Position numbers and translations under genes: made by a program. From Desulfobulbaceae bacterium (GTDB taxonomy: Bacteria; Desulfobacterota; Desulfobulbia; Desulfobulbales; SURF-16), in assembly GCA_020444175.1 (NCBI GenBank), contig JAHLLM010000015.1, forward strand, positions 1 to 64,000: 64,000 nucleotides of DNA, read 5' to 3'. Below the pieces are notes generated by a model. The model saw only the letters and a program-made list of their open reading frames with translations, had not been told where the DNA came from and did no database searches. Positions 1 through 64,000 of the stretch are shown in pieces; position 1 is the stretch's first letter; each line of letters opens with the position of its first letter.

Positions 1-107
1 TTCGGCTCAAAATGCTCATTTACTCCATGTAAACTGTGCTTTTTCGCCTCATTTATCCTTGTCTCCGCTACGCTCGTTACATTTTTCAACAGCCTGCTAG
101 GCAAAAA
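1..107. repeat. 3' part of a dispersed inverted-repeat element
   Basis: The stretch before the first gene ends in TTTTTCAACAGCCTGC (about 88-103). Its complement begins AGGCTGTTGAAAAA, the same terminal sequence seen at 40711. The window therefore seems to open inside a short non-coding repeat whose other end lies outside. It sits directly downstream of the frd/sdh iron-sulfur gene (minus strand), so its hairpin-forming end could also help end that transcript. No coding potential is convincing here. Confidence 0.4.
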
Positions 108-858
108 GTGCTGCTTTGATAAATTCTCTGTTCAGTCTGGCAATGTTGCGTATGGAAATACCTTTTGGACAGGCTGCTTCGCATTCTCGCTCGTTGCTGC
201 AGTTGCCAAAACCTGCCTGGTCCATTGCCTTGACCATATTCAACGCCCGCTCCTGTCGTTCCGGATGTCCCTGGGGCAGGAGGGCCAACTGAGAAACTTT
301 GGCACTGACAAAAAGCATGGCAGAGGCATTGGGGCATGAGGCAACACAGGCCCCGCAGCCGATGCAGGCTGCCGCATCCATAGCCTGTTCCGCTGTTTTC
401 TGGGCAATGGGAATGGCATTGGCATCCGGGGCACCACCTGTATTCACCGAAACATAGCCGCCTGCCTGTATGATCGTATCAAGGCTTGAGCGGTCAACCA
501 CAAGGTCTTTTTCCACCCTGAAGGCCCTGGCGCGAAAGGGTTCGATAACCAACTGATCCCCATCTTTGAAATGGCGCATATGAAGTTGGCAGAGTGTTGT
601 TTCCTTTTCCGGCCCATGGGGCTGGCCGTTCACAACCGCACCGCACATCCCGCAGATTCCTTCCCGGCAGTCGTGGTCAAAAGCAACAGGATCCAGGCCC
701 TCCAGGGTGAGTTTTTCATTCAAAACATCGAGCATTTCCAGAAAAGACATGTCCGTTGATATGCCTTCAAGGCTGTATTCCTGCAGACTGCCTGCGGCGG
801 CATGGTTTTCCTGCCGCCATATTTTCAAGGTAAGGTTTATGTTCCTGGAATTTTGCAT
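97..858 (-). CDS. frdB: Succinate dehydrogenase/fumarate reductase iron-sulfur subunit
   Basis: This is the electron-transfer subunit of a membrane succinate:quinone oxidoreductase or fumarate reductase, passing electrons between the flavoprotein and the quinone-side cytochrome b. The N-terminal plant-ferredoxin-like part carries the [2Fe-2S] motif [11 protein letters not shown]. The C-terminal part carries [13 protein letters not shown] and a later C-x3-CP motif for the [4Fe-4S] and [3Fe-4S] clusters. The open frame runs on upstream to 1095, but that part lies inside the 3' end of the flavoprotein gene. The family length (about 250 aa) and an AGAAGAA-like ribosome site favour the ATG at 858, giving 253 aa. 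It is last in the C-A-B operon. Whether it is called sdhB or frdB depends on the physiological direction, which the sequence does not fix. Confidence 0.93.
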
Positions 859-895
859 ATTGATTTCTTCTAACTTCGTCTTTCTTGCTTCCTGG

Positions 896-2809
896 TTATT
901 TATAGCTTCTCTGGCTGGGTGTAACGTTCTCAAAGGTGAGGTGCTCTTTGTGGAGTTCCGGAGGGGACTCTCCCTTATACTCCCAGGCTGAGACATAGGA
1001 GTAGTCCTCGTCGTTGCGTTTGGCTTCATTTTCCTCTGTCTGACTTTCTTCCCTGAGATGACAGCCGCATGATTCCTCACGGTCAAGAGCGTCACGAACC
1101 ATCAGCTCGGCAAATTCAAGAAAATCAGCGACCCGTCCGGCCCTTTCAAGGGACTGATTGAGCTGATTGCCGGACCCGGGAATAAGGACGTTGTTCCAGA
1201 ATTCCTCCCTGATTTCAGGTATCTTTGAAAGCGCTTTTTTTAGGCCGGACTTATTCCTGGCCATACCGCATTCATCCCACAGAAGTTTTCCCAACTCCTT
1301 GTGGATATCATCGGTTGTGCGTTTGCCCTGGATGGCCAGCATTTTTTTGATGCGGTCATCCGCATCTTTCTCGGCTTTTTGAAAAGCGGGAGCATTGACA
1401 GCAGGTTTTTCTTGGGGACATTGGGTCAGATAAGCGGCAATGGTATTCGGTATGACGAAATAGCCATCGGCAAGTCCCTGCATAAGAGCACTTGCTCCAA
1501 GTCTGTTTGCCCCGTGATCGGAGAAGTTGGCCTCGCCAAGGACAAAAAGTCCGGGCACCGTACTCATCAGGTTATAATCAACCCACAGGCCGCCCATGGT
1601 ATAATGGACAGCCGGGTAAATCGTCATGGGCTGCTTTACCGGGTTTTGGTCAGTGATCTTTTCATACATCTGAAAGAGATTGCCGTATTTTTTCAGGATG
1701 GTTTCAATACCATCCCGCTTGATAGCCTCGGCAAAATCAAGGTAAACGGCCAGTCCCGTGTCCCCGACTCCCTTGTTGTTGTCACATTGCTCTTTTGCGT
1801 TGCGGGAGGCGACATCCCGGGGGACAAGGTTGCCGAAACTCGGATACTTGTTCTCAAGGTAATAATCCCTTTCGGATTCAGGGATTTCAGCAGGAGGTCT
1901 GGTATCTCCTTTCTTTTTCGGAACCCATACTCGTCCGTCATTGCGCAGACTCTCGCTCATCAGGGTGAGCTTTGACTGGTAGTCGCCATGGACCGGTATG
2001 CAGGTCGGATGGATCTGGACAAAGCAGGGATTGGCAAAAAAAGCACCTTTTTTATAGGCTCTCCAGGCGGCTGTAACGTTGGAGGCCATGGCGTTTGTTG
2101 AAAGATAATAGGCATTTCCGTAACCGCCGGTTGCAAGAACCACTGCATGGGCCGCATGGGATTCAATGGCCCCGGTGCGCATGTCTCTGGTGATGATGCC
2201 CGCCGCTTTACCCCCATCAAGCACAAGGTCAAGCATTTCCTTTCGTGTTTCCATGGTTACTTTGCCAAGACCTGTCTGACGCATCAAGGCACTGTAAGCG
2301 CCGAGAAGGAGTTGCTGGCCCGTCTGCCCCCGTGCATAAAAAGTACGGGATACCTGGGCTCCGCCAAATGAACGGTTGGCCAGCGTACCGCCGTATTCCC
2401 TTGCAAATGGGACTCCCTGGGCCACGCATTGATCTATTATATTGTTGCTGATCTGGGCCAGACGATAGACATTTGCCTCGCGGGCTCTGAAGTCTCCGCC
2501 TTTAATTGTGTCATAAAACAGCCGGAAGATACTGTCTCCGTCGTTTTGATAATTTTTTGCGGCGTTGATGCCGCCCTGGGCAGCAATACTGTGAGCCCGA
2601 CGGGGACTGTCATGAATTGTAAAAACTTTGACGTTGTAGCCTAGTTCGGCAAGGGTCGCGGCCGCGGAAGCACCTGCCAGGCCGGAACCGACAACAATAA
2701 TATGATATTTTCGTTTATTGGCCGGGTTGACAAGCTTGCCGTCAAAGCGGTGCTTGTCCCATTTTTCAGCCAGAGGTCCAGCCGGTATTTTTGCATCAAG
2801 TTTTATCAT
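896..2809 (-). CDS. frdA: Succinate dehydrogenase/fumarate reductase flavoprotein subunit
   Basis: This 637-aa catalytic subunit interconverts succinate and fumarate with covalently bound FAD. It has the N-terminal dinucleotide-binding glycine motif ([12 protein letters not shown]), the flavin-linking His region [14 protein letters not shown], and the active-site segments HPTCIP and [20 protein letters not shown]. The length and sequence style match the Bacteroidota/Wolinella/deltaproteobacterial type (about 630-650 aa), not E. coli SdhA. It lies 10 bp after the cytochrome b gene and 37 bp before the iron-sulfur gene on the same strand, so all three are probably one transcript. In sulfur-metabolising anaerobes such enzymes serve either the oxidative or the reductive branch of the TCA cycle. 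Confidence 0.95.
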
Positions 2810-2819
2810 GTTTCATTTC

Positions 2820-3455
2820 TTACAATAAAAAATTCGTCAGCATCATGGCGCAGAGAGGAATAAGAATAAATATTCCACTGAGAATAATGGTAACAATCAA
2901 AGAACCAATGTGGAATGTAGAGTCATATTTAGGATGGTTTATTCCAAGAGATTGCAGAAAACTCCAGAAACCGTGGCTGATATGAAGAGCGAGGGCAATC
3001 ATTGCCGTACTGTAAAAAAGTGCATAAAGAGGTTGTTGCAGGGTTGTTTTGACAAGGTCGGAGACCATTACGGAATGCTCGATAAAATGAAATTGAGCAA
3101 GATGGACACAAAGAAAAATAAGGATAATGACCCCGGTGTACGGCATGGTGCGCGAACCAAGAGTACGACCGCCTGACGATTTATCAACCTCATACCGTAC
3201 CGGACGTGCCGAAAAGTTCTGGAAAAACAGGGTGGTTCCCAGGAGAATGTGGACGATAAAAACTCCAAGCAGTCCTAGTTCAAAGAGGGGAATAAGAAAG
3301 CCAAGGGAGTGAAGCTTCTCTGCGTAAGTGTTAAAGGCATTCCTGCCAAAGAAGGTGGTGGCGTTGCCAATGCCGTGAATAATCAGGAACATGCCGAGCA
3401 GCATGCCTGATAAGGCCATGAGACTTTTTTTACCGACAGAGGAAAGAAGAGTCAT
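2820..3455 (-). CDS. frdC: Succinate dehydrogenase/fumarate reductase cytochrome b subunit (b558 family)
   Basis: This 211-aa integral membrane protein anchors the flavoprotein and iron-sulfur subunits and carries the haems that connect them to the quinone pool. About five hydrophobic helices are visible, with conserved-looking histidines in helices (for example IIHGIGNA, FIVHILLG, HLAQFHFIEH, ALHISHGFW) that would supply the axial ligands of a dihaem cytochrome b. It is the first gene of the C-A-B operon. The 800-bp upstream region separates it from the divergent carbonic anhydrase gene and should hold the operon promoter. The family is secure; the direction of the reaction in vivo is not. 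Confidence 0.92.
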   Translation of the reverse strand: MTLLSSVGKKSLMALSGMLLGMFLIIHGIGNATTFFGRNAFNTYAEKLHSLGFLIPLFELGLLGVFIVHILLGTTLFFQNFSARPVRYEVDKSSGGRTLGSRTMPYTGVIILIFLCVHLAQFHFIEHSVMVSDLVKTTLQQPLYALFYSTAMIALALHISHGFWSFLQSLGINHPKYDSTFHIGSLIVTIILSGIFILIPLCAMMLTNFLL

Positions 3456-3625
3456 TCTGTATTATTTCAGTCGTTAAGTGAAGGATGTGAAGTGTGTTTA
3501 GTAAATAATTAACTTATAAACTTAAGTAGTATATATTATTAATTTGAGAATAGCTAGTATAAATACCTATCTGTCAAGGGGTGGACAGATTTTCATATTG
3601 ATCCACTCTATCACAACCGCTAAAA

Positions 3626-3738
3626 ATCGGAGAAACAGATTTTTTTCTGCCGATGCAGTGTCATTGCACCCCGCTTGAAGGGGTATAAAAAATTCTAAGC
3701 CTGTAGAAGGGAACTCCGTTCAATACCCCTTGATGGGG
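3626..3738 (+). ncRNA. Candidate structured leader or small RNA with competing hairpins
   Basis: Hairpin A at 3626-3654 pairs ATCGG/CCGAT and then AGAAA/TTTCT with one bulged G. Hairpin B at 3668-3684 pairs ACCCC/GGGGT. A longer stem pairs AAGGGGTAT (3678-3686) with ATACCCCTT (3723-3731), 9 bp and perfect. Hairpin C (3726-3738) pairs CCCC/GGGG. The long stem excludes B and C, which is the arrangement expected of an attenuator or switch. I match it to no known riboswitch class, and the strand is a guess based on the plus-strand gene downstream. Confidence 0.3.
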
Positions 3739-3927
3739 ACAATATTTTCGATTTTATGTAAGAAACATCCTTAAATACAGATAGTTAGTTGTATGCTGGA
3801 TGAGTCTCCAACTGGATGGCTAAAAATCTCATAAGTGGGCATAAGCGGGAATGGAGCCGCTGATAAGTTTGCATTTTTGAGAGCCTCTTTCATGGTCTAT
3901 GTAGTTCTTCCTATTAGCTGTTTTTAC

Positions 3928-3956
3928 TTGACAAATTCTCTTATCCGCACAATAAA
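3928..3956 (+). promoter_or_regulatory. Possible sigma70-type promoter upstream of the carbonic anhydrase gene
   Basis: TTGACA at 3928-3933 is a perfect -35 box, followed after a 17-bp spacer by AATAAA at 3951-3956, a 4/6 match to the -10 consensus. Transcription from here would give a leader of almost 290 nt before the ATG at 4251. Support is by eye only. Confidence 0.25.
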
Positions 3957-4250
3957 AAGGTGTGTGAATGATTGTTCATTCGTTCGCAAATTAGGCCATG
4001 AATTATTGTGATTACCACTGCATTTCAGTCACTCAAGAGCGATGCCTCACTTTTCCCGTCATTTCGCAGGGGTGTACGAAATTAAGTTTTTCAAAGTTGA
4101 AGATTTCCCCCCCTTTTTTGATTGAAATGATATCAAAAGGAGACCCTTGAGAAAAACGCAAGTTCGGCTGCCTTCTCAATTTGGGCTGATGAGTAGTGGT
4201 AATCAAATTAATTTTTTGCTTACCGCTAATTTTAAAAAGGAGGTTTTCTA

Positions 4251-5039
4251 ATGAGGTTTACGAAGAGTTATGTTGGAGTGGCGCTGTTGGCCGGCTTGGC
4301 ATTGACAGGGAATGCATATGCCAGTGGTGCAAAACATGAAGCCCCGAAAGACGTAAATAAATGTATCGGTGCCGGGCCTCAGGCCCCCCGTGATATAGAC
4401 AAGCACAGCGGAACAAATTCCGTTGTTTTTGAAATGGCCCCTGAGATTTCAGACATGAATCTGTGCAACGTTCATTTCCATCGCAACGCAGAGCATAAAG
4501 CCGCTGCATATTCAACCTTTGTCAAGGACGGGGAACATTCCGGTTGGGCCTGCCAGGATCCGGCACCAGGCCGTCTGGAGCATGAGCATGCCGAATACAA
4601 CGGATGCCAGGGAATTGCTGAAGGCGACACCATTGAGGTGCATTGGGTGTACACAACCTGTGATATCACCAGTCCCGGCGTGACCCCGATGGGCGGCGGA
4701 CTCAATGCCTGTATGACCACGACCTGTTCCAATCCGGAATTAAGGGTTGAGGCAGAGGTTTTTGTCCTGGAGAAAGGCGGCAAAATGAAATTTTCCGATA
4801 CTGCTCCTGTTGCGCACAATGATCCCATCGTCAGTTATACCGGCTCCACAACCGGAACGAGTTTCACCAATGAGCACTGCTCTCCGTTCCAGGTTACCTG
4901 GGATGTCAAAACCACATGCGACACCCTGGATATCGACGATTTCAGCAACTGGTGCAGCACCAACAAGTATAATGACCACCATGCCCATGGTTGCCGTGAG
5001 TTGGTTACACCTGAGAATCTGTTGAGTCCCATCAAGTAA
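4251..5039 (+). CDS. Exported delta-class carbonic anhydrase-like protein
   Basis: The protein resembles delta-class carbonic anhydrases (the CA_like family first known from marine diatoms and dinoflagellates), zinc enzymes that interconvert CO2 and bicarbonate. It is 262 aa with a cleavable signal peptide (about residues 1-24, ending AYA), so it should act in the periplasm or outside. The family-like segments are NLCNVHFHRNAEHKA, the metal-binding-looking His cluster, and EVHWVYTTC. Many paired cysteines fit an oxidised extracytoplasmic protein. The start is fixed by AAGGAGG eight bases before the ATG. It is monocistronic, after a long leader, and faces away from the frd operon. I am confident of export, moderately confident of the family, and have no direct evidence of activity. 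Confidence 0.72.
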   Translation: MRFTKSYVGVALLAGLALTGNAYASGAKHEAPKDVNKCIGAGPQAPRDIDKHSGTNSVVFEMAPEISDMNLCNVHFHRNAEHKAAAYSTFVKDGEHSGWACQDPAPGRLEHEHAEYNGCQGIAEGDTIEVHWVYTTCDITSPGVTPMGGGLNACMTTTCSNPELRVEAEVFVLEKGGKMKFSDTAPVAHNDPIVSYTGSTTGTSFTNEHCSPFQVTWDVKTTCDTLDIDDFSNWCSTNKYNDHHAHGCRELVTPENLLSPIK

Positions 5040-5051
5040 TTGGTCTTTTTT

Positions 5052-5084
5052 CCTGCCTTCCCTGAAAACATCGGGGAGGGCAGG
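5052..5084 (+). terminator. Hairpin after the carbonic anhydrase gene, no clear U-tract
   Basis: CCTGCC...GGCAGG closes a stem that continues with TTCCC/GGGGA around a loop of about 9 nt. It starts 12 bp after the stop codon. A T-run precedes the stem instead of following it, so it is not a textbook intrinsic terminator. It may stabilise the 3' end or end transcription weakly. Confidence 0.4.
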
Positions 5085-5173
5085 AGTCCTGAATCTCTTC
5101 CGTCCGGAAGTTCCTCCACTGCTTTTTGATTTCTCCGTACCGCTGCCAAATTTTTCCTAGACGATATATTGTT

Positions 5174-5215
5174 GTGAGGCGTGAGGCGTGAGGCGTGAGG
5201 CGTGAAGTGTGAGGA
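5174..5215. repeat. Short tandem repeat, 7-bp unit GTGAGGC
   Basis: Four perfect tandem copies of GTGAGGC (5174-5201) are followed by two degenerate copies (GTGAAGT, GTGAGGA). It is non-coding, between convergent genes, and a likely site of slippage between strains. Confidence 0.8.
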
Positions 5216-5225
5216 GTAAAGTCAC

Positions 5226-5362
5226 AGGTTGGGTAGAGCCGGGTTTTAACCCACCTTGTTCTGTTGGATTTCACTGGTTGCCCTCTGTGCTTGATCACCC
5301 GGCCTGTAAAGAGTAAGGCGGAACCCAACGATATGGTGGCATTAGCCCGTTCAACCCAACCT
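5226..5362. repeat. REP-like inverted-repeat element
   Basis: AGGTTGGGT (5226-5234) and ACCCAACCT (5354-5362) form perfect 9-bp terminal inverted repeats around about 120 bp. The ends resemble the GGTTGGGTT...AACCCAACC palindromic repeats that many proteobacteria carry between genes. A related motif (GTTGGGTCGCTCAACC) occurs near 33940. No coding capacity. Confidence 0.45.
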
Positions 5363-5379
5363 ACGGTTCTTGATTGGTG

Positions 5380-6333
5380 CTAAATCATTCCCATTTTCTC
5401 CAGTAACTGGAGCAGTCCGCTTTGTTCAAGGCGCTTCAAACCGGCATTTTTTGCTTCTTTTACCGCTGTTTCGTACTCCGCGCGGGACAGGGGAGTATCA
5501 ATGGGTGGATAATTTCTGGCCTTATAAAGTGGGTGATACTGTTCCATGACATTGACGTACATATCGGTTGATAATGAGGCAAGGAAATGAAAAATTTCTT
5601 TTGATTCCTCTATAAGTCCAGGCATGACGAGGTGGCGGACGAGCACGCCTCTTTCCGCAATGCCTTGGCTGTTAATATGCAGGTCTCCGACCTGGCGATG
5701 CATTTCCGTTATGGCTTTTTTGGCGTTTTCCGGATAATCAGTGGCATTGGCCAGTGTTTTCGCGGAAGATTTTTCCCAGAATTTAAAATCAGGCATGTAA
5801 ATGTCGACTATCCCATCCAGAAGCTGCAGGGTTTCCAGACGGTCATAGCCGCCGCTGTTGTATACAAGGGGAAGGATCAGACCCTTTTCTATGGCAATGG
5901 GCAGGGCTTCGACTATTTGCGGCACAACATGGCTCGGGGTTACCAGGTTGATGTTGTGACATCCCTGTTTCTGCAGACTTATCATAATCGCGGCAAGTTG
6001 GCCGCTGTCCACTTCAACTCCTTCACCATCATGGCTGATCGTGTAATTCTGACAGAAAACACAGCCGAGGTTGCAGTGGCTGAAAAAAATGGTGCCGGAA
6101 CCGCTGGCACCCACCAGAGGTGTTTCTTCGCCAAAATGGGCATTGTAACTGGCAACCATTGCCTTGCGACCTGTCTTGCAGAATCCTTTTTCTCCTGCAA
6201 TCCTGTTCAGCATGCAGTTTCTCGGGCAGAGACTGCATTCTTCAAGTTTTGCCAGGAGCTGGTCTATTCTGTTTTGCAACTCGCCGGAATGGTAGAGTGC
6301 GAGGTAGGATGGGATTTTTTTATGGTTTGCCAT
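5380..6333 (-). CDS. PflX-type radical SAM protein (pyruvate formate-lyase activase homologue)
   Basis: This 317-aa protein is of the COG1313 type, related to glycyl-radical-enzyme activases but of unknown substrate. An N-terminal cysteine cluster (C33, C36, C40, C52) precedes the radical SAM motif C-x3-C-x2-C at C87, C91 and C94 (HCNLGCVFCQN), which binds the [4Fe-4S] cluster that cleaves S-adenosylmethionine. Later segments (LVTPSHVVPQI, YNSGGYDRLETL, DIYMPDFKFW, RHLVMPGL) are typical of this family. It lies 86 bp from the divergent KamA-like radical SAM gene, and the two may share a promoter region. No glycyl-radical enzyme is nearby, so its partner is unknown. Confidence 0.85.
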   Translation of the reverse strand: MANHKKIPSYLALYHSGELQNRIDQLLAKLEECSLCPRNCMLNRIAGEKGFCKTGRKAMVASYNAHFGEETPLVGASGSGTIFFSHCNLGCVFCQNYTISHDGEGVEVDSGQLAAIMISLQKQGCHNINLVTPSHVVPQIVEALPIAIEKGLILPLVYNSGGYDRLETLQLLDGIVDIYMPDFKFWEKSSAKTLANATDYPENAKKAITEMHRQVGDLHINSQGIAERGVLVRHLVMPGLIEESKEIFHFLASLSTDMYVNVMEQYHPLYKARNYPPIDTPLSRAEYETAVKEAKNAGLKRLEQSGLLQLLEKMGMI

Positions 6334-6419
6334 TTGCTGTCTCTGCCAAAGATGATAGTATTCTTGTCTTCTTACTTTTGAAAGGTATCATCTACAAAAA
6401 TAATCCAGGAATTCTTTTC

Positions 6420-7460
6420 ATGCAACGCTGGCAAAATATACTCAAAAAAAGCATCATCCATGGTGCTGATCTACCCTTGCATCTGGGCGGCGCTGATGAG
6501 GGGATTGATCTCACTTCCAGAGTCTATCCCATGAGAATCAACCCCTACTACCTGGGACTTATCCGGGAAAAAAACGATCCCCTCTGGAAACAGGCCGTAC
6601 CCACCTCCGAGGAGCTGCATGATACCGTCTGCATGGAAGATCCTTTAAATGAAGAAAATTTAAGCCCGGTGCCCAATCTGGTTCATAAATATCCGGACCG
6701 TGTGCTTTTTCTGGTTACATCCCAGTGTGCCATGTATTGTCGCTTCTGTACACGTAAGAGAAAGGTCGGAACCAGCCGCATGGTCATCAACCAGGAAAGT
6801 ATTGATGCCGGCATTGATTACATTAGAAGAAATACGCAGATTCGTGATGTTCTTATTTCCGGCGGAGATCCTCTTCTGTTGACAGATGACAGGCTTGCCG
6901 GGATTTTAACGGCCGTAAGGGAAATTCCCACGGTGGAGATCATCCGTATAGGCAGCCGGGTGCCGTGTACGCTGCCCATGCGGGTGACAAAAAAACTTGC
7001 CGCGCTTTTAAAGAAATTTCATCCCTTGTATATCAACACCCATTTCAACCACCCTGCCGAGATCACCCCGGAAGCGGCTCAGGCTTGCAGGCGCCTTGCT
7101 GATGCCGGAATTCCTTTGAGCTGTCAGACTGTGCTGCTCAAGGGGATTAATGATGATGCGGAAACGATGAAAGAGTTGATGCGAAAGCTTTTGACCATAC
7201 GTGTTCGGCCCTATTATCTTTTTCAGGGAGACATGACCCGTGGCACCAATCATTTTCGAACTTCGATACAGACCGGCAAGGAGATACTGAAGTCACTGAT
7301 CGGACATGTTTCAGGCATGGCCATTCCAACCTATGCCGTGGATGCGCCGGGAGGAGGAGGAAAGATTCCCCTTACTCCTGATTTTATCCTGGAGGAAGGG
7401 GATCAGCTTGTCTTTACCAATTATCTCGGCAAGACCTGTTTTTATGACAATGCGGGTTAA
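6420..7460 (+). CDS. KamA-family radical SAM aminomutase
   Basis: This belongs to the lysine 2,3-aminomutase family, radical SAM enzymes that use PLP to move an amino group from the alpha to the beta carbon. The cluster motif C103-AMY-C107-RF-C110 is followed by TRKRKVG, and DVLISGGDPLLL and YINTHFNHPAEIT are family signatures. The C-terminus has DAPGGGGKIPL, the PLP-lysine-containing segment. The frame is open upstream to 6120, but that part is antisense to the PflX gene. The ATG at 6420 (with AGGAAT upstream) gives 346 aa, slightly short for lysine aminomutase (about 410) and close to EpmB size. The substrate could be lysine (for the osmolyte N-epsilon-acetyl-beta-lysine, though no acetyltransferase is adjacent), elongation factor P, or another amino acid. 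Confidence 0.85.
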   Translation: MQRWQNILKKSIIHGADLPLHLGGADEGIDLTSRVYPMRINPYYLGLIREKNDPLWKQAVPTSEELHDTVCMEDPLNEENLSPVPNLVHKYPDRVLFLVTSQCAMYCRFCTRKRKVGTSRMVINQESIDAGIDYIRRNTQIRDVLISGGDPLLLTDDRLAGILTAVREIPTVEIIRIGSRVPCTLPMRVTKKLAALLKKFHPLYINTHFNHPAEITPEAAQACRRLADAGIPLSCQTVLLKGINDDAETMKELMRKLLTIRVRPYYLFQGDMTRGTNHFRTSIQTGKEILKSLIGHVSGMAIPTYAVDAPGGGGKIPLTPDFILEEGDQLVFTNYLGKTCFYDNAG

Positions 7461-7885
7461 AACCGGACCCTGACCTCGACCCAAAGAGCACGGCTCATCA
7501 AAGGGTAATCGTTGGGGATAGAGGCTCCGGAAGGTGCACTCGAGTCATAAGGGCTCGGTTCGCGTATATCTTCATCAAAGAGATTACGCACGGCAAAGGC
7601 CACATCCAGATGCTCATCAATGTTTTTCCGCCTCAAGGTGAGATTGACCAGATCATAGTCGTCTATGTCGTCGCGGGGGTCTCCGTCCTGGCGGTGTCTG
7701 TCGCCTATCCAGAAATATTGGCCATCCAGTGACCACTGGGAGGCGAAATTCCAGTGTGGATTGAGAAAAAACTGCATCTCAGGCGCATCGTGCACGACAT
7801 GATCCACTGTTTTGTTCTCGGAACGCTGATAGGCAAAGTTGGAGCGTAAACGAAACTGTTCACTGAGTTGCCAGTCCATTTCTAT
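7457..7885 (-). pseudogene. C-terminal fragment of a TonB-dependent receptor
   Basis: The reading frame encodes only the last strands of an outer-membrane beta-barrel receptor. It has alternating amphipathic strands, the late motif VAFAVRNLFDEDIREPSP and a terminal aromatic residue (WVEVRVRF), as barrel-assembly signals require. A short ORF starts at the ATG at 7879, but homology-like sequence (EIE just before it) continues a few codons upstream and then meets an in-frame TAA near 7897. No plug domain, signal peptide or ribosome site is present. This is best read as the remains of a receptor whose first 80% was lost. Its 3' end overlaps the KamA stop region. Confidence 0.75.
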
Positions 7886-7964
7886 TTCAACGCCGTCACC
7901 TTGATTTTATTTACAAAATTATATGCGGATAAACGTGCCTGATTATCTGTCAACAAGGCGATTT

Positions 7965-9353
<1,389 letters not shown>

Positions 9354-9499
9354 TCAAAAAAGTGTACCATAGCAGAGATTATCAACCCAAGAAGAAGTTT
9401 TGCAAAATTTAACTTAACCTTCTGAAATCTTTATCTTACAATGACTTCATTATTCTCTTTTTTTTTTAAATCTTCTCTTCGGACTTTATTCTTCTTGAT

Positions 9500-11674
9500 A
9501 TGGAACAGGTCACCCTTGGACTCGCTGTCCTGCTTGCCGTTGGCATGCTCGCTGCCAAAGCCGGACAAAAGTTAAAACTGCCTTCCGTGACCGGTTATAT
9601 TCTGGCCGGACTTCTCTTGGGGCCTTCCGGCATTGGTCTGGTTACCTCCGACTCCATTGGCCATAAGCTTGATCATTTTACTGATATAGCCCTGATGCTC
9701 ATTGCCTTTGGTATCGGAGAGCAGATTGAACTGAGAAAATTAAAAAGTTCAGCAAAAACCATCGGGGCCATTGGTTTTTCCGAAACATCCGGCTCCTTTT
9801 TATTTGTAGCAACCTCAACTTTTTTTGCTGCCCAGCTTTTTGGAGTAAATGAAGTCTTTTGGGGCATGAACGACTATCTGATTCTCTCTCTTCTCCTTGG
9901 CGCAATATCGGTGGCAACTGCACCAGCCACCACCCTGCATGTTATGAAAGAGGCGAAGGCCAAAGGTCCTTTCACATCAACGCTGATGGCTGTAGTTGCC
10001 ATCAATAATGGACTTGCCATTATATTTTTCGGTGTGGCCATGTCTGTTGCCGGAAAGATCGTGGATGCAACCGGAGGTTCTTTTTCCGGTGCCGTCCTCA
10101 ACAGCTTATCGGATATTACTTTTTCACTGCTCGGCGGAGTGATTACCGGGCTGGCTATTTCCTTTTTTCTGCCCCGACTGAAGCAGCAGGGTGAAATGCT
10201 GACCGCAGGGCTTACCTTGCTTCTGCTCTGCGGGGAAATCTGCCGGTTATTCAGCATTTCCCCGCTGCTTGCCGGAATGGCTGCTGGATTTACCGTCATT
10301 AACAGGGTTACCAGGGATGTTCGACTCTTCAGGGCCTTGAATGCCTTTGAGCCTCCTATCTATGTCCTTTTCTTCACACTTGCCGGTACGCATCTTGATA
10401 TCTTTTCCCTTGGCAGTGCCGGGTGGGTTGCTGTTATTTATTTTGCTTCAAGGATGTTAGGGAAATACTGCGGCTCCTATTCTGGTGCGTGGCTGTCCCA
10501 GGCAATGCCCCGGGTGAGAAATTTTCTTGGTCTTGCCCTGATACCCCAGGCTGGGGTTGCCATCGGTTTGGTGATTCTGGTCCGCGGAAATGAAAATCTC
10601 GGACAATTTGCCGACATAATCACCCCGGTCGTGCTTGCCGGAGTTGTCCTTGCTGAACTGTGTGGTCCTGTTGTGGCAAGATTTGCAGTGGAAAAGGCAG
10701 GAGAAGTCAATTCCGGTCAGGATGTGGCAGAAAAGGAGTCCGGCAGGGGGAAAGATAAAAAGTTGCCAGTTGATTTTGCCCATGCTGCGGCTGATATTTC
10801 CATTGTGCCCTGGACCTGGGGGAAGTTGCGTCCCCATTCGACTCCCAGGGGCGTTGTCGCCTTTGGCGCTTCCCATCCGGCAACGGCCTGCGGTCTTGCC
10901 CGCATGGCTACAATTCTGGCCCATCATTTTAAATCAAGACCCATGTCGGTCAGGGTTGTGCAGCCGGGTATCAGAAATTATGCCCTGCACAGTGCATTTG
11001 AAGCGCTCTTTTCAGGAGAAAAAGACGAAGTGGAAACCCTTGGATATTCACTTGAAACGGAATTAATCCAGTCCAGTGATATTGCCTCGTCCCTGGTTTC
11101 CGCAGTTGAGTATAATAATGCCAGGGCTGTGGTGCTTGGCTATCCCATTGAAGGGACCGTCCAAGGGTTTCAGCAGATACTTGAAAAGGTGGCAAAAAAC
11201 GTTGCCTGCCCGGTTGTGGTCGTCAGATTCTATGGAGAGCTTCATACGGAAAGAATTTTGATACCCGTTATCAGCATGAATGACCTGGAAGATGTCAGGC
11301 CCATAGTTCATGCCCTTTCCAGGGTCGGAGAGCATCAGTTGACCATTCTCTATCTGCTCCCGGCTGATGAGTCTGATGCAACGGTTGATCATAAAACCGC
11401 TGAACTTGCCAAATGGGTTGCCGGGCATAAAATTAATCCGACCATCCGTTTTCATGTTGAACGAACCGAGGCGAGGCAGGAAACAATTTTACAGGAATCC
11501 GAAAAAAATGATCTGATTGTTATGGGAACATCACGGAAAAATGTCTTGAAAAGACTCTTTTTCGGTTCTCTTGCCGAAACTGTTGCCAGTAACAGTAAGA
11601 AATCTCTCCTCATTGTCTATCGTCCGGCAAATGAGGCTCTTCTGGCTGAATTAAACAAACAGGCTCCAATTTGA
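9500..11674 (+). CDS. Cation:proton antiporter (CPA2/KefB-like) fused to universal stress domains
   Basis: A 724-aa inner-membrane transporter. About 12 hydrophobic segments (residues 1-405) have the CPA2 start AAKAGQKLKLPSVTGYILAGLLLGP, typical of Na+/H+ or K+/H+ exchangers. The long cytoplasmic tail (about 430-724) contains two UspA-like alpha/beta modules: one around GVVAFGASHPATACGLAR to VACPVVVVRF, and one from RILIPVISMNDLEDV to SLLIVYRP with the nucleotide-binding-style GTSRKNVLKRLFFGSLAE. Such tails may gate transport by nucleotide binding. No TrkA-N domain is visible. It lies divergent to gdhA, and the ion transported cannot be read from the sequence. Confidence 0.82.
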   Translation: MEQVTLGLAVLLAVGMLAAKAGQKLKLPSVTGYILAGLLLGPSGIGLVTSDSIGHKLDHFTDIALMLIAFGIGEQIELRKLKSSAKTIGAIGFSETSGSFLFVATSTFFAAQLFGVNEVFWGMNDYLILSLLLGAISVATAPATTLHVMKEAKAKGPFTSTLMAVVAINNGLAIIFFGVAMSVAGKIVDATGGSFSGAVLNSLSDITFSLLGGVITGLAISFFLPRLKQQGEMLTAGLTLLLLCGEICRLFSISPLLAGMAAGFTVINRVTRDVRLFRALNAFEPPIYVLFFTLAGTHLDIFSLGSAGWVAVIYFASRMLGKYCGSYSGAWLSQAMPRVRNFLGLALIPQAGVAIGLVILVRGNENLGQFADIITPVVLAGVVLAELCGPVVARFAVEKAGEVNSGQDVAEKESGRGKDKKLPVDFAHAAADISIVPWTWGKLRPHSTPRGVVAFGASHPATACGLARMATILAHHFKSRPMSVRVVQPGIRNYALHSAFEALFSGEKDEVETLGYSLETELIQSSDIASSLVSAVEYNNARAVVLGYPIEGTVQGFQQILEKVAKNVACPVVVVRFYGELHTERILIPVISMNDLEDVRPIVHALSRVGEHQLTILYLLPADESDATVDHKTAELAKWVAGHKINPTIRFHVERTEARQETILQESEKNDLIVMGTSRKNVLKRLFFGSLAETVASNSKKSLLIVYRPANEALLAELNKQAPI

Positions 11675-11786
11675 AAAAAAAGGTTGTGTGATTCAGCAAC
11701 CCATGTAAAAAAAAGTAATACAATCTCCTGGGTGAGTAAAATGCTCCCTTCCATAAAAAAGCCGCAAAGTAAAAACAAGGGAAACA

Positions 11787-12299
11787 ATGGATTCTGATTT
11801 GATAAATACCCATCAACTCCTGGCTGCAGGGCCTGATTTTGAAAGCGCCAGACGCAAAGTAAAGCATTTTTTTGAGCAAAATGTCCTGGTGAAATATGAT
11901 GTTGTTCATGTTTTGGAAGAAGAATCTTTTTCTTCGCAAAGGGAAGATTTTCAGCAGAAAATTGAAATGGCTATGGAGGAAAACAGAAAGGTTATAGGTT
12001 CTCTGCAGAATGATTTGAAGGAAGAGGGCTTTTTCGATGTGTCGACCTGGCAGCACATGCCCCAGGGCTATGCAAGTAACATTGTTCATACCATTGTCCA
12101 TCTCCTGGATGGATTTTTTGGTATTGACTCAGCCTTTTATAACTTGCTCGAAGATTCCCACTGGGTAACAGAACGAATCATGGAGAGGATAAAAAACGAC
12201 CAGGAAATTTACTGGCTCATAACGGTACATGGAAACTCGGAAAGGCCGGATGAAGCGAACAGGGTGCCTTTTTTACGCCCCCTTGGGCAGGAGGAGTAG
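11787..12299 (+). CDS. Conserved-looking hypothetical protein
   Basis: I do not recognise this 170-aa protein. It is soluble, acidic, lacks a signal peptide or cysteine motif, and has a helix-rich middle (QKIEMAMEENRKVIGSLQNDLKEE) followed by a HTIVHLLDGFFGIDSAFYNL segment. It follows the antiporter by 112 bp on the same strand and precedes a strong bidirectional terminator, which supports it as a real transcribed gene. Base composition is like its neighbours. Function unknown. Confidence 0.6.
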   Translation: MDSDLINTHQLLAAGPDFESARRKVKHFFEQNVLVKYDVVHVLEEESFSSQREDFQQKIEMAMEENRKVIGSLQNDLKEEGFFDVSTWQHMPQGYASNIVHTIVHLLDGFFGIDSAFYNLLEDSHWVTERIMERIKNDQEIYWLITVHGNSERPDEANRVPFLRPLGQEE

Positions 12300-12338
12300 T
12301 GCCGGACAGTACTTCCCTGATGACAGATATGGCAGGTT

Positions 12339-12391
12339 AAAAAAACAAAAAGGCAAATTGTTCTTGTGGCAATTTGCCTTTTTGTTTTTTT
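12339..12391. terminator. Strong bidirectional intrinsic terminator
   Basis: A 22-bp perfect stem pairs 12339-12360 with 12370-12391. The core is AGGCAAATTG/CAATTTGCCT with A-rich and T-rich flanks on either side, around a 9-nt loop. The flanking A and T tracts give a U-run on both strands, so it can end both the hypothetical gene (plus) and the malic enzyme gene (minus). Confidence 0.92.
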
Positions 12392-12400
12392 TGTCTTTTT

Positions 12401-14137
12401 CTATTTGACGATAAAGGGAAGATATTCCGGCTGCCAGCGCATTTTCTCAATCAAGGTATTCAACTTTGTTTCATCATTGTCATGCTGGAAATCACTGAAG
12501 GCGCAGAGGTGGCCGACGTTGGCGTTTATCGCCGTGAGGCCGACAGCCTGGGCAACCTTGAGGCTCACCTCGCGCAGTTCCTTCACCGGCGGCAGGAGTT
12601 CGCCTCTATCCATTGCCTCCTGGCTAACGCATTTTGATACGGCATGGGCGGCGGCGGTGAAAAATGAAGGAAGGACTTCCTTTGCTCCGGAGGCAATGAT
12701 GCCCAGTCCCACGCCAGGAAAGACAAAAACATTGTTGCACTGGCCGATTTTAAATGTCATGCCGTTGTGACTTACCGGGGCAAAGGGACTTCCCGTGGCA
12801 ACAAGGGCCTTGCCGTCAGTCCATTTATAGATGTCCTCCGGGAGGGCTTCTGTCATGGATGTGGGGTTGCTCAAGGGAAGGATTACCGGTCGGTCCGTGT
12901 TGGCCATCGATGCCTGAATAACCTCCTGTGTAAAGCAGCCGGCCTGTCCTGATGTACCAATGAGAACCGTTACTTTTTCGTTTCTGACGACATTTTCAAG
13001 CGTGCCGTCTGCCGGGTCCTTCATCCAGTCAATTTTGTTCGGATCCTTGGCAAATTTTTCCTTGTAGGGATCAAGTTTTCGGTCACTGGTCACAAGTCCC
13101 CGGCTGTCCAGCGTAAAAATCCGGGCCCTGGCCATTTCTTTTGATAAACCTTCTTCGATAAGTGCGGTTTCAATCTGTTCCGCAATGCCCACGCCTCCGG
13201 CTCCTGCCCCATGGATGAGGTAGACTTGATCCGTCAAGGATTCCTTTTTTATGCGCATGGCGGTCAGTACCCCGGCCAATGTGATGGAGCCGGTTCCCTG
13301 TATATCGTCGTTAAAGGAGATAAGGTCATGCAGGTAAGAATCCCTGATGGCAAAGGCATTTTGTTTTGAAAAGTCTTCCCATTGACAGAGGGCATTGGGA
13401 AATACTGCCCGGAAAGCCTTGGCAAAACGCTGCACAAAGCGCAGATAGTCATCACCTGTCAGACGTTCATGCCGCCAGCCCAGATAATCAGAGTCCCCCA
13501 GCAGTTCTTTGTTGTTTGTCCCCACATCAAGTGAAATGGGCAGACAGTGCCAGGGAGCAATGCCGGCTCCCTGGGTATAGAGCATGAGCTTGCCGAGACA
13601 GATGGCAATGCCGCCCGCACCCTGGTCGCCGATCCCCAGGATGCCCTGGTTGTCGGTAACCACCGCAACACGAATTCCCCTATGCACATAATGACGCAGG
13701 ATGCTTTCTGCCTTGTCGATATTTCCTGGGTAAAAGTGGATGCCGTTGGCGTTTCTGAAGATTGATGAGTAGCGCTGGCAGGCAAGACCGACCGTGGGGG
13801 TATAGATTATTCCCATGTAGCGCTCTATGTTGCTTTTGATCAGGGCATGGGCCAATGTGGCGTTGCGGTCAAAAAGGGCGCGAATGTATATAAAGCGTTC
13901 AATGTCGTCTCCTTTTTTGTCAACTTTTACTGCGCTGTTGACAACCTGATTTTCCAGGGAGCGGGGAGAGGGGGGAAGGGCACCGTCTAAGCCTAGCTTT
14001 TCACGTTCCTCAATGGAAAAAGCAGTTCCTTTGTTAATGAAGTTATGATACTGGAGGGAAATTCCCGCCAGTTTGGTAATGATAGCTTCGGTATTTCCAT
14101 ATTCCCCGTACTGAAACTCGTATAAATTTTCAGGCAT
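12401..14137 (-). CDS. maeA: NAD-dependent malic enzyme (malate dehydrogenase, oxaloacetate-decarboxylating)
   Basis: This catalyses oxidative decarboxylation of malate to pyruvate with reduction of NAD(P). At 578 aa it matches the long bacterial/eukaryotic malic enzyme class. The class signature is clear: IYTPTVGLACQRYSSIFR, VVTDNQGILGIGDQGAGGI, ISLDVGTNNKELL, and the metal-binding FNDDIQGTGS. The nucleotide fold follows with LIHGAGAGGVGIAEQI and LSNPTSMTEA. NAD preference is inferred from class. The enzyme would connect the C4-acid pool of the frd/sdh complex with pyruvate, although the genes are not linked. Its 3' end faces the bidirectional terminator. Confidence 0.94.
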   Translation of the reverse strand: MPENLYEFQYGEYGNTEAIITKLAGISLQYHNFINKGTAFSIEEREKLGLDGALPPSPRSLENQVVNSAVKVDKKGDDIERFIYIRALFDRNATLAHALIKSNIERYMGIIYTPTVGLACQRYSSIFRNANGIHFYPGNIDKAESILRHYVHRGIRVAVVTDNQGILGIGDQGAGGIAICLGKLMLYTQGAGIAPWHCLPISLDVGTNNKELLGDSDYLGWRHERLTGDDYLRFVQRFAKAFRAVFPNALCQWEDFSKQNAFAIRDSYLHDLISFNDDIQGTGSITLAGVLTAMRIKKESLTDQVYLIHGAGAGGVGIAEQIETALIEEGLSKEMARARIFTLDSRGLVTSDRKLDPYKEKFAKDPNKIDWMKDPADGTLENVVRNEKVTVLIGTSGQAGCFTQEVIQASMANTDRPVILPLSNPTSMTEALPEDIYKWTDGKALVATGSPFAPVSHNGMTFKIGQCNNVFVFPGVGLGIIASGAKEVLPSFFTAAAHAVSKCVSQEAMDRGELLPPVKELREVSLKVAQAVGLTAINANVGHLCAFSDFQHDNDETKLNTLIEKMRWQPEYLPFIVK

Positions 14138-14268
14138 GCGCTCGTCTCCAAATGATGTAGAGAAAATGTCTTTACCTGAAAGTCGGACTCGGCAGGAAAT
14201 GAGCCACGCCGGATCGCCAGACTTTCATGATTTTTTGTGGCCGGCATTCCTTGTCCAGCCCATGCTGA

Positions 14269-15156
14269 TTAATTGCCGAAAAGTCCCTTCAAGGCATCCA
14301 TGGCTTTATTCATTTCTTCTCCCATGTTTCCCTGGTTCTGGCCACTCTGTCCTCCTTGCTGAGCTGGAGCGGAAGCCGGGGGCTGGTAAGCATTTTGTTG
14401 TTCCATGGCAGAACCTGCCTGATTTTGCATTTCCTGGGCGGCATCAGGTGATTTCAGGATGTCCAGGGTTCTTTTAGCCATCATGCGGGCCTGTTCATCG
14501 GATTGCGGATCATGGGTAATTGTTATTCCCTGGGGAGGAGTGAAAACATGATCAGGCACCGATCCTTTGTCAATTTTTGTGGCAACGGTTGAGAAATTCA
14601 TGCCCATCATGTTGGTCTGGCTTTTCAGGGGGATTGAAGTGCCATGTATCGAGTAAACTGTTGATCCTGCCACCTCGGCCAGGTCACAGTTGTAGCCAAG
14701 GATTTTTTCTGCGTTCTGCCTGACCTGGCCCTCCATGCCTTTGAGGGCCGATGTGCCCATCTCTTCCGCGTTTTTTCGTACCATCTTTTTTTCTTTGGAA
14801 GAAAGATTATTGTATTCCTTAATCATATACTTGACCGGATTAGCGGCTTTTGTCCCTGATTTCTCTTTCATATCAATGGTGTAAATCCAGTCAGGGGTGG
14901 TGATCTCAATGTCATCCGTGGTCACATTCATAAACATGACTTTTTGAGTCGTCTTTCTGTATTTTGCCTGCTCCTTTCCATAGTTCCGGATATAAAGGGT
15001 CTCCGTACCTGAACCGGAGCCGCTTACCGTATAATTGATGGTCGCTTTTTTAAAAGGGAGTTTCTGGTCCCAGGGATTGTCAGCGGCCAGGACAAGAGTG
15101 GGAAGGACAAGGCTGATAAGAAGAAGATGGGCGGTAATTTTCAAAATTGTTTTCAT
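14269..15156 (-). CDS. Exported protein of unknown function (LolA/DUF4412-like)
   Basis: A 295-aa protein with a signal peptide (about residues 1-24, ending VLA). The body has alternating beta strands describing a threonine-, lysine- and tyrosine-rich sheet (YTVSGSGSGTETLYIRNYGKEQ, TPDWIYTIDM), reminiscent of DUF4412/LolA-like periplasmic folds. The C-terminal 60 residues are low complexity (Gln/Pro/Ala rich) and end EMNKAMDALKGLFGN. It sits alone between malic enzyme and the yejEF pair. The export call is firm; the family is tentative. Confidence 0.6.
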   Translation of the reverse strand: MKTILKITAHLLLISLVLPTLVLAADNPWDQKLPFKKATINYTVSGSGSGTETLYIRNYGKEQAKYRKTTQKVMFMNVTTDDIEITTPDWIYTIDMKEKSGTKAANPVKYMIKEYNNLSSKEKKMVRKNAEEMGTSALKGMEGQVRQNAEKILGYNCDLAEVAGSTVYSIHGTSIPLKSQTNMMGMNFSTVATKIDKGSVPDHVFTPPQGITITHDPQSDEQARMMAKRTLDILKSPDAAQEMQNQAGSAMEQQNAYQPPASAPAQQGGQSGQNQGNMGEEMNKAMDALKGLFGN

Positions 15157-15283
15157 CGTGTTGCACCTGTTAAAATTTAGATTAAGTAATTATAATTACT
15201 CATCATACATGCATGGGAAATGAGATCACAAGTTAAATTTTAACAGAATGTAAAAAAGGAAAAGAGGTAAAAAAAATCCTGTC

Positions 15284-16873
15284 TTATACTGTCAGTTCAA
15301 AAGCTGCGCTGAAGAGTTTCCGGGTATAGGGGTGTTTGGGGCGATTGAAAATTTCCGAGGCGCTTCCCTGTTCAACAATGACTCCTTCTTTCATGACCGC
15401 TACTTCGTCAGATAAGGCGCGAACAACGCGCAAGTCATGGGAAATAAAAAGATACGTAATGGTATATTTTTGCTGCAGGTCGCGCAAAAGGGCAATGATC
15501 TGCGACTGAATGGTCATATCCAGGGCGCTTGTCGGTTCATCGAGGACGATAAATTTTGGCTGCAGGGCAATGGCCCGGGCAATGGCTATTCTCTGGCGCT
15601 GCCCCCCCGAAAACTCATGGGGATAACGGTCTGCCATCTCTGGAGTCAAGCCTACCTCGGCGAGGACCCGCTGGACAATTTCCTTCCTTTCCTTTGTGGC
15701 CGCTCCAATGCGGTGGACCTTGAGGCCCTCTGCGATAATCTGGAAAACTGTCAGCCGTGGCGACAGTGAAGAGAAGGGGTCCTGGAAGACAACCTGCAGT
15801 TCCCGTCGCAGGGGGCGCATGTCTTTATTTTTGAGCTCGGCAAGATTTTGGTCCTGGTAAGTAATGTCGCCCTTGCTGTTAATGAGGCGCAGAATGCTCA
15901 TGCCAAGGGTGCTTTTGCCTGAGCCTGATTCGCCAACAATGCCATATGTCGTTCCTTCCTTTATCGAAAGAGTGACACCGTCCACGGCCTTGATCTCTCC
16001 TACCTTGCGTTTGAAAAAGCCTTTTTTTATTGGAAAGTGGCAGCGCAGGTCGCGAACCTGCAGAAGAGTTTTGGTTTCCTGTTTGGCAACAGGTTCTCCT
16101 TTAGGCACACTGTCCAGAAGTTTGATTGTGTACTGCGCCTTCGGGTCTGCAAAAATCTCTGCTGTATTGCCATGCTCAACAATGCCTCCCTGGTGCATGA
16201 TGTGAACTGTACGGGCAACTTTTTTGACCATGTGCAGATCATGGGTGATGAGCAGGATGGCCATGTTGAATTCCTGCTGCAAATCTTTCAAGAGAGCAAG
16301 AATCTGGGCCTGGATCGTCACATCCAGGGCCGTGGTCGGCTCATCGGCAATAAGCAGTTTCGGTCTGCAGGCCAGGGCCATGGCAATCATTATACGCTGA
16401 CGCTGCCCACCGGAAAGCTGGTGTGGATAATTGTGCATCCTGTTTTCCGGATCAGGTATGCCTGTTTTTTCGAGGAGAAGAAGGGACTCCTCCTTTGCCT
16501 TGGCAGCGGAAAGGCCCTGGTGCAGCATAAGGGGTTCGATGATCTGATCGCCGATGGTGTACACCGGGTTGAGCGATGTCATGGGCTCCTGAAAGATCAT
16601 GGCGATCTGATTGCCCCGTATTTTTCGGAGTTCGTTCTCTTTTTGCTGCAGCAGGTTGCAGTCATTGAAGATAATTTCACCTGTTGCTGAAAAAGAATCC
16701 CGGTCAAGGAGCTGCAGGATGGAAAAGGCGGTAACAGACTTCCCTGAGCCGGATTCCCCGACAAGGGCCACGGTCTCTCCTTCGTTGATGGACAAAGAGA
16801 CATCGTGAAGCACGTCTACATGGCCATCCTGGGTTTCAAAGCCGGCGCTGAGATTTTTTATATTAAGCAGCAT
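15284..16873 (-). CDS. yejF: Peptide ABC transporter, duplicated ATP-binding protein (YejF type)
   Basis: A cytoplasmic ATPase with two complete ABC cassettes in 529 aa, the length of E. coli YejF. Each half has a Walker A ([22 protein letters not shown]), an LSGGQRQR or FSGGQRQR signature and a Walker B ([24 protein letters not shown]). Each cassette ends with an oligopeptide-transporter-type extension ([27 protein letters not shown]). It starts 7 bp after the stop of the YejE-like permease and surely pairs with it. The known family role is uptake of oligopeptides, including microcin C in enterics. Confidence 0.92.
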
Positions 16874-16880
16874 ATTATTT

Positions 16881-17918
16881 TTACACTTTCCTAGGATCGA
16901 ATGTTTCCCGCAGGGCCTCGCCGATGAAAATCAGCAGGATCAGGGTGCCCACAAGAACCAGGAAGGTGCTGAGCGAAAGCCACCAGGCATCTATGTTTGA
17001 TTTTCCCTGGGCCAGAAGTTCGCCCAGGCTCGGGGTTGGCGGAGGAACGCCCAGGCCGAGAAAGTCGAGGCTGGTTAAGGCAAGAATAGCGCCGGACATG
17101 CGAAAGGGCAGAAAGGTGATGACCGGTGTCATCCCGTTTGGCAGCAGATGCCGAAACATGATGGTGCCGTCGCCCACGCCCATGGCCTTGGCAGCCATGA
17201 CATAATCAAGGTTGCGGCTTTTGAGGAACTCGGCCCTCACATAGTCGGACAGACCCATCCAGCCGAACATGGAAAGCAGGACAAAAAGCAGAAGAAGACT
17301 CGGTCTGAAAATAGAGGAAAAGATAATGAGCAGATAGAGCTCCGGCATAGAGCCCCATATCTCGATAAAGCGCTGGAAAAAAAGATCCGTCCTTCCTCCG
17401 AAATAGCCCTGTATCGATCCTGCCAGTATACCGATGAGTGTGCCGATAAAGGTGAGGGAAAAGCCGAACAGCACAGAGAGTCTGAATCCGTAAATAAGAC
17501 GGGCAAGCACGTCGCGGCCCCGGTCATCGGTTCCCAGGTAATTCATACTGGAAGGAGGGGAGGGGACAGGGACATTCAGGTTCGGGTTGATGGAGGCGTA
17601 GTCATGGGGATTGGGCGGAAAATAGGCGTGGTTGCCATTTGTTGTGATTTTTTCGAGTATATACGGGTCACGATAATCGGCTTCGGTTGCAAAGTCGCCT
17701 CCAAAGGTTGTTTCCGGATAGCTTTTCAGAATCGGATAATAAAAATCGCCGTTGTAAATGACCAGAAACGGTTTGTCATTGCTCAGAAATTCGGCACCGA
17801 GGCTGAGAATAAAGAGAAGAGAAAAGATAATAAGGCTGTAATAGCCCCGTTTATTCGATTTGAATTTGGTCCAGCGCCTTTTGAGCAGACTTTTTGAGTT
17901 TTTTTTCGTTTCAGTCAT
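16881..17918 (-). CDS. yejE: Peptide ABC transporter permease (YejE type)
   Basis: An inner-membrane permease of the DppC/OppC/YejE class. A single N-terminal TM (GYYSLIIFSLLFILSLGAEF) is followed by a periplasmic insert describing NYLGTDDRGRDVLARLIYG, the OppC-family entry to the transport domain, and five further helices. The coupling-loop region reads DYVMAAKAMGVGDGTIMFRHLLPN. The longest frame begins at 17936, but MTETKK at 17918 fits the family N-terminus better (345 aa; E. coli YejE is 341). It is cotranscribed with yejF. The yejA binding protein and yejB permease that normally precede it are not in the flanking sequence, where a divergent small gene lies instead. Confidence 0.88.
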   Translation of the reverse strand: MTETKKNSKSLLKRRWTKFKSNKRGYYSLIIFSLLFILSLGAEFLSNDKPFLVIYNGDFYYPILKSYPETTFGGDFATEADYRDPYILEKITTNGNHAYFPPNPHDYASINPNLNVPVPSPPSSMNYLGTDDRGRDVLARLIYGFRLSVLFGFSLTFIGTLIGILAGSIQGYFGGRTDLFFQRFIEIWGSMPELYLLIIFSSIFRPSLLLLFVLLSMFGWMGLSDYVRAEFLKSRNLDYVMAAKAMGVGDGTIMFRHLLPNGMTPVITFLPFRMSGAILALTSLDFLGLGVPPPTPSLGELLAQGKSNIDAWWLSLSTFLVLVGTLILLIFIGEALRETFDPRKV

Positions 17919-18047
17919 AACACTGAAAAATACCACAGCGAGCTATAGGTGTCAAAAGAGACCTTATAATATAATCGTCAAACAATGATTATATTTACTC
18001 TATGGTTTAAGACAGTGGGAGTGAATAAGAACAAACAGGAGGCGGAA

Positions 18048-18242
18048 ATGGCCTTCAGGAAACTGCCTGATAATAAAGGACTGATCTATATTCCGGAATT
18101 TTCCGGCATAAAAAAGCATCCCTGTCCGGATTGTTTTTCCTGCCAGTGGTGCGGCAATGAACGCTGCCGGAGCTGCCGGTTAAAACACCGGAAAAATAAA
18201 ACCACGAAGAACAAAGCCAAAAAGAAAAATCATTCTATATGA
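18048..18242 (+). CDS. Small six-cysteine protein, zinc-ribbon-like
   Basis: A 64-aa protein whose core CPDCFSCQWCGNERCRSC has six cysteines in C-x2-C pairs, followed by a very basic tail (KHRKNKTTKNKAKKKN). The longer frame from 17985 is rejected because a strong AGGAGG lies just before the ATG at 18048. The cysteine spacing suggests a zinc or Fe-S site, and the basic tail suggests nucleic acid or membrane-surface contact. Similar short proteins seem common in deltaproteobacteria, as I recall, but no function is known to me. It is divergent to yejE. Confidence 0.62.
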   Translation: MAFRKLPDNKGLIYIPEFSGIKKHPCPDCFSCQWCGNERCRSCRLKHRKNKTTKNKAKKKNHSI

Positions 18243-18350
18243 AGGTTGGTGGGGCACTGGTTCCCCCTGGAACAAAGCGTATTTGGCCCTATGTTTGTAA
18301 GGAGCCACAGCCGTATAACTTCCATTTTGTAATGGTGTGGTCGGGAAGAA

Positions 18351-18623
18351 TTAACCTCGATTTTTCTTGTTTTTTGTTAGAAATGTTATGAATACAAGGC
18401 TACAGAGCCAGAATGCAAAGGGGATTCCGAGACTTGCGGCATCGATAAGAAGGGCGTTGGGACGGTAAGGTATTCGCCAGGTAACCGACCAGGTCAGAAA
18501 AAGAACAAGAAAATAACCTGCGATGAGGAGAATTTGCAGAGATCGCCTTATCTTCATGGATTTCGTTCCAACGATCACAATGATGATGAGAAGGACCTCA
18601 AGACCCAAAGCGTTATACCTCAC
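18351..18623 (-). CDS. Small hypothetical membrane protein
   Basis: A 90-aa frame with a GTG start and about three hydrophobic segments (VLLIIIVIVG, LQILLIAGYFLVLFLTW, LGIPFAFWLCSLVFITFL) and a basic C-terminus (KNKKNRG), as expected of a positive-inside tail. No clear ribosome site is visible and no family is recognised. The regular hydrophobic pattern is the only argument that it is real. Confidence 0.38.
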   Translation of the reverse strand: MRYNALGLEVLLIIIVIVGTKSMKIRRSLQILLIAGYFLVLFLTWSVTWRIPYRPNALLIDAASLGIPFAFWLCSLVFITFLTKNKKNRG

Positions 18624-18739
18624 ATGTTGCTCTTCATTTTCCTGGAGTTTTCATATTTTATCATAAAACCAATGCGGAATCAGCCTGACTGACGCATCAT
18701 TGACATGGGGAACTTCTCTACACAGTACCGAACAGGCTG

Positions 18740-18892
18740 CTAAAGGGCCGGCAGTTTCGGATCAGGATAAGTATATTCTTCTCCTGCGGCCAGTGATTTA
18801 TTTTCATATTTACCTGACGCGCCAGTCCATTGCATGAATAGAAAAACAAGTGCCGCCAAAATTATGAAATCAAGCAAAAGTGACTTTTTCAT
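18740..18892 (-). CDS. Small membrane-anchored hypothetical protein
   Basis: A 50-aa protein starting at the ATG at 18892, chosen over the longer frame from 18985 because AGGAGAGGG lies at the right distance. One N-terminal hydrophobic helix (LLLDFIILAALVFLFMQW) is followed by about 25 polar residues ending YPDPKLPAL. It is divergent to the MocR-type regulator with about 110 bp between them, so the two may share control. Function unknown. Confidence 0.5.
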   Translation of the reverse strand: MKKSLLLDFIILAALVFLFMQWTGASGKYENKSLAAGEEYTYPDPKLPAL

Positions 18893-19004
18893 GATCCCTC
18901 TCCTGACATAATTATCTTTGATTGCAATCATTCTATTTTGTATGGTAGGAAAATAACAGATACAGAATTTGTAAAAAATAACCATAACAGATTGAGGGCA
19001 AACA

Positions 19005-20453
19005 GTGCTTCAAACCGCTGGATCAAACAGGACCTATCGCTACATGAGTCTGGCAAATGAGCTGGAGAACAAGATCAGTGCAGGGCAGTACAAGGTTGGC
19101 GAGAAACTCCCGTCGCTCAGGGAGTTGCATGCCCAGACAGGGCTGAGTATCACCACCATTAACCAGGCATACATTGAGCTTGAGAACAGGGGGCTCATCA
19201 TGCCCCGCGAAAAGTCAGGGTTTTATGTTAAACCACTGTTAAACGACCTGCTGCCTCTCCCTAGCTCCCATAAACGTTTTGGGGCACCAAGGAAGGTTTC
19301 GATTAACTCCCTGGTGGAATCCATTCATGCATCTATCCATGATAAAGACATCCTGCCTTTTGGAGCGGCCCTGCCGGGAACAGAATTGTTGCCTCTCAAA
19401 CAGCTTAATCAATCTGCCAAGACGGTAATGGGTAAGTATTTTAAAGGAGATGGATTAAATTACGGTCCACCCGACGGCGCACCGGAACTGAAACGGCAAA
19501 TTGCCACCCGGACCATCGGCTACGGGCATCATATTGAAGAGGATGATATTATCATTACCAATGGCTGCATGGATGCAATCCAGTTATGCCTGCGGGCAAT
19601 ATCGAGTCCCGGTGACGTGATCATTACGGAATCCCCGACATTCACCTGCTATCTCCAGCTCATCGAGGACATGGGCTTGCTTGCCCTGGAGCTGCCGACC
19701 AGTCCGAGCGCCGGGATTGATCTCGTCAGCCTGGAAAACAGTTTGAAAAAACACAAGGTGGCGGGGTGCATCCTGAATCACAGCTTCCAGAATCCTCTGG
19801 GTTTCCGGATGTCCGAGGACTCCAAAATGCGGTTACTTGAAATTCTGACCAGACACAAGGTTCCAGTCATTGAAGATGACATTTATGGAGATCTTTATTT
19901 TGGTAACTCGCGGCCTGCTTCACTTGCATCCTGTAACGAGAAGGCAACCGTCCTGTATTGTTCCTCCTTCTCAAAATCACTTGCCCCTGATCTCAGAGTC
20001 GGCTGGATGTTGCCCGGAAAATTCAAAGAAAAGATCAAGCGGCTAAAATTCAACTCATCCATTGCCTGCCCCAAGTTGAACCAGTTGATCATTGCCGATT
20101 TTCTGCAGAACGGTCATTACGAGCGCCATTTGAGAAAATACCGGAACGCCATGAAGAATCAGGTGAGTAACACTGCCCGTGCCATCGCACGATACTTTCC
20201 CGAAGACACCAAGCTGACTGCTCCGGACGGCGGCTATGTCCTGTGGTTGGAGCTGAATAAAAAGATCGACAGTATAGAGCTTTATTCTATGGCCCGGGAA
20301 GAAAATATCTTTATCATTCCTGGGGGCATCTGCACCAGCACGGGAAAATACAAGAACTGTATCCGCATAAGCTGCGGCAATCCATGGAATGACAGGTTGG
20401 AACACGGCATAAGGCAGCTTGGCAAAATAATCAAAAAAATGGTGGCCCGCTGA
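19005..20453 (+). CDS. MocR-type regulator: GntR HTH fused to a PLP aminotransferase domain
   Basis: A 482-aa protein with a GntR winged helix at about residues 12-75 (LANELENKISAGQYKVGEKLPSLRELHAQ with SITTINQAYIELE) and a fold-type I aminotransferase domain from about 105 to the end. The PLP-lysine segment is SSFSKSLAPDLRVGWM; the aspartate that pairs with the pyridine nitrogen is in VIEDDIYGDLYF. It is probably a transcription factor sensing an amino compound, vitamin B6 or taurine-like ligand. The start is GTG with GAGGG upstream. A 210-bp near-identical but internally deleted copy of this gene lies at 26430. Confidence 0.88.
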   Translation: MLQTAGSNRTYRYMSLANELENKISAGQYKVGEKLPSLRELHAQTGLSITTINQAYIELENRGLIMPREKSGFYVKPLLNDLLPLPSSHKRFGAPRKVSINSLVESIHASIHDKDILPFGAALPGTELLPLKQLNQSAKTVMGKYFKGDGLNYGPPDGAPELKRQIATRTIGYGHHIEEDDIIITNGCMDAIQLCLRAISSPGDVIITESPTFTCYLQLIEDMGLLALELPTSPSAGIDLVSLENSLKKHKVAGCILNHSFQNPLGFRMSEDSKMRLLEILTRHKVPVIEDDIYGDLYFGNSRPASLASCNEKATVLYCSSFSKSLAPDLRVGWMLPGKFKEKIKRLKFNSSIACPKLNQLIIADFLQNGHYERHLRKYRNAMKNQVSNTARAIARYFPEDTKLTAPDGGYVLWLELNKKIDSIELYSMAREENIFIIPGGICTSTGKYKNCIRISCGNPWNDRLEHGIRQLGKIIKKMVAR

Positions 20454-21295
20454 GCAGATCACCCCTTCATTCGCTTTTGACAGTGCGCTGAAAAAATCAG
20501 GCGGGAGTTTGGCTGAAGCTTCTCTTGTCTTGAATTGTATTGTTTTTTCGCAGGCAGAGAAGTGAAGAGCCTCATCCTGAGCAAAACCCAAAAAAGCGGA
20601 TCTCAATAATGAGGTTACTTCACTCTGTTTCATACAAGAAAAGAAAGAACTCGCAAAATGCGATAGCCATACCAGGCTATTTGGTGTTAGGTTTCTGGGG
20701 CAACATGCTGATTTTTTGAGACAGTATATTTGGTAAGATGAGGAAGGGATAGTGAGTTTCATTCAGCTAAAAAAGATTGAAATGAGACATGTCCCTTCTT
20801 TGTATCAGAGTCCTTTTTTTATGCCCCCTTCAATCTGGAGTGGGTGCAGTTGTGCGACAATTTGATTGCAATTTCTAATGGATCTTTTCCGGTGAAGGAT
20901 ACTGATGAAATGGAGGAGTGGATATATTTGGTTTCTCGATTTTCATTTTCCCTTGCCTCAATTTCGAGCTTTAAAAAAACAACATAATAGAAATTATGAT
21001 TACCAACGAGTTTCAGCCAATGATATATTATTGGCTCATTAACAGGTTGATTTGGAGACATAAAATGCAAATGGTGTCATTTCGACCAACGGGAGAAATC
21101 TGTCACCACAGATATTAAGATTTCTCACATCCGTTCCTGTAAGCGAGCTTGTGAGACACCGAGATAACAGAAAAAACGAAGAACTCTCTTGGTGCTGGCT
21201 GAAATACGTTGGTAATCACTATAGAAATTGTCAGACAAATAGTCATTCCACTTTCTTGTGTCATGGGACATGACCAACGGTCGAATACCAAAATA
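20454..21295. other. Intergenic stretch with no recognised gene
   Basis: These 840 bp carry only doubtful reading frames. The best is an 83-aa minus-strand frame at 20819-21070, listed separately. An inverted repeat GAGAAATCT/AGATTTCTC occurs around 21090-21125. The disordered composition, next to a frameshifted gene, suggests decayed sequence. Confidence 0.45.
20819..21070 (-). CDS. Doubtful small hypothetical protein
   Basis: An 83-aa frame, or 80 aa from the second ATG (21061, MSPNQP). It has no cysteine motif or membrane segment; the composition (FYYVVFLKLEIEARENENRE, then SISSVSFTGKDPLEIAIKL) is protein-like. No good ribosome site or homologue is recognised. It is kept only because nothing else occupies the stretch. 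Confidence 0.22.
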   Translation of the reverse strand: MHFMSPNQPVNEPIIYHWLKLVGNHNFYYVVFLKLEIEARENENRETKYIHSSISSVSFTGKDPLEIAIKLSHNCTHSRLKGA

Positions 21296-22536
21296 TCAAA
21301 CCTGACCGGACCCTATTTCTTTTTTGTGGGTATTTTTTTCTGGTCTACTGACACTGTTTGATAAAATAGGCCGGGGTGGGAGAGAGGTTGAGCTTTTTCT
21401 CATCAACCATTCCAATGGGCCGTATTTGAAGCATTTGAACCAGAAACCACAAAAAAAACAGAGGCTGATAACCAAAGCGACCATAAAGAGAGTGACGGCT
21501 AAGGGATAGTGAGCAGGTGTGCAGTTTGCTTTGAGCACTTCTGCCGTGACTTTGCCAACCATGATATGTGTAATATAGATTGTCAGGCTCATTCTTCCAA
21601 TATTTTTGAGGCTGTCGATAAGCCATGCCATGTATTTCAATCGACAGACCATCATTGCGCAACAAATTACCATTAAGGCCATGCTCCCAGCCGAAAGGAC
21701 AAAAAAGGCGAAGGGGGAAAAGGATTATTTTCAAAAAAGGCCCAAACCGCTGTTTCGTCGTTGAGTCCCAGCTTAAACCAGTACGGCACCATCATGCATG
21801 ATTCACTGACAAGAAAAAGAAGACATGCGGCAATTAAGATGTAAACTTGCTGTTTTGGGTTTTTCATAACCGAATGGCCGAACCAGATTCCGATCAGTAG
21901 AAAACAAAACCAAGGGAAAAAAGCATATTGCCCACTGATGAAAAGTTCGTCAAAAATCAGGAAAAAGTAGTTGGGTAAAAAATCGAGTGTGTCTATGTTG
22001 GGCCCTCCTATAGAGCTGGTAAAAAGCCCAGTTGAAACTACCCATATTAAAGCAATGATCATCGCAAATCGACGAGTGGGTAGCTGCATGCAGAATGAGC
22101 CAACGATCAGAAACAGACAATAGAAGTGAAGAATATCTGAATTCCATATCAGGCTCAACATAATGCCCATAAAAAATAAAATAACAGAGCGTCTGATGAC
22201 CTGCCCTCGAAACTGCATCCAGGTTTCTGCCTTATCGATCAACATCGGTTTACGGGCCATTAAGGTCAGGCCGATCCCAGCCAACATGACAAAGAGGGTG
22301 GCAGCTCGTCCGCTCAGAAAGGCAGCTGCAGACTCGAAAGGAAGGTTCCCTCTTGGGGATGAGCGAAAAATGCTAAAATAGTTGACCACAATCATGCCGA
22401 GAATAGCAACGCCCCTGGCAGCGTCATATCCGTCAATGCGGCTGACGTTTGAAGAGACTGACGGTTCAACCAGAATAGAAGGGGCCAGATTTTCTGGTGA
22501 TGTGTCCAACCTGGAGGAAACAGATTCACGAAGCAT
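21296..22536 (-). pseudogene. Frameshifted DUF418/DUF1624-like membrane protein (acyltransferase-like)
   Basis: Two overlapping frames make one gene. The 5' part (22536-21673) begins with the family motif RIDGYDAARGVAILGMIVVN and continues with several TM helices (FVMLAGIGLTLMARK, SVILFFMGIMLSLIW). The 3' part (about 21715-21296) continues FAFFVLSAGSMALMV and contains the DUF418-like signature NIGRMSLTIYITHIMVGK. The frames switch near 21713-21717, a run of five G bordered by A4. A single-base indel explains it, either true decay or a sequencing error. The intact protein would be about 410 aa with around ten TM helices. Role in bacteria unknown, possibly transacylation of surface polymers. 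Confidence 0.72.
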
Positions 22537-23144
22537 GGCAAGTCACCATCGAACATTGAGTTAGAAAACTACCTTTTATAATCCAGAGTGGGGGCAAGGA
22601 CGTTAGCTTAAAACTTTCGGTATCTTCCTCCTGTTGTCAAAGTATGGCGGTCTGGTCGCAAGTATGTTACCTGAATTTCAATGGTTTCATACTTGGTTGA
22701 ATTATTTTTTTGAGAAGACGAGATTTCATAAATGATATTTCGGCTGAATGCAATGAAATAGTGTTCGGAAATGAATAGCCAAAACAATTTAATCTTGCAA
22801 CTATGGGAAAAAATGTCACTCCAGCTTTTTAACATTGCCAGTCTATCTACCTTATAGATCCTGTTTTTTCTTCAATCACCGCTTTGGAATATGATTGCCA
22901 GCGGCAAGCTCCCATTTCCAAACAGACTTCACATATCAATACCGGCTATAGTATTAAGGTATCAGTGGTGAAATCTCTTGAAAGGCGATTGGTTTTCCGG
23001 GGGAATCCGGGATTTCTCTTTTTGCTGAAAATTCACTTCCCGCCAAGTTTTTCTTGCATTTTTTCAAGACGGATTCAATACTTTAAGGAATTTTAGAGGA
23101 AAAATTTTTTCCAAGCAGCATCCATAGGCGAGGTGTTTTAAATA
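22537..23144. other. AT-rich intergenic region, nothing recognised
   Basis: About 600 bp between the DUF418-like gene (minus) and the PstS-like gene (plus). No open frame has a ribosome site or a recognisable motif. It presumably holds the promoter of the binding-protein/kinase pair. Confidence 0.5.
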
Positions 23145-23945
23145 ATGAAAATCACATTATTGATAGGGGTATATTTCCTCTTTTTCTTGCCAATGTCTGT
23201 TAGCGCCGAAGAAATTACCATTGTTGGCACCGGAAGTGGTCCCGCGATTCTCAAAGAAATTGGTAAGGTTTTTAGCCGCCAAAATCCAGGGATCAAAATT
23301 ACTGTGCCACGGAGCATAGGATCTGGTGGCGGGATCAAGGCGGTTGGCAAAGATGAGTATTTGCTTGCCAGGGTTGCCAGAGAAATCAAAGACAACGAAA
23401 AGCATCTTAATCTGACCTATACGCCGATCGCCCGGGTCCCGATAGTCTTTTATGTCAATCCGAGTGTGGGGATAAAAAATCTCTCCAATGAACAGGCCTG
23501 CGGAATCTACAGCGGCAAAATTTTCAACTGGCAGGAGGTGGGAGGCCATAACGCACGGATAAGGGTTATCCGAAGGCAGGATGGTGACAGTTCGCTGAAG
23601 ATCCTACTCCAGTCGTTTCCAGGCTTCAAGGATATTACCATTACACAATTTTCAAAAACCACATATAGCGATCCGGATACCATTGGATTAACAGAAAAGA
23701 CTGCCGATGCCATAGCTTTTGGTTCCTATAGCGACGTCAAGGATCGTAAGTTACTTGTTCTTAATATAGACAATGTTTCCCCTGTGGATTCGGCATACCC
23801 TTATTATGGCATCTTTGCCTTGGTTTATAAGGAAAAGAATCGAACAGGCAGCATCAAAAAGTTCATTGATTTTGCGACGTCAGCTGTTGCTGCCGAGGCA
23901 ATTAAAAAAGGAGGTGGATTGCCGTTGCTTAAGTCAATTCGCTGA
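23145..23945 (+). CDS. PstS-like periplasmic substrate-binding protein
   Basis: A 266-aa protein with a signal peptide (about 1-21, ending VSA) and a PBP-II fold of the phosphate-binding type. It has the opening ITIVGTGSGPAILKEIGKVF, the loop PRSIGSGGGIKAV, the hinge-region LTYTPIARVPIVFYVNP and the PstS-typical YSGKIFNWQEVGG. No permease or ATPase follows. The next gene, 7 bp on, is a transmembrane hybrid histidine kinase. It is therefore probably a ligand-capturing partner for that kinase and not a transporter component. The ligand could be phosphate or another oxyanion. Confidence 0.8.
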   Translation: MKITLLIGVYFLFFLPMSVSAEEITIVGTGSGPAILKEIGKVFSRQNPGIKITVPRSIGSGGGIKAVGKDEYLLARVAREIKDNEKHLNLTYTPIARVPIVFYVNPSVGIKNLSNEQACGIYSGKIFNWQEVGGHNARIRVIRRQDGDSSLKILLQSFPGFKDITITQFSKTTYSDPDTIGLTEKTADAIAFGSYSDVKDRKLLVLNIDNVSPVDSAYPYYGIFALVYKEKNRTGSIKKFIDFATSAVAAEAIKKGGGLPLLKSIR

Positions 23946-23952
23946 AGAATTA

Positions 23953-26394
23953 ATGAAACAAAGCATAAGGAATAAAATTTTTATCAATTTTGCCGCCTTT
24001 ATTTCGGTGGTTATTTGCATTTTTGTGGTTGTCATCTTTTGGCAGCTGCACAAAAATACAGTTGAACAGGAAAAATTACTGAAAAAAGAACTGACCTCCC
24101 GCACCTTCACTACAGTTAAAGATTATCACACCACGACACAATTTCTACTCCACACCGTTCGCCAAAAAATCGAAGACTATGGGATATTAATTTCTCAGAA
24201 CTTACCAATTGCCAGTACCATAAAAAGACGTCAAGTCGAATCAATTGTAGAATACTTGCAAGTATCAGCAAAAAAAGAGGACATTGATTTTGTTCTTGTT
24301 TTTAGTGACGACGGAATTTTGCTGGCATCTAGCGGAGGCTCGAAAGGATACAGACCAGGGGACTTGCATCTTCCAAGTCGGATTGAGTCATATACAAATT
24401 TTCCCAGTGTACAAAAACTAAATACTATCCTTAAAAATGAAATCAGCTTGCAGGTATCCCCACAGGAGTCTCTGGCGAGGGAAAAAGAATCTTCTGCTCA
24501 CGGATTGATCAAGCTTGAGGCAGAATTTCTGAAAACCATGGGCTTTGACCAGGGCAAAGTTCGCAGAAAATCGATTGCCGTTTGGGGTACAGGTATCATC
24601 CGGGATGAATTTTCTATTCCGGTCGGTATATACATTGCCGGAAAACTCATGGATGACCTTAGTCATTTTTTCCAAGGGCTTTATGAGTCAATTGATGCAG
24701 CTACCATTCTTTATGTTGACGGGACACCAATAGATTTTGTCGGGTTGGACAATATAGAGCGGGAAAACAACGAGCGTTCTTTGCCTGAAATCAGTCAGTC
24801 CGAAATGGAAAAGATTTATGACAACAACCAGCCAACCAATCTTATCCTTTCATTTCCCCCTGAGAGATATCTCTCCGCCTGTTCTTCGCTTAAAGATGTT
24901 GAGCAGAATAAGATCGGCATTCTGTGCTCCGGCATACCTGAAAGCCAAATCGAAAAAGTGCAGCAACCTTTACTTGTTCACGGCATTGAGACACAGAAAA
25001 TCCTGCAAAGATGGCTTTTAGTGAGTGGCGTTATCCTGGTTTTGATCTCTATTCTTCTGGCTAGGACAATCGCCATGGGAATCACGAAGCCGCTTGAAAA
25101 CGTGGTTGAATTTACCGACAAGTTGGAGGACGGTGATTTATCCCGCCGGTTGAATACCTCATCAAAAGATGAAATAGGTGCTCTGAGCAAATCGATTGAT
25201 ACAATGCTGGACAATCTCAATATTGCACTGAGGGAAAAAGAAAAACTTGAAGGTCAGCTCCGTCAAGCCCATAAAATGGAGGCCATTGGCACCATGGCTG
25301 GCGGCATTGCCCACGATTTTAACAACCTGTTAGCGGTTATACTTGGTTATACAGATTTGGCTAAAGAAGATCTGCCGGATTCCCATCCGTCAAAATCTTC
25401 ACTTGAACAAGTCCTTAAGGCAGGCATCCAGGCAAGAGACCTTATTAAGCAAATTTTATCCTTCAGCCGCAAAGAGGCTCAAGAACTTGTTGCTGTTGAA
25501 ATTCATCTTATAGTCAAAGAAGCACTCAAGCTGCTCAGAGCGTCAATACCGACAACCATTGAGATCAAACCAAACATAGATACTCATTGCGGTTATATAT
25601 TGGCAGATCCGAGTCAGGTTCATCAAGTACTTATTAACCTCTGCACGAATGCCTCCCATGCCATGGAAGAGGATGGCGGTGTACTTGAAGTTGGCCTCAA
25701 ACGGGTGAATATCGATACTGCTGATTTGGCGGTCAAGTTGCACCTCAAACAAGGGCCCTATATTGTACTCTCTGTAAAAGATAGTGGGATCGGCATAGAA
25801 GATGCGGTTCAGGATCGGATATTTGATCCCTATTTCACGACAAAAGAAGTTGGTAAAGGGTCCGGTATGGGACTGGCCGTAGTAGTTGGTGTTGTAAAAT
25901 GTCATAATGGTTCCGTAATTGTTGACAGCAAACCAGGAAAAGGCACAACTTTTTATGTCTATTTTCCAAGGGTTGACAAAGAAATCGACATGGAAGTAAA
26001 TGACAGTGGCCCAATTCCAACCGGCAATGAGCGAATTCTCGTTGTCGATGACGAAGAACACATTGCTGATATGACCAAGAGGAGACTCGAACTCCTCGGC
26101 TATCAAGTGACAACCAAAACAAGCAGCATAGAAGCTCTTGATTTAATCCGTGCCCGGCCGGATGATTTTGACCTGATTATCACAGATCAGACAATGCCGA
26201 GGGTTACAGGAGAGCAACTGGCACAAAAAATAATGGAGTTTAGACCGAATATTCCAATTATTCTTTGTACTGGTTACAGTTCTAAAATTGATGCCCAAAA
26301 GGCGGACGCTGTGGGAATAAAGGCCTTTGTCATGAAGCCGGTAGACAAAGTGGAATTGGCGGGGACCATACGAAACATTCTGGATAATCAGTAA
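23953..26394 (+). CDS. Transmembrane hybrid histidine kinase partnered with the PstS-like protein
   Basis: The protein is 813 aa from ATG 23953; the frame is open further upstream but would overlap the binding-protein gene. Order: TM1 at about 9-31, a periplasmic sensor (about 32-350, double-Cache-like), TM2 at about 353-375, HAMP (about 376-428), HisKA with phospho-acceptor H454 in GGIAHDFNNLL, HATPase_c (DSGIGI, GSGMGLAVV), and a C-terminal receiver with acidic pair VVDDE and phospho-acceptor D745 (DLIITDQTMP). It starts 7 bp after the PstS-like gene, so the pair is cotranscribed. No DNA-binding regulator is adjacent; output must pass to a distant protein or remain within the receiver. Confidence 0.9.
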   Translation: MKQSIRNKIFINFAAFISVVICIFVVVIFWQLHKNTVEQEKLLKKELTSRTFTTVKDYHTTTQFLLHTVRQKIEDYGILISQNLPIASTIKRRQVESIVEYLQVSAKKEDIDFVLVFSDDGILLASSGGSKGYRPGDLHLPSRIESYTNFPSVQKLNTILKNEISLQVSPQESLAREKESSAHGLIKLEAEFLKTMGFDQGKVRRKSIAVWGTGIIRDEFSIPVGIYIAGKLMDDLSHFFQGLYESIDAATILYVDGTPIDFVGLDNIERENNERSLPEISQSEMEKIYDNNQPTNLILSFPPERYLSACSSLKDVEQNKIGILCSGIPESQIEKVQQPLLVHGIETQKILQRWLLVSGVILVLISILLARTIAMGITKPLENVVEFTDKLEDGDLSRRLNTSSKDEIGALSKSIDTMLDNLNIALREKEKLEGQLRQAHKMEAIGTMAGGIAHDFNNLLAVILGYTDLAKEDLPDSHPSKSSLEQVLKAGIQARDLIKQILSFSRKEAQELVAVEIHLIVKEALKLLRASIPTTIEIKPNIDTHCGYILADPSQVHQVLINLCTNASHAMEEDGGVLEVGLKRVNIDTADLAVKLHLKQGPYIVLSVKDSGIGIEDAVQDRIFDPYFTTKEVGKGSGMGLAVVVGVVKCHNGSVIVDSKPGKGTTFYVYFPRVDKEIDMEVNDSGPIPTGNERILVVDDEEHIADMTKRRLELLGYQVTTKTSSIEALDLIRARPDDFDLIITDQTMPRVTGEQLAQKIMEFRPNIPIILCTGYSSKIDAQKADAVGIKAFVMKPVDKVELAGTIRNILDNQ

Positions 26395-26429
26395 TATCAG
26401 CCTTTCCACACTCAAGGGAAATGCGCCCA

Positions 26430-26638
26430 TACTAATGGCTGCATGGATGCAATCCAGTTATGCCTGCGGGCAATATCGAGTCCCGGTGAGGTGATCATTA
26501 CGGAATCCCCGACATTCACCTGCTATCTCCAGTTCATCGAGGACATGGGCTTGCTTGCCCTGGAGCTGCCGATACTTGAAATTTTGACCAGACGCAAGGT
26601 TCCGGTTATTGAAGATGACATTTATGGAGATTTCTATT
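26430..26638 (+). pseudogene. Internally deleted partial duplicate of the MocR-type gene
   Basis: Positions 26430-26573 are nearly identical to 19554-19697 (three visible substitutions: TACCAATGG/TACTAATGG, GACGTG/GAGGTG, CAGCTC/CAGTTC). Positions 26574-26638 match 19834-19900 with slightly more differences. The 135 bp between (19699-19833) are missing, an in-frame loss of 45 codons. The fragment has no HTH, no PLP lysine and no ribosome site, so it is not functional. It breaks off at a RAYT relic. Direct visual alignment makes the duplication certain; the mechanism is inference. Confidence 0.9.
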
Positions 26639-26797
26639 TACCTGGCCCGTAAATTAGTTGACCTTTCATGCTGCAAGCTGGCCGAATATTTCGGCAACGT
26701 TTCCGTAGCGGCGATCACCATGAAGTATAAAAGGTTTTCCTGTGTATTGACCCACGATAAAAGACTGAACAAGTCCGTGACAAAACTGAGCGAATGA
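26630..26797 (+). pseudogene. C-terminal relic of a REP-associated tyrosine transposase (RAYT)
   Basis: The frame reads IYLARKLVDLSCCKLAEYF, then GNVSVAAITMKYKRFSCVLTHDKRLNKS, ending SVTKLSE-stop. This resembles the DnaA-C-terminal-like helix-turn-helix found at the C-terminus of many Y1/RAYT transposases (consensus style: IYLxRxLtglslkeIgexFG.....avsxxxxRxxxxLxxDxxLxxxv). The catalytic HUH domain is absent. It follows immediately, in a different frame, after the MocR fragment, marking a recombination joint near 26635. Confidence 0.6.
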
Positions 26798-26860
26798 ATA
26801 TTTCCTATTTAAGATGTTGACCTCTGTGCCTCTAAGGTGAGGCTGGAATCACAAGTAATT

Positions 26861-26910
26861 CTTCGTGTGGGCTGGGGGCTTTCGCCCCCCTCCCAGCCCA
26901 TACTGCGAAG
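26861..26910 (-). terminator. Strong GC-rich hairpin downstream of the PEP-CTERM gene
   Basis: An outer CTTCG/CGAAG stem encloses TGGGCTGGG.../...CCCAGCCCA with a short TTTC-like loop. It lies 17 bp beyond the stop of the minus-strand PEP-CTERM gene. There is no good U-tract, so it is a probable rather than certain terminator; it might also be an end of a mobile element. Confidence 0.5.
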
Positions 26911-26926
26911 AAGTCACGAAAAAGAA

Positions 26927-27610
26927 CTATTTATCTTTTTTTCTCATTGCCAGAAGCCCCATAATTCCTGATCCGAGCAACCACATTGCTCCGGGAACCG
27001 GCACCGAACTCGGTTGGCTTGAGGTGGTAAAGGTTAAATCGGTAAGCACTTCCAAACCGCCTTTGTATGTGAAAGAGGCGATATCTTCCTGGTCACGCAA
27101 AATACCTCGAAATGCTCCACCATTTTCCTGGCTTGGAGTGCTGATGGGCGCAGCGGATGGAAGTGCCCATGATTCAAGTAAGTTTCCGTTGCTGTCGTAG
27201 GCGGCAATTTCTGGTGTGCCCTCACCGGGGTAATAGTTCATGAAAGCGCCAACTCCCTGTACCGGCCCATTGGTAAAGGTAAAGGTTAGGTCGCCTGAAG
27301 GGCCAACGTCGATGCCGGAGGCGATATAGGTGTTCGGTGCGTACCAGTAACCATTCTGCGTGGCGCTCAGCATAAAACCAAGACTGTATGAAAAACTGCC
27401 GTAATAAAAATTTCCGGTAACATTTACTCCATTTCCCAGGTCGAGATCTGTTCCATGGTTGAATCCGCTGAACTGACTGAAGTCAATAATTGTCTGGGGT
27501 CCGGGAATGGTTCCTGAGTCGGTCACCAATGATGCTTGTGCAGATGTAAAGGTGAAAAGCGTGAGGGTTGCAGCTGCGGTCAGATTCAGAGTCATAGTTG
27601 ATTTTTTCAT
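26927..27610 (-). CDS. PEP-CTERM (VPxPA-type) sorted exported protein
   Basis: A 227-aa protein with an N-terminal signal peptide (ending AQA, residue about 26) and a C-terminal tripartite sorting tail: VPVPGAMWLLGSGIMGLLAM followed by RKKDK. This is the VPLPA/PEP-CTERM signal recognised by exosortases, which remove the tail and deliver the protein to the cell surface or polysaccharide matrix. The body is Gly/Ser/Asn/Tyr rich with beta-strand character (NGVNVTGNFYYGSFSYSLG), like other surface proteins of this class. A strong GGAGG lies before the start. An exosortase is not in this window and must lie elsewhere if the tail is used. Confidence 0.88.
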   Translation of the reverse strand: MKKSTMTLNLTAAATLTLFTFTSAQASLVTDSGTIPGPQTIIDFSQFSGFNHGTDLDLGNGVNVTGNFYYGSFSYSLGFMLSATQNGYWYAPNTYIASGIDVGPSGDLTFTFTNGPVQGVGAFMNYYPGEGTPEIAAYDSNGNLLESWALPSAAPISTPSQENGGAFRGILRDQEDIASFTYKGGLEVLTDLTFTTSSQPSSVPVPGAMWLLGSGIMGLLAMRKKDK

Positions 27611-27869
27611 GTTTCCTCCATGGATTTGGGAATGATGGGAAATAATAATTTGAACCTTAATGGGTTATTTTGATTTCGCTTTAAACGATTGAATAGAAAT
27701 CTTAGCAATAACGATGCCATGGTAGTTTTCGATAATTGTTAAGTTATTTCTGAAGGTTATTTGTTGATGTGTTTGGGGGGAAGGAAAAAACGGAAAAGAA
27801 ATCCAGGATTGTGGAATGCTGTTCCGGAATCCTGGATTTTTGAGATGGTGCCCTAGCTAACTTGTTGAG

Positions 27870-28160
27870 GTGATAGGGAGAAAATGTAGGGTTTTTTTTA
27901 GTTATCTCGCTCCTGTTTAACCTGGGACAGCTCACGCTTAACTCTGGCAAGTTCCTGCTCAACCTCAGTTAAAGGGCGGTGATGTCTTCCTGTTTCTTTC
28001 AGGAGCCCTGCCTTAAATGATCTCACTCAATTTTCAGGGGTAGATTTTGGCAAAGAGTGACGACGTGAAGCCTCGTAAGCCGACACACCACCTCTCTAAC
28101 CATTTTTACAGCCTCTTCCCGAAACTTTTTCGAGTAGCGCACATGAGTACCTCTTTTCAT
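27870..28160 (-). pseudogene. Degenerate IS3-family transposase orfA
   Basis: Reading the minus strand from the ATG at 28160 (preceded by GGAGGTG) gives RYSKKFREEAVKMVRE, then after a frameshift VSAYEASRRHSLPKSTP, a stop, then VRSFKAGLLKETG and RPLTEVEQELARVKRELSQ, then VKQERDN and a stop. This is the typical helix-turn-helix plus leucine-zipper of IS3 OrfA. One frameshift and at least two stops kill it; OrfB (the DDE transposase) and recognisable terminal repeats are missing. Confidence 0.85.
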
Positions 28161-28223
28161 TCTGACACCTCCGTTTAGTCAATAACATTAAACTTTGGTA
28201 TCCGTCTATTTCAACCTACCCCA

Positions 28224-28241
28224 CTTTGACCTAGGTCAAAG
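28224..28241. promoter_or_regulatory. Perfect 18-bp palindrome, FNR/CRP-family operator-like
   Basis: CTTTGACCTAGGTCAAAG is perfectly palindromic. Its TTGAC-N4-GTCAA core is close to FNR-type sites (TTGAT-N4-ATCAA) and to the type attributed to HcpR-like regulators of nitrosative or anaerobic metabolism in deltaproteobacteria. Its centre is only about 33 bp before the first start codon of the NapH-like gene. An activator at -41.5 would place the transcription start at or just after that codon, so either a later start is used or the site acts in repression. Confidence 0.6.
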
Positions 28242-28265
28242 CAAAGGCTTTTCCTCTGTGGTATT

Positions 28266-29318
28266 ATGTCGGCCATGCAAACGGATAAAAATACCCCCTT
28301 TTTTTTTGATGAAAACAACATCCGGCACATGCGGACAGTTGTCCAGTCTGGATTTGCTGTCTTCTGCCTGTGGGGCGGATATCGGTTCTATCTCTTCTAT
28401 CTCTGGGGAGTTGGCCGGTCAGAGGCCTTTGTTTCCCGGCCACCCATGGTGGAAGCCTTTCTGCCGATCAGTGCCCTGATGGCATTGAAACCTTTTGTGC
28501 TGAGCGGAGTATTTGATCCTGTTCACCCAGTCGGTCTGACCATTTTTATGGCAGCATTAACCATCGGATTGCTCGCCCGTAAAGGATTTTGCGGGTGGAT
28601 ATGTCCGGTTGGTTTTACCTCCAATCAGCTGGAAAAATTTTCCAAAAAAATAAACATTCTTTGGATGCCGCCAGCCTGGGTTGATTATCCGCTGATGTCG
28701 CTAAAATATCTGCTGCTTGCCTTTTTCACCTATATCATCTTGCTCAAGATGCCACTCGAACAGATAGAAAGCTTTCAAAAATCTCCATATAATATGATAG
28801 CAGATGCCAAACTGCTGCTTTTCTTTCTCAATCCTTCGGGGCTTGCACTTGGCGTAATGATTTTTTTGGTATTGATTTCCTTTGTTATTCGTAATTTCTG
28901 GTGCCGGTATCTCTGTCCATATGGCGCCTTGCTCGGCATACTTTCTTTTGCCAGTCCGATGAAAATAAAGAGAGATATGCAGACATGCATTGATTGCAAA
29001 AAATGTGAGAAAACATGCCCTGGCTCTATCCGCATCACCAGGAAAACCACCGTTCGTTCAGCCGATTGTATTGGTTGCGGCGAATGTGCTGCGGTCTGTC
29101 CGGTCGATGATTGCCTGACTCTGGCAGTACCTGGCCGCAGAAGAGTGCCACTGTATCTGTTGCCTGCGGCTGTGCTGGGTATATTTTTCCTTTTTTGGCT
29201 TCTTGCGGTGGCCACCGGCCACTGGCACACTGCTGTGCCTTCTGAAGTTGTGAAGGAACTATACCAGACCCTGGCCAATCTTCCCCATCCATCGCTGTCA
29301 GAGTTTTTCATTGCTTGA
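28266..29318 (+). CDS. NapH/CcoG-like membrane 4Fe-4S electron-transfer protein
   Basis: A 350-aa polytopic inner-membrane protein. It has about five or six TM segments, the two redox motifs CGWICPVG and CRYLCPYG typical of the NapH/NosR/RdxA group, and a cytoplasmic pair of ferredoxin motifs CIDCKKCEKTC and CIGCGECAAVC. It should pass electrons from quinol or ferredoxin across the membrane to a periplasmic acceptor. The first possible starts are ATG 28266 and 28275, both lacking a ribosome site. No reductase partner is adjacent. The upstream FNR/HcpR-like palindrome suggests control by oxygen or nitrogen oxides. Confidence 0.82.
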   Translation: MSAMQTDKNTPFFFDENNIRHMRTVVQSGFAVFCLWGGYRFYLFYLWGVGRSEAFVSRPPMVEAFLPISALMALKPFVLSGVFDPVHPVGLTIFMAALTIGLLARKGFCGWICPVGFTSNQLEKFSKKINILWMPPAWVDYPLMSLKYLLLAFFTYIILLKMPLEQIESFQKSPYNMIADAKLLLFFLNPSGLALGVMIFLVLISFVIRNFWCRYLCPYGALLGILSFASPMKIKRDMQTCIDCKKCEKTCPGSIRITRKTTVRSADCIGCGECAAVCPVDDCLTLAVPGRRRVPLYLLPAAVLGIFFLFWLLAVATGHWHTAVPSEVVKELYQTLANLPHPSLSEFFIA

Positions 29319-29754
29319 CGAGTTGGGGCCAATCAAAAGTCACTATGTCTTCTTGTCAACTTATTACCAAGGAAGCATCTTCAATTTTCGTTTTCTTTTC
29401 GGCTGGAGCCGGTTTACCACTGGCAACACTTATCATGATTTTTTTTTTAAAATTATGTATTTCTGAGTTGTTTTGTTCATATTCCCGGAATCAGGGCAAC
29501 TGTTCTTGTATATCCTCAAGAATTCCATAATAATCTAACAGATTGAAATCATGAAATAATGCCAATAAATAAGTAAACAACGAGTTGTCGGTGTGGAAAT
29601 TGCAATTTCCGATTTAAGAAATGAATAGATGTTCATGTTTGGCAGGTGGCCTGAAGAGAAACTTTATTGTATAGGCTATTATCGTTTCGAGAGTATATAA
29701 TACGAAGATTAACGCCATGATTATTTGTGAAAAAATATATCTATTACTGGAAAT
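29319..29754. other. AT-rich intergenic region, nothing recognised
   Basis: About 435 bp with poly-T runs and a short AAATTGCAATTT palindrome near 29607. The 71-codon plus-strand frame starting in the NapH-like stop region has no ribosome site and is dismissed. Probably the promoter region of the two-gene Lon-type module. Confidence 0.5.
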
Positions 29755-30921
29755 ATGATTACCTCAAAAAATAAAGTCTGGATAATGTCAGACGGAAATA
29801 CCATTGATCTTGACCTGAACACTGTTGCCAAGGAAAAAATTTCTGGTCGGGTTACAGAATACAAGATATCTGAGATTGCAATGTATCTGCTCAGTCCGCA
29901 GCCTATTGAAATGGAAGATTATGTAATTGGCTGCAAAGTTCATCACAAGGCCCCTGCCTCTAGTTTGTTAAAACGTTTTTTTAATAAACTGACCTTCAGG
30001 AAAGAAGATTCAGCAAAAAATGCAGAAGAACTTATTGAAGAGATTCTGATAACCCCAAAACACAACCCTCCATTATTTAGAGATAATTTGTTAAATCAGC
30101 ATTTCATGAGGATTAAGGAACAACTCATTCCCTATAAACCGATCCACAAAAAACTTTCTTCCCTGGATATAAACCTCATTGATGAAGTAACAGCGATAGG
30201 TGAGGGTATTGATAAGACCAGGTATCAAATTACTCTTGGCGGCAGTATTAATGATAAAATAAATTTAATTATTAACTCATTGACAAGAAAAGCAAAAATT
30301 ACCCTTGGAAAGGCGTATATCCAAGACGGCTTATTCGACTTCAGGGGATATTCTTTTACCTCATTTAATACAAAAAATGCGTACCCTCTGATTCGATGTT
30401 TTCATGAAAATCAAACAAAATACTGCGTATTAACAGGTGATTATAAATTTAATTACTGGGTTGAGGATAATGAACTAATCGATTATTTGCGTCTCTTTGA
30501 GCAATCTATTCAAACGGATAAAGAACTTAAAAGTGCGATCAATTTATGCATAAAAGGGAAAGCTAATCCTTTAAAACTTTTCTTTTCTGATCAATACGAG
30601 CAGAACTACTCGAAAAGAAATCTCCCTAAGATTTATCGAGAGATGATGTTTTCCCATAATATCGCCCCAAACGAAATTGAAGCCATTAGTCAAACGTTAA
30701 ACAACAATCAAAGCGTTGTTTGTTTTACTTATGCCCCAACTTTCGAACCTGACCAGCAAAAACTCTTTACCAATATCTCTGTTATGCATGATCTGAAAGC
30801 TTTAGATTCTATAAAAGAGAGAGTGCCTCGCGTGTATTCTGAAATTATTAAAAAAACTGCAGACTTTGAAACGAAACAGCTCTACCTGCTGGATTCAATG
30901 AGAGGTTGTCAGGATGTCTAA
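29755..30921 (+). CDS. Unrecognised protein overlapping the LonB-type protease gene
   Basis: I do not recognise this 388-aa protein. It has no signal peptide or TM segment. It begins with a short DGNTIDLDLNTVAK segment, a Lys/Glu-rich middle, and later beta-rich parts (KAKITLGKAYIQDGLFDFRGYSF, TKYCVLTGDYKFNYWV). The stop codon lies inside the next gene (8-bp overlap), so expression is translationally coupled to the LonB-like protease, and a substrate, adaptor or regulator role is the natural inference. Base composition is distinctly more AT-rich than the central-metabolism genes, consistent with horizontal acquisition. The start is uncertain: ATG 29785 (MSDGNT) is an alternative. Confidence 0.65.
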   Translation: MITSKNKVWIMSDGNTIDLDLNTVAKEKISGRVTEYKISEIAMYLLSPQPIEMEDYVIGCKVHHKAPASSLLKRFFNKLTFRKEDSAKNAEELIEEILITPKHNPPLFRDNLLNQHFMRIKEQLIPYKPIHKKLSSLDINLIDEVTAIGEGIDKTRYQITLGGSINDKINLIINSLTRKAKITLGKAYIQDGLFDFRGYSFTSFNTKNAYPLIRCFHENQTKYCVLTGDYKFNYWVEDNELIDYLRLFEQSIQTDKELKSAINLCIKGKANPLKLFFSDQYEQNYSKRNLPKIYREMMFSHNIAPNEIEAISQTLNNNQSVVCFTYAPTFEPDQQKLFTNISVMHDLKALDSIKERVPRVYSEIIKKTADFETKQLYLLDSMRGCQDV

Positions 30922-33178
30922 TGGCTACAATGAGAATGATTATAAATGGATAAATGAGATATTGCTTTATCCGCAAAAACTTGAGAAGCGACTGGACTAT
31001 CTCGAAGACACTTCCAGTATAAAGGTCCCAGGCGATCCAATAGAAAAGGTAATATTTCAGGACAAAGCCAAAAAAGCCATCCGCAAGGTTGCCCAGAACA
31101 GGGGGCATATGTTGATGGTTGGTAAACCAGGCACAGGTAAGTCTTTGTTGGCAGGGATGTTCAAGGATGTTTTGGAAAGATCAATTGGAGACTATATCAG
31201 GCCCAAAAAAGCCATTGCAGCTTACCCTGGAAAAGACAGTAATCATGTCCGCTTTGCATATGAACACCCTGAAAGAATTGACAAATACCTGAAGGATTTG
31301 AGAGCGGAGATAGAAGAAGCCAAACAGAGTATTGAAGAGTTTTCGCTGGCAGATTTGATTGCTTCTGTCAGAAAGGTTAAGAAATTTCTGATCTGGGGCG
31401 CCTGTCTCAGTATCATTGGTGGAATCTACTTCCCTCCCTTGTTTATTGTTACAGGCCTTGCAGGAATTGGATCAATATTTATGTTCATGCAGGAAAACAA
31501 CCATAAAGTTCAGGAGAAAATTCAGAGAGAGTCGCTTCAGGGCATGATACTGTCTGTTAAACATATTGAAGATATGGTCCCAGAGCTTCTTTACGATCCA
31601 CGCAAAGATAAAGACCTTATGGTTAATGTTTCAGAGCCAAACTCTAAAAACATGAAGGGGGGATTTCTTCACGATCCTTACCAGTCCGGAAAATTACAAA
31701 CACCGATCCATAAGAGAGCCTACCTTGGCGCCCATGCAAAGGCTCCAATAATATATATTGATGAGTTGAAAACTCTCGTAAAGACAAGATATATGTACAG
31801 CCTTTTTGAGATTATGCAAAACAAGCGATACATGCTTGAGGGAGGCACAAATACCGGAAGTGGTGCAGCAGATCGATCTGAAAATCATCTTAAGGCGGAC
31901 AATATAATTATAGCTTGCTGTAATCATGACACTTTAATCCACCTGCAGGAGGAAGGGGACGGAGCATTCTTAAGTAGAATTGAGGATAAAGGTGAAATCA
32001 TTGAGATGGAAACTTCCGTACCGGAAACAGCTGATAACGTAAAGCAGGTCGCCCAGTATATTAAACAGGAGATTCTTAACCTGGAACAGGAGTTTGAAAG
32101 AACTTGGGGTAAAGTTTTTGAAAAAGAAGGCAATGCCGGGGTGCGGGAAAGGAGCGAGAAGATTTACGGTAAAAAATTGCCACCTGATTACAAACTAACG
32201 GTTCGCGATTTTTCAAGAAATGCTGTCACTGAAATTATCAAGGAATTACGCTGCCGGAGTTCAGACGGTAAACTGAGCTGTATACTGAGGCCGATCAACG
32301 GTATTCTTAAAACTGCCGAACTTGAAGCTATTATAGATAATTCTGAATTTGTAGAGCCGAAACATATAAGGACTGCCCTGGAAGAACATCTCAGTCTCGA
32401 AGGCGCAGTCTCTGTTGAAATAATACAACAGAAGAAAGATTTAAAAAAATACATCACGTCAATGACAGATTCAATTGGCTATGTTGTTGGCCTGGCAGTT
32501 ATTCACTCACGGTCCAGCGGCCAGATGTTCGGACAACCTCTGCCAATTCACTGTCAGATAAATACCGGGGGGTCGGACATAATAACCGCTCCCGGGAAGA
32601 TCGGCGATATCGCCAAAGCTGCAGCGCAAAATGTGAGGGCCTCAATAAAGAGACTCATGCGCAAGATAGAGGCGCCTTATGTGTGTTGCGAGATGCATAT
32701 TGAATATGTCCAAGCTCATGGAGGCATAGAAGGCGACAGTGCCTCAGTTGCAATGGACATAGGCTTAATATCAGATTATATCCAACATCCGGTGAACCAG
32801 AAATTCGGTATAACAGGTTCTCTTACAGGAGACATCATTCTGGCTGTTGGGGGAGTTACAGAAAAAATCAGGTCAATCATGGATATCAATCTGACAATGG
32901 AAGGCGCCTGTATCCCCTGGCAAAATAAATATGATATTGAACCGCTGCTGGTCAATATGGAATCAGAATACATACAGCTTGATGACGTTCCAGGAATACG
33001 AATTTACCGGTCCGATGATAGAAAGGATCCCTTTGATATCTATTTCTGTAAGACTAAATATAACGCCTACAGAATATTAATGGGTCTCAACAAAAGTGAA
33101 GTGGAAGCTAAAATGGTCGAAAGAAGCAGAAAAGATCTGGAATTTACCAAGCAAGTAAAATGCGAATACGAACATTAA
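30914..33178 (+). CDS. Membrane-anchored archaeal-type LonB protease
   Basis: A 754-aa ATP-dependent serine protease of the LonB class, usual in archaea. The AAA+ domain has Walker A GKPGTGKS (70-77). A coiled stretch and two TM segments (about 155-193) are inserted between Walker A and Walker B (IIYIDE, 279-284), the LonB hallmark. Sensor-like NIIIACCNHD and a finger-like LSRIE follow. The C-terminal protease domain has the catalytic Ser609 in EGDSASVAM and Lys651 in GGVTEKI, an intact Ser-Lys dyad. It should face the cytoplasm and degrade or process membrane-proximal proteins. It overlaps the unknown upstream gene by 8 bp. Length is greater than most archaeal LonB proteins, with a long linker (about 390-520). 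Confidence 0.88.
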   Translation: MSNGYNENDYKWINEILLYPQKLEKRLDYLEDTSSIKVPGDPIEKVIFQDKAKKAIRKVAQNRGHMLMVGKPGTGKSLLAGMFKDVLERSIGDYIRPKKAIAAYPGKDSNHVRFAYEHPERIDKYLKDLRAEIEEAKQSIEEFSLADLIASVRKVKKFLIWGACLSIIGGIYFPPLFIVTGLAGIGSIFMFMQENNHKVQEKIQRESLQGMILSVKHIEDMVPELLYDPRKDKDLMVNVSEPNSKNMKGGFLHDPYQSGKLQTPIHKRAYLGAHAKAPIIYIDELKTLVKTRYMYSLFEIMQNKRYMLEGGTNTGSGAADRSENHLKADNIIIACCNHDTLIHLQEEGDGAFLSRIEDKGEIIEMETSVPETADNVKQVAQYIKQEILNLEQEFERTWGKVFEKEGNAGVRERSEKIYGKKLPPDYKLTVRDFSRNAVTEIIKELRCRSSDGKLSCILRPINGILKTAELEAIIDNSEFVEPKHIRTALEEHLSLEGAVSVEIIQQKKDLKKYITSMTDSIGYVVGLAVIHSRSSGQMFGQPLPIHCQINTGGSDIITAPGKIGDIAKAAAQNVRASIKRLMRKIEAPYVCCEMHIEYVQAHGGIEGDSASVAMDIGLISDYIQHPVNQKFGITGSLTGDIILAVGGVTEKIRSIMDINLTMEGACIPWQNKYDIEPLLVNMESEYIQLDDVPGIRIYRSDDRKDPFDIYFCKTKYNAYRILMGLNKSEVEAKMVERSRKDLEFTKQVKCEYEH

Positions 33179-33353
33179 GTAATAGATTGACAGCGGCGTA
33201 GCAGGTGCAGCAGCGATTATTTTTGCATAAAAAAAACAGGGCCGCGAAACCAGAAGAAGTTACCTCTTTAATTCTGACCCATTCGCTATGCCGCCATGCT
33301 GCTTGTCGCCGAGGCATTAGCGTTAAGTCGTGTTGCCGGATGAGGGAATCTGA

Positions 33354-33752
33354 ATGAAACAAGCCACAGTGCAATGTATCGGCGTGCTCCATGGCGATAT
33401 CACTCGCCTTGGAGATGCTCCCAAAAACTTCGATGAATCGGAAAGAGTCGGTACCCTGGAGATTTATCCCGAGTATCAGGATGGCCTTGAAGGCATTGTT
33501 GCCGGTCAGACCATTGTTGTGTTGTTCTGGCTCCACAAGTCCAGCCGGGATATTTTAAAAGTGTATCCGCGTGGAGACCGGTCAAGGGGGCTGCACGGTG
33601 TCTTTGCCACACGCAGTCCGGTCAGGCCGAACCCCATCGCAATTTCAGAACTGAAAGTCGAGGCAATTCACGATAATTGTCTCGAGGTGTCCGGGCTGGA
33701 CATTCTGGATGGCACGCCCATAGTTGATATCAAGAAGAAAATCAGCCGTTGA
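33354..33752 (+). CDS. TrmO/TsaA-like domain protein
   Basis: A 132-aa protein of the TsaA/YaeB (TrmO) beta-barrel family, whose E. coli member methylates the t6A base at position 37 of threonine tRNAs using S-adenosylmethionine. The family motifs GLEGIVAGQTIVVLFWLHKS, GVFATRSPVRPNPIAIS (with RSPxRPNP) and the terminal LDGTPIVDIK are intact. It is shorter than E. coli TrmO (about 235 aa), lacking the C-terminal domain, as is usual in archaea and many anaerobes. The start at 33354 has GAGGGAATCTGA upstream. It stands alone, 175 bp after the LonB gene. Confidence 0.85.
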   Translation: MKQATVQCIGVLHGDITRLGDAPKNFDESERVGTLEIYPEYQDGLEGIVAGQTIVVLFWLHKSSRDILKVYPRGDRSRGLHGVFATRSPVRPNPIAISELKVEAIHDNCLEVSGLDILDGTPIVDIKKKISR

Positions 33753-34046
33753 ACAACTTTTCTCCAGAGTCCTTTGCCGGAGGCCGTTCGTCAGGCACAA
33801 AGCGATGCTGATCTTATCAACGTACTCTTTTCCCTATCAAAAAATACTCCTTTTTCTAACAATTTCTTGACTGTTTATAACGTTTCATGCGAGCATTTAT
33901 ACATATGAGTTCTTGGCAGTTGACCGTAGGTCGCAAAGGGCTGTTGGGTCGCTCAACCTGCTGAATTTCAGTAAACGTTCAATTTATTATTCTGGGATAA
34001 AACGCTGACACATTTATCCTCAAAGTTTAAAAAAAATGATAAAAAC

Positions 34047-36797
34047 ATGACTCCGATGAATCGTTTCAGACACTTGTTTCATGGCAATGCATCAATAATA
34101 CTTTGCTGTTGTCTGATTTTGTCTGTGATCAATGGTTCAACTTCTGAAGCCAGTGAATCAGCAGCTTCCAACCAAAAGATCGACACCGTCATTCTCCAAT
34201 TAAAATGGTTCCACCAGTTCCAGTTTGCCGGGTATTATGCGGCATTGCACAAAGGCTTTTTCAAAGAAGAGGGGGTTGATGTTATTATTAAGGCCGGAGG
34301 CCCGAAGGTAAAAGTGGATGAGGAGGTCAGTTCCGGTAGAGCAAATTTTGGTGTGTTGGCATCCGAGCTGATCCCTAAAAAAGCCCAAGGACAGCGCCTG
34401 GTCCTTCTTGCTGTTATTCTGCAGCACTCCACCCGGGCAATTATTGTCAGAGCCGATTCCGGAATTAAATCCCCAACAGACCTGATTAATCGTCGCACGA
34501 TGATTAATCGCAATGAAGATACTGAGTTTCTGGCAATGTTTTTAGCTGAAGGTATCCCTCCAGGCAGGCTCGATATTATTCCAAAAGACACCACCGCAAT
34601 AACTCAGTTTCTGCATGGCCAAATCGATGCATTCAATGGAAGTATCGGTAATCAGCCTTTCTTGTTTCAGAGCAAAGGTATCCCTGTTACAACAATTCGC
34701 CCAATAAGTTACGGGATAGATTTTTATGGGGATAGCCTTTTTACTTCAGAAGAAGAACTGAATAAACATCCGGAAAGAGTGGACGCCTTCCGGAGAGCAA
34801 CCATCCGTGGTTGGCAGTATGCATTCGAGCATTCCGGCGAAGTTATAGATCTCATTATCGATCACTACAATCCTGAAAAGAATCGTGCTGAATTACAGTT
34901 TGAAGCCGAGGCCATGCGTAAACTTGTTCTTCCGGAACTTGTTGATATAGGTCACGTCAACCCCCACCGAATAGAACGTATTGCACAAATCTATGCGGAA
35001 CGGAACATCATTTCACCTAACTATTCCCTGGAAGGCTTTCTCTATGATCCTTCACCTGTTTCAAATACAAGACTTATACATCGACTGGTGGCCGGATTTT
35101 TGATTTTTATGGCAGTGGCCCTGTTTGCCGGTGCGGTTCTCATTGTTTTCAACAAAAGACTCAAGAAATTGGTCGCCTTACGGACCAGTGAGCTTTCTGC
35201 GTCCAATAAGAGCCTTTTGAATGAAATTGAAACAAGAAAAAAAGCGGAAAAGACCATTCTAGAGAATGAAAAAAAATTTCGCAGACTGTTGGAATCAACG
35301 ACGACTATCCCATGGGAGATGGATCTCAAGACCTGCAGATTTACATATATTGGGCAGCAAGCGGAAAATATCCTTGGCTATCCCCTTGACTCCTGGATTG
35401 GCTTTGACGAGTGGGCTACAAGAGTACACCCTGAGGACAGAGAAGAGGCTGTTCAATTTTGCCGGCATGAAACAACGCTTGGCAAAGATCATGATTTTGT
35501 CTATCGGGCAATACATGCCGACGGTTCAATAAAATGGATTCATGATGTTGTTTCAGTTGTCAGAAATGACGACGGACCAGTCAAGCTCGTTGGTTTTATG
35601 CATGATGTCACGGAAAAGGAAAGAGCAGAGCACGAAAAAAAGGAGCTTGAAGCAAAGCTGCAACAGGCGCAGAAGATGGAATCAATTGGCACTCTTGCTG
35701 GAGGGATAGCGCATGATTTTAACAATATCCTTGCGGCGATACTCGGTTACGCAGATATGGCCAAAGATGAAATCCCCCGCTGGAATCCTGCCCATGACAT
35801 GCTCAATCAAGTTTTAACTGCCGGTGATCGTGCAAAAAATCTTGTGAAGCATATTTTGGCTTTTAGTCGCAAATCCGAGCAGAGAATCAGTCCCATCCGG
35901 ATTGGCAGCATCATTGAAGAAGATGTAAAATTAATGAGAGCAATGATTCCGACCACCATTGATATTGATTTAAAAATTCCGTCTGACATTGGAACTGTTC
36001 AAGGTGATTCAACTCAAATTCACCAGGTGTTAATGAATCTTTGCACAAACGCTGCCCATGCTATGGATGAACATGGAGGAACCCTTACTGTCGAACTGGA
36101 AAATGTTACTCAACCTGGAGAAGGTATTCCGATAGTCGAAAACACAGGGGCAGGAGAATTCGTAAAGTTATCAGTCAGTGATACCGGGCCGGGGATTGCC
36201 TCAGATAAGCTTGAGCGAATTTTTGAACCCTATTACACAACAAAAGAAGTGGGAAAAGGTTCCGGTATGGGGCTGGCTGTGGTTCATGGAATAATGCACA
36301 GCCATGGCGGTATGGTCAATGTAGAAAGTAAAATTGGTGTTGGTACTATCTTTCATGTTTACTTTCCATGCAGTCAAAGGGAGGAGTCTGAAGAAAAAAA
36401 GGAGAATCACACAACGCTTCCTGTTGGTACAGAGCGTATCCTTTTGGTTGATGATGAGCCGATGCTCACGGAAATCGGGAAAAAATTTCTCACAGGTCTC
36501 GGATACAGGGTTTTGGCTGTGACAAGTAGCAGTGAGGCTTTAAATATTTTCAAAGAAGATCCCGGAAAATTCGACCTTGTAATCACCGACCAGACGATGC
36601 CTGTTCTTAGCGGGACTGAATTAGCAAAAGAACTCTTAAAGATACGTGGCAATCTGCCTATTATTCTTTGTACGGGATACAGCAGCAAGGTGGATAAGGT
36701 GAAAGCTGAAAGTATTGGTATAAGGGAATTTGCCATGAAACCGCTTGCAAAAAAAGAAATTGCTGCTCTTATCCGAAAAACACTGGAGGCCTCCTGA
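34047..36797 (+). CDS. Hybrid histidine kinase with N-terminal NMT1/THI5-type binding domain
   Basis: A 916-aa fusion. A signal/anchor segment (about 15-33) precedes a periplasmic NMT1/THI5-like binding domain (about 45-335: LQLKWFHQFQFAGYYAALHKGFFKEEGVDV, a thiamine-precursor-binding-protein style). TM at about 346-368 leads to a linker helix, a PAS domain (about 405-530), HisKA with H556 (GGIAHDFNNIL), HATPase_c (DTGPGIA, GSGMGLAVVHG) and a receiver with D848 (DLVITDQTMP). The binding domain probably senses a pyrimidine or other small molecule directly. The kinase half closely resembles that at 23953, so the two are likely paralogues with different sensors. No response-regulator gene is adjacent. 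Confidence 0.9.
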   Translation: MTPMNRFRHLFHGNASIILCCCLILSVINGSTSEASESAASNQKIDTVILQLKWFHQFQFAGYYAALHKGFFKEEGVDVIIKAGGPKVKVDEEVSSGRANFGVLASELIPKKAQGQRLVLLAVILQHSTRAIIVRADSGIKSPTDLINRRTMINRNEDTEFLAMFLAEGIPPGRLDIIPKDTTAITQFLHGQIDAFNGSIGNQPFLFQSKGIPVTTIRPISYGIDFYGDSLFTSEEELNKHPERVDAFRRATIRGWQYAFEHSGEVIDLIIDHYNPEKNRAELQFEAEAMRKLVLPELVDIGHVNPHRIERIAQIYAERNIISPNYSLEGFLYDPSPVSNTRLIHRLVAGFLIFMAVALFAGAVLIVFNKRLKKLVALRTSELSASNKSLLNEIETRKKAEKTILENEKKFRRLLESTTTIPWEMDLKTCRFTYIGQQAENILGYPLDSWIGFDEWATRVHPEDREEAVQFCRHETTLGKDHDFVYRAIHADGSIKWIHDVVSVVRNDDGPVKLVGFMHDVTEKERAEHEKKELEAKLQQAQKMESIGTLAGGIAHDFNNILAAILGYADMAKDEIPRWNPAHDMLNQVLTAGDRAKNLVKHILAFSRKSEQRISPIRIGSIIEEDVKLMRAMIPTTIDIDLKIPSDIGTVQGDSTQIHQVLMNLCTNAAHAMDEHGGTLTVELENVTQPGEGIPIVENTGAGEFVKLSVSDTGPGIASDKLERIFEPYYTTKEVGKGSGMGLAVVHGIMHSHGGMVNVESKIGVGTIFHVYFPCSQREESEEKKENHTTLPVGTERILLVDDEPMLTEIGKKFLTGLGYRVLAVTSSSEALNIFKEDPGKFDLVITDQTMPVLSGTELAKELLKIRGNLPIILCTGYSSKVDKVKAESIGIREFAMKPLAKKEIAALIRKTLEAS

Positions 36798-37031
36798 CGT
36801 GTGTTGTTAAAAAACGGTTGGTTTCATAACCTGAATAAAAATGTTCAACCGTTGGTATTGAAGGGAAATACGTGGTGTGGAATTGTTGCTCATGATATTG
36901 CTGAAAGTGGAGTCACGCGGCATTGCCCAGATCGCAGAAGAATAACCTGCCAGTTCGAAATAGTAATGACGGATCAATTGATGTATACTCAAGGCTCTGT
37001 GGACTTTCCGATAAAACTATTACAGGATATC

Positions 37032-37421
37032 ATGATGAAAAAAAATCAATCTCTTCTCTGGGCAGCTTTATGTGTAGTGTTTTGGTCAATACCGGTTATG
37101 GCTGAAGAAGCATTAAAATGGGAGCTTATTGAAACGCTGCCTGATGGAAGAGGGTATAACTATTCTCCGAGCTCGATTAAGACCATCGAGGGTTCCATCA
37201 GGGAGGTTTATGATGGGGTCGCAAGTCCCGGCAAGATTGATGCACGTCAGATCAGGATAGATTGCGCCCAGAAAAAGTGGGCAATCGGTGAGACAAAATC
37301 CTGGAGAGACGGAGAGCTTGTTGCCTCACCCAATTTCAGCGAGGGCGGTTGGTTCTGGCTGCCCATCGGCAACAGCCTTAACGAGAAACTTGTTGCCGTC
37401 GTGTGCCGGGAAGAGAAATAA
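37032..37421 (+). CDS. Exported surface-adhesin-E-like small protein
   Basis: A 129-aa protein with a signal peptide (about 1-25, ending VMA). The frame is open from 36801, but the signal peptide marks the double ATG at 37032/37035 as the start. The body follows the pattern of the surface-adhesin protein E-like family: YNYSPSSIKTIEG, DARQIRIDCAQKKWAIGETKSW, WFWLPIGNSLNEKLVAVVC, with two cysteines placed to form a disulfide. In bacteria outside Haemophilus this small fold has no defined role. It is convergent with the Ser/Thr kinase gene, 9 bp between stops. Confidence 0.6.
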   Translation: MMKKNQSLLWAALCVVFWSIPVMAEEALKWELIETLPDGRGYNYSPSSIKTIEGSIREVYDGVASPGKIDARQIRIDCAQKKWAIGETKSWRDGELVASPNFSEGGWFWLPIGNSLNEKLVAVVCREEK

Positions 37422-37430
37422 ATAACCATA

Positions 37431-38777
37431 TCATTGGCCATTCCGCACACTCTCCTGACTGCAGACCGCCCGCACAAAATTGCGGCACTGCGCGTCCTGC
37501 CAGTCGGCATATTTCATATCAAGATCAACAAACCAGGCATCACGCTTGCCATGCTGGTCGCTGCTCCAGAGCCAGTTTTTGCGTGGAGTCTGGTGCCTTG
37601 CTGACTGTATCTCCGTCCTGCTGCTCACCAGAGAGAAGAGCTCATTGACCGTGGGAAGGCGCCAGTTATTTGTGCCGCCGTATTTTTTTTCATTGAGATC
37701 TGTAACGTAAGAGACTGCCTCAGACCAGGACAGGGCGTACTGGCTCCCCTTTTGCTGCCAGAGAAGTCCTGCTGATTTATCTGCGATGATTTTTTCTCCC
37801 TTTTTGATGGAGAACTGGTTGCGTCCCCCGCTGGAGTGGAAAAGTTCATTCAGTCCAAAAAGCTTGCGCGCACTTTGACCGCAGACATTGGCCGGTTTGC
37901 TTCGGGGCGGTTCTATTTCCTTGAATTCCGTGGCATGATTGACGGCCTGGTTGTGTACCGCTGCTCTTCGCCAGTGGAGCTGCAGAGCCGCAAGGGCATC
38001 CGCCATCTCTCCGGCGGTCTGGAAGCGTAATTCCGGCTGCAGGTTGATGGCCTTGGCAAAAAAAGCGTCCCATGAAGAATCAAACAGGGGGTTCACCATA
38101 CTCAGGCTGAAATTCTGCATGCTCGGCAGTTGTCCGGTCAACATGCGGTAGAGCAGGATGCCTGTTGCATAGAGATCTGCACGGCCATCCACCTTGGCAG
38201 GTTTTTTGTTCTGTTCCGGGGCGGCGTAAAAGGGGGAGCCGATCTGCATCATTTCCGGCCCGGAAAAGGAGACGCCTTTTGCCAGGGCCATGCCGAAATC
38301 GCATATCCTGATTTTATCTTCATCGGTTATCATGATATTAAAGGGTTTGATATCCCGGTGAACGATGTCGTTATCATGCAGAAATGCCAGACCATCTAGC
38401 AGTTGAAGACCGTAATCAAGCGATTTTTCCGGCATGATGCGGCGTGATTTTTTAAGTACGTCAAATGTCTCTCCAATCATTTTCCCCAGGTTGTTACAGA
38501 AAAACTCCATGACAAAATAAGGACGACCCTGTTCATCCACATCAAAATCCCAGACATCGACCACGGCAGTGTGATGCATGGCCGCCATGGTTGTCGCCTC
38601 AAAGGTGAAGATCTCTTTCAGCTTGTCCAGGCCGAGCATATCCTCTAACGCCTCGAACGGGTGTAGAATTTTGACGGCAACAACCTTGTCAATAACAGGC
38701 ACGACGGCCTTAAAGACAGAACCCATCCCGCCTCTGCCCAGTTTGCGCAAAATTTGATAGCGTCCGATATAATCCAT
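37431..38777 (-). CDS. Ser/Thr protein kinase with C-terminal DUF1566 (Lcl-like) domain
   Basis: A 448-aa Hanks-type kinase. The N-lobe has GRGGMGSVFKA and the ATP lysine K36 (VAVKILHP). The catalytic loop HRDIKPFNIM has D142, K144 and N147; the DFG aspartate is D160; APEQ marks the P+1 region. After a linker (about 275-330) comes a DUF1566 domain (GLLWQQKG..., NNWRLPTVNELFSLV, WLWSSDQ, FVRAVC), common in secreted and surface proteins. No TM segment joins the parts, so here the domain should be cytoplasmic. It starts 4 bp after the metallophosphoesterase stop, forming a kinase-phosphatase-like operon. Confidence 0.88.
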   Translation of the reverse strand: MDYIGRYQILRKLGRGGMGSVFKAVVPVIDKVVAVKILHPFEALEDMLGLDKLKEIFTFEATTMAAMHHTAVVDVWDFDVDEQGRPYFVMEFFCNNLGKMIGETFDVLKKSRRIMPEKSLDYGLQLLDGLAFLHDNDIVHRDIKPFNIMITDEDKIRICDFGMALAKGVSFSGPEMMQIGSPFYAAPEQNKKPAKVDGRADLYATGILLYRMLTGQLPSMQNFSLSMVNPLFDSSWDAFFAKAINLQPELRFQTAGEMADALAALQLHWRRAAVHNQAVNHATEFKEIEPPRSKPANVCGQSARKLFGLNELFHSSGGRNQFSIKKGEKIIADKSAGLLWQQKGSQYALSWSEAVSYVTDLNEKKYGGTNNWRLPTVNELFSLVSSRTEIQSARHQTPRKNWLWSSDQHGKRDAWFVDLDMKYADWQDAQCRNFVRAVCSQESVRNGQ

Positions 38778-38781
38778 GATC

Positions 38782-39513
38782 TTACCAGCGAAGCCTTATG
38801 GCGTTAGATTCGGGGAAGTTTCTCTGCTTGAGCAGTTCGATTGTTTGGGCAATATCATAGGCGACAGCCCGGTTGTCAATTTCATTTTTTTTCAGATCCC
38901 ATATGATGTATTTGGCCTGATTGCTGATATCGTCCCTTGGCTGCCCGACACTGCCCGGGTTCATTATGTAACGGCATCCCTCCTCAAGTTTGACCCTGCC
39001 GATGGCAACGCTTTCTTTATGGAATTTTTTGTCTTTGGCAATATAACGTGCCATATCATGGGTGTGACCGAAAAAGCACATTTTTTCGGGAAATGACAGA
39101 AAGATTCTTTCAAGTCGGGTGAAAGCCGGGTCCCAGAGATATGTTGTGACGGATTCAGGAGGAGAACCGTGGACAAAACGGGCATTGTCCCGAATTAAAA
39201 AAGAGGGAAGGGATTTACAGAATTCGATGCTTTCAGGACTCATCAGTTGCCGGGATATATCCAGCGACACCTGGGGCGGCCAGTTTAAACGCTGGAAATA
39301 ACTTTCACTGGACAGAGCCAATTCATGATTGCCGAGAACGGAAGAAATGTCGTTTTCCTTCAGAGCCAGGATCACTTCTTCCGGCTCAGGACCGTAGCCT
39401 ATATTGTCGCCAAGGGAGAGTATCTCGTCTGCACCCACCTTGACAATGTCGGCAAGAACCGCCTTGAGTGCCTGATAGTTGCCATGGATATCTGAAATAA
39501 CGGCAAGGCGCAT
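38782..39513 (-). CDS. Calcineurin-like metallophosphoesterase
   Basis: A 243-aa protein with the complete binuclear metal site of the superfamily: D8 and H10 in ISDIHGN, GDNIGYGPEP, GNHE, a mid-protein VHGSP, and the GHTHD motif, followed by NPGSVGQPRD. This is the YfcE-like subgroup, acting on phosphodiesters or phosphomonoesters. It is directly upstream of the Ser/Thr kinase (4-bp gap) and downstream of the EI24 gene (28 bp), all on the minus strand. Reversal of the kinase's phosphorylation is plausible from linkage, but this subgroup is better known for small-molecule or nucleotide substrates. Confidence 0.87.
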   Translation of the reverse strand: MRLAVISDIHGNYQALKAVLADIVKVGADEILSLGDNIGYGPEPEEVILALKENDISSVLGNHELALSSESYFQRLNWPPQVSLDISRQLMSPESIEFCKSLPSFLIRDNARFVHGSPPESVTTYLWDPAFTRLERIFLSFPEKMCFFGHTHDMARYIAKDKKFHKESVAIGRVKLEEGCRYIMNPGSVGQPRDDISNQAKYIIWDLKKNEIDNRAVAYDIAQTIELLKQRNFPESNAIRLRW

Positions 39514-39541
39514 TTTTTTCTTTCCACTTTGTATTATTTTA

Positions 39542-40198
39542 TCACTGTGTCTTTATCCCGTGATAAACATGGACCATCCAGACAATGGCAAAGATAGGCA
39601 TGAATAAGTTAATCACGGGAATGAGTGTCATCATGGTGATAATAAAACCGCCGCTGTAGACGGCAGCACGGTGCCTCTGAATAAGCTTTTTTGCTGCCGG
39701 TTTGCCAAGATGATAGCCGGCGGCTCCCTCAAAAAATTCCCGGCCCAGTAGATAGCTGTTTAAGACAATGGAAAAAATAAATCCTATTCCCAGAAGGTAC
39801 AGGGGTAAAATAAGAATATTGAGAAACAGGGCCAGCAGGGTGAACCGGATGTCATGGGCAATGTCGGACCAGAATCTCGGTTCTTCCGTACGCATGGAGT
39901 CGGGATAATAGGCTTTTTCCACTCTGTGGATTGTCAGTTCCTGGAACACACTGCTGATAAGCACGATAAGCACCGGCAGCATGAACCAGCCGCCGATTCC
40001 GGAAAGACCGCCGACGATCCAGTTTATCATTGTGTCGAGCCAGGCAGTCTGCAGGTTGACCAGCTGGGAAACTCCCCAGGTGAGCAAGCCCGATGCCAGA
40101 ACAACAATAACAATTGCCAACCCTGCACAGATGAGCATGATGCCGAGTAAACTTGCTTTTTTTATCGAATCAATGGTTTTTGAAAAGGGAAGCATCAT
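39542..40198 (-). CDS. EI24-domain (CysZ-like) inner-membrane protein
   Basis: A 218-aa polytopic protein with about four hydrophobic segments separated by amphipathic helices and the family segment LNSYLLGREFFEGAAGYHLG. CysZ, the E. coli member, mediates sulfate entry for cysteine synthesis; in other bacteria the family function is unclear. It precedes the phosphoesterase and kinase genes and follows a small coiled-coil gene, so it may be the second gene of a four-gene minus-strand operon (40435 to 37431). Sulfate transport is inference only. Confidence 0.72.
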   Translation of the reverse strand: MMLPFSKTIDSIKKASLLGIMLICAGLAIVIVVLASGLLTWGVSQLVNLQTAWLDTMINWIVGGLSGIGGWFMLPVLIVLISSVFQELTIHRVEKAYYPDSMRTEEPRFWSDIAHDIRFTLLALFLNILILPLYLLGIGFIFSIVLNSYLLGREFFEGAAGYHLGKPAAKKLIQRHRAAVYSGGFIITMMTLIPVINLFMPIFAIVWMVHVYHGIKTQ

Positions 40199-40216
40199 GG
40201 CGAGAAAGCTCTCTTG

Positions 40217-40435
40217 TTATCTTTTGTTGAAGGTGGAGGGCCGGGTGCGGTAAGGGGAGGGTATTTTCTCGCCGTCAAGGATTTTGCGCATTATTTTTAC
40301 CTCTTGCCGGGCATCACGCAATTTGTTATTGATTGCCTCCATTTCACTTGAGGAAGCCTTGTCGAGTTCCGCTTCCAGTTTGCTTACTTTTTGTTGGGCT
40401 TTGTAAAGATCTAAGGCTATCATTCTGATTGACAT
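40217..40435 (-). CDS. Small coiled-coil protein of unknown function
   Basis: A 72-aa protein. A heptad-like helix (LYKAQQKVSKLEAELDKASSSEMEAINNKL and on to ILDGEK) is followed by a basic tail (PYRTRPSTFNKR). It lies 18 bp before the EI24 gene on the same strand, compatible with an operon. It has no recognised family; the coiled coil suggests a structural or adaptor role. Confidence 0.5.
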   Translation of the reverse strand: MSIRMIALDLYKAQQKVSKLEAELDKASSSEMEAINNKLRDARQEVKIMRKILDGEKIPSPYRTRPSTFNKR

Positions 40436-40788
40436 GCTTTCGTCCTTCTATTCCGTAAAATTGGTTTGAGGATTTGAATATAACAATTTTATGCTGATAT
40501 TGGGACGGTAATTTGAGATAATCTTAATTTGGAAGGCTTTTGTCATTTTTTTGAAAGAATACTTTGAGGAAATGATAAAGTTTTATTTTTTTCTCTGATT
40601 CTTTCACGGGTCCCATGCTGAGCAGGCAGCCACCTTTTTTCAGACTTGTAAGCTCTGTCTTGACATGACTGCTCTATAGGTTTTATAGGTATTGAACACA
40701 CGACTTTTCTAACAGGCTGTTGAAAAACGACTGCGCTTGAAGTCTCATTTTGTTCGCTGCATTTTTCAAAAGCCTGCTCATTAATGCG
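40436..40788. other. Intergenic region with a hairpin repeat
   Basis: Positions about 40711-40777 form the inverted-repeat element listed separately. The rest is AT-rich, with no gene seen. It probably carries divergent promoters for the coiled-coil/EI24 operon and the cytochrome gene. Confidence 0.5.
40711..40777. repeat. Inverted-repeat element related to the one at the window start
   Basis: AGGCTGTTGAAAAA at the left end and TTTTTCAAAAGCCT at the right pair over about 13 positions with one mismatch, enclosing about 40 bp. The left end equals the complement of the end found at 88-103. It ends 11 bp before the ATG of the cytochrome gene, so it makes up that gene's immediate upstream region. 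Confidence 0.55.
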
Positions 40789-41997
40789 ATGACAACAACA
40801 AAATTGAAAACAGATCTGCTTCGGGTGCATTGTCTACTCGTCTTTTTTCTTTGCTTCTATGCCTGCCAGGTAGCATGCTTGTTCGCCCAAGAGAGAACTG
40901 ACTGCATAGAATGCCACCAGGATATGTTTGTTGCCGACATGACGAAGGGCATTGTTCATAAGCCTTTTCAACAAAAAGAGTGTCGTGCCTGCCATACTGA
41001 ATCGAACGCCAATGATTCTTCAAGTTCTCATGCTGATAAAAAAGTGGTCAAAAAAAAGACTAAAAAAATCAGGTGGGTGAGAAAAGACTCTCGACCCGGA
41101 ACTGAACATTGGTTCGTTCTTTCCCGTTCAGAAGCTGAAAATTCTGTTCATTTTTTCATAGGTATAAATGGGATGGGGAGGGAGGCCGTTAAAGTGGGGC
41201 TTCCTTTTCCGGAGTTTGAAACAGTGCCTGCCCTTGAAAATGATTATACTGTGCCGAACATTGGCAATGTACAAGTTCTTTCCGTGGAAAAGGGGATATT
41301 TCTGTCTGCAACCATTGAATGGCAAACGGATGAGTTGGCAGACGCCCAGGTGAAATATACCAGTGGGGAAAATTGGCAGCTTTCGGATTTCGACCCCCAG
41401 TTAACCCAGCTTCATCGAGTTACCCTTACAGCCCTTAAGGCAAATAAGGTGTATGCTTTTCATGTTGTGTCCCACGATATTTTTGGCAATGAAGCCGTTT
41501 CCGGATCCTTTTCCTTTGATACAAGTAAAGCTCTTTTGCCCAAAGTCAATAAAACAAGTTCAAAAGCCGGGAGAGAGCGCAAAGTTGGCCTGCAGCCGGA
41601 ATTTTTCAGATCAGGTGAGAACTATTTCCTTAAGATAACCAGCCTGAAACCCTGTATGCTTTTTCTCGGTGTTCCTCTGCTCAAGCCCAAGGTTTTGCGG
41701 GAAACGGCTGGAGAAAAAAAGAAGCCTTCAACCAAAAAGCATGCCACCTTCCTGGACAGTGATGATCTCAACACCGAAGCATGTTACACCTGCCACGAAA
41801 AAACAAAATCGAATTCCCATCCGGTTAATGTCCTTCCAAAACCTGGTATGATAATTCCCCCGGAATATCCGACACTGCCTGACGGTCGGATTAGTTGCAT
41901 GTCCTGCCATATGAGGCATACGTCAAATAATGACTACAGGATGATTAAAAGAAAGAACAAAGAGCTCTGTGTTGGCTGTCACACGAATATGATTTAA
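40789..41997 (+). CDS. Pentaheme c-type cytochrome with a fibronectin III-like middle
   Basis: A 402-aa exported protein starting at ATG 40789 (an earlier in-frame ATG lies in the repeat). It has a signal/anchor helix (about 15-33) and five CxxCH haem sites: CIECH 39-43 and CRACH 65-69 at the N-terminus, then CYTCH 332-336, CMSCH 370-374 and CVGCH 394-398 at the C-terminus. The roughly 250 residues between read as a beta-sandwich with the FN3-like phrases ATIEWQTDELADAQVKY and HRVTLTALKANKVYAFHVV. It probably moves electrons in the periplasm or at the cell surface. The HAMP-only membrane protein follows it by 71 bp. Confidence 0.85.
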   Translation: MTTTKLKTDLLRVHCLLVFFLCFYACQVACLFAQERTDCIECHQDMFVADMTKGIVHKPFQQKECRACHTESNANDSSSSHADKKVVKKKTKKIRWVRKDSRPGTEHWFVLSRSEAENSVHFFIGINGMGREAVKVGLPFPEFETVPALENDYTVPNIGNVQVLSVEKGIFLSATIEWQTDELADAQVKYTSGENWQLSDFDPQLTQLHRVTLTALKANKVYAFHVVSHDIFGNEAVSGSFSFDTSKALLPKVNKTSSKAGRERKVGLQPEFFRSGENYFLKITSLKPCMLFLGVPLLKPKVLRETAGEKKKPSTKKHATFLDSDDLNTEACYTCHEKTKSNSHPVNVLPKPGMIIPPEYPTLPDGRISCMSCHMRHTSNNDYRMIKRKNKELCVGCHTNMI

Positions 41998-42068
41998 CAA
42001 AGCCGACTATTCTATTGCAATTGCAACAAACCAATTTGCTTTAAGCACTTTCCCCTCGTCGAACAGTT

Positions 42069-42638
42069 ATGAATAAAGAAAAAAATCCGAATGGCGGAAA
42101 ACGTATGTATAAGAGAAAAAAACTTAATCTTTCAGTAAAAAGAGATTTTCAGATCTGGCTTCTCATCAGAGTTTTCAGTGTTGTTTTGTTCAGCTCACTC
42201 ATCGCATCCCTTGTTTTGTATTTTTATTCACGAGGTGAGATAACGGATAATTTTTATAATGCCCACATAGCCCTGCGCAGGGTAAGCGATCTTTTGCTTC
42301 CCGTTGTCATAGCTGGCTCACTTGTCAGTCTTCTTGCCGGTATGGCCCTTTCCCTGTTCCTGCCGCAGCTTATAGCCGGAGCAATTTACAGGATTGAAGA
42401 GGATCTTCAACAGGTGAAGGAGGGAAATCTTGCTTTTGAGATTACATTGAGAAACAATGATATTCTTCAGGATTTAGCCGGAGATATTAACGATACGGTT
42501 GCTCGGTTGCGCAATGAGATTCGGGAACTCAAGTTGAATCATGGCAGGATTGAGACGTTGGCAGATGAGAACAAGATTGATGAGCTTGTTCAGGCCCTTA
42601 CTGAACAGAGGGAGCAACTTGAACGTCTGAAGACATGA
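42069..42638 (+). CDS. HAMP-domain membrane protein without an output domain
   Basis: A 189-aa protein. Two TM helices (about 30-53 and 78-100) flank a very short periplasmic loop (REITDNFYNAHIALRRVS), followed by a HAMP domain (about 100-150: LIAGAIYRIEEDLQQVKEGNLAFEITLRNNDIL) and a C-terminal coiled coil (about 150-189). There is no kinase, cyclase or methyl-accepting domain. It lies 71 bp after the pentaheme cytochrome gene and is probably cotranscribed. It may read out the redox state of that cytochrome through a protein partner, or merely anchor it; both are inference. Confidence 0.72.
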   Translation: MNKEKNPNGGKRMYKRKKLNLSVKRDFQIWLLIRVFSVVLFSSLIASLVLYFYSRGEITDNFYNAHIALRRVSDLLLPVVIAGSLVSLLAGMALSLFLPQLIAGAIYRIEEDLQQVKEGNLAFEITLRNNDILQDLAGDINDTVARLRNEIRELKLNHGRIETLADENKIDELVQALTEQREQLERLKT

Positions 42639-42837
42639 TAGAGTGGTGAACAGGTCAAGACGAGCCCCATGAACATGGTAAATCAACAAGTCAAGAAGCT
42701 TGAACCTGATGAGGTTGCAAAAAGCCAGGTAGCTGACCTGTCGCCAACGCCAGTGTATGAAAAATTCTCCGACGCATGAGGACCGGCCAGCTTCTGCTTC
42801 CAGCAGTCCGTGGTTGGACCAAAGCAACCTTTACAAA

Positions 42838-43323
42838 CTAATTGCCGCGCGTAATCGGCAACCCCTCCCGATACCATTCCTCTATGCCTCCTTTGAGATT
42901 ATAGACCTCCTGATACCCTCTTTTTGAAAGAATCTGCCCGGCCCCGTAACTCCGTCCGCCAACTGCGCAAACCAACATGATAGGTTTATCCTTTGGAAGA
43001 GGAATTTTATTTTGGGCAATATCCCAGAAGGAAACGAGCTGTGAACCGGCAATGGCGGCTTGAGCCCTTTCCTGGGGAGTTCTGACGTCAAGGAAGATGA
43101 TGTCTTTTCTCTTTTGCAGCATGGCTTGTGCCTCCTTGGGAGTGATAGTGCGGAAAATTTTCGACTGTGGTGCCGGAGGCGGGCTGGCAAGCGCTGTCTG
43201 AGCGGGACTCGAAGTCTGCGTGGCCGGAGTGTGCTGTTCATTTTTTTGGCTATTGGAATCACAGGCTGTCAAAAGTAAAAGCAAGAGTATGGAAAATCCG
43301 ATGTTGAAATAATTTTGTTTCAT
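42838..43323 (-). CDS. Rhodanese-like lipoprotein
   Basis: A 161-aa protein with a lipoprotein signal (LLTAC, lipid-attachment Cys21), a Ser/Pro/Ala/Thr-rich linker (about 22-55) and one rhodanese domain (about 58-158) with the active-site loop CAVGGR, catalytic Cys119. Rhodaneses carry sulfane sulfur between donors and acceptors; a periplasmic lipid-anchored one fits sulfur, thiosulfate or polysulfide handling. It is convergent with the HAMP gene and divergent from the TauE/SafE exporter, which also belongs to sulfur-compound metabolism. Confidence 0.9.
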   Translation of the reverse strand: MKQNYFNIGFSILLLLLLTACDSNSQKNEQHTPATQTSSPAQTALASPPPAPQSKIFRTITPKEAQAMLQKRKDIIFLDVRTPQERAQAAIAGSQLVSFWDIAQNKIPLPKDKPIMLVCAVGGRSYGAGQILSKRGYQEVYNLKGGIEEWYREGLPITRGN

Positions 43324-43810
43324 TGAAGTGGCTTATCCTTATTTGTTGGTGAAGAAAAAATAATAAAATTGTAAAAAATCATGACGCTGCCCTTACGGCA
43401 ATGTAATATTATGAGGTTACACGCCTGCTTGCTGGGTCCGGGGAGCGTTGCGTCTTCAGAGGGCGTAATGCGGTGTCGTTGAAAATTGATGCAGTGGCCA
43501 AAAGTCCTGAAGCTGACCAGTTGTCAGCTAAATAGCAACAAGGTACACACCTTCCGGCGCGGGTTGAGCAGGTTTTTGTTCACAAGTGACATAAATACGA
43601 GACCGTCAAAATTGCAGCACATATAGTAACTACGTGATTGATAAAAGTCAAAGCCGGATATCCTTTTTTGTGGTAGGCCGGATCATATCCGGCCAATCAG
43701 CGGTTTTTGACAGAATTTCACCAATCTGCTTTTATCTTGTGAGATAGGGCCGCGTACTTTGAGTTTGAGTTCGTCAGATTTTAATCATCATACGGAAAGG
43801 AAAATAAATA
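43324..43810. other. Divergent intergenic region with a palindromic hairpin
   Basis: The 487 bp between rhodanese (minus) and TauE/SafE (plus) hold no gene. GGCCGGAT/ATCCGGCC form an 8-bp hairpin at 43676-43694; an upstream GCCGGATAT (43653-43661) can pair with the same right arm, giving an alternative fold. The motif resembles dispersed GCCGGATnnnATCCGGC repeats. Promoters for both genes should lie here. Confidence 0.5.
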
Positions 43811-44608
43811 ATGTCAACTGCGTTACTCATCTATCCCGCTTTAGGGGCGGTAGCCGGAGTACTGGCCGGTTTACTGGGGATCGGAGGCGGTCTGGTCATT
43901 GTTCCGATGCTGGCCTATGTGCTGCCTTCTCAAGGGGTTGATTCCACCCATGTCATGCATCTCGCCCTGGGAACATCCCTTGCCAGTATCATTTTCACAT
44001 CCATTTCCAGCTTATGGGCTCACCATAAACGCGGGGCAGTGCGTTGGGATGTGGTAATAAAGATTACTGTGGGCATCATGGCTGGCACTTTTGCGGGTGC
44101 CTGTGTGGCGTCTTCCCTCCCCACCAATGTCCTCAAGGGAATTTTCATGGTTTTTCTTTACTATGTGTCAGCACAGATGTTGATCGATAAGAAGCCAAAA
44201 CCGTCAAGAAATATTCCGGGGAATCTGGCAACAACTGCAGTTGGCGGCGTCATAGGTGCTTTTTCAAGTCTTGTTGGAATCGGTGGTGGAACTTTGTCGG
44301 TTCCTTTTCTGGTCTGGTGTAATGTCCCGATACACCACGCCATTGGTACTGCCGCAGCAATCGGCCTTCCCATTGCCCTTTCCGGAGCGGCCGGATTTCT
44401 CTGGAAGGGCATGGGGGGCGCCGGTCTTCCCTCCTATTCCTGGGGATACATTTACCTGCCTGCCCTTGTCGGCATGGTTTGTTTCAGCGTTTTGACCGCT
44501 CCTCTCGGAGCCCGTCTGGCCCACAGTCTGCCTGTTTCAAAATTAAAAAAGGCCTTTGCCTGCCTGCTCTTTGCCGTAGCAACCCGCATGCTCATTGACA
44601 TTATGTAG
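43811..44608 (+). CDS. TauE/SafE family (TSUP) anion exporter
   Basis: A 265-aa inner-membrane protein with about eight TM segments and the two internal repeats characteristic of the family (GVLAGLLGIGGGLVIVPMLAYVL and GAFSSLVGIGGGTLSVPFLVW). Members export sulfite, sulfoacetate or other sulfonates, or import related anions. The neighbouring rhodanese lipoprotein supports a sulfur-oxyanion substrate, which is inference. An AAGGAAA ribosome site precedes the start. Confidence 0.9.
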   Translation: MSTALLIYPALGAVAGVLAGLLGIGGGLVIVPMLAYVLPSQGVDSTHVMHLALGTSLASIIFTSISSLWAHHKRGAVRWDVVIKITVGIMAGTFAGACVASSLPTNVLKGIFMVFLYYVSAQMLIDKKPKPSRNIPGNLATTAVGGVIGAFSSLVGIGGGTLSVPFLVWCNVPIHHAIGTAAAIGLPIALSGAAGFLWKGMGGAGLPSYSWGYIYLPALVGMVCFSVLTAPLGARLAHSLPVSKLKKAFACLLFAVATRMLIDIM

Positions 44609-44728
44609 TTTTTCATAAAAAATGGATATGGCACTTATATGATGAGAGTAGCTCAGAGGTATGTCTGGCTAAATCATTGACTTCATATCATCCATTTTCC
44701 GCGTTGCGTATTGCAAGATGAGGTTTTC

Positions 44729-45439
44729 ATGTCAGGGGAACAGTTCGATGTTGCAAGGCATTTTGATAAAAAACTTCCTGATACCTATGATAAAAGGATC
44801 AGGCAGGTTATTCCTGACTATGAATCCATGCACGAAATGGCAAAATATCAGCTGGTGGCAAGCACAAAAAAGACAAATGCAAATATCCTTGTCGCCGGGG
44901 TTGGTACAGGGCATGAAGCAATAGCCTATGCTCAGAATCAGCCAGGTTGGGAGATTACAGGTTTTGATCTGTCGTCCAAAATGCTGTCTGTTGCCCACAG
45001 TAAAATAAGTAACTTCGGAATAAAGAACAGAATTACCCTCGTGCATGGAAACATCAAGGAGATAGACGAGGACTCCCCATTCGACGGGGCGGCGTCAATA
45101 CTTGTTATGCAATTTCTCCCTGATAATGGCCAAAAGCAGAAATATCTCCATGAAATTTCAAGGCGTCTGACTGCTGGTGCAGGGATTGTTCTGATAGATC
45201 TGGAAGGTGTTAAACACACTGCAGACTATAATGTTCTGCTTGCAGCATGGAAAACCCATCAATTTGAAACAAGAAAAAACAAAGATGAGGTGGAAAGGGA
45301 TTTTATGCATGTTGAAAATGATTTCCATCTCATATCCGAAGGAAGAATAAGAGAACTTTTAACAGATGCCGGTTTTACAGGAATTTGTAAATTCTACAAA
45401 TCTTTTTTACTCGGTGGCTACGTAGCCACAAAAAAATAA
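44729..45439 (+). CDS. Class I SAM-dependent methyltransferase
   Basis: A 236-aa protein, taking the ATG at 44729 (GATGAGG upstream) over the in-frame TTG at 44711. It has a class I Rossmann methyltransferase fold, with motif I ILVAGVGTGHEAIA, the acidic loop GFDLSS and SILVMQFLPD in the motif IV region. The N-terminal VARHFDKKLPDTYDKRIRQVIPDYESMHEM resembles CmoA-like methyltransferases. The substrate is unknown. It lies 57 bp before the third hybrid kinase on the same strand. Confidence 0.75.
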   Translation: MSGEQFDVARHFDKKLPDTYDKRIRQVIPDYESMHEMAKYQLVASTKKTNANILVAGVGTGHEAIAYAQNQPGWEITGFDLSSKMLSVAHSKISNFGIKNRITLVHGNIKEIDEDSPFDGAASILVMQFLPDNGQKQKYLHEISRRLTAGAGIVLIDLEGVKHTADYNVLLAAWKTHQFETRKNKDEVERDFMHVENDFHLISEGRIRELLTDAGFTGICKFYKSFLLGGYVATKK

Positions 45440-45496
45440 ACAATTATGAATCGTTACGGAATAGTATGATTTTTTTAGCAAAAAAGGAGAGTTAGA

Positions 45497-48049
45497 ATGA
45501 CTCTCAGGAAAAAAAAGTTCAATCTGAAAGCACTTCTTTTAGGTGCTTTTTCTTTTTTGCTGATCTCCTATATTTTTTATCTGCCTTATAAAGTCGTTCT
45601 TGTCAGCACGATCAATTCTCTGAATGATCAGCAATTGGTGCTGGCAAAGCAGGCTGCCCTGGGAATCATGGATTTTTTTCATCATTATGAAAAAGCCCTG
45701 GTTCGCATGGCACGCTCCCCCCATATTATCACTCTTGATGATATGGGTAAAAGTCTGCTCGAAGAGCTTTATCTCGTCAATCAGGATGAAATTCGCGCAA
45801 TTACCCGCGTAGATGCAACAGGGCATATCCTTTTCACTTTTCCCTATGACCAGCATGCCATTGGCAAAGACATTTCCGGCCAGGAACATAATCGCAAAAT
45901 TATTGAGACACATGAGCCAGTCGTCAGTGAAGTATTTACTGCCGTGCAGGGATACGAGACTCTCGCCTATGCAATTCCTGTTTTTGATGAAGGGAAGTAT
46001 GTCGGCTCCTTGGGTATCCTGATACCGTTTGAGGCAATTTCCCAGAAATATCTTGCCGGAATCGTTCTTGGTGATGATGGCTATGCCTGGATGCTCAGTC
46101 AAACAGGTGTTGAACTGTATTGCCCTGTTCCCGGGCATGTCGGCAAAACAATTTGGCAGACATCGTCACGCTTCCCTTCGGTCATCGATATGGCCAAGAA
46201 AATGATGCAGGGAAAGCAGGGGCGCACTGTCTATATCTATGACAGAGTCAGGGGGAACGAGACGGAAGTTATAAAGAAACATGCAGTCTATTATCCTGTC
46301 AAGCTTCCCGGCACTTTCTGGTCTCTTGTGGTGGCAACTCCTGAGAGCGAATCCCTGAACGCGGTCAGGGATTTTGGAAAATGGTGGCTTGCCATCTTTG
46401 GAGGAGTTGTTGTTGCCCTTCTCGTGTTACTGCAGGCTTTTCTTCGATTTCAACGCAGTGCGGCTGAAGAAAGAAACAGGCTGGTAACACAGGAAAAATT
46501 ATTGGAAGAAAACCGGCTCTTCAGTCGCTTCATGAACAATGCCCACATTCCCATAGTAATGGTTCATGTAGATGGGAAAATAGAATTTGTAAATAAAAAA
46601 TTCCAGGAAATCTACGGCTATACCCTTGATGACATTGGCACCATGAAAGAGTGGTTCGCAAGGGCGTATCCTGATAAAGAATTACAAGAAGAAGTGGCCC
46701 TGTCCTGGCGGGAAAAGCTCCAGGAGGCCATTGCTTCCGGGGATGCTGTCACTTTTAAGGAGAGAGCCATTACCTGTAAAGACGGTTCTGTGAGAGATGT
46801 TGTCTTTTCCTATACGTTAATTGATGATCGGATTGTCATAATTCTAAACGACAAAACCGAAAGAAACAGGATTAAGCAAAAAGAACAGGAATTGTTTCAG
46901 CGCCAGGCTAGGACAAAGAAGATGGAAGCCCTGGGCCTTATGGCCGGAGGGGTTGCCCATGATCTGAATAATATCCTGTCAGGTATTGTTAGTTATCCGG
47001 AAGTCATTCTCATGCAACTGCCGGAGAAAAGCAAATTGCGTGGGCCGATTAAGACTATACACCAATCCGGACTGCGCGCGGCCGCTGTGGTCGCGGATCT
47101 GCTTACTATTGTCCGCGGTGTTGCCAGGACCAGAGAAACATATGATCTCAATATGTTGATCCTGGAGTATTTTGACTCCCCTGAATTTAAGAAACTCAAG
47201 TCATTGCACCCGGATGTCTCTTTTGAAACGCGTTTTGGGCCTGATCACCTTCTCATTTCCTGTTCTGGGCTACATATTAAAAAATGCCTTATGAATCTCA
47301 TAACAAACGCTGCCGAATCTTTTGGGAAAAAAGGCTCTGGTAATGTTGTTGTTGCAACTCGCAGGCAGGGGGCGGATGAAATAAATAATTCAGATTTGCA
47401 TATCCATGGAGAATATGCCGTCGTTTCCGTAAGTGATACAGGGGCGGGAATTCCGGAAAAAGATCTCGAACACATCTTTGAACCATTTTATACAAAAAAG
47501 ATAATGGGTAAAAGTGGCACAGGGCTGGGGCTTGCCGTGGTGTGGAATACTGTTGAAGATCATAATGGGACAATCACAGTGAACAGCACTGAAAAGGGAA
47601 CGACATTTGAGTTGTTTTTCCCTGTCAGTGAAGCGCTTATTGAGCACAAAGAAAAAAGTGCAGGCCCTGATGACTTCAGAGGCTGTGGAGAGGATATCCT
47701 GGTTGTGGATGACGAGTCGCTGCAACGTGATATTGCATCCCACCTGCTGAGTCTGCTTGGTTACAGTGTGCATGCCGTCAGCTCCGGAGAAGAGGCTGTG
47801 AGGTATTTGCAGGATAAAAGTGTCCATTTGGTTCTTCTTGATATGATCATGGGGCCAAACATGAACGGAGTTGAGACATATAAAGAGATTGTCAAGATCC
47901 ATCCCGGACAAAAAGCGATCATAGCCAGCGGTTTCTCAAAAAACAGGGATGTGCAGCAAGCAATAGAGCTCGGGGCAGGGGGCTTTATCAAAAAGCCTTA
48001 TTCCATTGAATTGCTTGGCAAAACCATTAAAGAGGAGCTTGAAAATTAA
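45497..48049 (+). CDS. Hybrid histidine kinase with periplasmic dCache sensor and PAS domain
   Basis: An 850-aa protein. TM1 (about 13-35) and TM2 (about 296-318) enclose a periplasmic double-Cache-like sensor (GHILFTFPYDQHAIGKDISGQ, GDDGYAWMLSQTG, typical Cache phrases). Then a PAS domain (about 340-460), HisKA with H488 (GGVAHDLNNILSG), HATPase_c (DTGAGIP, GTGLGLAVV) and a receiver with D782 (VLLDMIMGP). GGAGAGTT lies before the ATG. The periplasmic sensor suggests an amino-acid, carboxylate or quaternary-amine ligand. Together with 23953 and 34047 this is the third hybrid kinase of the window without an adjacent DNA-binding regulator. Confidence 0.9.
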   Translation: MTLRKKKFNLKALLLGAFSFLLISYIFYLPYKVVLVSTINSLNDQQLVLAKQAALGIMDFFHHYEKALVRMARSPHIITLDDMGKSLLEELYLVNQDEIRAITRVDATGHILFTFPYDQHAIGKDISGQEHNRKIIETHEPVVSEVFTAVQGYETLAYAIPVFDEGKYVGSLGILIPFEAISQKYLAGIVLGDDGYAWMLSQTGVELYCPVPGHVGKTIWQTSSRFPSVIDMAKKMMQGKQGRTVYIYDRVRGNETEVIKKHAVYYPVKLPGTFWSLVVATPESESLNAVRDFGKWWLAIFGGVVVALLVLLQAFLRFQRSAAEERNRLVTQEKLLEENRLFSRFMNNAHIPIVMVHVDGKIEFVNKKFQEIYGYTLDDIGTMKEWFARAYPDKELQEEVALSWREKLQEAIASGDAVTFKERAITCKDGSVRDVVFSYTLIDDRIVIILNDKTERNRIKQKEQELFQRQARTKKMEALGLMAGGVAHDLNNILSGIVSYPEVILMQLPEKSKLRGPIKTIHQSGLRAAAVVADLLTIVRGVARTRETYDLNMLILEYFDSPEFKKLKSLHPDVSFETRFGPDHLLISCSGLHIKKCLMNLITNAAESFGKKGSGNVVVATRRQGADEINNSDLHIHGEYAVVSVSDTGAGIPEKDLEHIFEPFYTKKIMGKSGTGLGLAVVWNTVEDHNGTITVNSTEKGTTFELFFPVSEALIEHKEKSAGPDDFRGCGEDILVVDDESLQRDIASHLLSLLGYSVHAVSSGEEAVRYLQDKSVHLVLLDMIMGPNMNGVETYKEIVKIHPGQKAIIASGFSKNRDVQQAIELGAGGFIKKPYSIELLGKTIKEELEN

Positions 48050-48050
48050 C

Positions 48051-48092
48051 GGAGTGAGTGCCGAGACGTGGGCGAGAATTGGCTCAGCACTC
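48051..48092. terminator. Hairpin between convergent genes, weak
   Basis: GGAGTG near 48051 pairs with CACTCC near 48092 around an imperfect GAG/CTC-extended stem. It lies directly after the hybrid kinase stop and before the exported protein's 3' end. There is no U-tract on either strand, so termination is uncertain. Confidence 0.3.
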
Positions 48093-48112
48093 CTGATGAG
48101 TCAGCAGATACT

Positions 48113-48595
48113 CTATTGATTTGTTCTGCCGCTGCCGCGCCAGAAGGGGATACAAGTGTCGGCTTCACGGAGTTCTACGGTTTCACCACTGTCAACAAAG
48201 GTGATTGAAACGGCAACATCCTTTGTGGAGTCATCGCTGAATGTGATTGTCGCATATTCCACTTCAACGGTTTCACCTATGCAGGGCTGATCAACTCCCA
48301 GGCTTTCCCAGTATGTCAAAGAACCTATACCATAAATGCTTATTATTTGGCCTGCTCCCAGGTCAAGCTCCATACCGTTGCCGCTGCCGGTGACAAAGCT
48401 TGCCACCTGGCCGGATACTATGCCGAGTTCATCACAACTGACGAGATGTGTTGAGGGGGACGCTGTTTGCGTCAAGGTTGAATCGCTGTTTCGTTCAGGT
48501 TTTCCCTGTCCCGGTCCTTTTCCTGCCAGCACCTGTCCGGCAGATGTTAAGCCGAAAATACACATCGTTGCGATCAAGACTTTGGCAATTTTCAT
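48113..48595 (-). CDS. Small exported protein of unknown function
   Basis: A 160-aa protein with a signal peptide (about 1-24, ending VLA) and a Gly/Lys/Ser/Thr-rich linker. The beta-rich body (GIVSGQVASFVTGSGNGMELDLGAGQIISIYGIG, VEVEYATITFSDD) is reminiscent of small OB-like barrels, with three cysteines. The strong GAGGCAT-type ribosome region before the ATG and the signal peptide support it as a real gene. No family recognised. Confidence 0.6.
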   Translation of the reverse strand: MKIAKVLIATMCIFGLTSAGQVLAGKGPGQGKPERNSDSTLTQTASPSTHLVSCDELGIVSGQVASFVTGSGNGMELDLGAGQIISIYGIGSLTYWESLGVDQPCIGETVEVEYATITFSDDSTKDVAVSITFVDSGETVELREADTCIPFWRGSGRTNQ

Positions 48596-48978
48596 AATGC
48601 CTCCTTTATTTAAAGATGGTTAAGTAATAAATAAAATTCTTTAGGTGCTTGGGAATGCATAAATTTTGCCAACAATGGCAAGTTATTTTTGTTTTTTATA
48701 TAAAATATGTAAAAACAGTCTGTTGTCTGGAGACCTTGCAGGAATTCTGGTATATCTATTGAAAGAATGTATCAGCCCAACTGGTCAGAATTAACGCCTG
48801 GTGGTCAGAAACTGGTGAGTGAAAGCCGCGATGCTGAAAAAGGAATAAATGGAACTCCTGGTCTTTATGGGAATTTCATATTGAATGACCTAACTTGTTC
48901 TGATAGCATGAATGATTAAAGAGACGTACTGGATTTCTGAAGTTTTTATCGAAAAGATTCAGCCTGAAGAGGTGCCAC
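48596..48978. other. Intergenic region, nothing recognised
   Basis: About 380 bp between divergent genes (the small exported protein, minus, and the desulfurase, plus). There is no open frame with a ribosome site and no clear hairpin. It should contain both promoters. Confidence 0.5.
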
Positions 48979-50121
48979 ATGGCGCAACCCATTTATCTTG
49001 ACTATAACGGTACGACACCCCATGCCCCTGAAGTGATCGAGGCAATGCGACCCTTTCTTGAGCACGAATTCGGCAATCCTTCCAGTAACCACTGGTATGG
49101 TATTGCTCCAAAGCGCGCAGTGGCCAAAGCGCGAAAACAGGTTGCCAGCCTGTTAAAGTGCGACCCTGAAGAGATTATTTTCACAAGCGGCGGTACTGAA
49201 TCGAATAACCATGCCATCAAGGGCACTGCCATGGGGCAAAAGGGAAAGGGCAACCATATCATTACCTGCGCCATTGAGCATCCGGCGGTTTTGGAGGTAT
49301 GCCGGGCTCTTTCTCCTTACGGATTCGAAACCACCTCTCTTCCTGTGGACAGGCAGGGAATTGTTGATCCGGACGATATTAAAAAGGCCCTGCGTCCAGG
49401 AACCATCCTTATTTCAATTATGCACAGCAACAACGAGGTCGGCACCCTTCAACCTGTAGCTGAAATTGCCGCCATTGCCAGGGAACATGGCATAACTATG
49501 CATACGGATGCAGCCCAGTCTGTCGGCAAGGTTGATTTGGATGTCGGCGCACTTGGAGTTGATCTCCTTTCCATTGCAGGACATAAACTCTATGCTCCCA
49601 AGGGAATTGGGGCACTTTATATCCGGGATTCCGTCCATCTTGAAAAATTTTGCCACGGTGCCGGGCAGGAGAGGGGGCTGCGGGCAGGAACGGAGAATGT
49701 GCTTGAAATTGTCGGCCTTGGCGCGGCCTGCGAGATTGCTGAGCAGCGCCTGGAAGAAGGCATTGCCCATATGCGCTCCCTGCGTGACAGACTCCACCAG
49801 GGATTGGCGGAGAGACTGGGAGAGAGCGTTATGCTGAACGGTCATCCGGAGAAGCGACTGCCCAATACGCTGAGCCTTTCCTTCAAGGGGCTTGAGGCAA
49901 ACCGCATGCTTGAGGAGATCGGTTTGGACGTTGCCGCGTCGCCGGGTGCGGCCTGTCATTCAGATACGGTGGAAATTTCCCATGTTCTTGAGGCCATGGA
50001 CGTTCCCCTTGACTGGGCCAAAGGCACTCTGCGTTTTACTGTCGGACGCATGACCACTGCAGAGCAGATCGACAGGGCTGTCACGGTAATAAGCAGTGCT
50101 GCCGGGAAACTGCAGGGGTAA
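48979..50121 (+). CDS. Cysteine desulfurase of the selenocysteine-lyase-like type
   Basis: A 380-aa fold-type I PLP enzyme of the NifS/IscS superfamily, removing sulfur (or selenium) from cysteine (or selenocysteine). It has the start IYLDYNGTTPHAPEV, FTSGGTESNNHAIKG, HTDAAQSVGKVDLD, and the PLP lysine K203 in IAGHKLYAPKG. The active-site cysteine C326 lies in SPGAACHSD. This AACHSD loop and RLPNTLSLSF are closer to vertebrate selenocysteine lyase (GAACHSD) than to IscS (SGSACTS). No isc or suf scaffold gene is near, arguing for a special role such as Se delivery, tRNA thiolation or sulfur supply. Specificity cannot be read from sequence. Confidence 0.85.
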   Translation: MAQPIYLDYNGTTPHAPEVIEAMRPFLEHEFGNPSSNHWYGIAPKRAVAKARKQVASLLKCDPEEIIFTSGGTESNNHAIKGTAMGQKGKGNHIITCAIEHPAVLEVCRALSPYGFETTSLPVDRQGIVDPDDIKKALRPGTILISIMHSNNEVGTLQPVAEIAAIAREHGITMHTDAAQSVGKVDLDVGALGVDLLSIAGHKLYAPKGIGALYIRDSVHLEKFCHGAGQERGLRAGTENVLEIVGLGAACEIAEQRLEEGIAHMRSLRDRLHQGLAERLGESVMLNGHPEKRLPNTLSLSFKGLEANRMLEEIGLDVAASPGAACHSDTVEISHVLEAMDVPLDWAKGTLRFTVGRMTTAEQIDRAVTVISSAAGKLQG

Positions 50122-50149
50122 TAAGAAAGCGTATTTTCCCGGCACTTGC

Positions 50150-50842
50150 TTAGATTGAAGCAATAATGCCGCATATGCCTGCAAATTTTTCAGGATCAAG
50201 ACATGAAGAACCGACCATCAGACCGTCGATACCCTGAATCCGTGCATACTGAGAAGCATTTCCCATATTTATTGAGCCGCCATAAAGGATCGGTCGGCCT
50301 GGAGCGGCGGACCCAATGAGTTCAACCGCAACTTTAACCTCTTCAGGGGACTCCGGAATATCAAGTCCTATCGCCTCAACAGGGCCATATCCGATGAGCA
50401 TGTCCTCCATGTCATTTTCTTCAAGGGCAGCTATCTGGGATCTGGCATACGGTTTATCAAGGCAGAGGATCGGTTTGATCCCGGCAGAGACGGCCTCTGT
50501 AACCTTATTGGCAATTTCCTGATTTGACTCATGGAAATGACGTCTTCGCTCCGAATGGCCGACGATTGCATATTCAACCAGATCCTTGAGCATGTCTGCC
50601 GCTACTGCACCTGTATAGGCTCCCATGGGGAACGGTGAAATGTCCTGGGCGGCAAGGGAGACATTTTCTATCCGGTATTTTGAAAGCAGAAGGCGAAGGG
50701 GTGTGATGAAAATTGACGGCGGCGCAATAATGACGTTTAGTCGAGGGGTTGGCCTGTAATTTTTTGAGAAAACATCAAGCCATTTTTCTGCATTTTGCAG
50801 GGTGTTATGGGACTTCCAGTTGGCTACAATATATTTTGTCAT
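50150..50842 (-). CDS. Triosephosphate-isomerase-like protein lacking the canonical catalytic Glu
   Basis: A 230-aa TIM-barrel protein from ATG 50842 (MTKYIVANWK; the longer frame from 50896 lacks family support). The catalytic lysine K10 in ANWKS and the electrophilic H96 in VGHSERR are present, as is the phosphate loop YGGSINMGNA. However, the usual YEPVWAIGTG is YGPVEAIGLD: the catalytic glutamate is G153, and the loop-6 hinge is changed. An acidic residue (E156) occupies the tryptophan position, as in archaeal EPPELIG. It may be a second, diverged paralogue rather than the glycolytic enzyme. It is convergent with the desulfurase gene. The fold is sure; isomerase activity is doubtful. Confidence 0.8.
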   Translation of the reverse strand: MTKYIVANWKSHNTLQNAEKWLDVFSKNYRPTPRLNVIIAPPSIFITPLRLLLSKYRIENVSLAAQDISPFPMGAYTGAVAADMLKDLVEYAIVGHSERRRHFHESNQEIANKVTEAVSAGIKPILCLDKPYARSQIAALEENDMEDMLIGYGPVEAIGLDIPESPEEVKVAVELIGSAAPGRPILYGGSINMGNASQYARIQGIDGLMVGSSCLDPEKFAGICGIIASI

Positions 50843-51065
50843 GTTGTCCTTTCCATTGCACATTTTTTCTTTTGGTGAATTGTGATGGTTTCGCATGGGA
50901 ATATAGGAGTTCTATAACCAGAATCGGCTGGAAGATCACCAGTAAAAACAGGAGATATCTTTTTCTGTCCTCAGTAAGGTTGCACTGTGGGCTGGAGATA
51001 ATTATGAATAGGTGATGAGTTATACCACTTGAAATTGTGTTAGAATTAACAAAACGGAGGATAAA

Positions 51066-51545
51066 ATGCAGGTACTTGTTCTTTATTATTCAAAAAGCAA
51101 CAACACAAAAAAGCTGGCAGAAGAAATTGCCAAAGGCGTGACAGAGGGTGGGGCGGAGGTTGTGCTCAGAAACACCGAGGAAGTGACAAAAGATGATTTT
51201 CGCAGCGCTGCCGGGGTTATTGCCGGTTCCCCTGTCTATTTCGGTGTTATGGCCGCCCAGCTAAAAAAGGTTTTTGATGATTTTGTCGGTGTGCGGCGTG
51301 AGATGGAAAATAAGGTTGGAGCCGCTTTTGCCACGGGTAATCACCATACTGGCGGTAAAGAGACAACTATTTTTTCTATTTTGCAATGCATGATGATCTA
51401 CGGGATGATTATTGTCGGCGATCCCATGGAAGCCTCCGGGCATTATGGGGTTGCCTGCTGTAAGGAGCCCGATGAAACTGCCGCATCGGATGGTGCAAAG
51501 CTTGGTAAACGTGTGGCCTTGCTTTGTCGGAAGTTGGCAGTCTAA
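51066..51545 (+). CDS. Flavodoxin/WrbA-like flavoprotein
   Basis: A 159-aa flavodoxin-fold protein. The FMN phosphate loop is YYSKSNNTKKLAEEIAKGV (T/S-rich P-loop), followed by AGVIAGSPVYFGVMAAQLKKVFDDF and AAFATGNHHTGGKETT, as in NAD(P)H:quinone oxidoreductases of the WrbA type. It is slightly shorter than WrbA (about 200 aa). It could carry electrons or protect against quinones. A GGAGG lies just upstream of the ATG. It stands alone, about 140 bp before the rubrerythrin gene on the same strand. Confidence 0.85.
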   Translation: MQVLVLYYSKSNNTKKLAEEIAKGVTEGGAEVVLRNTEEVTKDDFRSAAGVIAGSPVYFGVMAAQLKKVFDDFVGVRREMENKVGAAFATGNHHTGGKETTIFSILQCMMIYGMIIVGDPMEASGHYGVACCKEPDETAASDGAKLGKRVALLCRKLAV

Positions 51546-51687
51546 GTAAATTGCTTATGATAATTTTTCCCAATAAGGCTCTTGCTTTCGTATCGTTTTT
51601 CGTGGTAATTTAAACACATTAAAGCTTTGGAGTTGCGCTGGTTTGTTTTTATAGTTTGAATAATATCAATAAATTAAAAGGAGTTCG

Positions 51688-52185
51688 ATGATGAGCAAAA
51701 CTGAAAAAAATCTCTGGGAAGCCTTTGCCGGTGAATCCCAGGCAAATCGTAAATATCTGGCCTTTGCAGCGAAGGCAGACAAGGAAGGTCACAAACAGGT
51801 TGCAAAACTTTTTCGCGCCGCCGCCCATGCCGAGACAATTCACGCCCATGCCCATCTCAGGGCCTTGAAGGCGATTGGTGATACCGCCCAGAATTTAAAG
51901 GAAGCCGTAGCCGGGGAAACCCATGAGTTCAAGGAAATGTATCCTGCCATGATTGAAGCTGCCAAGGAGGAAGGAAACAAGGCGGCAGAGCGTACCTTCA
52001 GCTATGCCAACGATGTTGAGAAAATTCATGCTGAATTGTACCAGAAGGCCCTTGATAATATGGACAGCCTTGAGGACTGCGATTACCACGTCTGTTCCGT
52101 CTGCGGCTACACATGTGAGAATGAGGCGCCGGAAAAATGCCCTGTCTGCGGAGCCAACCATCGGGCCTTTACCAAAACAGACTAG
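51688..52185 (+). CDS. rbr: Rubrerythrin
   Basis: A 165-aa protein (or 164 from the second ATG). An N-terminal ferritin-like four-helix domain holds the diiron site (EAFAGESQANRKYLAFA, AAHAETIHAHAH, AVAGETHEFKEMYP, ANDVEKIHAELYQKAL). A C-terminal rubredoxin-like domain holds the Fe(Cys)4 site (VCSVCGYTCENEAPEKCPVCG). Rubrerythrin reduces hydrogen peroxide to water in anaerobes. AGGAG precedes the start. The stop codon TAG is the first three bases of a MITE-like terminal repeat (TAGTGTCATG), so the element's insertion may have set the present C-terminus. Confidence 0.95.
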   Translation: MMSKTEKNLWEAFAGESQANRKYLAFAAKADKEGHKQVAKLFRAAAHAETIHAHAHLRALKAIGDTAQNLKEAVAGETHEFKEMYPAMIEAAKEEGNKAAERTFSYANDVEKIHAELYQKALDNMDSLEDCDYHVCSVCGYTCENEAPEKCPVCGANHRAFTKTD

Positions 52186-52335
52186 TGTCATGTCACGCTT
52201 CAAATGTCGTGTAGGTCGCCATACCCATGGCGACTCTTCAGTCGGGAAGGGGTCGAAGTCTCTCCTTGTTCTCTCTCTCCCGACCTTATAGTTGTTCCAA
52301 AAGGCATTTGCCATGACACTATAGTGTCATGGCAA
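52183..52335. mobile_element. MITE-like element with TAGTGTCATG terminal repeats and a 28-bp palindrome
   Basis: TAGTGTCATG (52183-52192) and CATGACACTA (52312-52321) are perfect 10-bp terminal inverted repeats around 119 bp. A third copy (52322-52331) directly follows, so the right end makes a perfect 28-bp palindrome (52308-52335, half-site TTGCCATGACACTA). Inside lie two hairpins: GTCGCCA/TGGCGAC at 52215-52234 and GTCGGGA/TCCCGAC at 52241-52284. The TA at the ends suits an IS630/Tc1-type target, but no transposase is here. It overlaps the rubrerythrin stop. Confidence 0.5.
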
Positions 52336-52586
52336 GTTGAAAGTGATGTGTAGATGTATATATTGAGTTTGTCCATCCCCTGTTATCCCAGTGTATTATG
52401 GATTGACAGGAAATGAGCAAAGCCAACAAAATAAATTGAAGATCCAGCGCTCAACCCAATCGTTTCTTGTTTTTGGGTAAAGATGTGGATACCTCATTGT
52501 GCTCTAATGATACATGCTAGATTCTATGCATAGAACCTGTCTCTGCACCTTTCCAGTGGCAGGTTCTTTTTTTCAGGGGGAGTGAC
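52336..52586. other. Intergenic remainder before the DUF2156 gene
   Basis: About 250 bp, AT-rich, including an imperfect AACCTGTCTCTGCACCTTTCC region ahead of the next start. No gene recognised. A ribosome site GGGGGAG precedes the GTG/ATG start region at 52587. Confidence 0.4.
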
Positions 52587-53462
52587 GTGATACCGGCTTA
52601 TCCCAATGATGCAGAGCCAAAACTGTCCATGCGACACATCCTGCATCCCCGTTTCCAGAAACTTGACCAAGGCATTTCCGAGTTTACCTTTGCCAACCTC
52701 TATCTCTTCCGGGATACGCATCAATACAGGTTTTCCATGCTGGACGGCAACCTGCTTCTCGTCAGTGGAAAGGATGAGGTTGAACCATTTTTTATGCTTC
52801 CTTTTGGGCTCCCTGAGCAGCAGTTACTTGGTCAGTTGTTTGAAAAATTTCGTACCATGAAATGTGTTTCCCATACCCAGGTGCAGGAATTAAAGGCACT
52901 TGGCTATGAAATACAGGAGGACAGGGATAATTTTGATTATCTCTATAGACGCAAGGATCTTGCCGAACTTGCAGGCCGGAAATTTCATAAAAAGCGCAAT
53001 TTGATAAAAGCATTTCTTAACAATTATTCGTACGAAGGTAAACCGCTCCTGGAAACGCATAAGCAGGATGTTCTGGAAATACTTGAAAAGTGGCGCTCAA
53101 GGCGAGATGAACAGGGAGATTATGCTGCTGCCAGAGAAGCCTTGGAAAAGGCGGAAGAGTTGCAGCTCTGCGGTGGCATTTACTACGTGGAAGGTCAGCC
53201 TGTGGCTTATTCCCTGGGAGAGGAGCTTGCCTGCGGCAAGAGTTTTGTCATTCATTTTGAAAAAGCGGTTGATGCCTACAAAGGTCTCTGGCAGTTTGTC
53301 AATCAGGCCTTCGCCTCCATTCTTCCTGAACAGTACGAATCCGTGAATCGGGAACAGGACCTGGGCAATGAAGGACTGCGTCAGGCAAAGCTCAGCTATA
53401 AACCCATAGGGTTTGTCAAAAAATTTAAAGTTACATCTCCATCGCACAGAGGAATAGTTTGA
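52587..53462 (+). CDS. DUF2156 (phosphatidylglycerol lysyltransferase-like GNAT) protein
   Basis: A 291-aa cytoplasmic protein of the DUF2156 family: two GNAT-like halves related to the catalytic domain of MprF/LpiX lysyltransferases but without its membrane domain. Family phrases are EFTFANLYLFRDTHQYR, RKFHKKRNLIKAFLNNY and the C-terminal SVNREQDLGNEGLRQAKLSYKPIGFVKK. The substrate is probably an aminoacyl group or acyl donor transferred to an unknown acceptor. Its stop codon overlaps the TTG start of the first ABC exporter half (TTGA), showing translational coupling. It may modify lipids or a peptide that the transporter exports. Confidence 0.8.
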   Translation: MIPAYPNDAEPKLSMRHILHPRFQKLDQGISEFTFANLYLFRDTHQYRFSMLDGNLLLVSGKDEVEPFFMLPFGLPEQQLLGQLFEKFRTMKCVSHTQVQELKALGYEIQEDRDNFDYLYRRKDLAELAGRKFHKKRNLIKAFLNNYSYEGKPLLETHKQDVLEILEKWRSRRDEQGDYAAAREALEKAEELQLCGGIYYVEGQPVAYSLGEELACGKSFVIHFEKAVDAYKGLWQFVNQAFASILPEQYESVNREQDLGNEGLRQAKLSYKPIGFVKKFKVTSPSHRGIV

Positions 53463-55240
53463 GCGTCAATTCAACCCTTAAGAGCAGGCAGGTCTTTTCG
53501 GGCAAAAATCTTTCCCTTTTGGCTCCTGTCTTCAGGCGCTATCGTCTCCGGCTTATCCTGGGATTTACAGCCCTTCTCGGTGTGGATTCTTTTCAGCTTC
53601 TTACTCCGCGATTTATAAAAAGGGCGGTGGATGCACTGGAAACCGGTAAGGCTTCCAATGCCCTTCTCCTGCAATGTGCCGGCTATATCCTGCTCCTTGC
53701 TTTGGGTATTGCCTGTTGCAGGTTTTTGTGGCGCTATCTCATCATCGGCTTTTCGCGATTGCTGGAGCGCGATTTACGGGACAGGCTCGTGGCCCATCTC
53801 CTTACCCTGGATAGTCTTTTTTTTCAGCGCCACACCACCGGCGAATTAATGGCGCTTTCTTCCAATGACCTTGCTGCGGTTCAACTGGCTGCAGGCATGG
53901 GACTGATTGCTTCAGTCGATGCCATGGTCATGACCCTGGCTGCCCTCGGTTTTATGGCCTATATCAATCCAACCCTCACTGTTATAGCCGTGGCGCCCAT
54001 GCCAATATTGGCTTTTTCCGCACGATTTCTTTCTGCACGTCTGCATAGACGTTTTAAAAGGGTCCAGGAACAGTTTGCATCCATGACTGAGTTTGTCCGA
54101 AGCACTCTTTCTTCCGTCCATCTGCTCAAGGCCTATACCCAGGAACAATTCCAGGCCGAGCAGTTCGACCGTATGGGAAAGGATTATATCAGACACAATC
54201 TGAGGCTTTCGGTCATCCAAGGGCTTCTGTTTCCCTTTTCCGGCTTTATAGGCAATTGCAGCCTGTTGCTGGTTCTTTTTTTCGGTGGACGTCTCACTGT
54301 GCAGGGGACCATAACCGTAGGCGATTTTGTTGCCTTTGTCTCCTACCTGTTCATGTTGACCTGGCCAATGACGGCCATAGGCTGGGTAACGAATCTTTTC
54401 CAGCGCGGCGCAACCTCACTTTCACGCATAAAGCATATACTGGAGCAGGAACCTGAATTGCATGATGCTGTTTCCAGTGAGTCCTTTACCGTTAACTCGG
54501 GAACTATCAGGTTGAATCGACTTTCTTTTACCTATGCCGGTCAGGCAGACCCAGCTCTGGAGGATGTGAACGTTGTCTTTAAAAAAGGACTGGTGGGGGT
54601 GATTGGCAAAACTGGTTCCGGCAAAACAACTTTATGTCATATTCTTACCCGGCTCTATCCTGTTGATGAAGGTGTTTTTTTTCTTGATGAGAGGGACGTC
54701 AACACACTTTCTCTGGCAACGGTTCGTGCAACTATCGCCTATGTACCCCAGGAAACAACAATCTTTTCGGAGACAATCCAGGCCAATATCGCCCTGGGTA
54801 AGATGGATGCCTCCATGGAGGAGATTGAAAGAGTGGCAAAAGCGGCATCAATCCATGATGAAATACTGGCCTTTGGCGACGGATATCAGAGCAGAGTGGG
54901 AGAGAAGGGTGTGAAACTGTCCGGAGGCCAGAGACAGCGCATCGCTCTTGCCAGGGCGCTGCTTCTTGATCGACCGATAGTCATAATCGATGACGGGCTC
55001 TCTGCCGTTGATACAGAAACAGAGCATGCCATTTTGCAGCAGATATCATCTTACCTGCAGGGCAAGACATGCATTGTTATTTCCCATCGCATCGCCCCCC
55101 TGGCCGAGGCCGATGAAATTCTGGTCATGGATAAAGGTAAAATTGTGGCCCGTGGTGATCATCAGACACTGCTTGCCGGCAATACTTTTTATGCAACCAT
55201 CTATGCGCATCAGACCGATTCAAGGGCACGGAAAGGATAG
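53459..55240 (+). CDS. ABC exporter half-transporter, degenerate ATP site (MdlA-like)
   Basis: A 593-aa half-transporter with a six-TM exporter domain (about 30-310) and a nucleotide-binding domain with Walker A GKTGSGKTT, Q-loop YVPQETTIFS, signature LSGGQRQR and Walker B IVIIDDGLSAVD. The catalytic glutamate after Walker B is Asp, as in the non-hydrolysing half of heterodimeric exporters such as MdlA. The start is TTG at 53459, overlapping the previous stop. It works with the half-transporter starting at 55246. Confidence 0.93.
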   Translation: MSVNSTLKSRQVFSGKNLSLLAPVFRRYRLRLILGFTALLGVDSFQLLTPRFIKRAVDALETGKASNALLLQCAGYILLLALGIACCRFLWRYLIIGFSRLLERDLRDRLVAHLLTLDSLFFQRHTTGELMALSSNDLAAVQLAAGMGLIASVDAMVMTLAALGFMAYINPTLTVIAVAPMPILAFSARFLSARLHRRFKRVQEQFASMTEFVRSTLSSVHLLKAYTQEQFQAEQFDRMGKDYIRHNLRLSVIQGLLFPFSGFIGNCSLLLVLFFGGRLTVQGTITVGDFVAFVSYLFMLTWPMTAIGWVTNLFQRGATSLSRIKHILEQEPELHDAVSSESFTVNSGTIRLNRLSFTYAGQADPALEDVNVVFKKGLVGVIGKTGSGKTTLCHILTRLYPVDEGVFFLDERDVNTLSLATVRATIAYVPQETTIFSETIQANIALGKMDASMEEIERVAKAASIHDEILAFGDGYQSRVGEKGVKLSGGQRQRIALARALLLDRPIVIIDDGLSAVDTETEHAILQQISSYLQGKTCIVISHRIAPLAEADEILVMDKGKIVARGDHQTLLAGNTFYATIYAHQTDSRARKG

Positions 55241-55245
55241 GGACT

Positions 55246-57057
55246 ATGCGTTACGGCTATGGATATTTCGAGGAAGACAAGCTGGGCAAGGTTGCCGATA
55301 TGGGACTCTGGCGCAGAATTATCTCCTATTCCGTTCCGTATTGGAAACGCCTTGCCACAGCCATTCTGCTTTCATTTGTTGTCATAGGGGCAAGTCTTGC
55401 TTTGCCTCATATGGTGCGGCTTGGCATTGATCGATATATCGTCAATACCAGCATGGAAATTTCCCTGCGAATCGGTGGACTCGGTATGCTGGCCGCCTTT
55501 TTTATCGGCATTATCGTAGCAGGGTTTGTGGCAAATTTTCTGCAGGTCATTCTGCTTGAATGGACCGGACAGACTATTATGCATGAGATGCGTCAGCAGC
55601 TGTTCAGGCATATGCTGGGGCTTGACCTTGCCTTTTTTAACAACAATCCAAGCGGTAAACTTGTTACCCGGCTGACAAACGATATCCAGAACATGCATGA
55701 AATGTTCACATCGGTTATTGTCACTCTGTTCAACGATTTCATCAAACTTATCGGCATCATGGTTATCCTTTTCTGGATGAACTGGCGGCTTGCTCTGATT
55801 TTAAGCTTTCTGCTGCCCTTGATTACGGGGAACACCCTCTGGTTCAGCCGTCTGGCCAGAGATGCATTCCGGGCCATTCGAACCCAGCTTGCCAGGATTA
55901 ACTCCTTTTTGCAGGAATCTCTTTCCTCAATTGCCGTTCTGCAGATTTTTACACGCCAGGAGGACACGTATAAGAAATTTACTGAACTCACTCATGCCTA
56001 TCTGCAGACAAATGTTTACCAGATTAAACTGTTCGCCATTTTCATGCCTGCCATTGATCTTTTCAGTTCCTTTGCCACGGCATGCATTATCTGGTACGGA
56101 GGCGGTCAGATTATCCAGGAGCAAATGTCACTTGGCGAACTTGCCGCCTTTCTTGCCTATATGCGGCTTTTTTTCCAGCCTATCCGCGAGCTTTCCCAGA
56201 AGTATTCCATAGTGCAGTCCGCCATGGCTTCGGCAGAGCGCATTTTCCAGCTTCTCGACACCTCGCCGGCTTATTCTCCTGTCAGGTTGGAGCCGGATCA
56301 GCCAGACATGAAAGGAGAAGTGTCATTTCAGCATGTTCATTTTTCTTATGATACGGAACAGGTGCTGTCTGATCTCTCTTTCCATGTAGCGCCGGGAAAA
56401 ACCCTGGCCATTGTGGGGGCTACGGGTTCCGGAAAATCGACCATCGTTCATCTTCTTGAACGATTCTACGCGCCGGACAAGGGAACAATACGTATTGACG
56501 GCCAGGATATCAGTACCCTGAACACCCAGTGGCTCAGGGAGCGTCTTGGCCTGGTCATGCAGAGTGTCTTTATTATTCCTGCAAGTATCAGGGAGAATAT
56601 CCTGCTTGACAAAGAGATAAGTGAAACTGAGTTAAACCGGATAATTGACAAAGCACAGCTGGCCGGTGTTGTGAAACAACTTCCCGAGGGGCTGGAGACA
56701 AGAATCGGTGAAGGAGGTCTCGAGTTCTCTTCCGGTCAGAAGCAGCTTCTTGCCTTTGCCCGTGTTCTTGCCCGTGATCCACTGATTCTTATCCTTGATG
56801 AGGCAACTTCCAGTGTTGACTCAGCAACAGAAATTTTAATTGACCGGGCTATTGCTTCAACTCTTGCCAACAGAACCGGCATTGTTATTGCCCATCGTCT
56901 GTCAACTATTCGCCGGGCGGATCATATTATTGTCATGGACAAAGGAAGGATAGTCGAGCAGGGGAATCACGAAGCCTTAATGGCGAATGGCGGAATATAT
57001 CGTCATCTCCAGGAGCTGCAGTTTAACCATTCCGAGCCCAAAATCAATGCAGTTTAA
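55246..57057 (+). CDS. ABC exporter half-transporter, catalytic partner (MdlB-like)
   Basis: A 603-aa half-transporter of the multidrug/lipid exporter family. Six TM helices (about 30-330) precede the nucleotide-binding domain with Walker A GATGSGKST, signature-position FSSGQKQL (a changed LSGGQ), Walker B LILILDEATSSVD with the catalytic Glu, and switch His in VIAHRLSTI. It starts 6 bp after its partner. Its intact Glu and altered signature, opposite the partner's Asp and intact LSGGQ, are what is expected of one canonical and one degenerate ATP site in a heterodimer. The cargo may be lipid, peptide or drug; the DUF2156 gene in front hints at lipid or peptide. Confidence 0.93.
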   Translation: MRYGYGYFEEDKLGKVADMGLWRRIISYSVPYWKRLATAILLSFVVIGASLALPHMVRLGIDRYIVNTSMEISLRIGGLGMLAAFFIGIIVAGFVANFLQVILLEWTGQTIMHEMRQQLFRHMLGLDLAFFNNNPSGKLVTRLTNDIQNMHEMFTSVIVTLFNDFIKLIGIMVILFWMNWRLALILSFLLPLITGNTLWFSRLARDAFRAIRTQLARINSFLQESLSSIAVLQIFTRQEDTYKKFTELTHAYLQTNVYQIKLFAIFMPAIDLFSSFATACIIWYGGGQIIQEQMSLGELAAFLAYMRLFFQPIRELSQKYSIVQSAMASAERIFQLLDTSPAYSPVRLEPDQPDMKGEVSFQHVHFSYDTEQVLSDLSFHVAPGKTLAIVGATGSGKSTIVHLLERFYAPDKGTIRIDGQDISTLNTQWLRERLGLVMQSVFIIPASIRENILLDKEISETELNRIIDKAQLAGVVKQLPEGLETRIGEGGLEFSSGQKQLLAFARVLARDPLILILDEATSSVDSATEILIDRAIASTLANRTGIVIAHRLSTIRRADHIIVMDKGRIVEQGNHEALMANGGIYRHLQELQFNHSEPKINAV

Positions 57058-57216
57058 TTTTGTCTTCAATTTTTTCATGGTATAAATTCGACTCAATTTA
57101 ATTGACATCCCAAAGCCGAGGTTATAGCTTTAAAATATAACACGTTGTATTAGTTTACTCAGAACTCAAAATCCGGAACTCGGAACTCTTAAAATATAAG
57201 AGTGAAGGAGGTCGCA

Positions 57217-57651
57217 GTGGAAATAGCAGAACGGAATTATCATTTAAGATTGCAGGAAATGTGTGACTGTTATATGGAAACGGATTTCCACAAGCAGCTC
57301 GAGGTGCTGGCCGGATCAGATGGTGTGGATCTGGAGGAAAACGCAATAAAATATCTGTCTCTTGCCATCATGTATACCTTGACGGAAAAGGCGCGGAAGC
57401 TTTCTCTGAAGAAAGAGGATGGCCATGTAAAAGTTGTGGTTAAGGGCGACAGTAAAATAACCCTGGCTTCTCCCGGTGTTGCAATGTTTGATAAGATAGT
57501 CGAAATTATCAGGGCGGTTCTTCACATCGAAGAAGACAAGGGCGAACTTCCCCTGGCCCTTGGTTTGCGCAGCGGGGACCTTGAGCTCCAGGTGAAAGTG
57601 AAACGGAAAGCGCAAAAGGAAGCGCTGAAAATAAAGTTTCCGGCACTGTAA
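57217..57651 (+). CDS. Hypothetical soluble protein
   Basis: A 144-aa protein with no recognised family. Helical N-terminal half (NYHLRLQEMCDCYMETDFHKQLEVLAGS, then AIKYLSLAIMYTLTEKA) and a beta-rich second half (VKVVVKGDSKITLASPGV, LELQVKVKRKA). AAGGAGGT with proper spacing fixes the start at the GTG at 57217, not the in-frame GTG at 57202. It stands alone after the ABC exporter operon, about 160 bp away. Confidence 0.62.
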   Translation: MEIAERNYHLRLQEMCDCYMETDFHKQLEVLAGSDGVDLEENAIKYLSLAIMYTLTEKARKLSLKKEDGHVKVVVKGDSKITLASPGVAMFDKIVEIIRAVLHIEEDKGELPLALGLRSGDLELQVKVKRKAQKEALKIKFPAL

Positions 57652-57669
57652 GCCTGTTTGTGGAAAGAG

Positions 57670-57715
57670 GTACGGATTAAAGGGATGTTTTTATCTCGTT
57701 AATCCGTGCCGGCTC
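57670..57715 (+). terminator. Hairpin after the hypothetical gene, weak terminator
   Basis: ACGGATTAA (about 57672-57680) pairs with TTAATCCGT (about 57699-57707) over 9 bp with an 18-nt loop containing a T5. It follows the stop by about 20 bp. Lack of a U-tract after the stem keeps confidence low. Confidence 0.35.
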
Positions 57716-57883
57716 TGAAAAATTATCGTATCTATTCAGCGAGGGCTCGAAATGGGCCTCAACTCCAGGCCGTAACTATTCAGATGTGCCTTAGATTTGG
57801 ACAGGTAAGCGCAACGAAGTGAAGACTCCGAGCAGGCCTGATCGTTCAAAGATGAGGTGCAGCTTCTAAGTTACAAATTATCT

Positions 57884-58225
57884 TTAATTTATTTCGCTGA
57901 CCGCACTTATGAGTTCATCAAGGTTCTGGAACTCATTCAGCTTGCTATGCGACAGAGCTATTTCCAGTACGTCAGTCTTTTTCAGCACAACTGGATAATC
58001 AAAAGTCATCTTGTATTTTTCTTCAAATTCATCCCTGTGGAGAAATTCCATTTCCAGTCCGGAATTCTCCCGGAATTCTTTCCATTTTTTATTTTCGCTG
58101 AAGGTATCAAAGGTCATTTTGCATAAATTGCAGGTGTAGGTCTCCGGGTTGACAATCTTGTGACCAATATCGAGCATGGTACTTACAAAACCGCTGTCAG
58201 CATTATAAACAAAAATCAATTCCAT
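57884..58225 (-). CDS. Conserved-looking hypothetical protein with a thioredoxin-like CxxC
   Basis: A 113-aa cytoplasmic protein with CNLC in TYTCNLCKMTFD and a beta-alpha pattern (ELIFVYNADSGFVSTMLDIGHKIV). Thioredoxin-like or deazaflavin-independent oxidoreductase-like architecture is possible but not shown. GGAGGATTCG immediately before the ATG is a strong ribosome site, so the gene is real. Function unknown. Confidence 0.62.
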   Translation of the reverse strand: MELIFVYNADSGFVSTMLDIGHKIVNPETYTCNLCKMTFDTFSENKKWKEFRENSGLEMEFLHRDEFEEKYKMTFDYPVVLKKTDVLEIALSHSKLNEFQNLDELISAVSEIN

Positions 58226-58575
58226 CGAATCCTCCTGGGTGATGTTAAAGGGGATCTTTTATTGTCCTGACAAATGCCCTGCAAGTCAATCATGGAAATG
58301 AGATAACTCTCCTGCCACACCCCTCACGAGTCTGCTTTTTTCTCCCCGATTCTGCGCTGTCTAAGGAAAGTTGCAATCCGGAGTTAAGGGGGGGCCGTGT
58401 CTTGGATGAACAGATGTCAAAAGAGAAGATAAAATATCATTTTCAAAGAAAACATGATAATCTGTCCGCTGAAATCATCTTCTACTCATAACCTTAAACC
58501 TGGAAAGCGAAAAGAGTTGAGTAGTCACAAAAAACGGAAGCGTTTCAATCAAAACAGGAGAAAAAGGAGGCTCAC
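58226..58575. other. Intergenic region, nothing recognised
   Basis: 350 bp between divergent genes. A 60-codon plus-strand frame (58454-58636) has no ribosome site and an untypical Lys/Arg-rich composition; it is dismissed. The AAAAAGGAGG before 58576 belongs to the next gene. Confidence 0.45.
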
Positions 58576-58890
58576 ATGTCGGGTATACCATCAAGGCAGT
58601 ATAATAAAATCAAAGAGCGTCATCCCAAATTTATGACAGCTTTGGAAGAACTTGGCAAAGTTGCCAAGCAGGAGGGGCCTATTGATGAAAAGACGGCACA
58701 GTTAATTCAACTGGCAGCCGCTACGGCCAATCGGTCCGAAGGCGCAGTGCACAGCCACACGAGAAGGGCTCTTGAAGCCGGAGCCACTCCTGAAGAAATT
58801 TATCAGGCCATTCTTCTTCTGACCAGCACAATCGGATTTCCAAACGTGACAGCCGCCCTGAGCTGGGCTGGTGATGTCATAGATAAATAA
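58576..58890 (+). CDS. Carboxymuconolactone decarboxylase (CMD/AhpD-like) family protein without cysteines
   Basis: A 104-aa all-helical protein of the CMD/AhpD fold (AQLIQLAAATANRSEGAVHSHTRRALEAGATPEEIYQAILLLTSTIGFPNVTAAL). In AhpD-type peroxidases the motif is ExxCxxCxxH; here it reads EGAVHSHTRRA, with Ala and Ser in the cysteine positions and no cysteine anywhere in the protein. It is thus not a thiol peroxidase and would belong to the decarboxylase-like or structural branch. AAGGAGG fixes the start. Confidence 0.82.
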   Translation: MSGIPSRQYNKIKERHPKFMTALEELGKVAKQEGPIDEKTAQLIQLAAATANRSEGAVHSHTRRALEAGATPEEIYQAILLLTSTIGFPNVTAALSWAGDVIDK

Positions 58891-58940
58891 AAATGAGGGG
58901 ATTCCGCCCTTCTTCATATTGTGGAAACAAGCAGTAACAG

Positions 58941-59807
58941 ATGCCGAAAAAATTAAAAATTCTCATTGCCGAAGATAACCCGCTCACCCAGAAACTCTAT
59001 AGGGTTGGCCTTTCAGATTCTGTCTTTGACAAACAAATTGTTGATAATGGACAGATTGCCTTCGAGTTATATGAACAATGGCACCCTGATATTGTCCTCA
59101 CAGACATTGTCATGCCGGAAATGAATGGATTCCAGCTCCTCCATAAAATACGCATTTCAGGCAAGGACAAAAAGACCACCATCATTGTTGCAACCTCTTC
59201 GACAGACAGGAAGGATGTTCTGGCGTGTATGAAAATCGGGGTACAGGGATATATTATAAAACCTTTTCTTTCCTCGGAGATATCTGACGCGATTTTAAAG
59301 AATTATAAGAAAAAGAAAGCGGCAAAAGCAAAGCTGAAAGTTGAATATCTCAATCCCTTTCTTGTTTCAGCCCAGAAAACCATTGAGACAATGGCTCAGA
59401 TCCCGGTGCGAACCAGGCCGCTGCAGAGGAAGGAGGAGCGGGTTACTTACGGTGAGGTGACAGGCATTATCGGCATGAGTTCTGAAAAGGTTTCGGGCAA
59501 TATGGTTATCAGCTTTTCGAAATCGTGTATTTTGGATATTGTCGCCAAGATGTTCATGGAGCCTGAAAAGGACGAGATTGACAAAGATGTTGTTGATGCT
59601 GTCGGAGAGCTGACAAATATTATATGCGGTGGAGCAAAAGCAAAACTGGCAAAGCATAAAATTTTGTTCGACATGGCGACGCCAACCATGATAGTTGGTA
59701 AAAATATCCAGCTTCATTACAGGCCTGATGCGGAAATCATCGTTATCCCTTTTGAAACACCCAGTGGAAATTTTGTTGTCGAGGCAAATCTGGGAGTTAG
59801 TAAATAA
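58941..59807 (+). CDS. Response regulator with CheX-like phosphatase domain
   Basis: A 288-aa protein with an N-terminal receiver (phospho-acceptor D55 in IVLTDIVMPEMNG; acidic pocket IAEDN; C-terminal KPF lysine), a short Lys-rich linker, and a C-terminal CheX-like domain (about 140-288) with the ELTN phosphatase motif in VVDAVGELTNIICGGAKAKL. CheX and CheC dephosphorylate CheY-P, so this protein may regulate its own or another receiver's phosphorylation. It lies 50 bp after the CMD gene on the same strand. No chemotaxis genes are nearby. Confidence 0.87.
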   Translation: MPKKLKILIAEDNPLTQKLYRVGLSDSVFDKQIVDNGQIAFELYEQWHPDIVLTDIVMPEMNGFQLLHKIRISGKDKKTTIIVATSSTDRKDVLACMKIGVQGYIIKPFLSSEISDAILKNYKKKKAAKAKLKVEYLNPFLVSAQKTIETMAQIPVRTRPLQRKEERVTYGEVTGIIGMSSEKVSGNMVISFSKSCILDIVAKMFMEPEKDEIDKDVVDAVGELTNIICGGAKAKLAKHKILFDMATPTMIVGKNIQLHYRPDAEIIVIPFETPSGNFVVEANLGVSK

Positions 59808-60053
59808 GAAAAGCGTGGGCTGCAGGAAGGAAATCTGCTTCTGTTATCATCATTTGTCACTCCCTGTCAGGCTGTTGGGCGGGTCTATTGCAAGACCCTT
59901 TCATTCCAAATTAAATGTATTCATATCTCCAGTATCAATTTTTTTTGAGATCCTTCAATTCTCAATTGAAAACACAAGCTCATGGTTTCGCGGCGCATAA
60001 ATATCATTCTCTTGCCTGCGTGTCCTTTTTCATTGTACTGAAGAGTGTCTGCT

Positions 60054-60737
60054 TTATGGGAGTCGGAGTCGTTTCAGGAGTTTGCTAATTCCCTCATCCG
60101 TCTCGTCGAACCAGTTCCGGTAGGCGCTGGCCACAGCAAAGGAAGAGGTGTCACGGATATTGAGGCAGTAAAGCCTGTCAGCGTGAGCAGCGAGATTTTT
60201 AACTGTCTTCTGCAGGCCGGTCGGCACGGCTATTGTGAGAGAGGCCGGTTTGCGACGGCGTGCGTATTTAACCGCTGCAAGCATGGTATAACCGGAAGCG
60301 AGCCCGTCATCGACAATGATCACATTTTTGTCTGCAATATCAGGGAAGGGGCGACCTTCTTGAAAAAGCTCATTTCGCTTTTCAATGGAGGCAAAGGCTT
60401 TTCGTACCTGGCTTTCCACCTCCTCATCCGTGAGCTGCAGTGCGTCGAGCAGCCGTTGGTTGAATAAGCGGTCTCCGTCCAAGTTGATGGCGCCGAAACC
60501 CGCCTCCGTATTCCAGGGAATCTGCACTTTACGAACCAGCAGCAGATCAAGGGGCCACTGCAGGAATGGAAGCATGGCTGCGGCAACAGGCACTCCGCCC
60601 GAGGGGATGGCCAGGAGCAGGCCCGTGTCTCCAGCTTCCTTTGTGACCAAGGAGCCGAGCTGTCGTCCGGCATCCAGTCGGTCGGCAAAAACGAATTCTC
60701 GGTTGCGAAGCTCTTTGGACTCGATGATATTTTTCAT
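60054..60737 (-). CDS. Phosphoribosyltransferase-domain protein
   Basis: A 227-aa protein with a type I phosphoribosyltransferase domain. The PRPP loop reads VIIVDDGLASGYTMLAAVKYAR (two acidic residues, glycine-rich), and the upstream LLAIPSGGVPVAAAM and LLLVRKVQIPWNTEAGFGAI match the COG1926-like group annotated as predicted phosphoribosyltransferases, some of which are found fused to dienelactone-hydrolase domains. The base or acceptor is unknown. AGGAGGATGCC gives a strong start. It is divergent from the ATPase gene with 100 bp between. Confidence 0.82.
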   Translation of the reverse strand: MKNIIESKELRNREFVFADRLDAGRQLGSLVTKEAGDTGLLLAIPSGGVPVAAAMLPFLQWPLDLLLVRKVQIPWNTEAGFGAINLDGDRLFNQRLLDALQLTDEEVESQVRKAFASIEKRNELFQEGRPFPDIADKNVIIVDDGLASGYTMLAAVKYARRRKPASLTIAVPTGLQKTVKNLAAHADRLYCLNIRDTSSFAVASAYRNWFDETDEGISKLLKRLRLP

Positions 60738-60838
60738 GGCATCCTCCTCTACCTCCTGCCCGATTCACTCTTTTTTATTGTATTTTCTTCCCTATAAAAT
60801 ATTCTAAACAGTACAACTGATGTTTCAAAGGGGGGGAG

Positions 60839-62002
60839 ATGCAATTATTTCGCTGTAGGGTCGCCGGTCATTTTATCCTGCACAACAGTGACTGGTTTAC
60901 CATTCATGCCAGGATGACTACGATCACGGGTCCGACCGGCAGTGGCAAGAGCACACTGCTCAAGGCATTAGGTTCGCTCAACCCTCCCTTTTGTCATCCC
61001 GACCCAGCACCTTTTGCAGACTTCCCGCAATATGTCCGGTCCGGCAAACATACCCGCCGGGTAATTCCCGCCAAGAAGACCGCAGCTATCGGAGTTTTTA
61101 TCTGTGATGATTTGCTGCGCAATACCCTGGCGGAGATTGACCCTGTTTTCATGAAAACGGATCGCATTGAGGTGGGGCGCAGGCTGGACAGCTCCAGGTG
61201 GATAACCTATGTGGAGATCTCTGCTTCCAGTCGCTGGAGCGAACTGGCTCCATATCTTGAGAAGATGCGCAGGATTGCAGATCCAACCGAAAACAGCCTG
61301 TTTGACGAATGGTGGCAGGAATGTGAAACGATTCAAGCCGCAGAGCGGATAAAGGGCAATCTTGCCGAACGTGCCAATAGATTTTTCGACGGGCTGACTG
61401 AACATGCGAGGGCTAAGAATAATCAAGATCTGCTGCAAAAGGTACGGTTTATCGTTAACCGCGAGGCCCGGTTCAAGAAGGCCAGAGAAATAACAGGAAA
61501 TTCACTGCCTGTTCTCTTTTATCTTCATAAGGAGAATCTGCTGTCATCTGGGATTAATGTCGATCAGCCTGCTGGCAAAGTGCATGAGCCGCTGGAAAAT
61601 CATTGGCAATGCGTGGATTTGTTTTTTCAAGAACTGTTGAGGAGCAACAGGGATTTGCTCAGGAAGGTGGTTGAAGGGACGATTCCTTTTAAAAACCAGG
61701 AAATTTCTCTCCATCAGCGCTGGATGTTAAGCTGCGCCGTGATCGCCTGTTATTTTACTGAAATAGCCGGCAGGCAACCCATTTTTCTTCTCGATGAGCC
61801 TGATGCTGGTCTGGGGCGAAAGGAAAAAAATGAACTGGAAAAAATGCTGCGTCATTTAAGCGAGTCCTTTCAGGTAATAGTCTGTACGTGTGATGAAAAT
61901 TTTTTGACTGACAGCCGCAGGCGTTACCAGTTGCAGGAGAAGGGTGGAGAAGTTCGAGTTGTCAGGTTGAGGGAACAAAATCGATCTCCATGTCGAGGGT
62001 AA
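60839..62002 (+). CDS. Orphan SMC/RecF-like ATPase
   Basis: A 387-aa protein of the ABC-type (SMC/RecF/OLD) ATPase class. Walker A GPTGSGKST lies at 31-39, followed by a long insert without coiled coil (about 55-300: SRWITYVEISASSRWSELAPYL, LHKENLLSSGINVDQP). The signature-like region SLHQRWMLSCAVIACYF and Walker B PIFLLDEPDAGLG (D319, E320) follow. The H-switch position reads IVCTCDEN, lacking the usual His. There is no TOPRIM or nuclease domain. It is a single gene with no obvious partner, and the role (repair, defence or signalling) is unknown. Confidence 0.68.
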   Translation: MQLFRCRVAGHFILHNSDWFTIHARMTTITGPTGSGKSTLLKALGSLNPPFCHPDPAPFADFPQYVRSGKHTRRVIPAKKTAAIGVFICDDLLRNTLAEIDPVFMKTDRIEVGRRLDSSRWITYVEISASSRWSELAPYLEKMRRIADPTENSLFDEWWQECETIQAAERIKGNLAERANRFFDGLTEHARAKNNQDLLQKVRFIVNREARFKKAREITGNSLPVLFYLHKENLLSSGINVDQPAGKVHEPLENHWQCVDLFFQELLRSNRDLLRKVVEGTIPFKNQEISLHQRWMLSCAVIACYFTEIAGRQPIFLLDEPDAGLGRKEKNELEKMLRHLSESFQVIVCTCDENFLTDSRRRYQLQEKGGEVRVVRLREQNRSPCRG

Positions 62003-62213
62003 CGGCTACTCAATTTAATGAGCCAGTCAGTTTTGGGGTTGATCTGTTTGCCCGGAACTGAAAGGGAAGAAGAGTTCAGATACGAAGCTGTTAGCAGCAA
62101 GAGCGTCTTTATTTTCAAAGAAAACAGCATGATGTTCTCCTTGTTTAAAACGCTCTTCCCGCTATATTCAGGCGTCCCATGGAATAGGTGGGGGTATGTT
62201 GCCAGCTTCGGGT

Positions 62214-62771
62214 TTAGCCGCAGTTGCAGCCGCCCGACCCGCAGCCACCGCCCTGACTTTCTGTGCCGCAACCGCAACTTGCTTGTTGCTCGGATCCGCA
62301 TCCGCACCCTGCGGCGGATAACTGGGCGAGTTCATCCGAGGTTGGCTGCCGTACATCAACGACATTGATGTCGAAAAAAAGTTTTTTGCCGGCAAGGGGA
62401 TGGTTCAGGTCAACTTTGACAACGTCGTTGTCATTTACTTCCATTACGTTGATCATAATCGGTCCCTGGGGGCCATGGGCCTGAAAAGTCATACCCGGTT
62501 CCACCTTTGCATCATCAGGAAACTGACTTCTGGGAATTTCCTGAAACATTTCCTCTCGAACTGTTCCATAAGCATCTTCCGGGTCGACAGTGATCTTGGT
62601 ACGATCTCCCTTGGCGCTACCCATAAGTCCTTTTTCAAGACCTGGTATCATCTGGCCGCTTCCCATTATAAATCCGAGCGGTTCTCCCTCCGGTGACCGG
62701 TCTACTTCTTCTCCTGATTCAAGGGTTAGAATGTAGTCAATTGATACAAAAAGTTTATCTTCTATGTTCAC
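62214..62771 (-). CDS. SlyD-like FKBP-type peptidyl-prolyl isomerase with Cys/Gly metal-binding tail
   Basis: A 185-aa protein starting at GTG 62771, fixed by AGGAGGGAT; the longer frame from 62876 covers a hairpin and has no ribosome site. The FKBP domain (SIDYILTLESGEEVDRS, FIMGSGQMIPGLEKGLMG) has the inserted chaperone flap of SlyD (DAYGTVREEMFQEIPRSQFP). The C-terminal 30 residues are a Gly/Cys tail (GCGCGSEQQASCGCG and further) able to bind Ni2+ or Zn2+, as in SlyD's role in hydrogenase metal insertion. The upstream leader carries a strong minus-strand hairpin with U-run. Confidence 0.9.
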   Translation of the reverse strand: MNIEDKLFVSIDYILTLESGEEVDRSPEGEPLGFIMGSGQMIPGLEKGLMGSAKGDRTKITVDPEDAYGTVREEMFQEIPRSQFPDDAKVEPGMTFQAHGPQGPIMINVMEVNDNDVVKVDLNHPLAGKKLFFDINVVDVRQPTSDELAQLSAAGCGCGSEQQASCGCGTESQGGGCGSGGCNCG

Positions 62772-62828
62772 GCTGATCCCTCCTGTGATGGTTTCATTGC
62801 TCAAGTAATAAGGCAAAAAATAATAAGG

Positions 62829-62871
62829 CAAAAAAAATCCCGATGAAGCCGGATGGTTTGGCTTCATCGGG
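62829..62871 (-). terminator. Intrinsic-terminator-like hairpin in the leader of the SlyD-like gene
   Basis: A 12-bp perfect stem pairs CCCGATGAAGCC (62839-62850) with GGCTTCATCGGG (62860-62871); on the minus strand it is followed by a run of seven T. It lies 58 bp upstream of the GTG start on the same strand as the gene, and no minus-strand gene lies above it in view. It is therefore either an attenuator of the FKBP gene or the end of a short minus-strand RNA; a plus-strand T6 beyond the other side makes weak two-way use possible. Confidence 0.7.
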
Positions 62872-62994
62872 TCCATTAATTTTTTAATCTAAGTCGTTGT
62901 GTCAAAAAATCAACCTCTTTACAGCATTTTTCAGGCAGGTGATAAATATTAATTTTTATCTTAATAAATAAAATAACTTGTAAATGGAGTATGA

Positions 62995-63987
62995 GTGCGG
63001 GTAAAAAAAGATATGGAAAGAACAATAAAGGTGCAAATATCTGACGCTGATAGCGGGGATGAGTTGCTTGATTTTCTGTCCCGTCGTTTTACATACAGGA
63101 GCAGGGATGAATGGCTTTGCCAACTCGACGAGGGGCGGTTTTTATTAAACAATGAAACCGAAAAGCTTCCCGGGAAGACTATAGAAAAAGGAGACCTTCT
63201 TGTTTATCTGGTGCCGCATTTTGAAGAACCGCCGGTGGATACGAATTTTTCCATACTTTATGAAGACGATGATTTGCTGGTTGTGGATAAACCTGGAAAT
63301 CTGCCCTGTCATCCAGGGGGCAGGTATTTTAACCATACGCTCTGGGCCTTGTTAAAAAAAGAATGCAAGCTGGAAAATGCTTCTTTGATTAACCGTCTTG
63401 ATAGAGAGACATCCGGGATCGTTCTGGTGGCAAAAAACAAAAAGGCGGCAAGATACTGTAATGAACAGTTCGCAGAACGTAAGGTTGAAAAACGATATAT
63501 GGTCCTTGTGGAGGGTGACTTTTGTCATTCCGAACTCTCATGCGAGGGTTTTCTTGCTGTTGACCAGCAAAGCGTTATTCGAAAAAAGATGCGTTTTTTT
63601 TCAACACCTTGGAACGAAATAGATCGTGAAAATGTCCTACGCTGTAGCACTCTATTTCGGGGGTTCCGGTCTAATGGTGAGATCAGCCTTGTTGAGGCCC
63701 TGCCGGTTACAGGGCGTTACCATCAGATCAGGGCGACACTGAGGAGTATTGGATACCCTGTTGTTGGAGACAAAATTTACGGTGTGAATGACAATTTCTT
63801 TCTCCTTTTCACAGAAGACCGATTATCAAAAGCAGATTTTGCTCTTCTCCGTCTGGATCGTCAGGCTTTGCATGCCTCATATCTGCGTCTTTCTCATCCG
63901 TCGAGAATTGATGATAAAATTGAATTCTTTGCCCCGCTTCCTGTCGTTTTTCAGGAGTTGCTGGAAGGGAGTGAAGGTGTGGTGTGA
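62995..63987 (+). CDS. RluA-family pseudouridine synthase
   Basis: A 330-aa RNA-modifying enzyme. The N-terminal S4-like/THUMP-free part leads to the catalytic core ILYEDDDLLVVDKPGNLPCHPGGRYFNHTL and the active-site aspartate in INRLDRETSGIVLVAKN, then VEKRYMVLVEG and GRYHQIRATLRSIGYPVVGDKIYG, all family signatures. The start may be the GTG at 62995 (GGAG upstream) or ATG 63013. The RNA target (rRNA or tRNA) is not determinable. The gene is complete, with 13 bp left in the window. Confidence 0.9.
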   Translation: MRVKKDMERTIKVQISDADSGDELLDFLSRRFTYRSRDEWLCQLDEGRFLLNNETEKLPGKTIEKGDLLVYLVPHFEEPPVDTNFSILYEDDDLLVVDKPGNLPCHPGGRYFNHTLWALLKKECKLENASLINRLDRETSGIVLVAKNKKAARYCNEQFAERKVEKRYMVLVEGDFCHSELSCEGFLAVDQQSVIRKKMRFFSTPWNEIDRENVLRCSTLFRGFRSNGEISLVEALPVTGRYHQIRATLRSIGYPVVGDKIYGVNDNFFLLFTEDRLSKADFALLRLDRQALHASYLRLSHPSRIDDKIEFFAPLPVVFQELLEGSEGVV

Positions 63988-64000
63988 AAAAAATTTACGA

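Follow-up and report, generated by a model that had tools for sequence, protein, structure and literature searches.

The window analysed here is a stretch of 64,000 nucleotides from a Desulfobulbaceae genome (assembly GCA_020444175.1, contig JAHLLM010000015.1, positions 1 to 64,000). It contains two overlapping genes, here called A and B, whose features are listed in Table 1. Both open reading frames that the initial annotation had described are present, together with their overlap, which is likely to couple the translation of B to that of A. We regard both as genuine genes because both are under purifying selection, with dN/dS values between close relatives of about 0.1 (A) and 0.05-0.06 (B).

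Table 1. Features of the A-B locus, in positions of the window
Feature	Position	Strand	Description
IS3-type transposase OrfA-like fragment	27898-28178	-	1.6 kb upstream of A; recognised by eye
Intergenic region before A	29319..29754	+	Presumed to contain the promoter; sigma-28-like motif absent from the window copy
Gene A	29755..30921	+	ORF, 388 aa, cytosolic-type, undescribed family, partner of B
End of A/start of B overlap	30914..30921	+	8 bp, the length seen in 24 of 31 measured pairs
Gene B	30914..33178	+	ORF, 754 aa, membrane LonB-like AAA+ serine/lysine protease
Walker A of B	31121..31144	+	GKPGTGKS, residues 70-77; P72-S77 invariant, others nearly so (31 sequences)
Hydrophobic membrane-anchor stretch of B	31382..31489	+	About residues 157-192, probably two helices; hydropathy peak in 31/31 sequences
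Walker B of B	31748..31765	+	IIYIDE, residues 279-284; D283 and E284 invariant; aligned to 3k1j
Catalytic Ser609 of B	32738..32740	+	Within EGDSAS; invariant; aligned to the EGDAAS site of 3k1j
Catalytic Lys651 of B	32864..32866	+	Invariant (31 relatives)

The pair had also been described as AT-rich and as lying close to the relics of mobile elements. The AT-richness is present, but it is partly intrinsic, with the GC content of A below that of B in 31 of 31 loci; given that low GC is largely a property of A itself, we take the AT-richness of A as a weak sign of foreign origin. The IS3 relic reported 1.6 kb from the pair was recognised by eye as an OrfA-like fragment, and inspection short of a systematic search revealed no RAYT relic within 3 kb of the pair, where one had been proposed. 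Directly after a histidine kinase gene, a short fragment that resembles a MocR-like aminotransferase (26395-26652, + strand) looks like a gene remnant. No Rfam match was found between positions 26000 and 38000 of the window.

Protein B resembles Lon proteases of the LonB type. It matches Lon_C in Pfam (E 5.7e-12), the LonB model TIGR00764 in NCBIfam (E 1.8e-72) and, among PDB sequences, the archaeal-type Lon 3k1j (E 6.5e-52), and the alignment with 3k1j spans the AAA+ core, the lid and the protease domain. As the TIGR00764 score of 244.9 bits does not reach the curated cut-off of 516.6 bits, we term B LonB-like and assign it to a divergent subfamily; its score for the LonB lid family LonB_AAA-LID (PF20436), 20.6 bits, is also just under the gathering score of 22.4 bits. 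The N-domain of LonA is absent, the AAA+ match starting at about residue 19. The intact AAA+ site, the inserted transmembrane region and the Ser609/Lys651 dyad that had been read from the single sequence were borne out by 31 relatives, in which the Walker motifs, S609 and K651 vary little or not at all and in all of which the hydrophobic stretch sits between Walker A and Walker B.

Protein A, in contrast, had been said to contain no recognisable motif, and indeed no significant family match was obtained in Pfam, NCBIfam, PADLOC, PHROG or PDB sequences (the best E values were 0.036 in Pfam, 0.85 in NCBIfam and 0.43 among PDB sequences, and PADLOC returned none). A PepX_N identity (E 0.036) and an eRF1-like stretch (E 0.11) were rejected as below significance. 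The protein is conserved along most of its length, and its AlphaFold model has a pLDDT of 82.7 for the whole chain and of 87.6 for residues 187-388 alone. Foldseek comparisons of this model with the PDB gave best E values of 0.51 for the whole model and 0.25 for its C-terminal part, and the search of viral models gave no match. With VIA, residues 54-186 were paired with uL3 at a best Z of 6.1 (rmsd 4.8 over 96 residues), a value within the range that the tool calls common and that we treat as noise, and the C-terminal part was paired with VirB8/NTF2-like folds at a Z of 5.4 (rmsd 4.6 over 93 residues), also in the noise range. Thus, no fold is recognised in the predicted structure of A, and we do not claim that the fold is new. 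An internal duplication was considered as well, given that the secondary structure looked repeated, but a profile comparison of the two halves was no better than controls.

The initial annotation proposed that the two genes form a module, allowing that homologues of A might usually occur without LonB or that A might belong to a known LonB-independent family. Neither was found. Using B as the query, we gathered 46 loci from public genomes and sought A upstream by tblastn. A homologue of A lies directly upstream of B in all 43 testable loci, the remaining three beginning within B at a contig end, with identities to the window copy of about 31-65% for A and 61-86% for B. The pairing also emerges from whole-genome samples searched with profiles. 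In the phylum of the window, A (threshold of E <= 1e-3) and B (E <= 1e-30) occupy the identical 8 of 297 genomes and are side by side in each, and in Nitrospirota they occupy the identical 6 of 245 genomes; in neither sample does one occur without the other, apart from one extra Nitrospirota match to A (E 0.006), which we take as chance. By our calculation, which ignores relatedness, chance would produce identical sets of 8 in 297 genomes about once in 1e15. The module thus appears to be obligate. Even in a very divergent Nitrospirota pair (L096; 87 bits for A and 958 bits for B), A is still directly before B, with a 4-bp overlap. The distances of A and B are correlated (r 0.91), and A varies about twice as much as B (mean distances 0.585 and 0.297, respectively). 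The unit appears to consist of just A and B because the genes flanking the pair are not conserved.

Some loci have features of their own. Beside the most divergent pair, at L096:8462-9393 in genome G464, inspection by eye suggests a muramidase-type endolysin and a small holin-like protein; they may represent a lysis cassette of phage origin. A small cysteine-rich open reading frame of about 55-60 aa (KCCVCGS...YCDxC) closely precedes A in the related Desulfobacteraceae loci L036, L039 and L055 and is perhaps an added operon member. Frameshifts split A in L018 (3787-5008) and B in L051 (5001-7170), reflecting assembly errors or decay.

The copy in the window was probably acquired from another phylum. 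In the tree of B, it and the Nitrospirota locus L010 form a group (SH-aLRT 99) inside a clade that is mostly Nitrospirota (support 98-100). Given that the window copy nests in this clade and that A is absent from 145 relatives of the window genome, these sequence comparisons point to transfer from Nitrospirota, with a contaminant contig as a possible alternative.

Evidence on the regulation of the pair comes from the DNA upstream of A, which in the relatives carries a repeated TCAAG/TTAAT-N14-15-GCCG[AT][AT] motif. The flagellin genes of the same genomes are preceded by TAAAG-N14-GCCGAT, which is of the sigma-28 type. The sigma-28 (FliA) promoter type has been described as TAAAGTTT-N11-GCCGATAA (PMC7286023), and TCAAG variants are known among the FliA sites of E. 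coli, for instance that of flgKL, the spacer of our TCAAG-type sites being one base longer than in such E. coli sites (PMC4183435). When generic sigma-28 scoring was applied, 8 of 19 Nitrospirota-clade loci ranked in the top 5% of background genes, compared with 1 of 17 others. Of the 22 Nitrospirota-clade loci, 19 carry the specific motif, with spacer variation, at most 200 bp from A, whereas shuffles gave 0.08 and the motif occurs in only 3 of 107 other genes, one of which encodes an MCP, and in 0 of 17 other Desulfobacterota-type loci. Since the motif was derived from most of the Nitrospirota-clade loci scored, the held-out loci L098 and L099, both of which are motif-positive, constitute a cleaner test. 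A strict version, TCAAGAAA-N12-GCCGWA, occurs at eight sites in 10 genomes, four of them before A and three before genes whose products we take to be an MCP, an HDOD protein and PilT. The exact TCAAG-N15-GCCGTA alone is not enriched genome-wide over a reversed control, and the promoter claim is therefore based on the position of the motif upstream of A and on the controls. A sigma-54 promoter upstream of A was rejected, as the search returned scattered two-mismatch matches only.

Flagellin also occurs in every AB genome tested, 11 of 11 in Nitrospirota and 8 of 8 in the phylum of the window, including that of the window itself, versus 186 of 297 genomes of that phylum overall. Within the latter phylum alone, the association is weak (p about 0.02 by our calculation, with relatedness ignored), and the module is absent from most flagellated genomes. 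For Nitrospirota, the link to motility is well supported; elsewhere, including in the window, it is unproven. Given that the motif is missing in the window copy and in 17 other Desulfobacterota-type loci, motility control may be lineage-specific. An isolated CTCAAGAA at position 29515 of the window, about 240 bp before A and without a GCCG element, is possibly a decayed promoter half or a chance occurrence.

The strict linkage of A to a membrane protease with intact catalytic sites is a direct observation, and we propose that the two proteins form one regulated-proteolysis unit in motile cells, with A as the adaptor or regulator of LonB, a reading in which our confidence is evenly balanced. 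B would be a membrane-anchored, ATP-driven LonB-type protease and A its dedicated, co-translated cytosolic partner, which would bind particular client proteins or sense a state and would then hand clients to the B hexamer at the inner membrane or license it. B, in turn, would unfold these clients by its AAA+ ring and cut them by the Ser609/Lys651 dyad. In Nitrospirota, the pair is probably switched on together with late flagellar and chemotaxis (sigma-28) genes, and the clients would thus probably be proteins that motile cells must remove. The physical contact between A and B, the adaptor role of A and the relation of the clients to motility are what we infer from these patterns. An adaptor or regulator is the role that best suits a protein probably co-translated with B, devoid of effector domains and travelling with B alone, and it is further favoured by the faster change of A; client-facing parts often change faster. 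More tentatively, and with a probability that we would place on the low side, A may found a new family, conceivably of a new fold, whose members are obligate partners of a bacterial membrane LonB and deliver clients to it, the pair being a flagellar-phase proteolysis checkpoint transferred between phyla as a two-gene cassette.

Several of the same observations may be read differently. The strict one-to-one co-inheritance and the overlap would also fit an obligate subunit, so that A might be a structural or regulatory component of B (an assembly factor, an inhibitor or a gate) and B alone a general quality control protease for membrane proteins, a role that the broad targets of archaeal LonB would be consistent with (PMC9263693). 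We consider this unlikely, as the same review contains no such subunit for archaeal LonB, and both the sparse distribution (8/297 and 6/245 genomes) and the sigma-28-like promoter are ill-suited to general quality control. It is also conceivable that A is the main substrate of B, namely, a regulator or effector that is kept inactive by constant degradation and released when B is inhibited, in the manner of antitoxin turnover or proteolytic switches. Switches under the control of Lon are known, for instance CalpL in type III CRISPR (PMC12751052), and the position of A as the first gene of the operon and its divergence at about twice the rate of B would suit such a role, but no effector, toxin or DNA-binding domain is recognisable in A, the protein is conserved over most of its length under strong purifying selection, and the plasmid or viral copies that toxin-antitoxin pairs often have were not found. 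We consider this explanation unlikely as well.

The initial annotation had pointed instead to stress and anti-phage systems. The patchy distribution and the horizontal acquisition suggested by the tree would be in keeping with a defence module, as would the occurrence of Lon proteases in CRISPR-linked systems. Nevertheless, PADLOC returned nothing convincing for A or B and few matches among 137 neighbours, most of which we take to be paralogues (sigma-54 activators and MotB, for example). No defence-island signature was found among these 137 neighbours, in which response regulators and histidine kinases are the commonest Pfam families. The plasmid search returned no copies of the pair, and the viral contigs contained no relative of A, while for B just one stretch of 54 residues matched, around Walker A. 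As there is no SAVED domain either and the regulation points to motility, the proposed link was not sustained, and we regard an anti-phage or stress-defence function as very improbable.

To our knowledge, Lon proteases have few known adaptors, and no dedicated partner has been described for membrane LonB. In open-access papers, we found no literature on this pair or on a subfamily of LonB-like proteins whose obligate partner belongs to an undescribed family. LonB and Lon adaptors as such were already known. Being strictly linked and recurrent in two phyla, the partner offers a direct handle on client choice by membrane LonB, the promoter evidence gives the orphan family of A a testable physiological setting in flagellated cells, and the AB system is small enough for expression in a laboratory strain.

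Among the systems with which the pair may be compared, archaeal LonB (MEROPS S16.005; TIGR00764; PDB 3k1j) shares with B an AAA+ module directly at the N-terminus, the LonB lid region, a membrane-anchor insertion between the Walker motifs, which is a LonB feature (PMC9569914), a B-type EGDSA site and a Ser-Lys dyad. B differs from it in its TIGR00764 score (245 bits against a cut-off of 517), in its larger insertions, in being bacterial and in being always paired with A; for the LonB of Haloferax, an essential enzyme, the review mentions no A-like partner (PMC9263693). The LonBA of Firmicutes is, like B, a bacterial and presumably membrane-bound Lon outside LonA, but it has an A-type site and no inserted anchor (PMC9569914), whereas B has a B-type site and an inserted one. 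CalpL (Lon-SAVED) of type III CRISPR is a Lon protease that serves as a switch with operon partners, although neither a SAVED domain nor a CRISPR context was found for the AB pair. With regard to A, a parallel is found in Bacillus subtilis, where SmiA acts as the LonA adaptor for SwrA, a regulator of motility (PMC9204741). SmiA is a dedicated partner that directs Lon to clients, as A would, and its known client controls motility. SmiA, however, serves a soluble LonA, and no kinship between the two partners emerged, short of a direct comparison of them. Besides B, the genome of the window encodes five other full-length Lon_C proteins (on contigs C4, C88, C64, C37 and C63), which is a large set.
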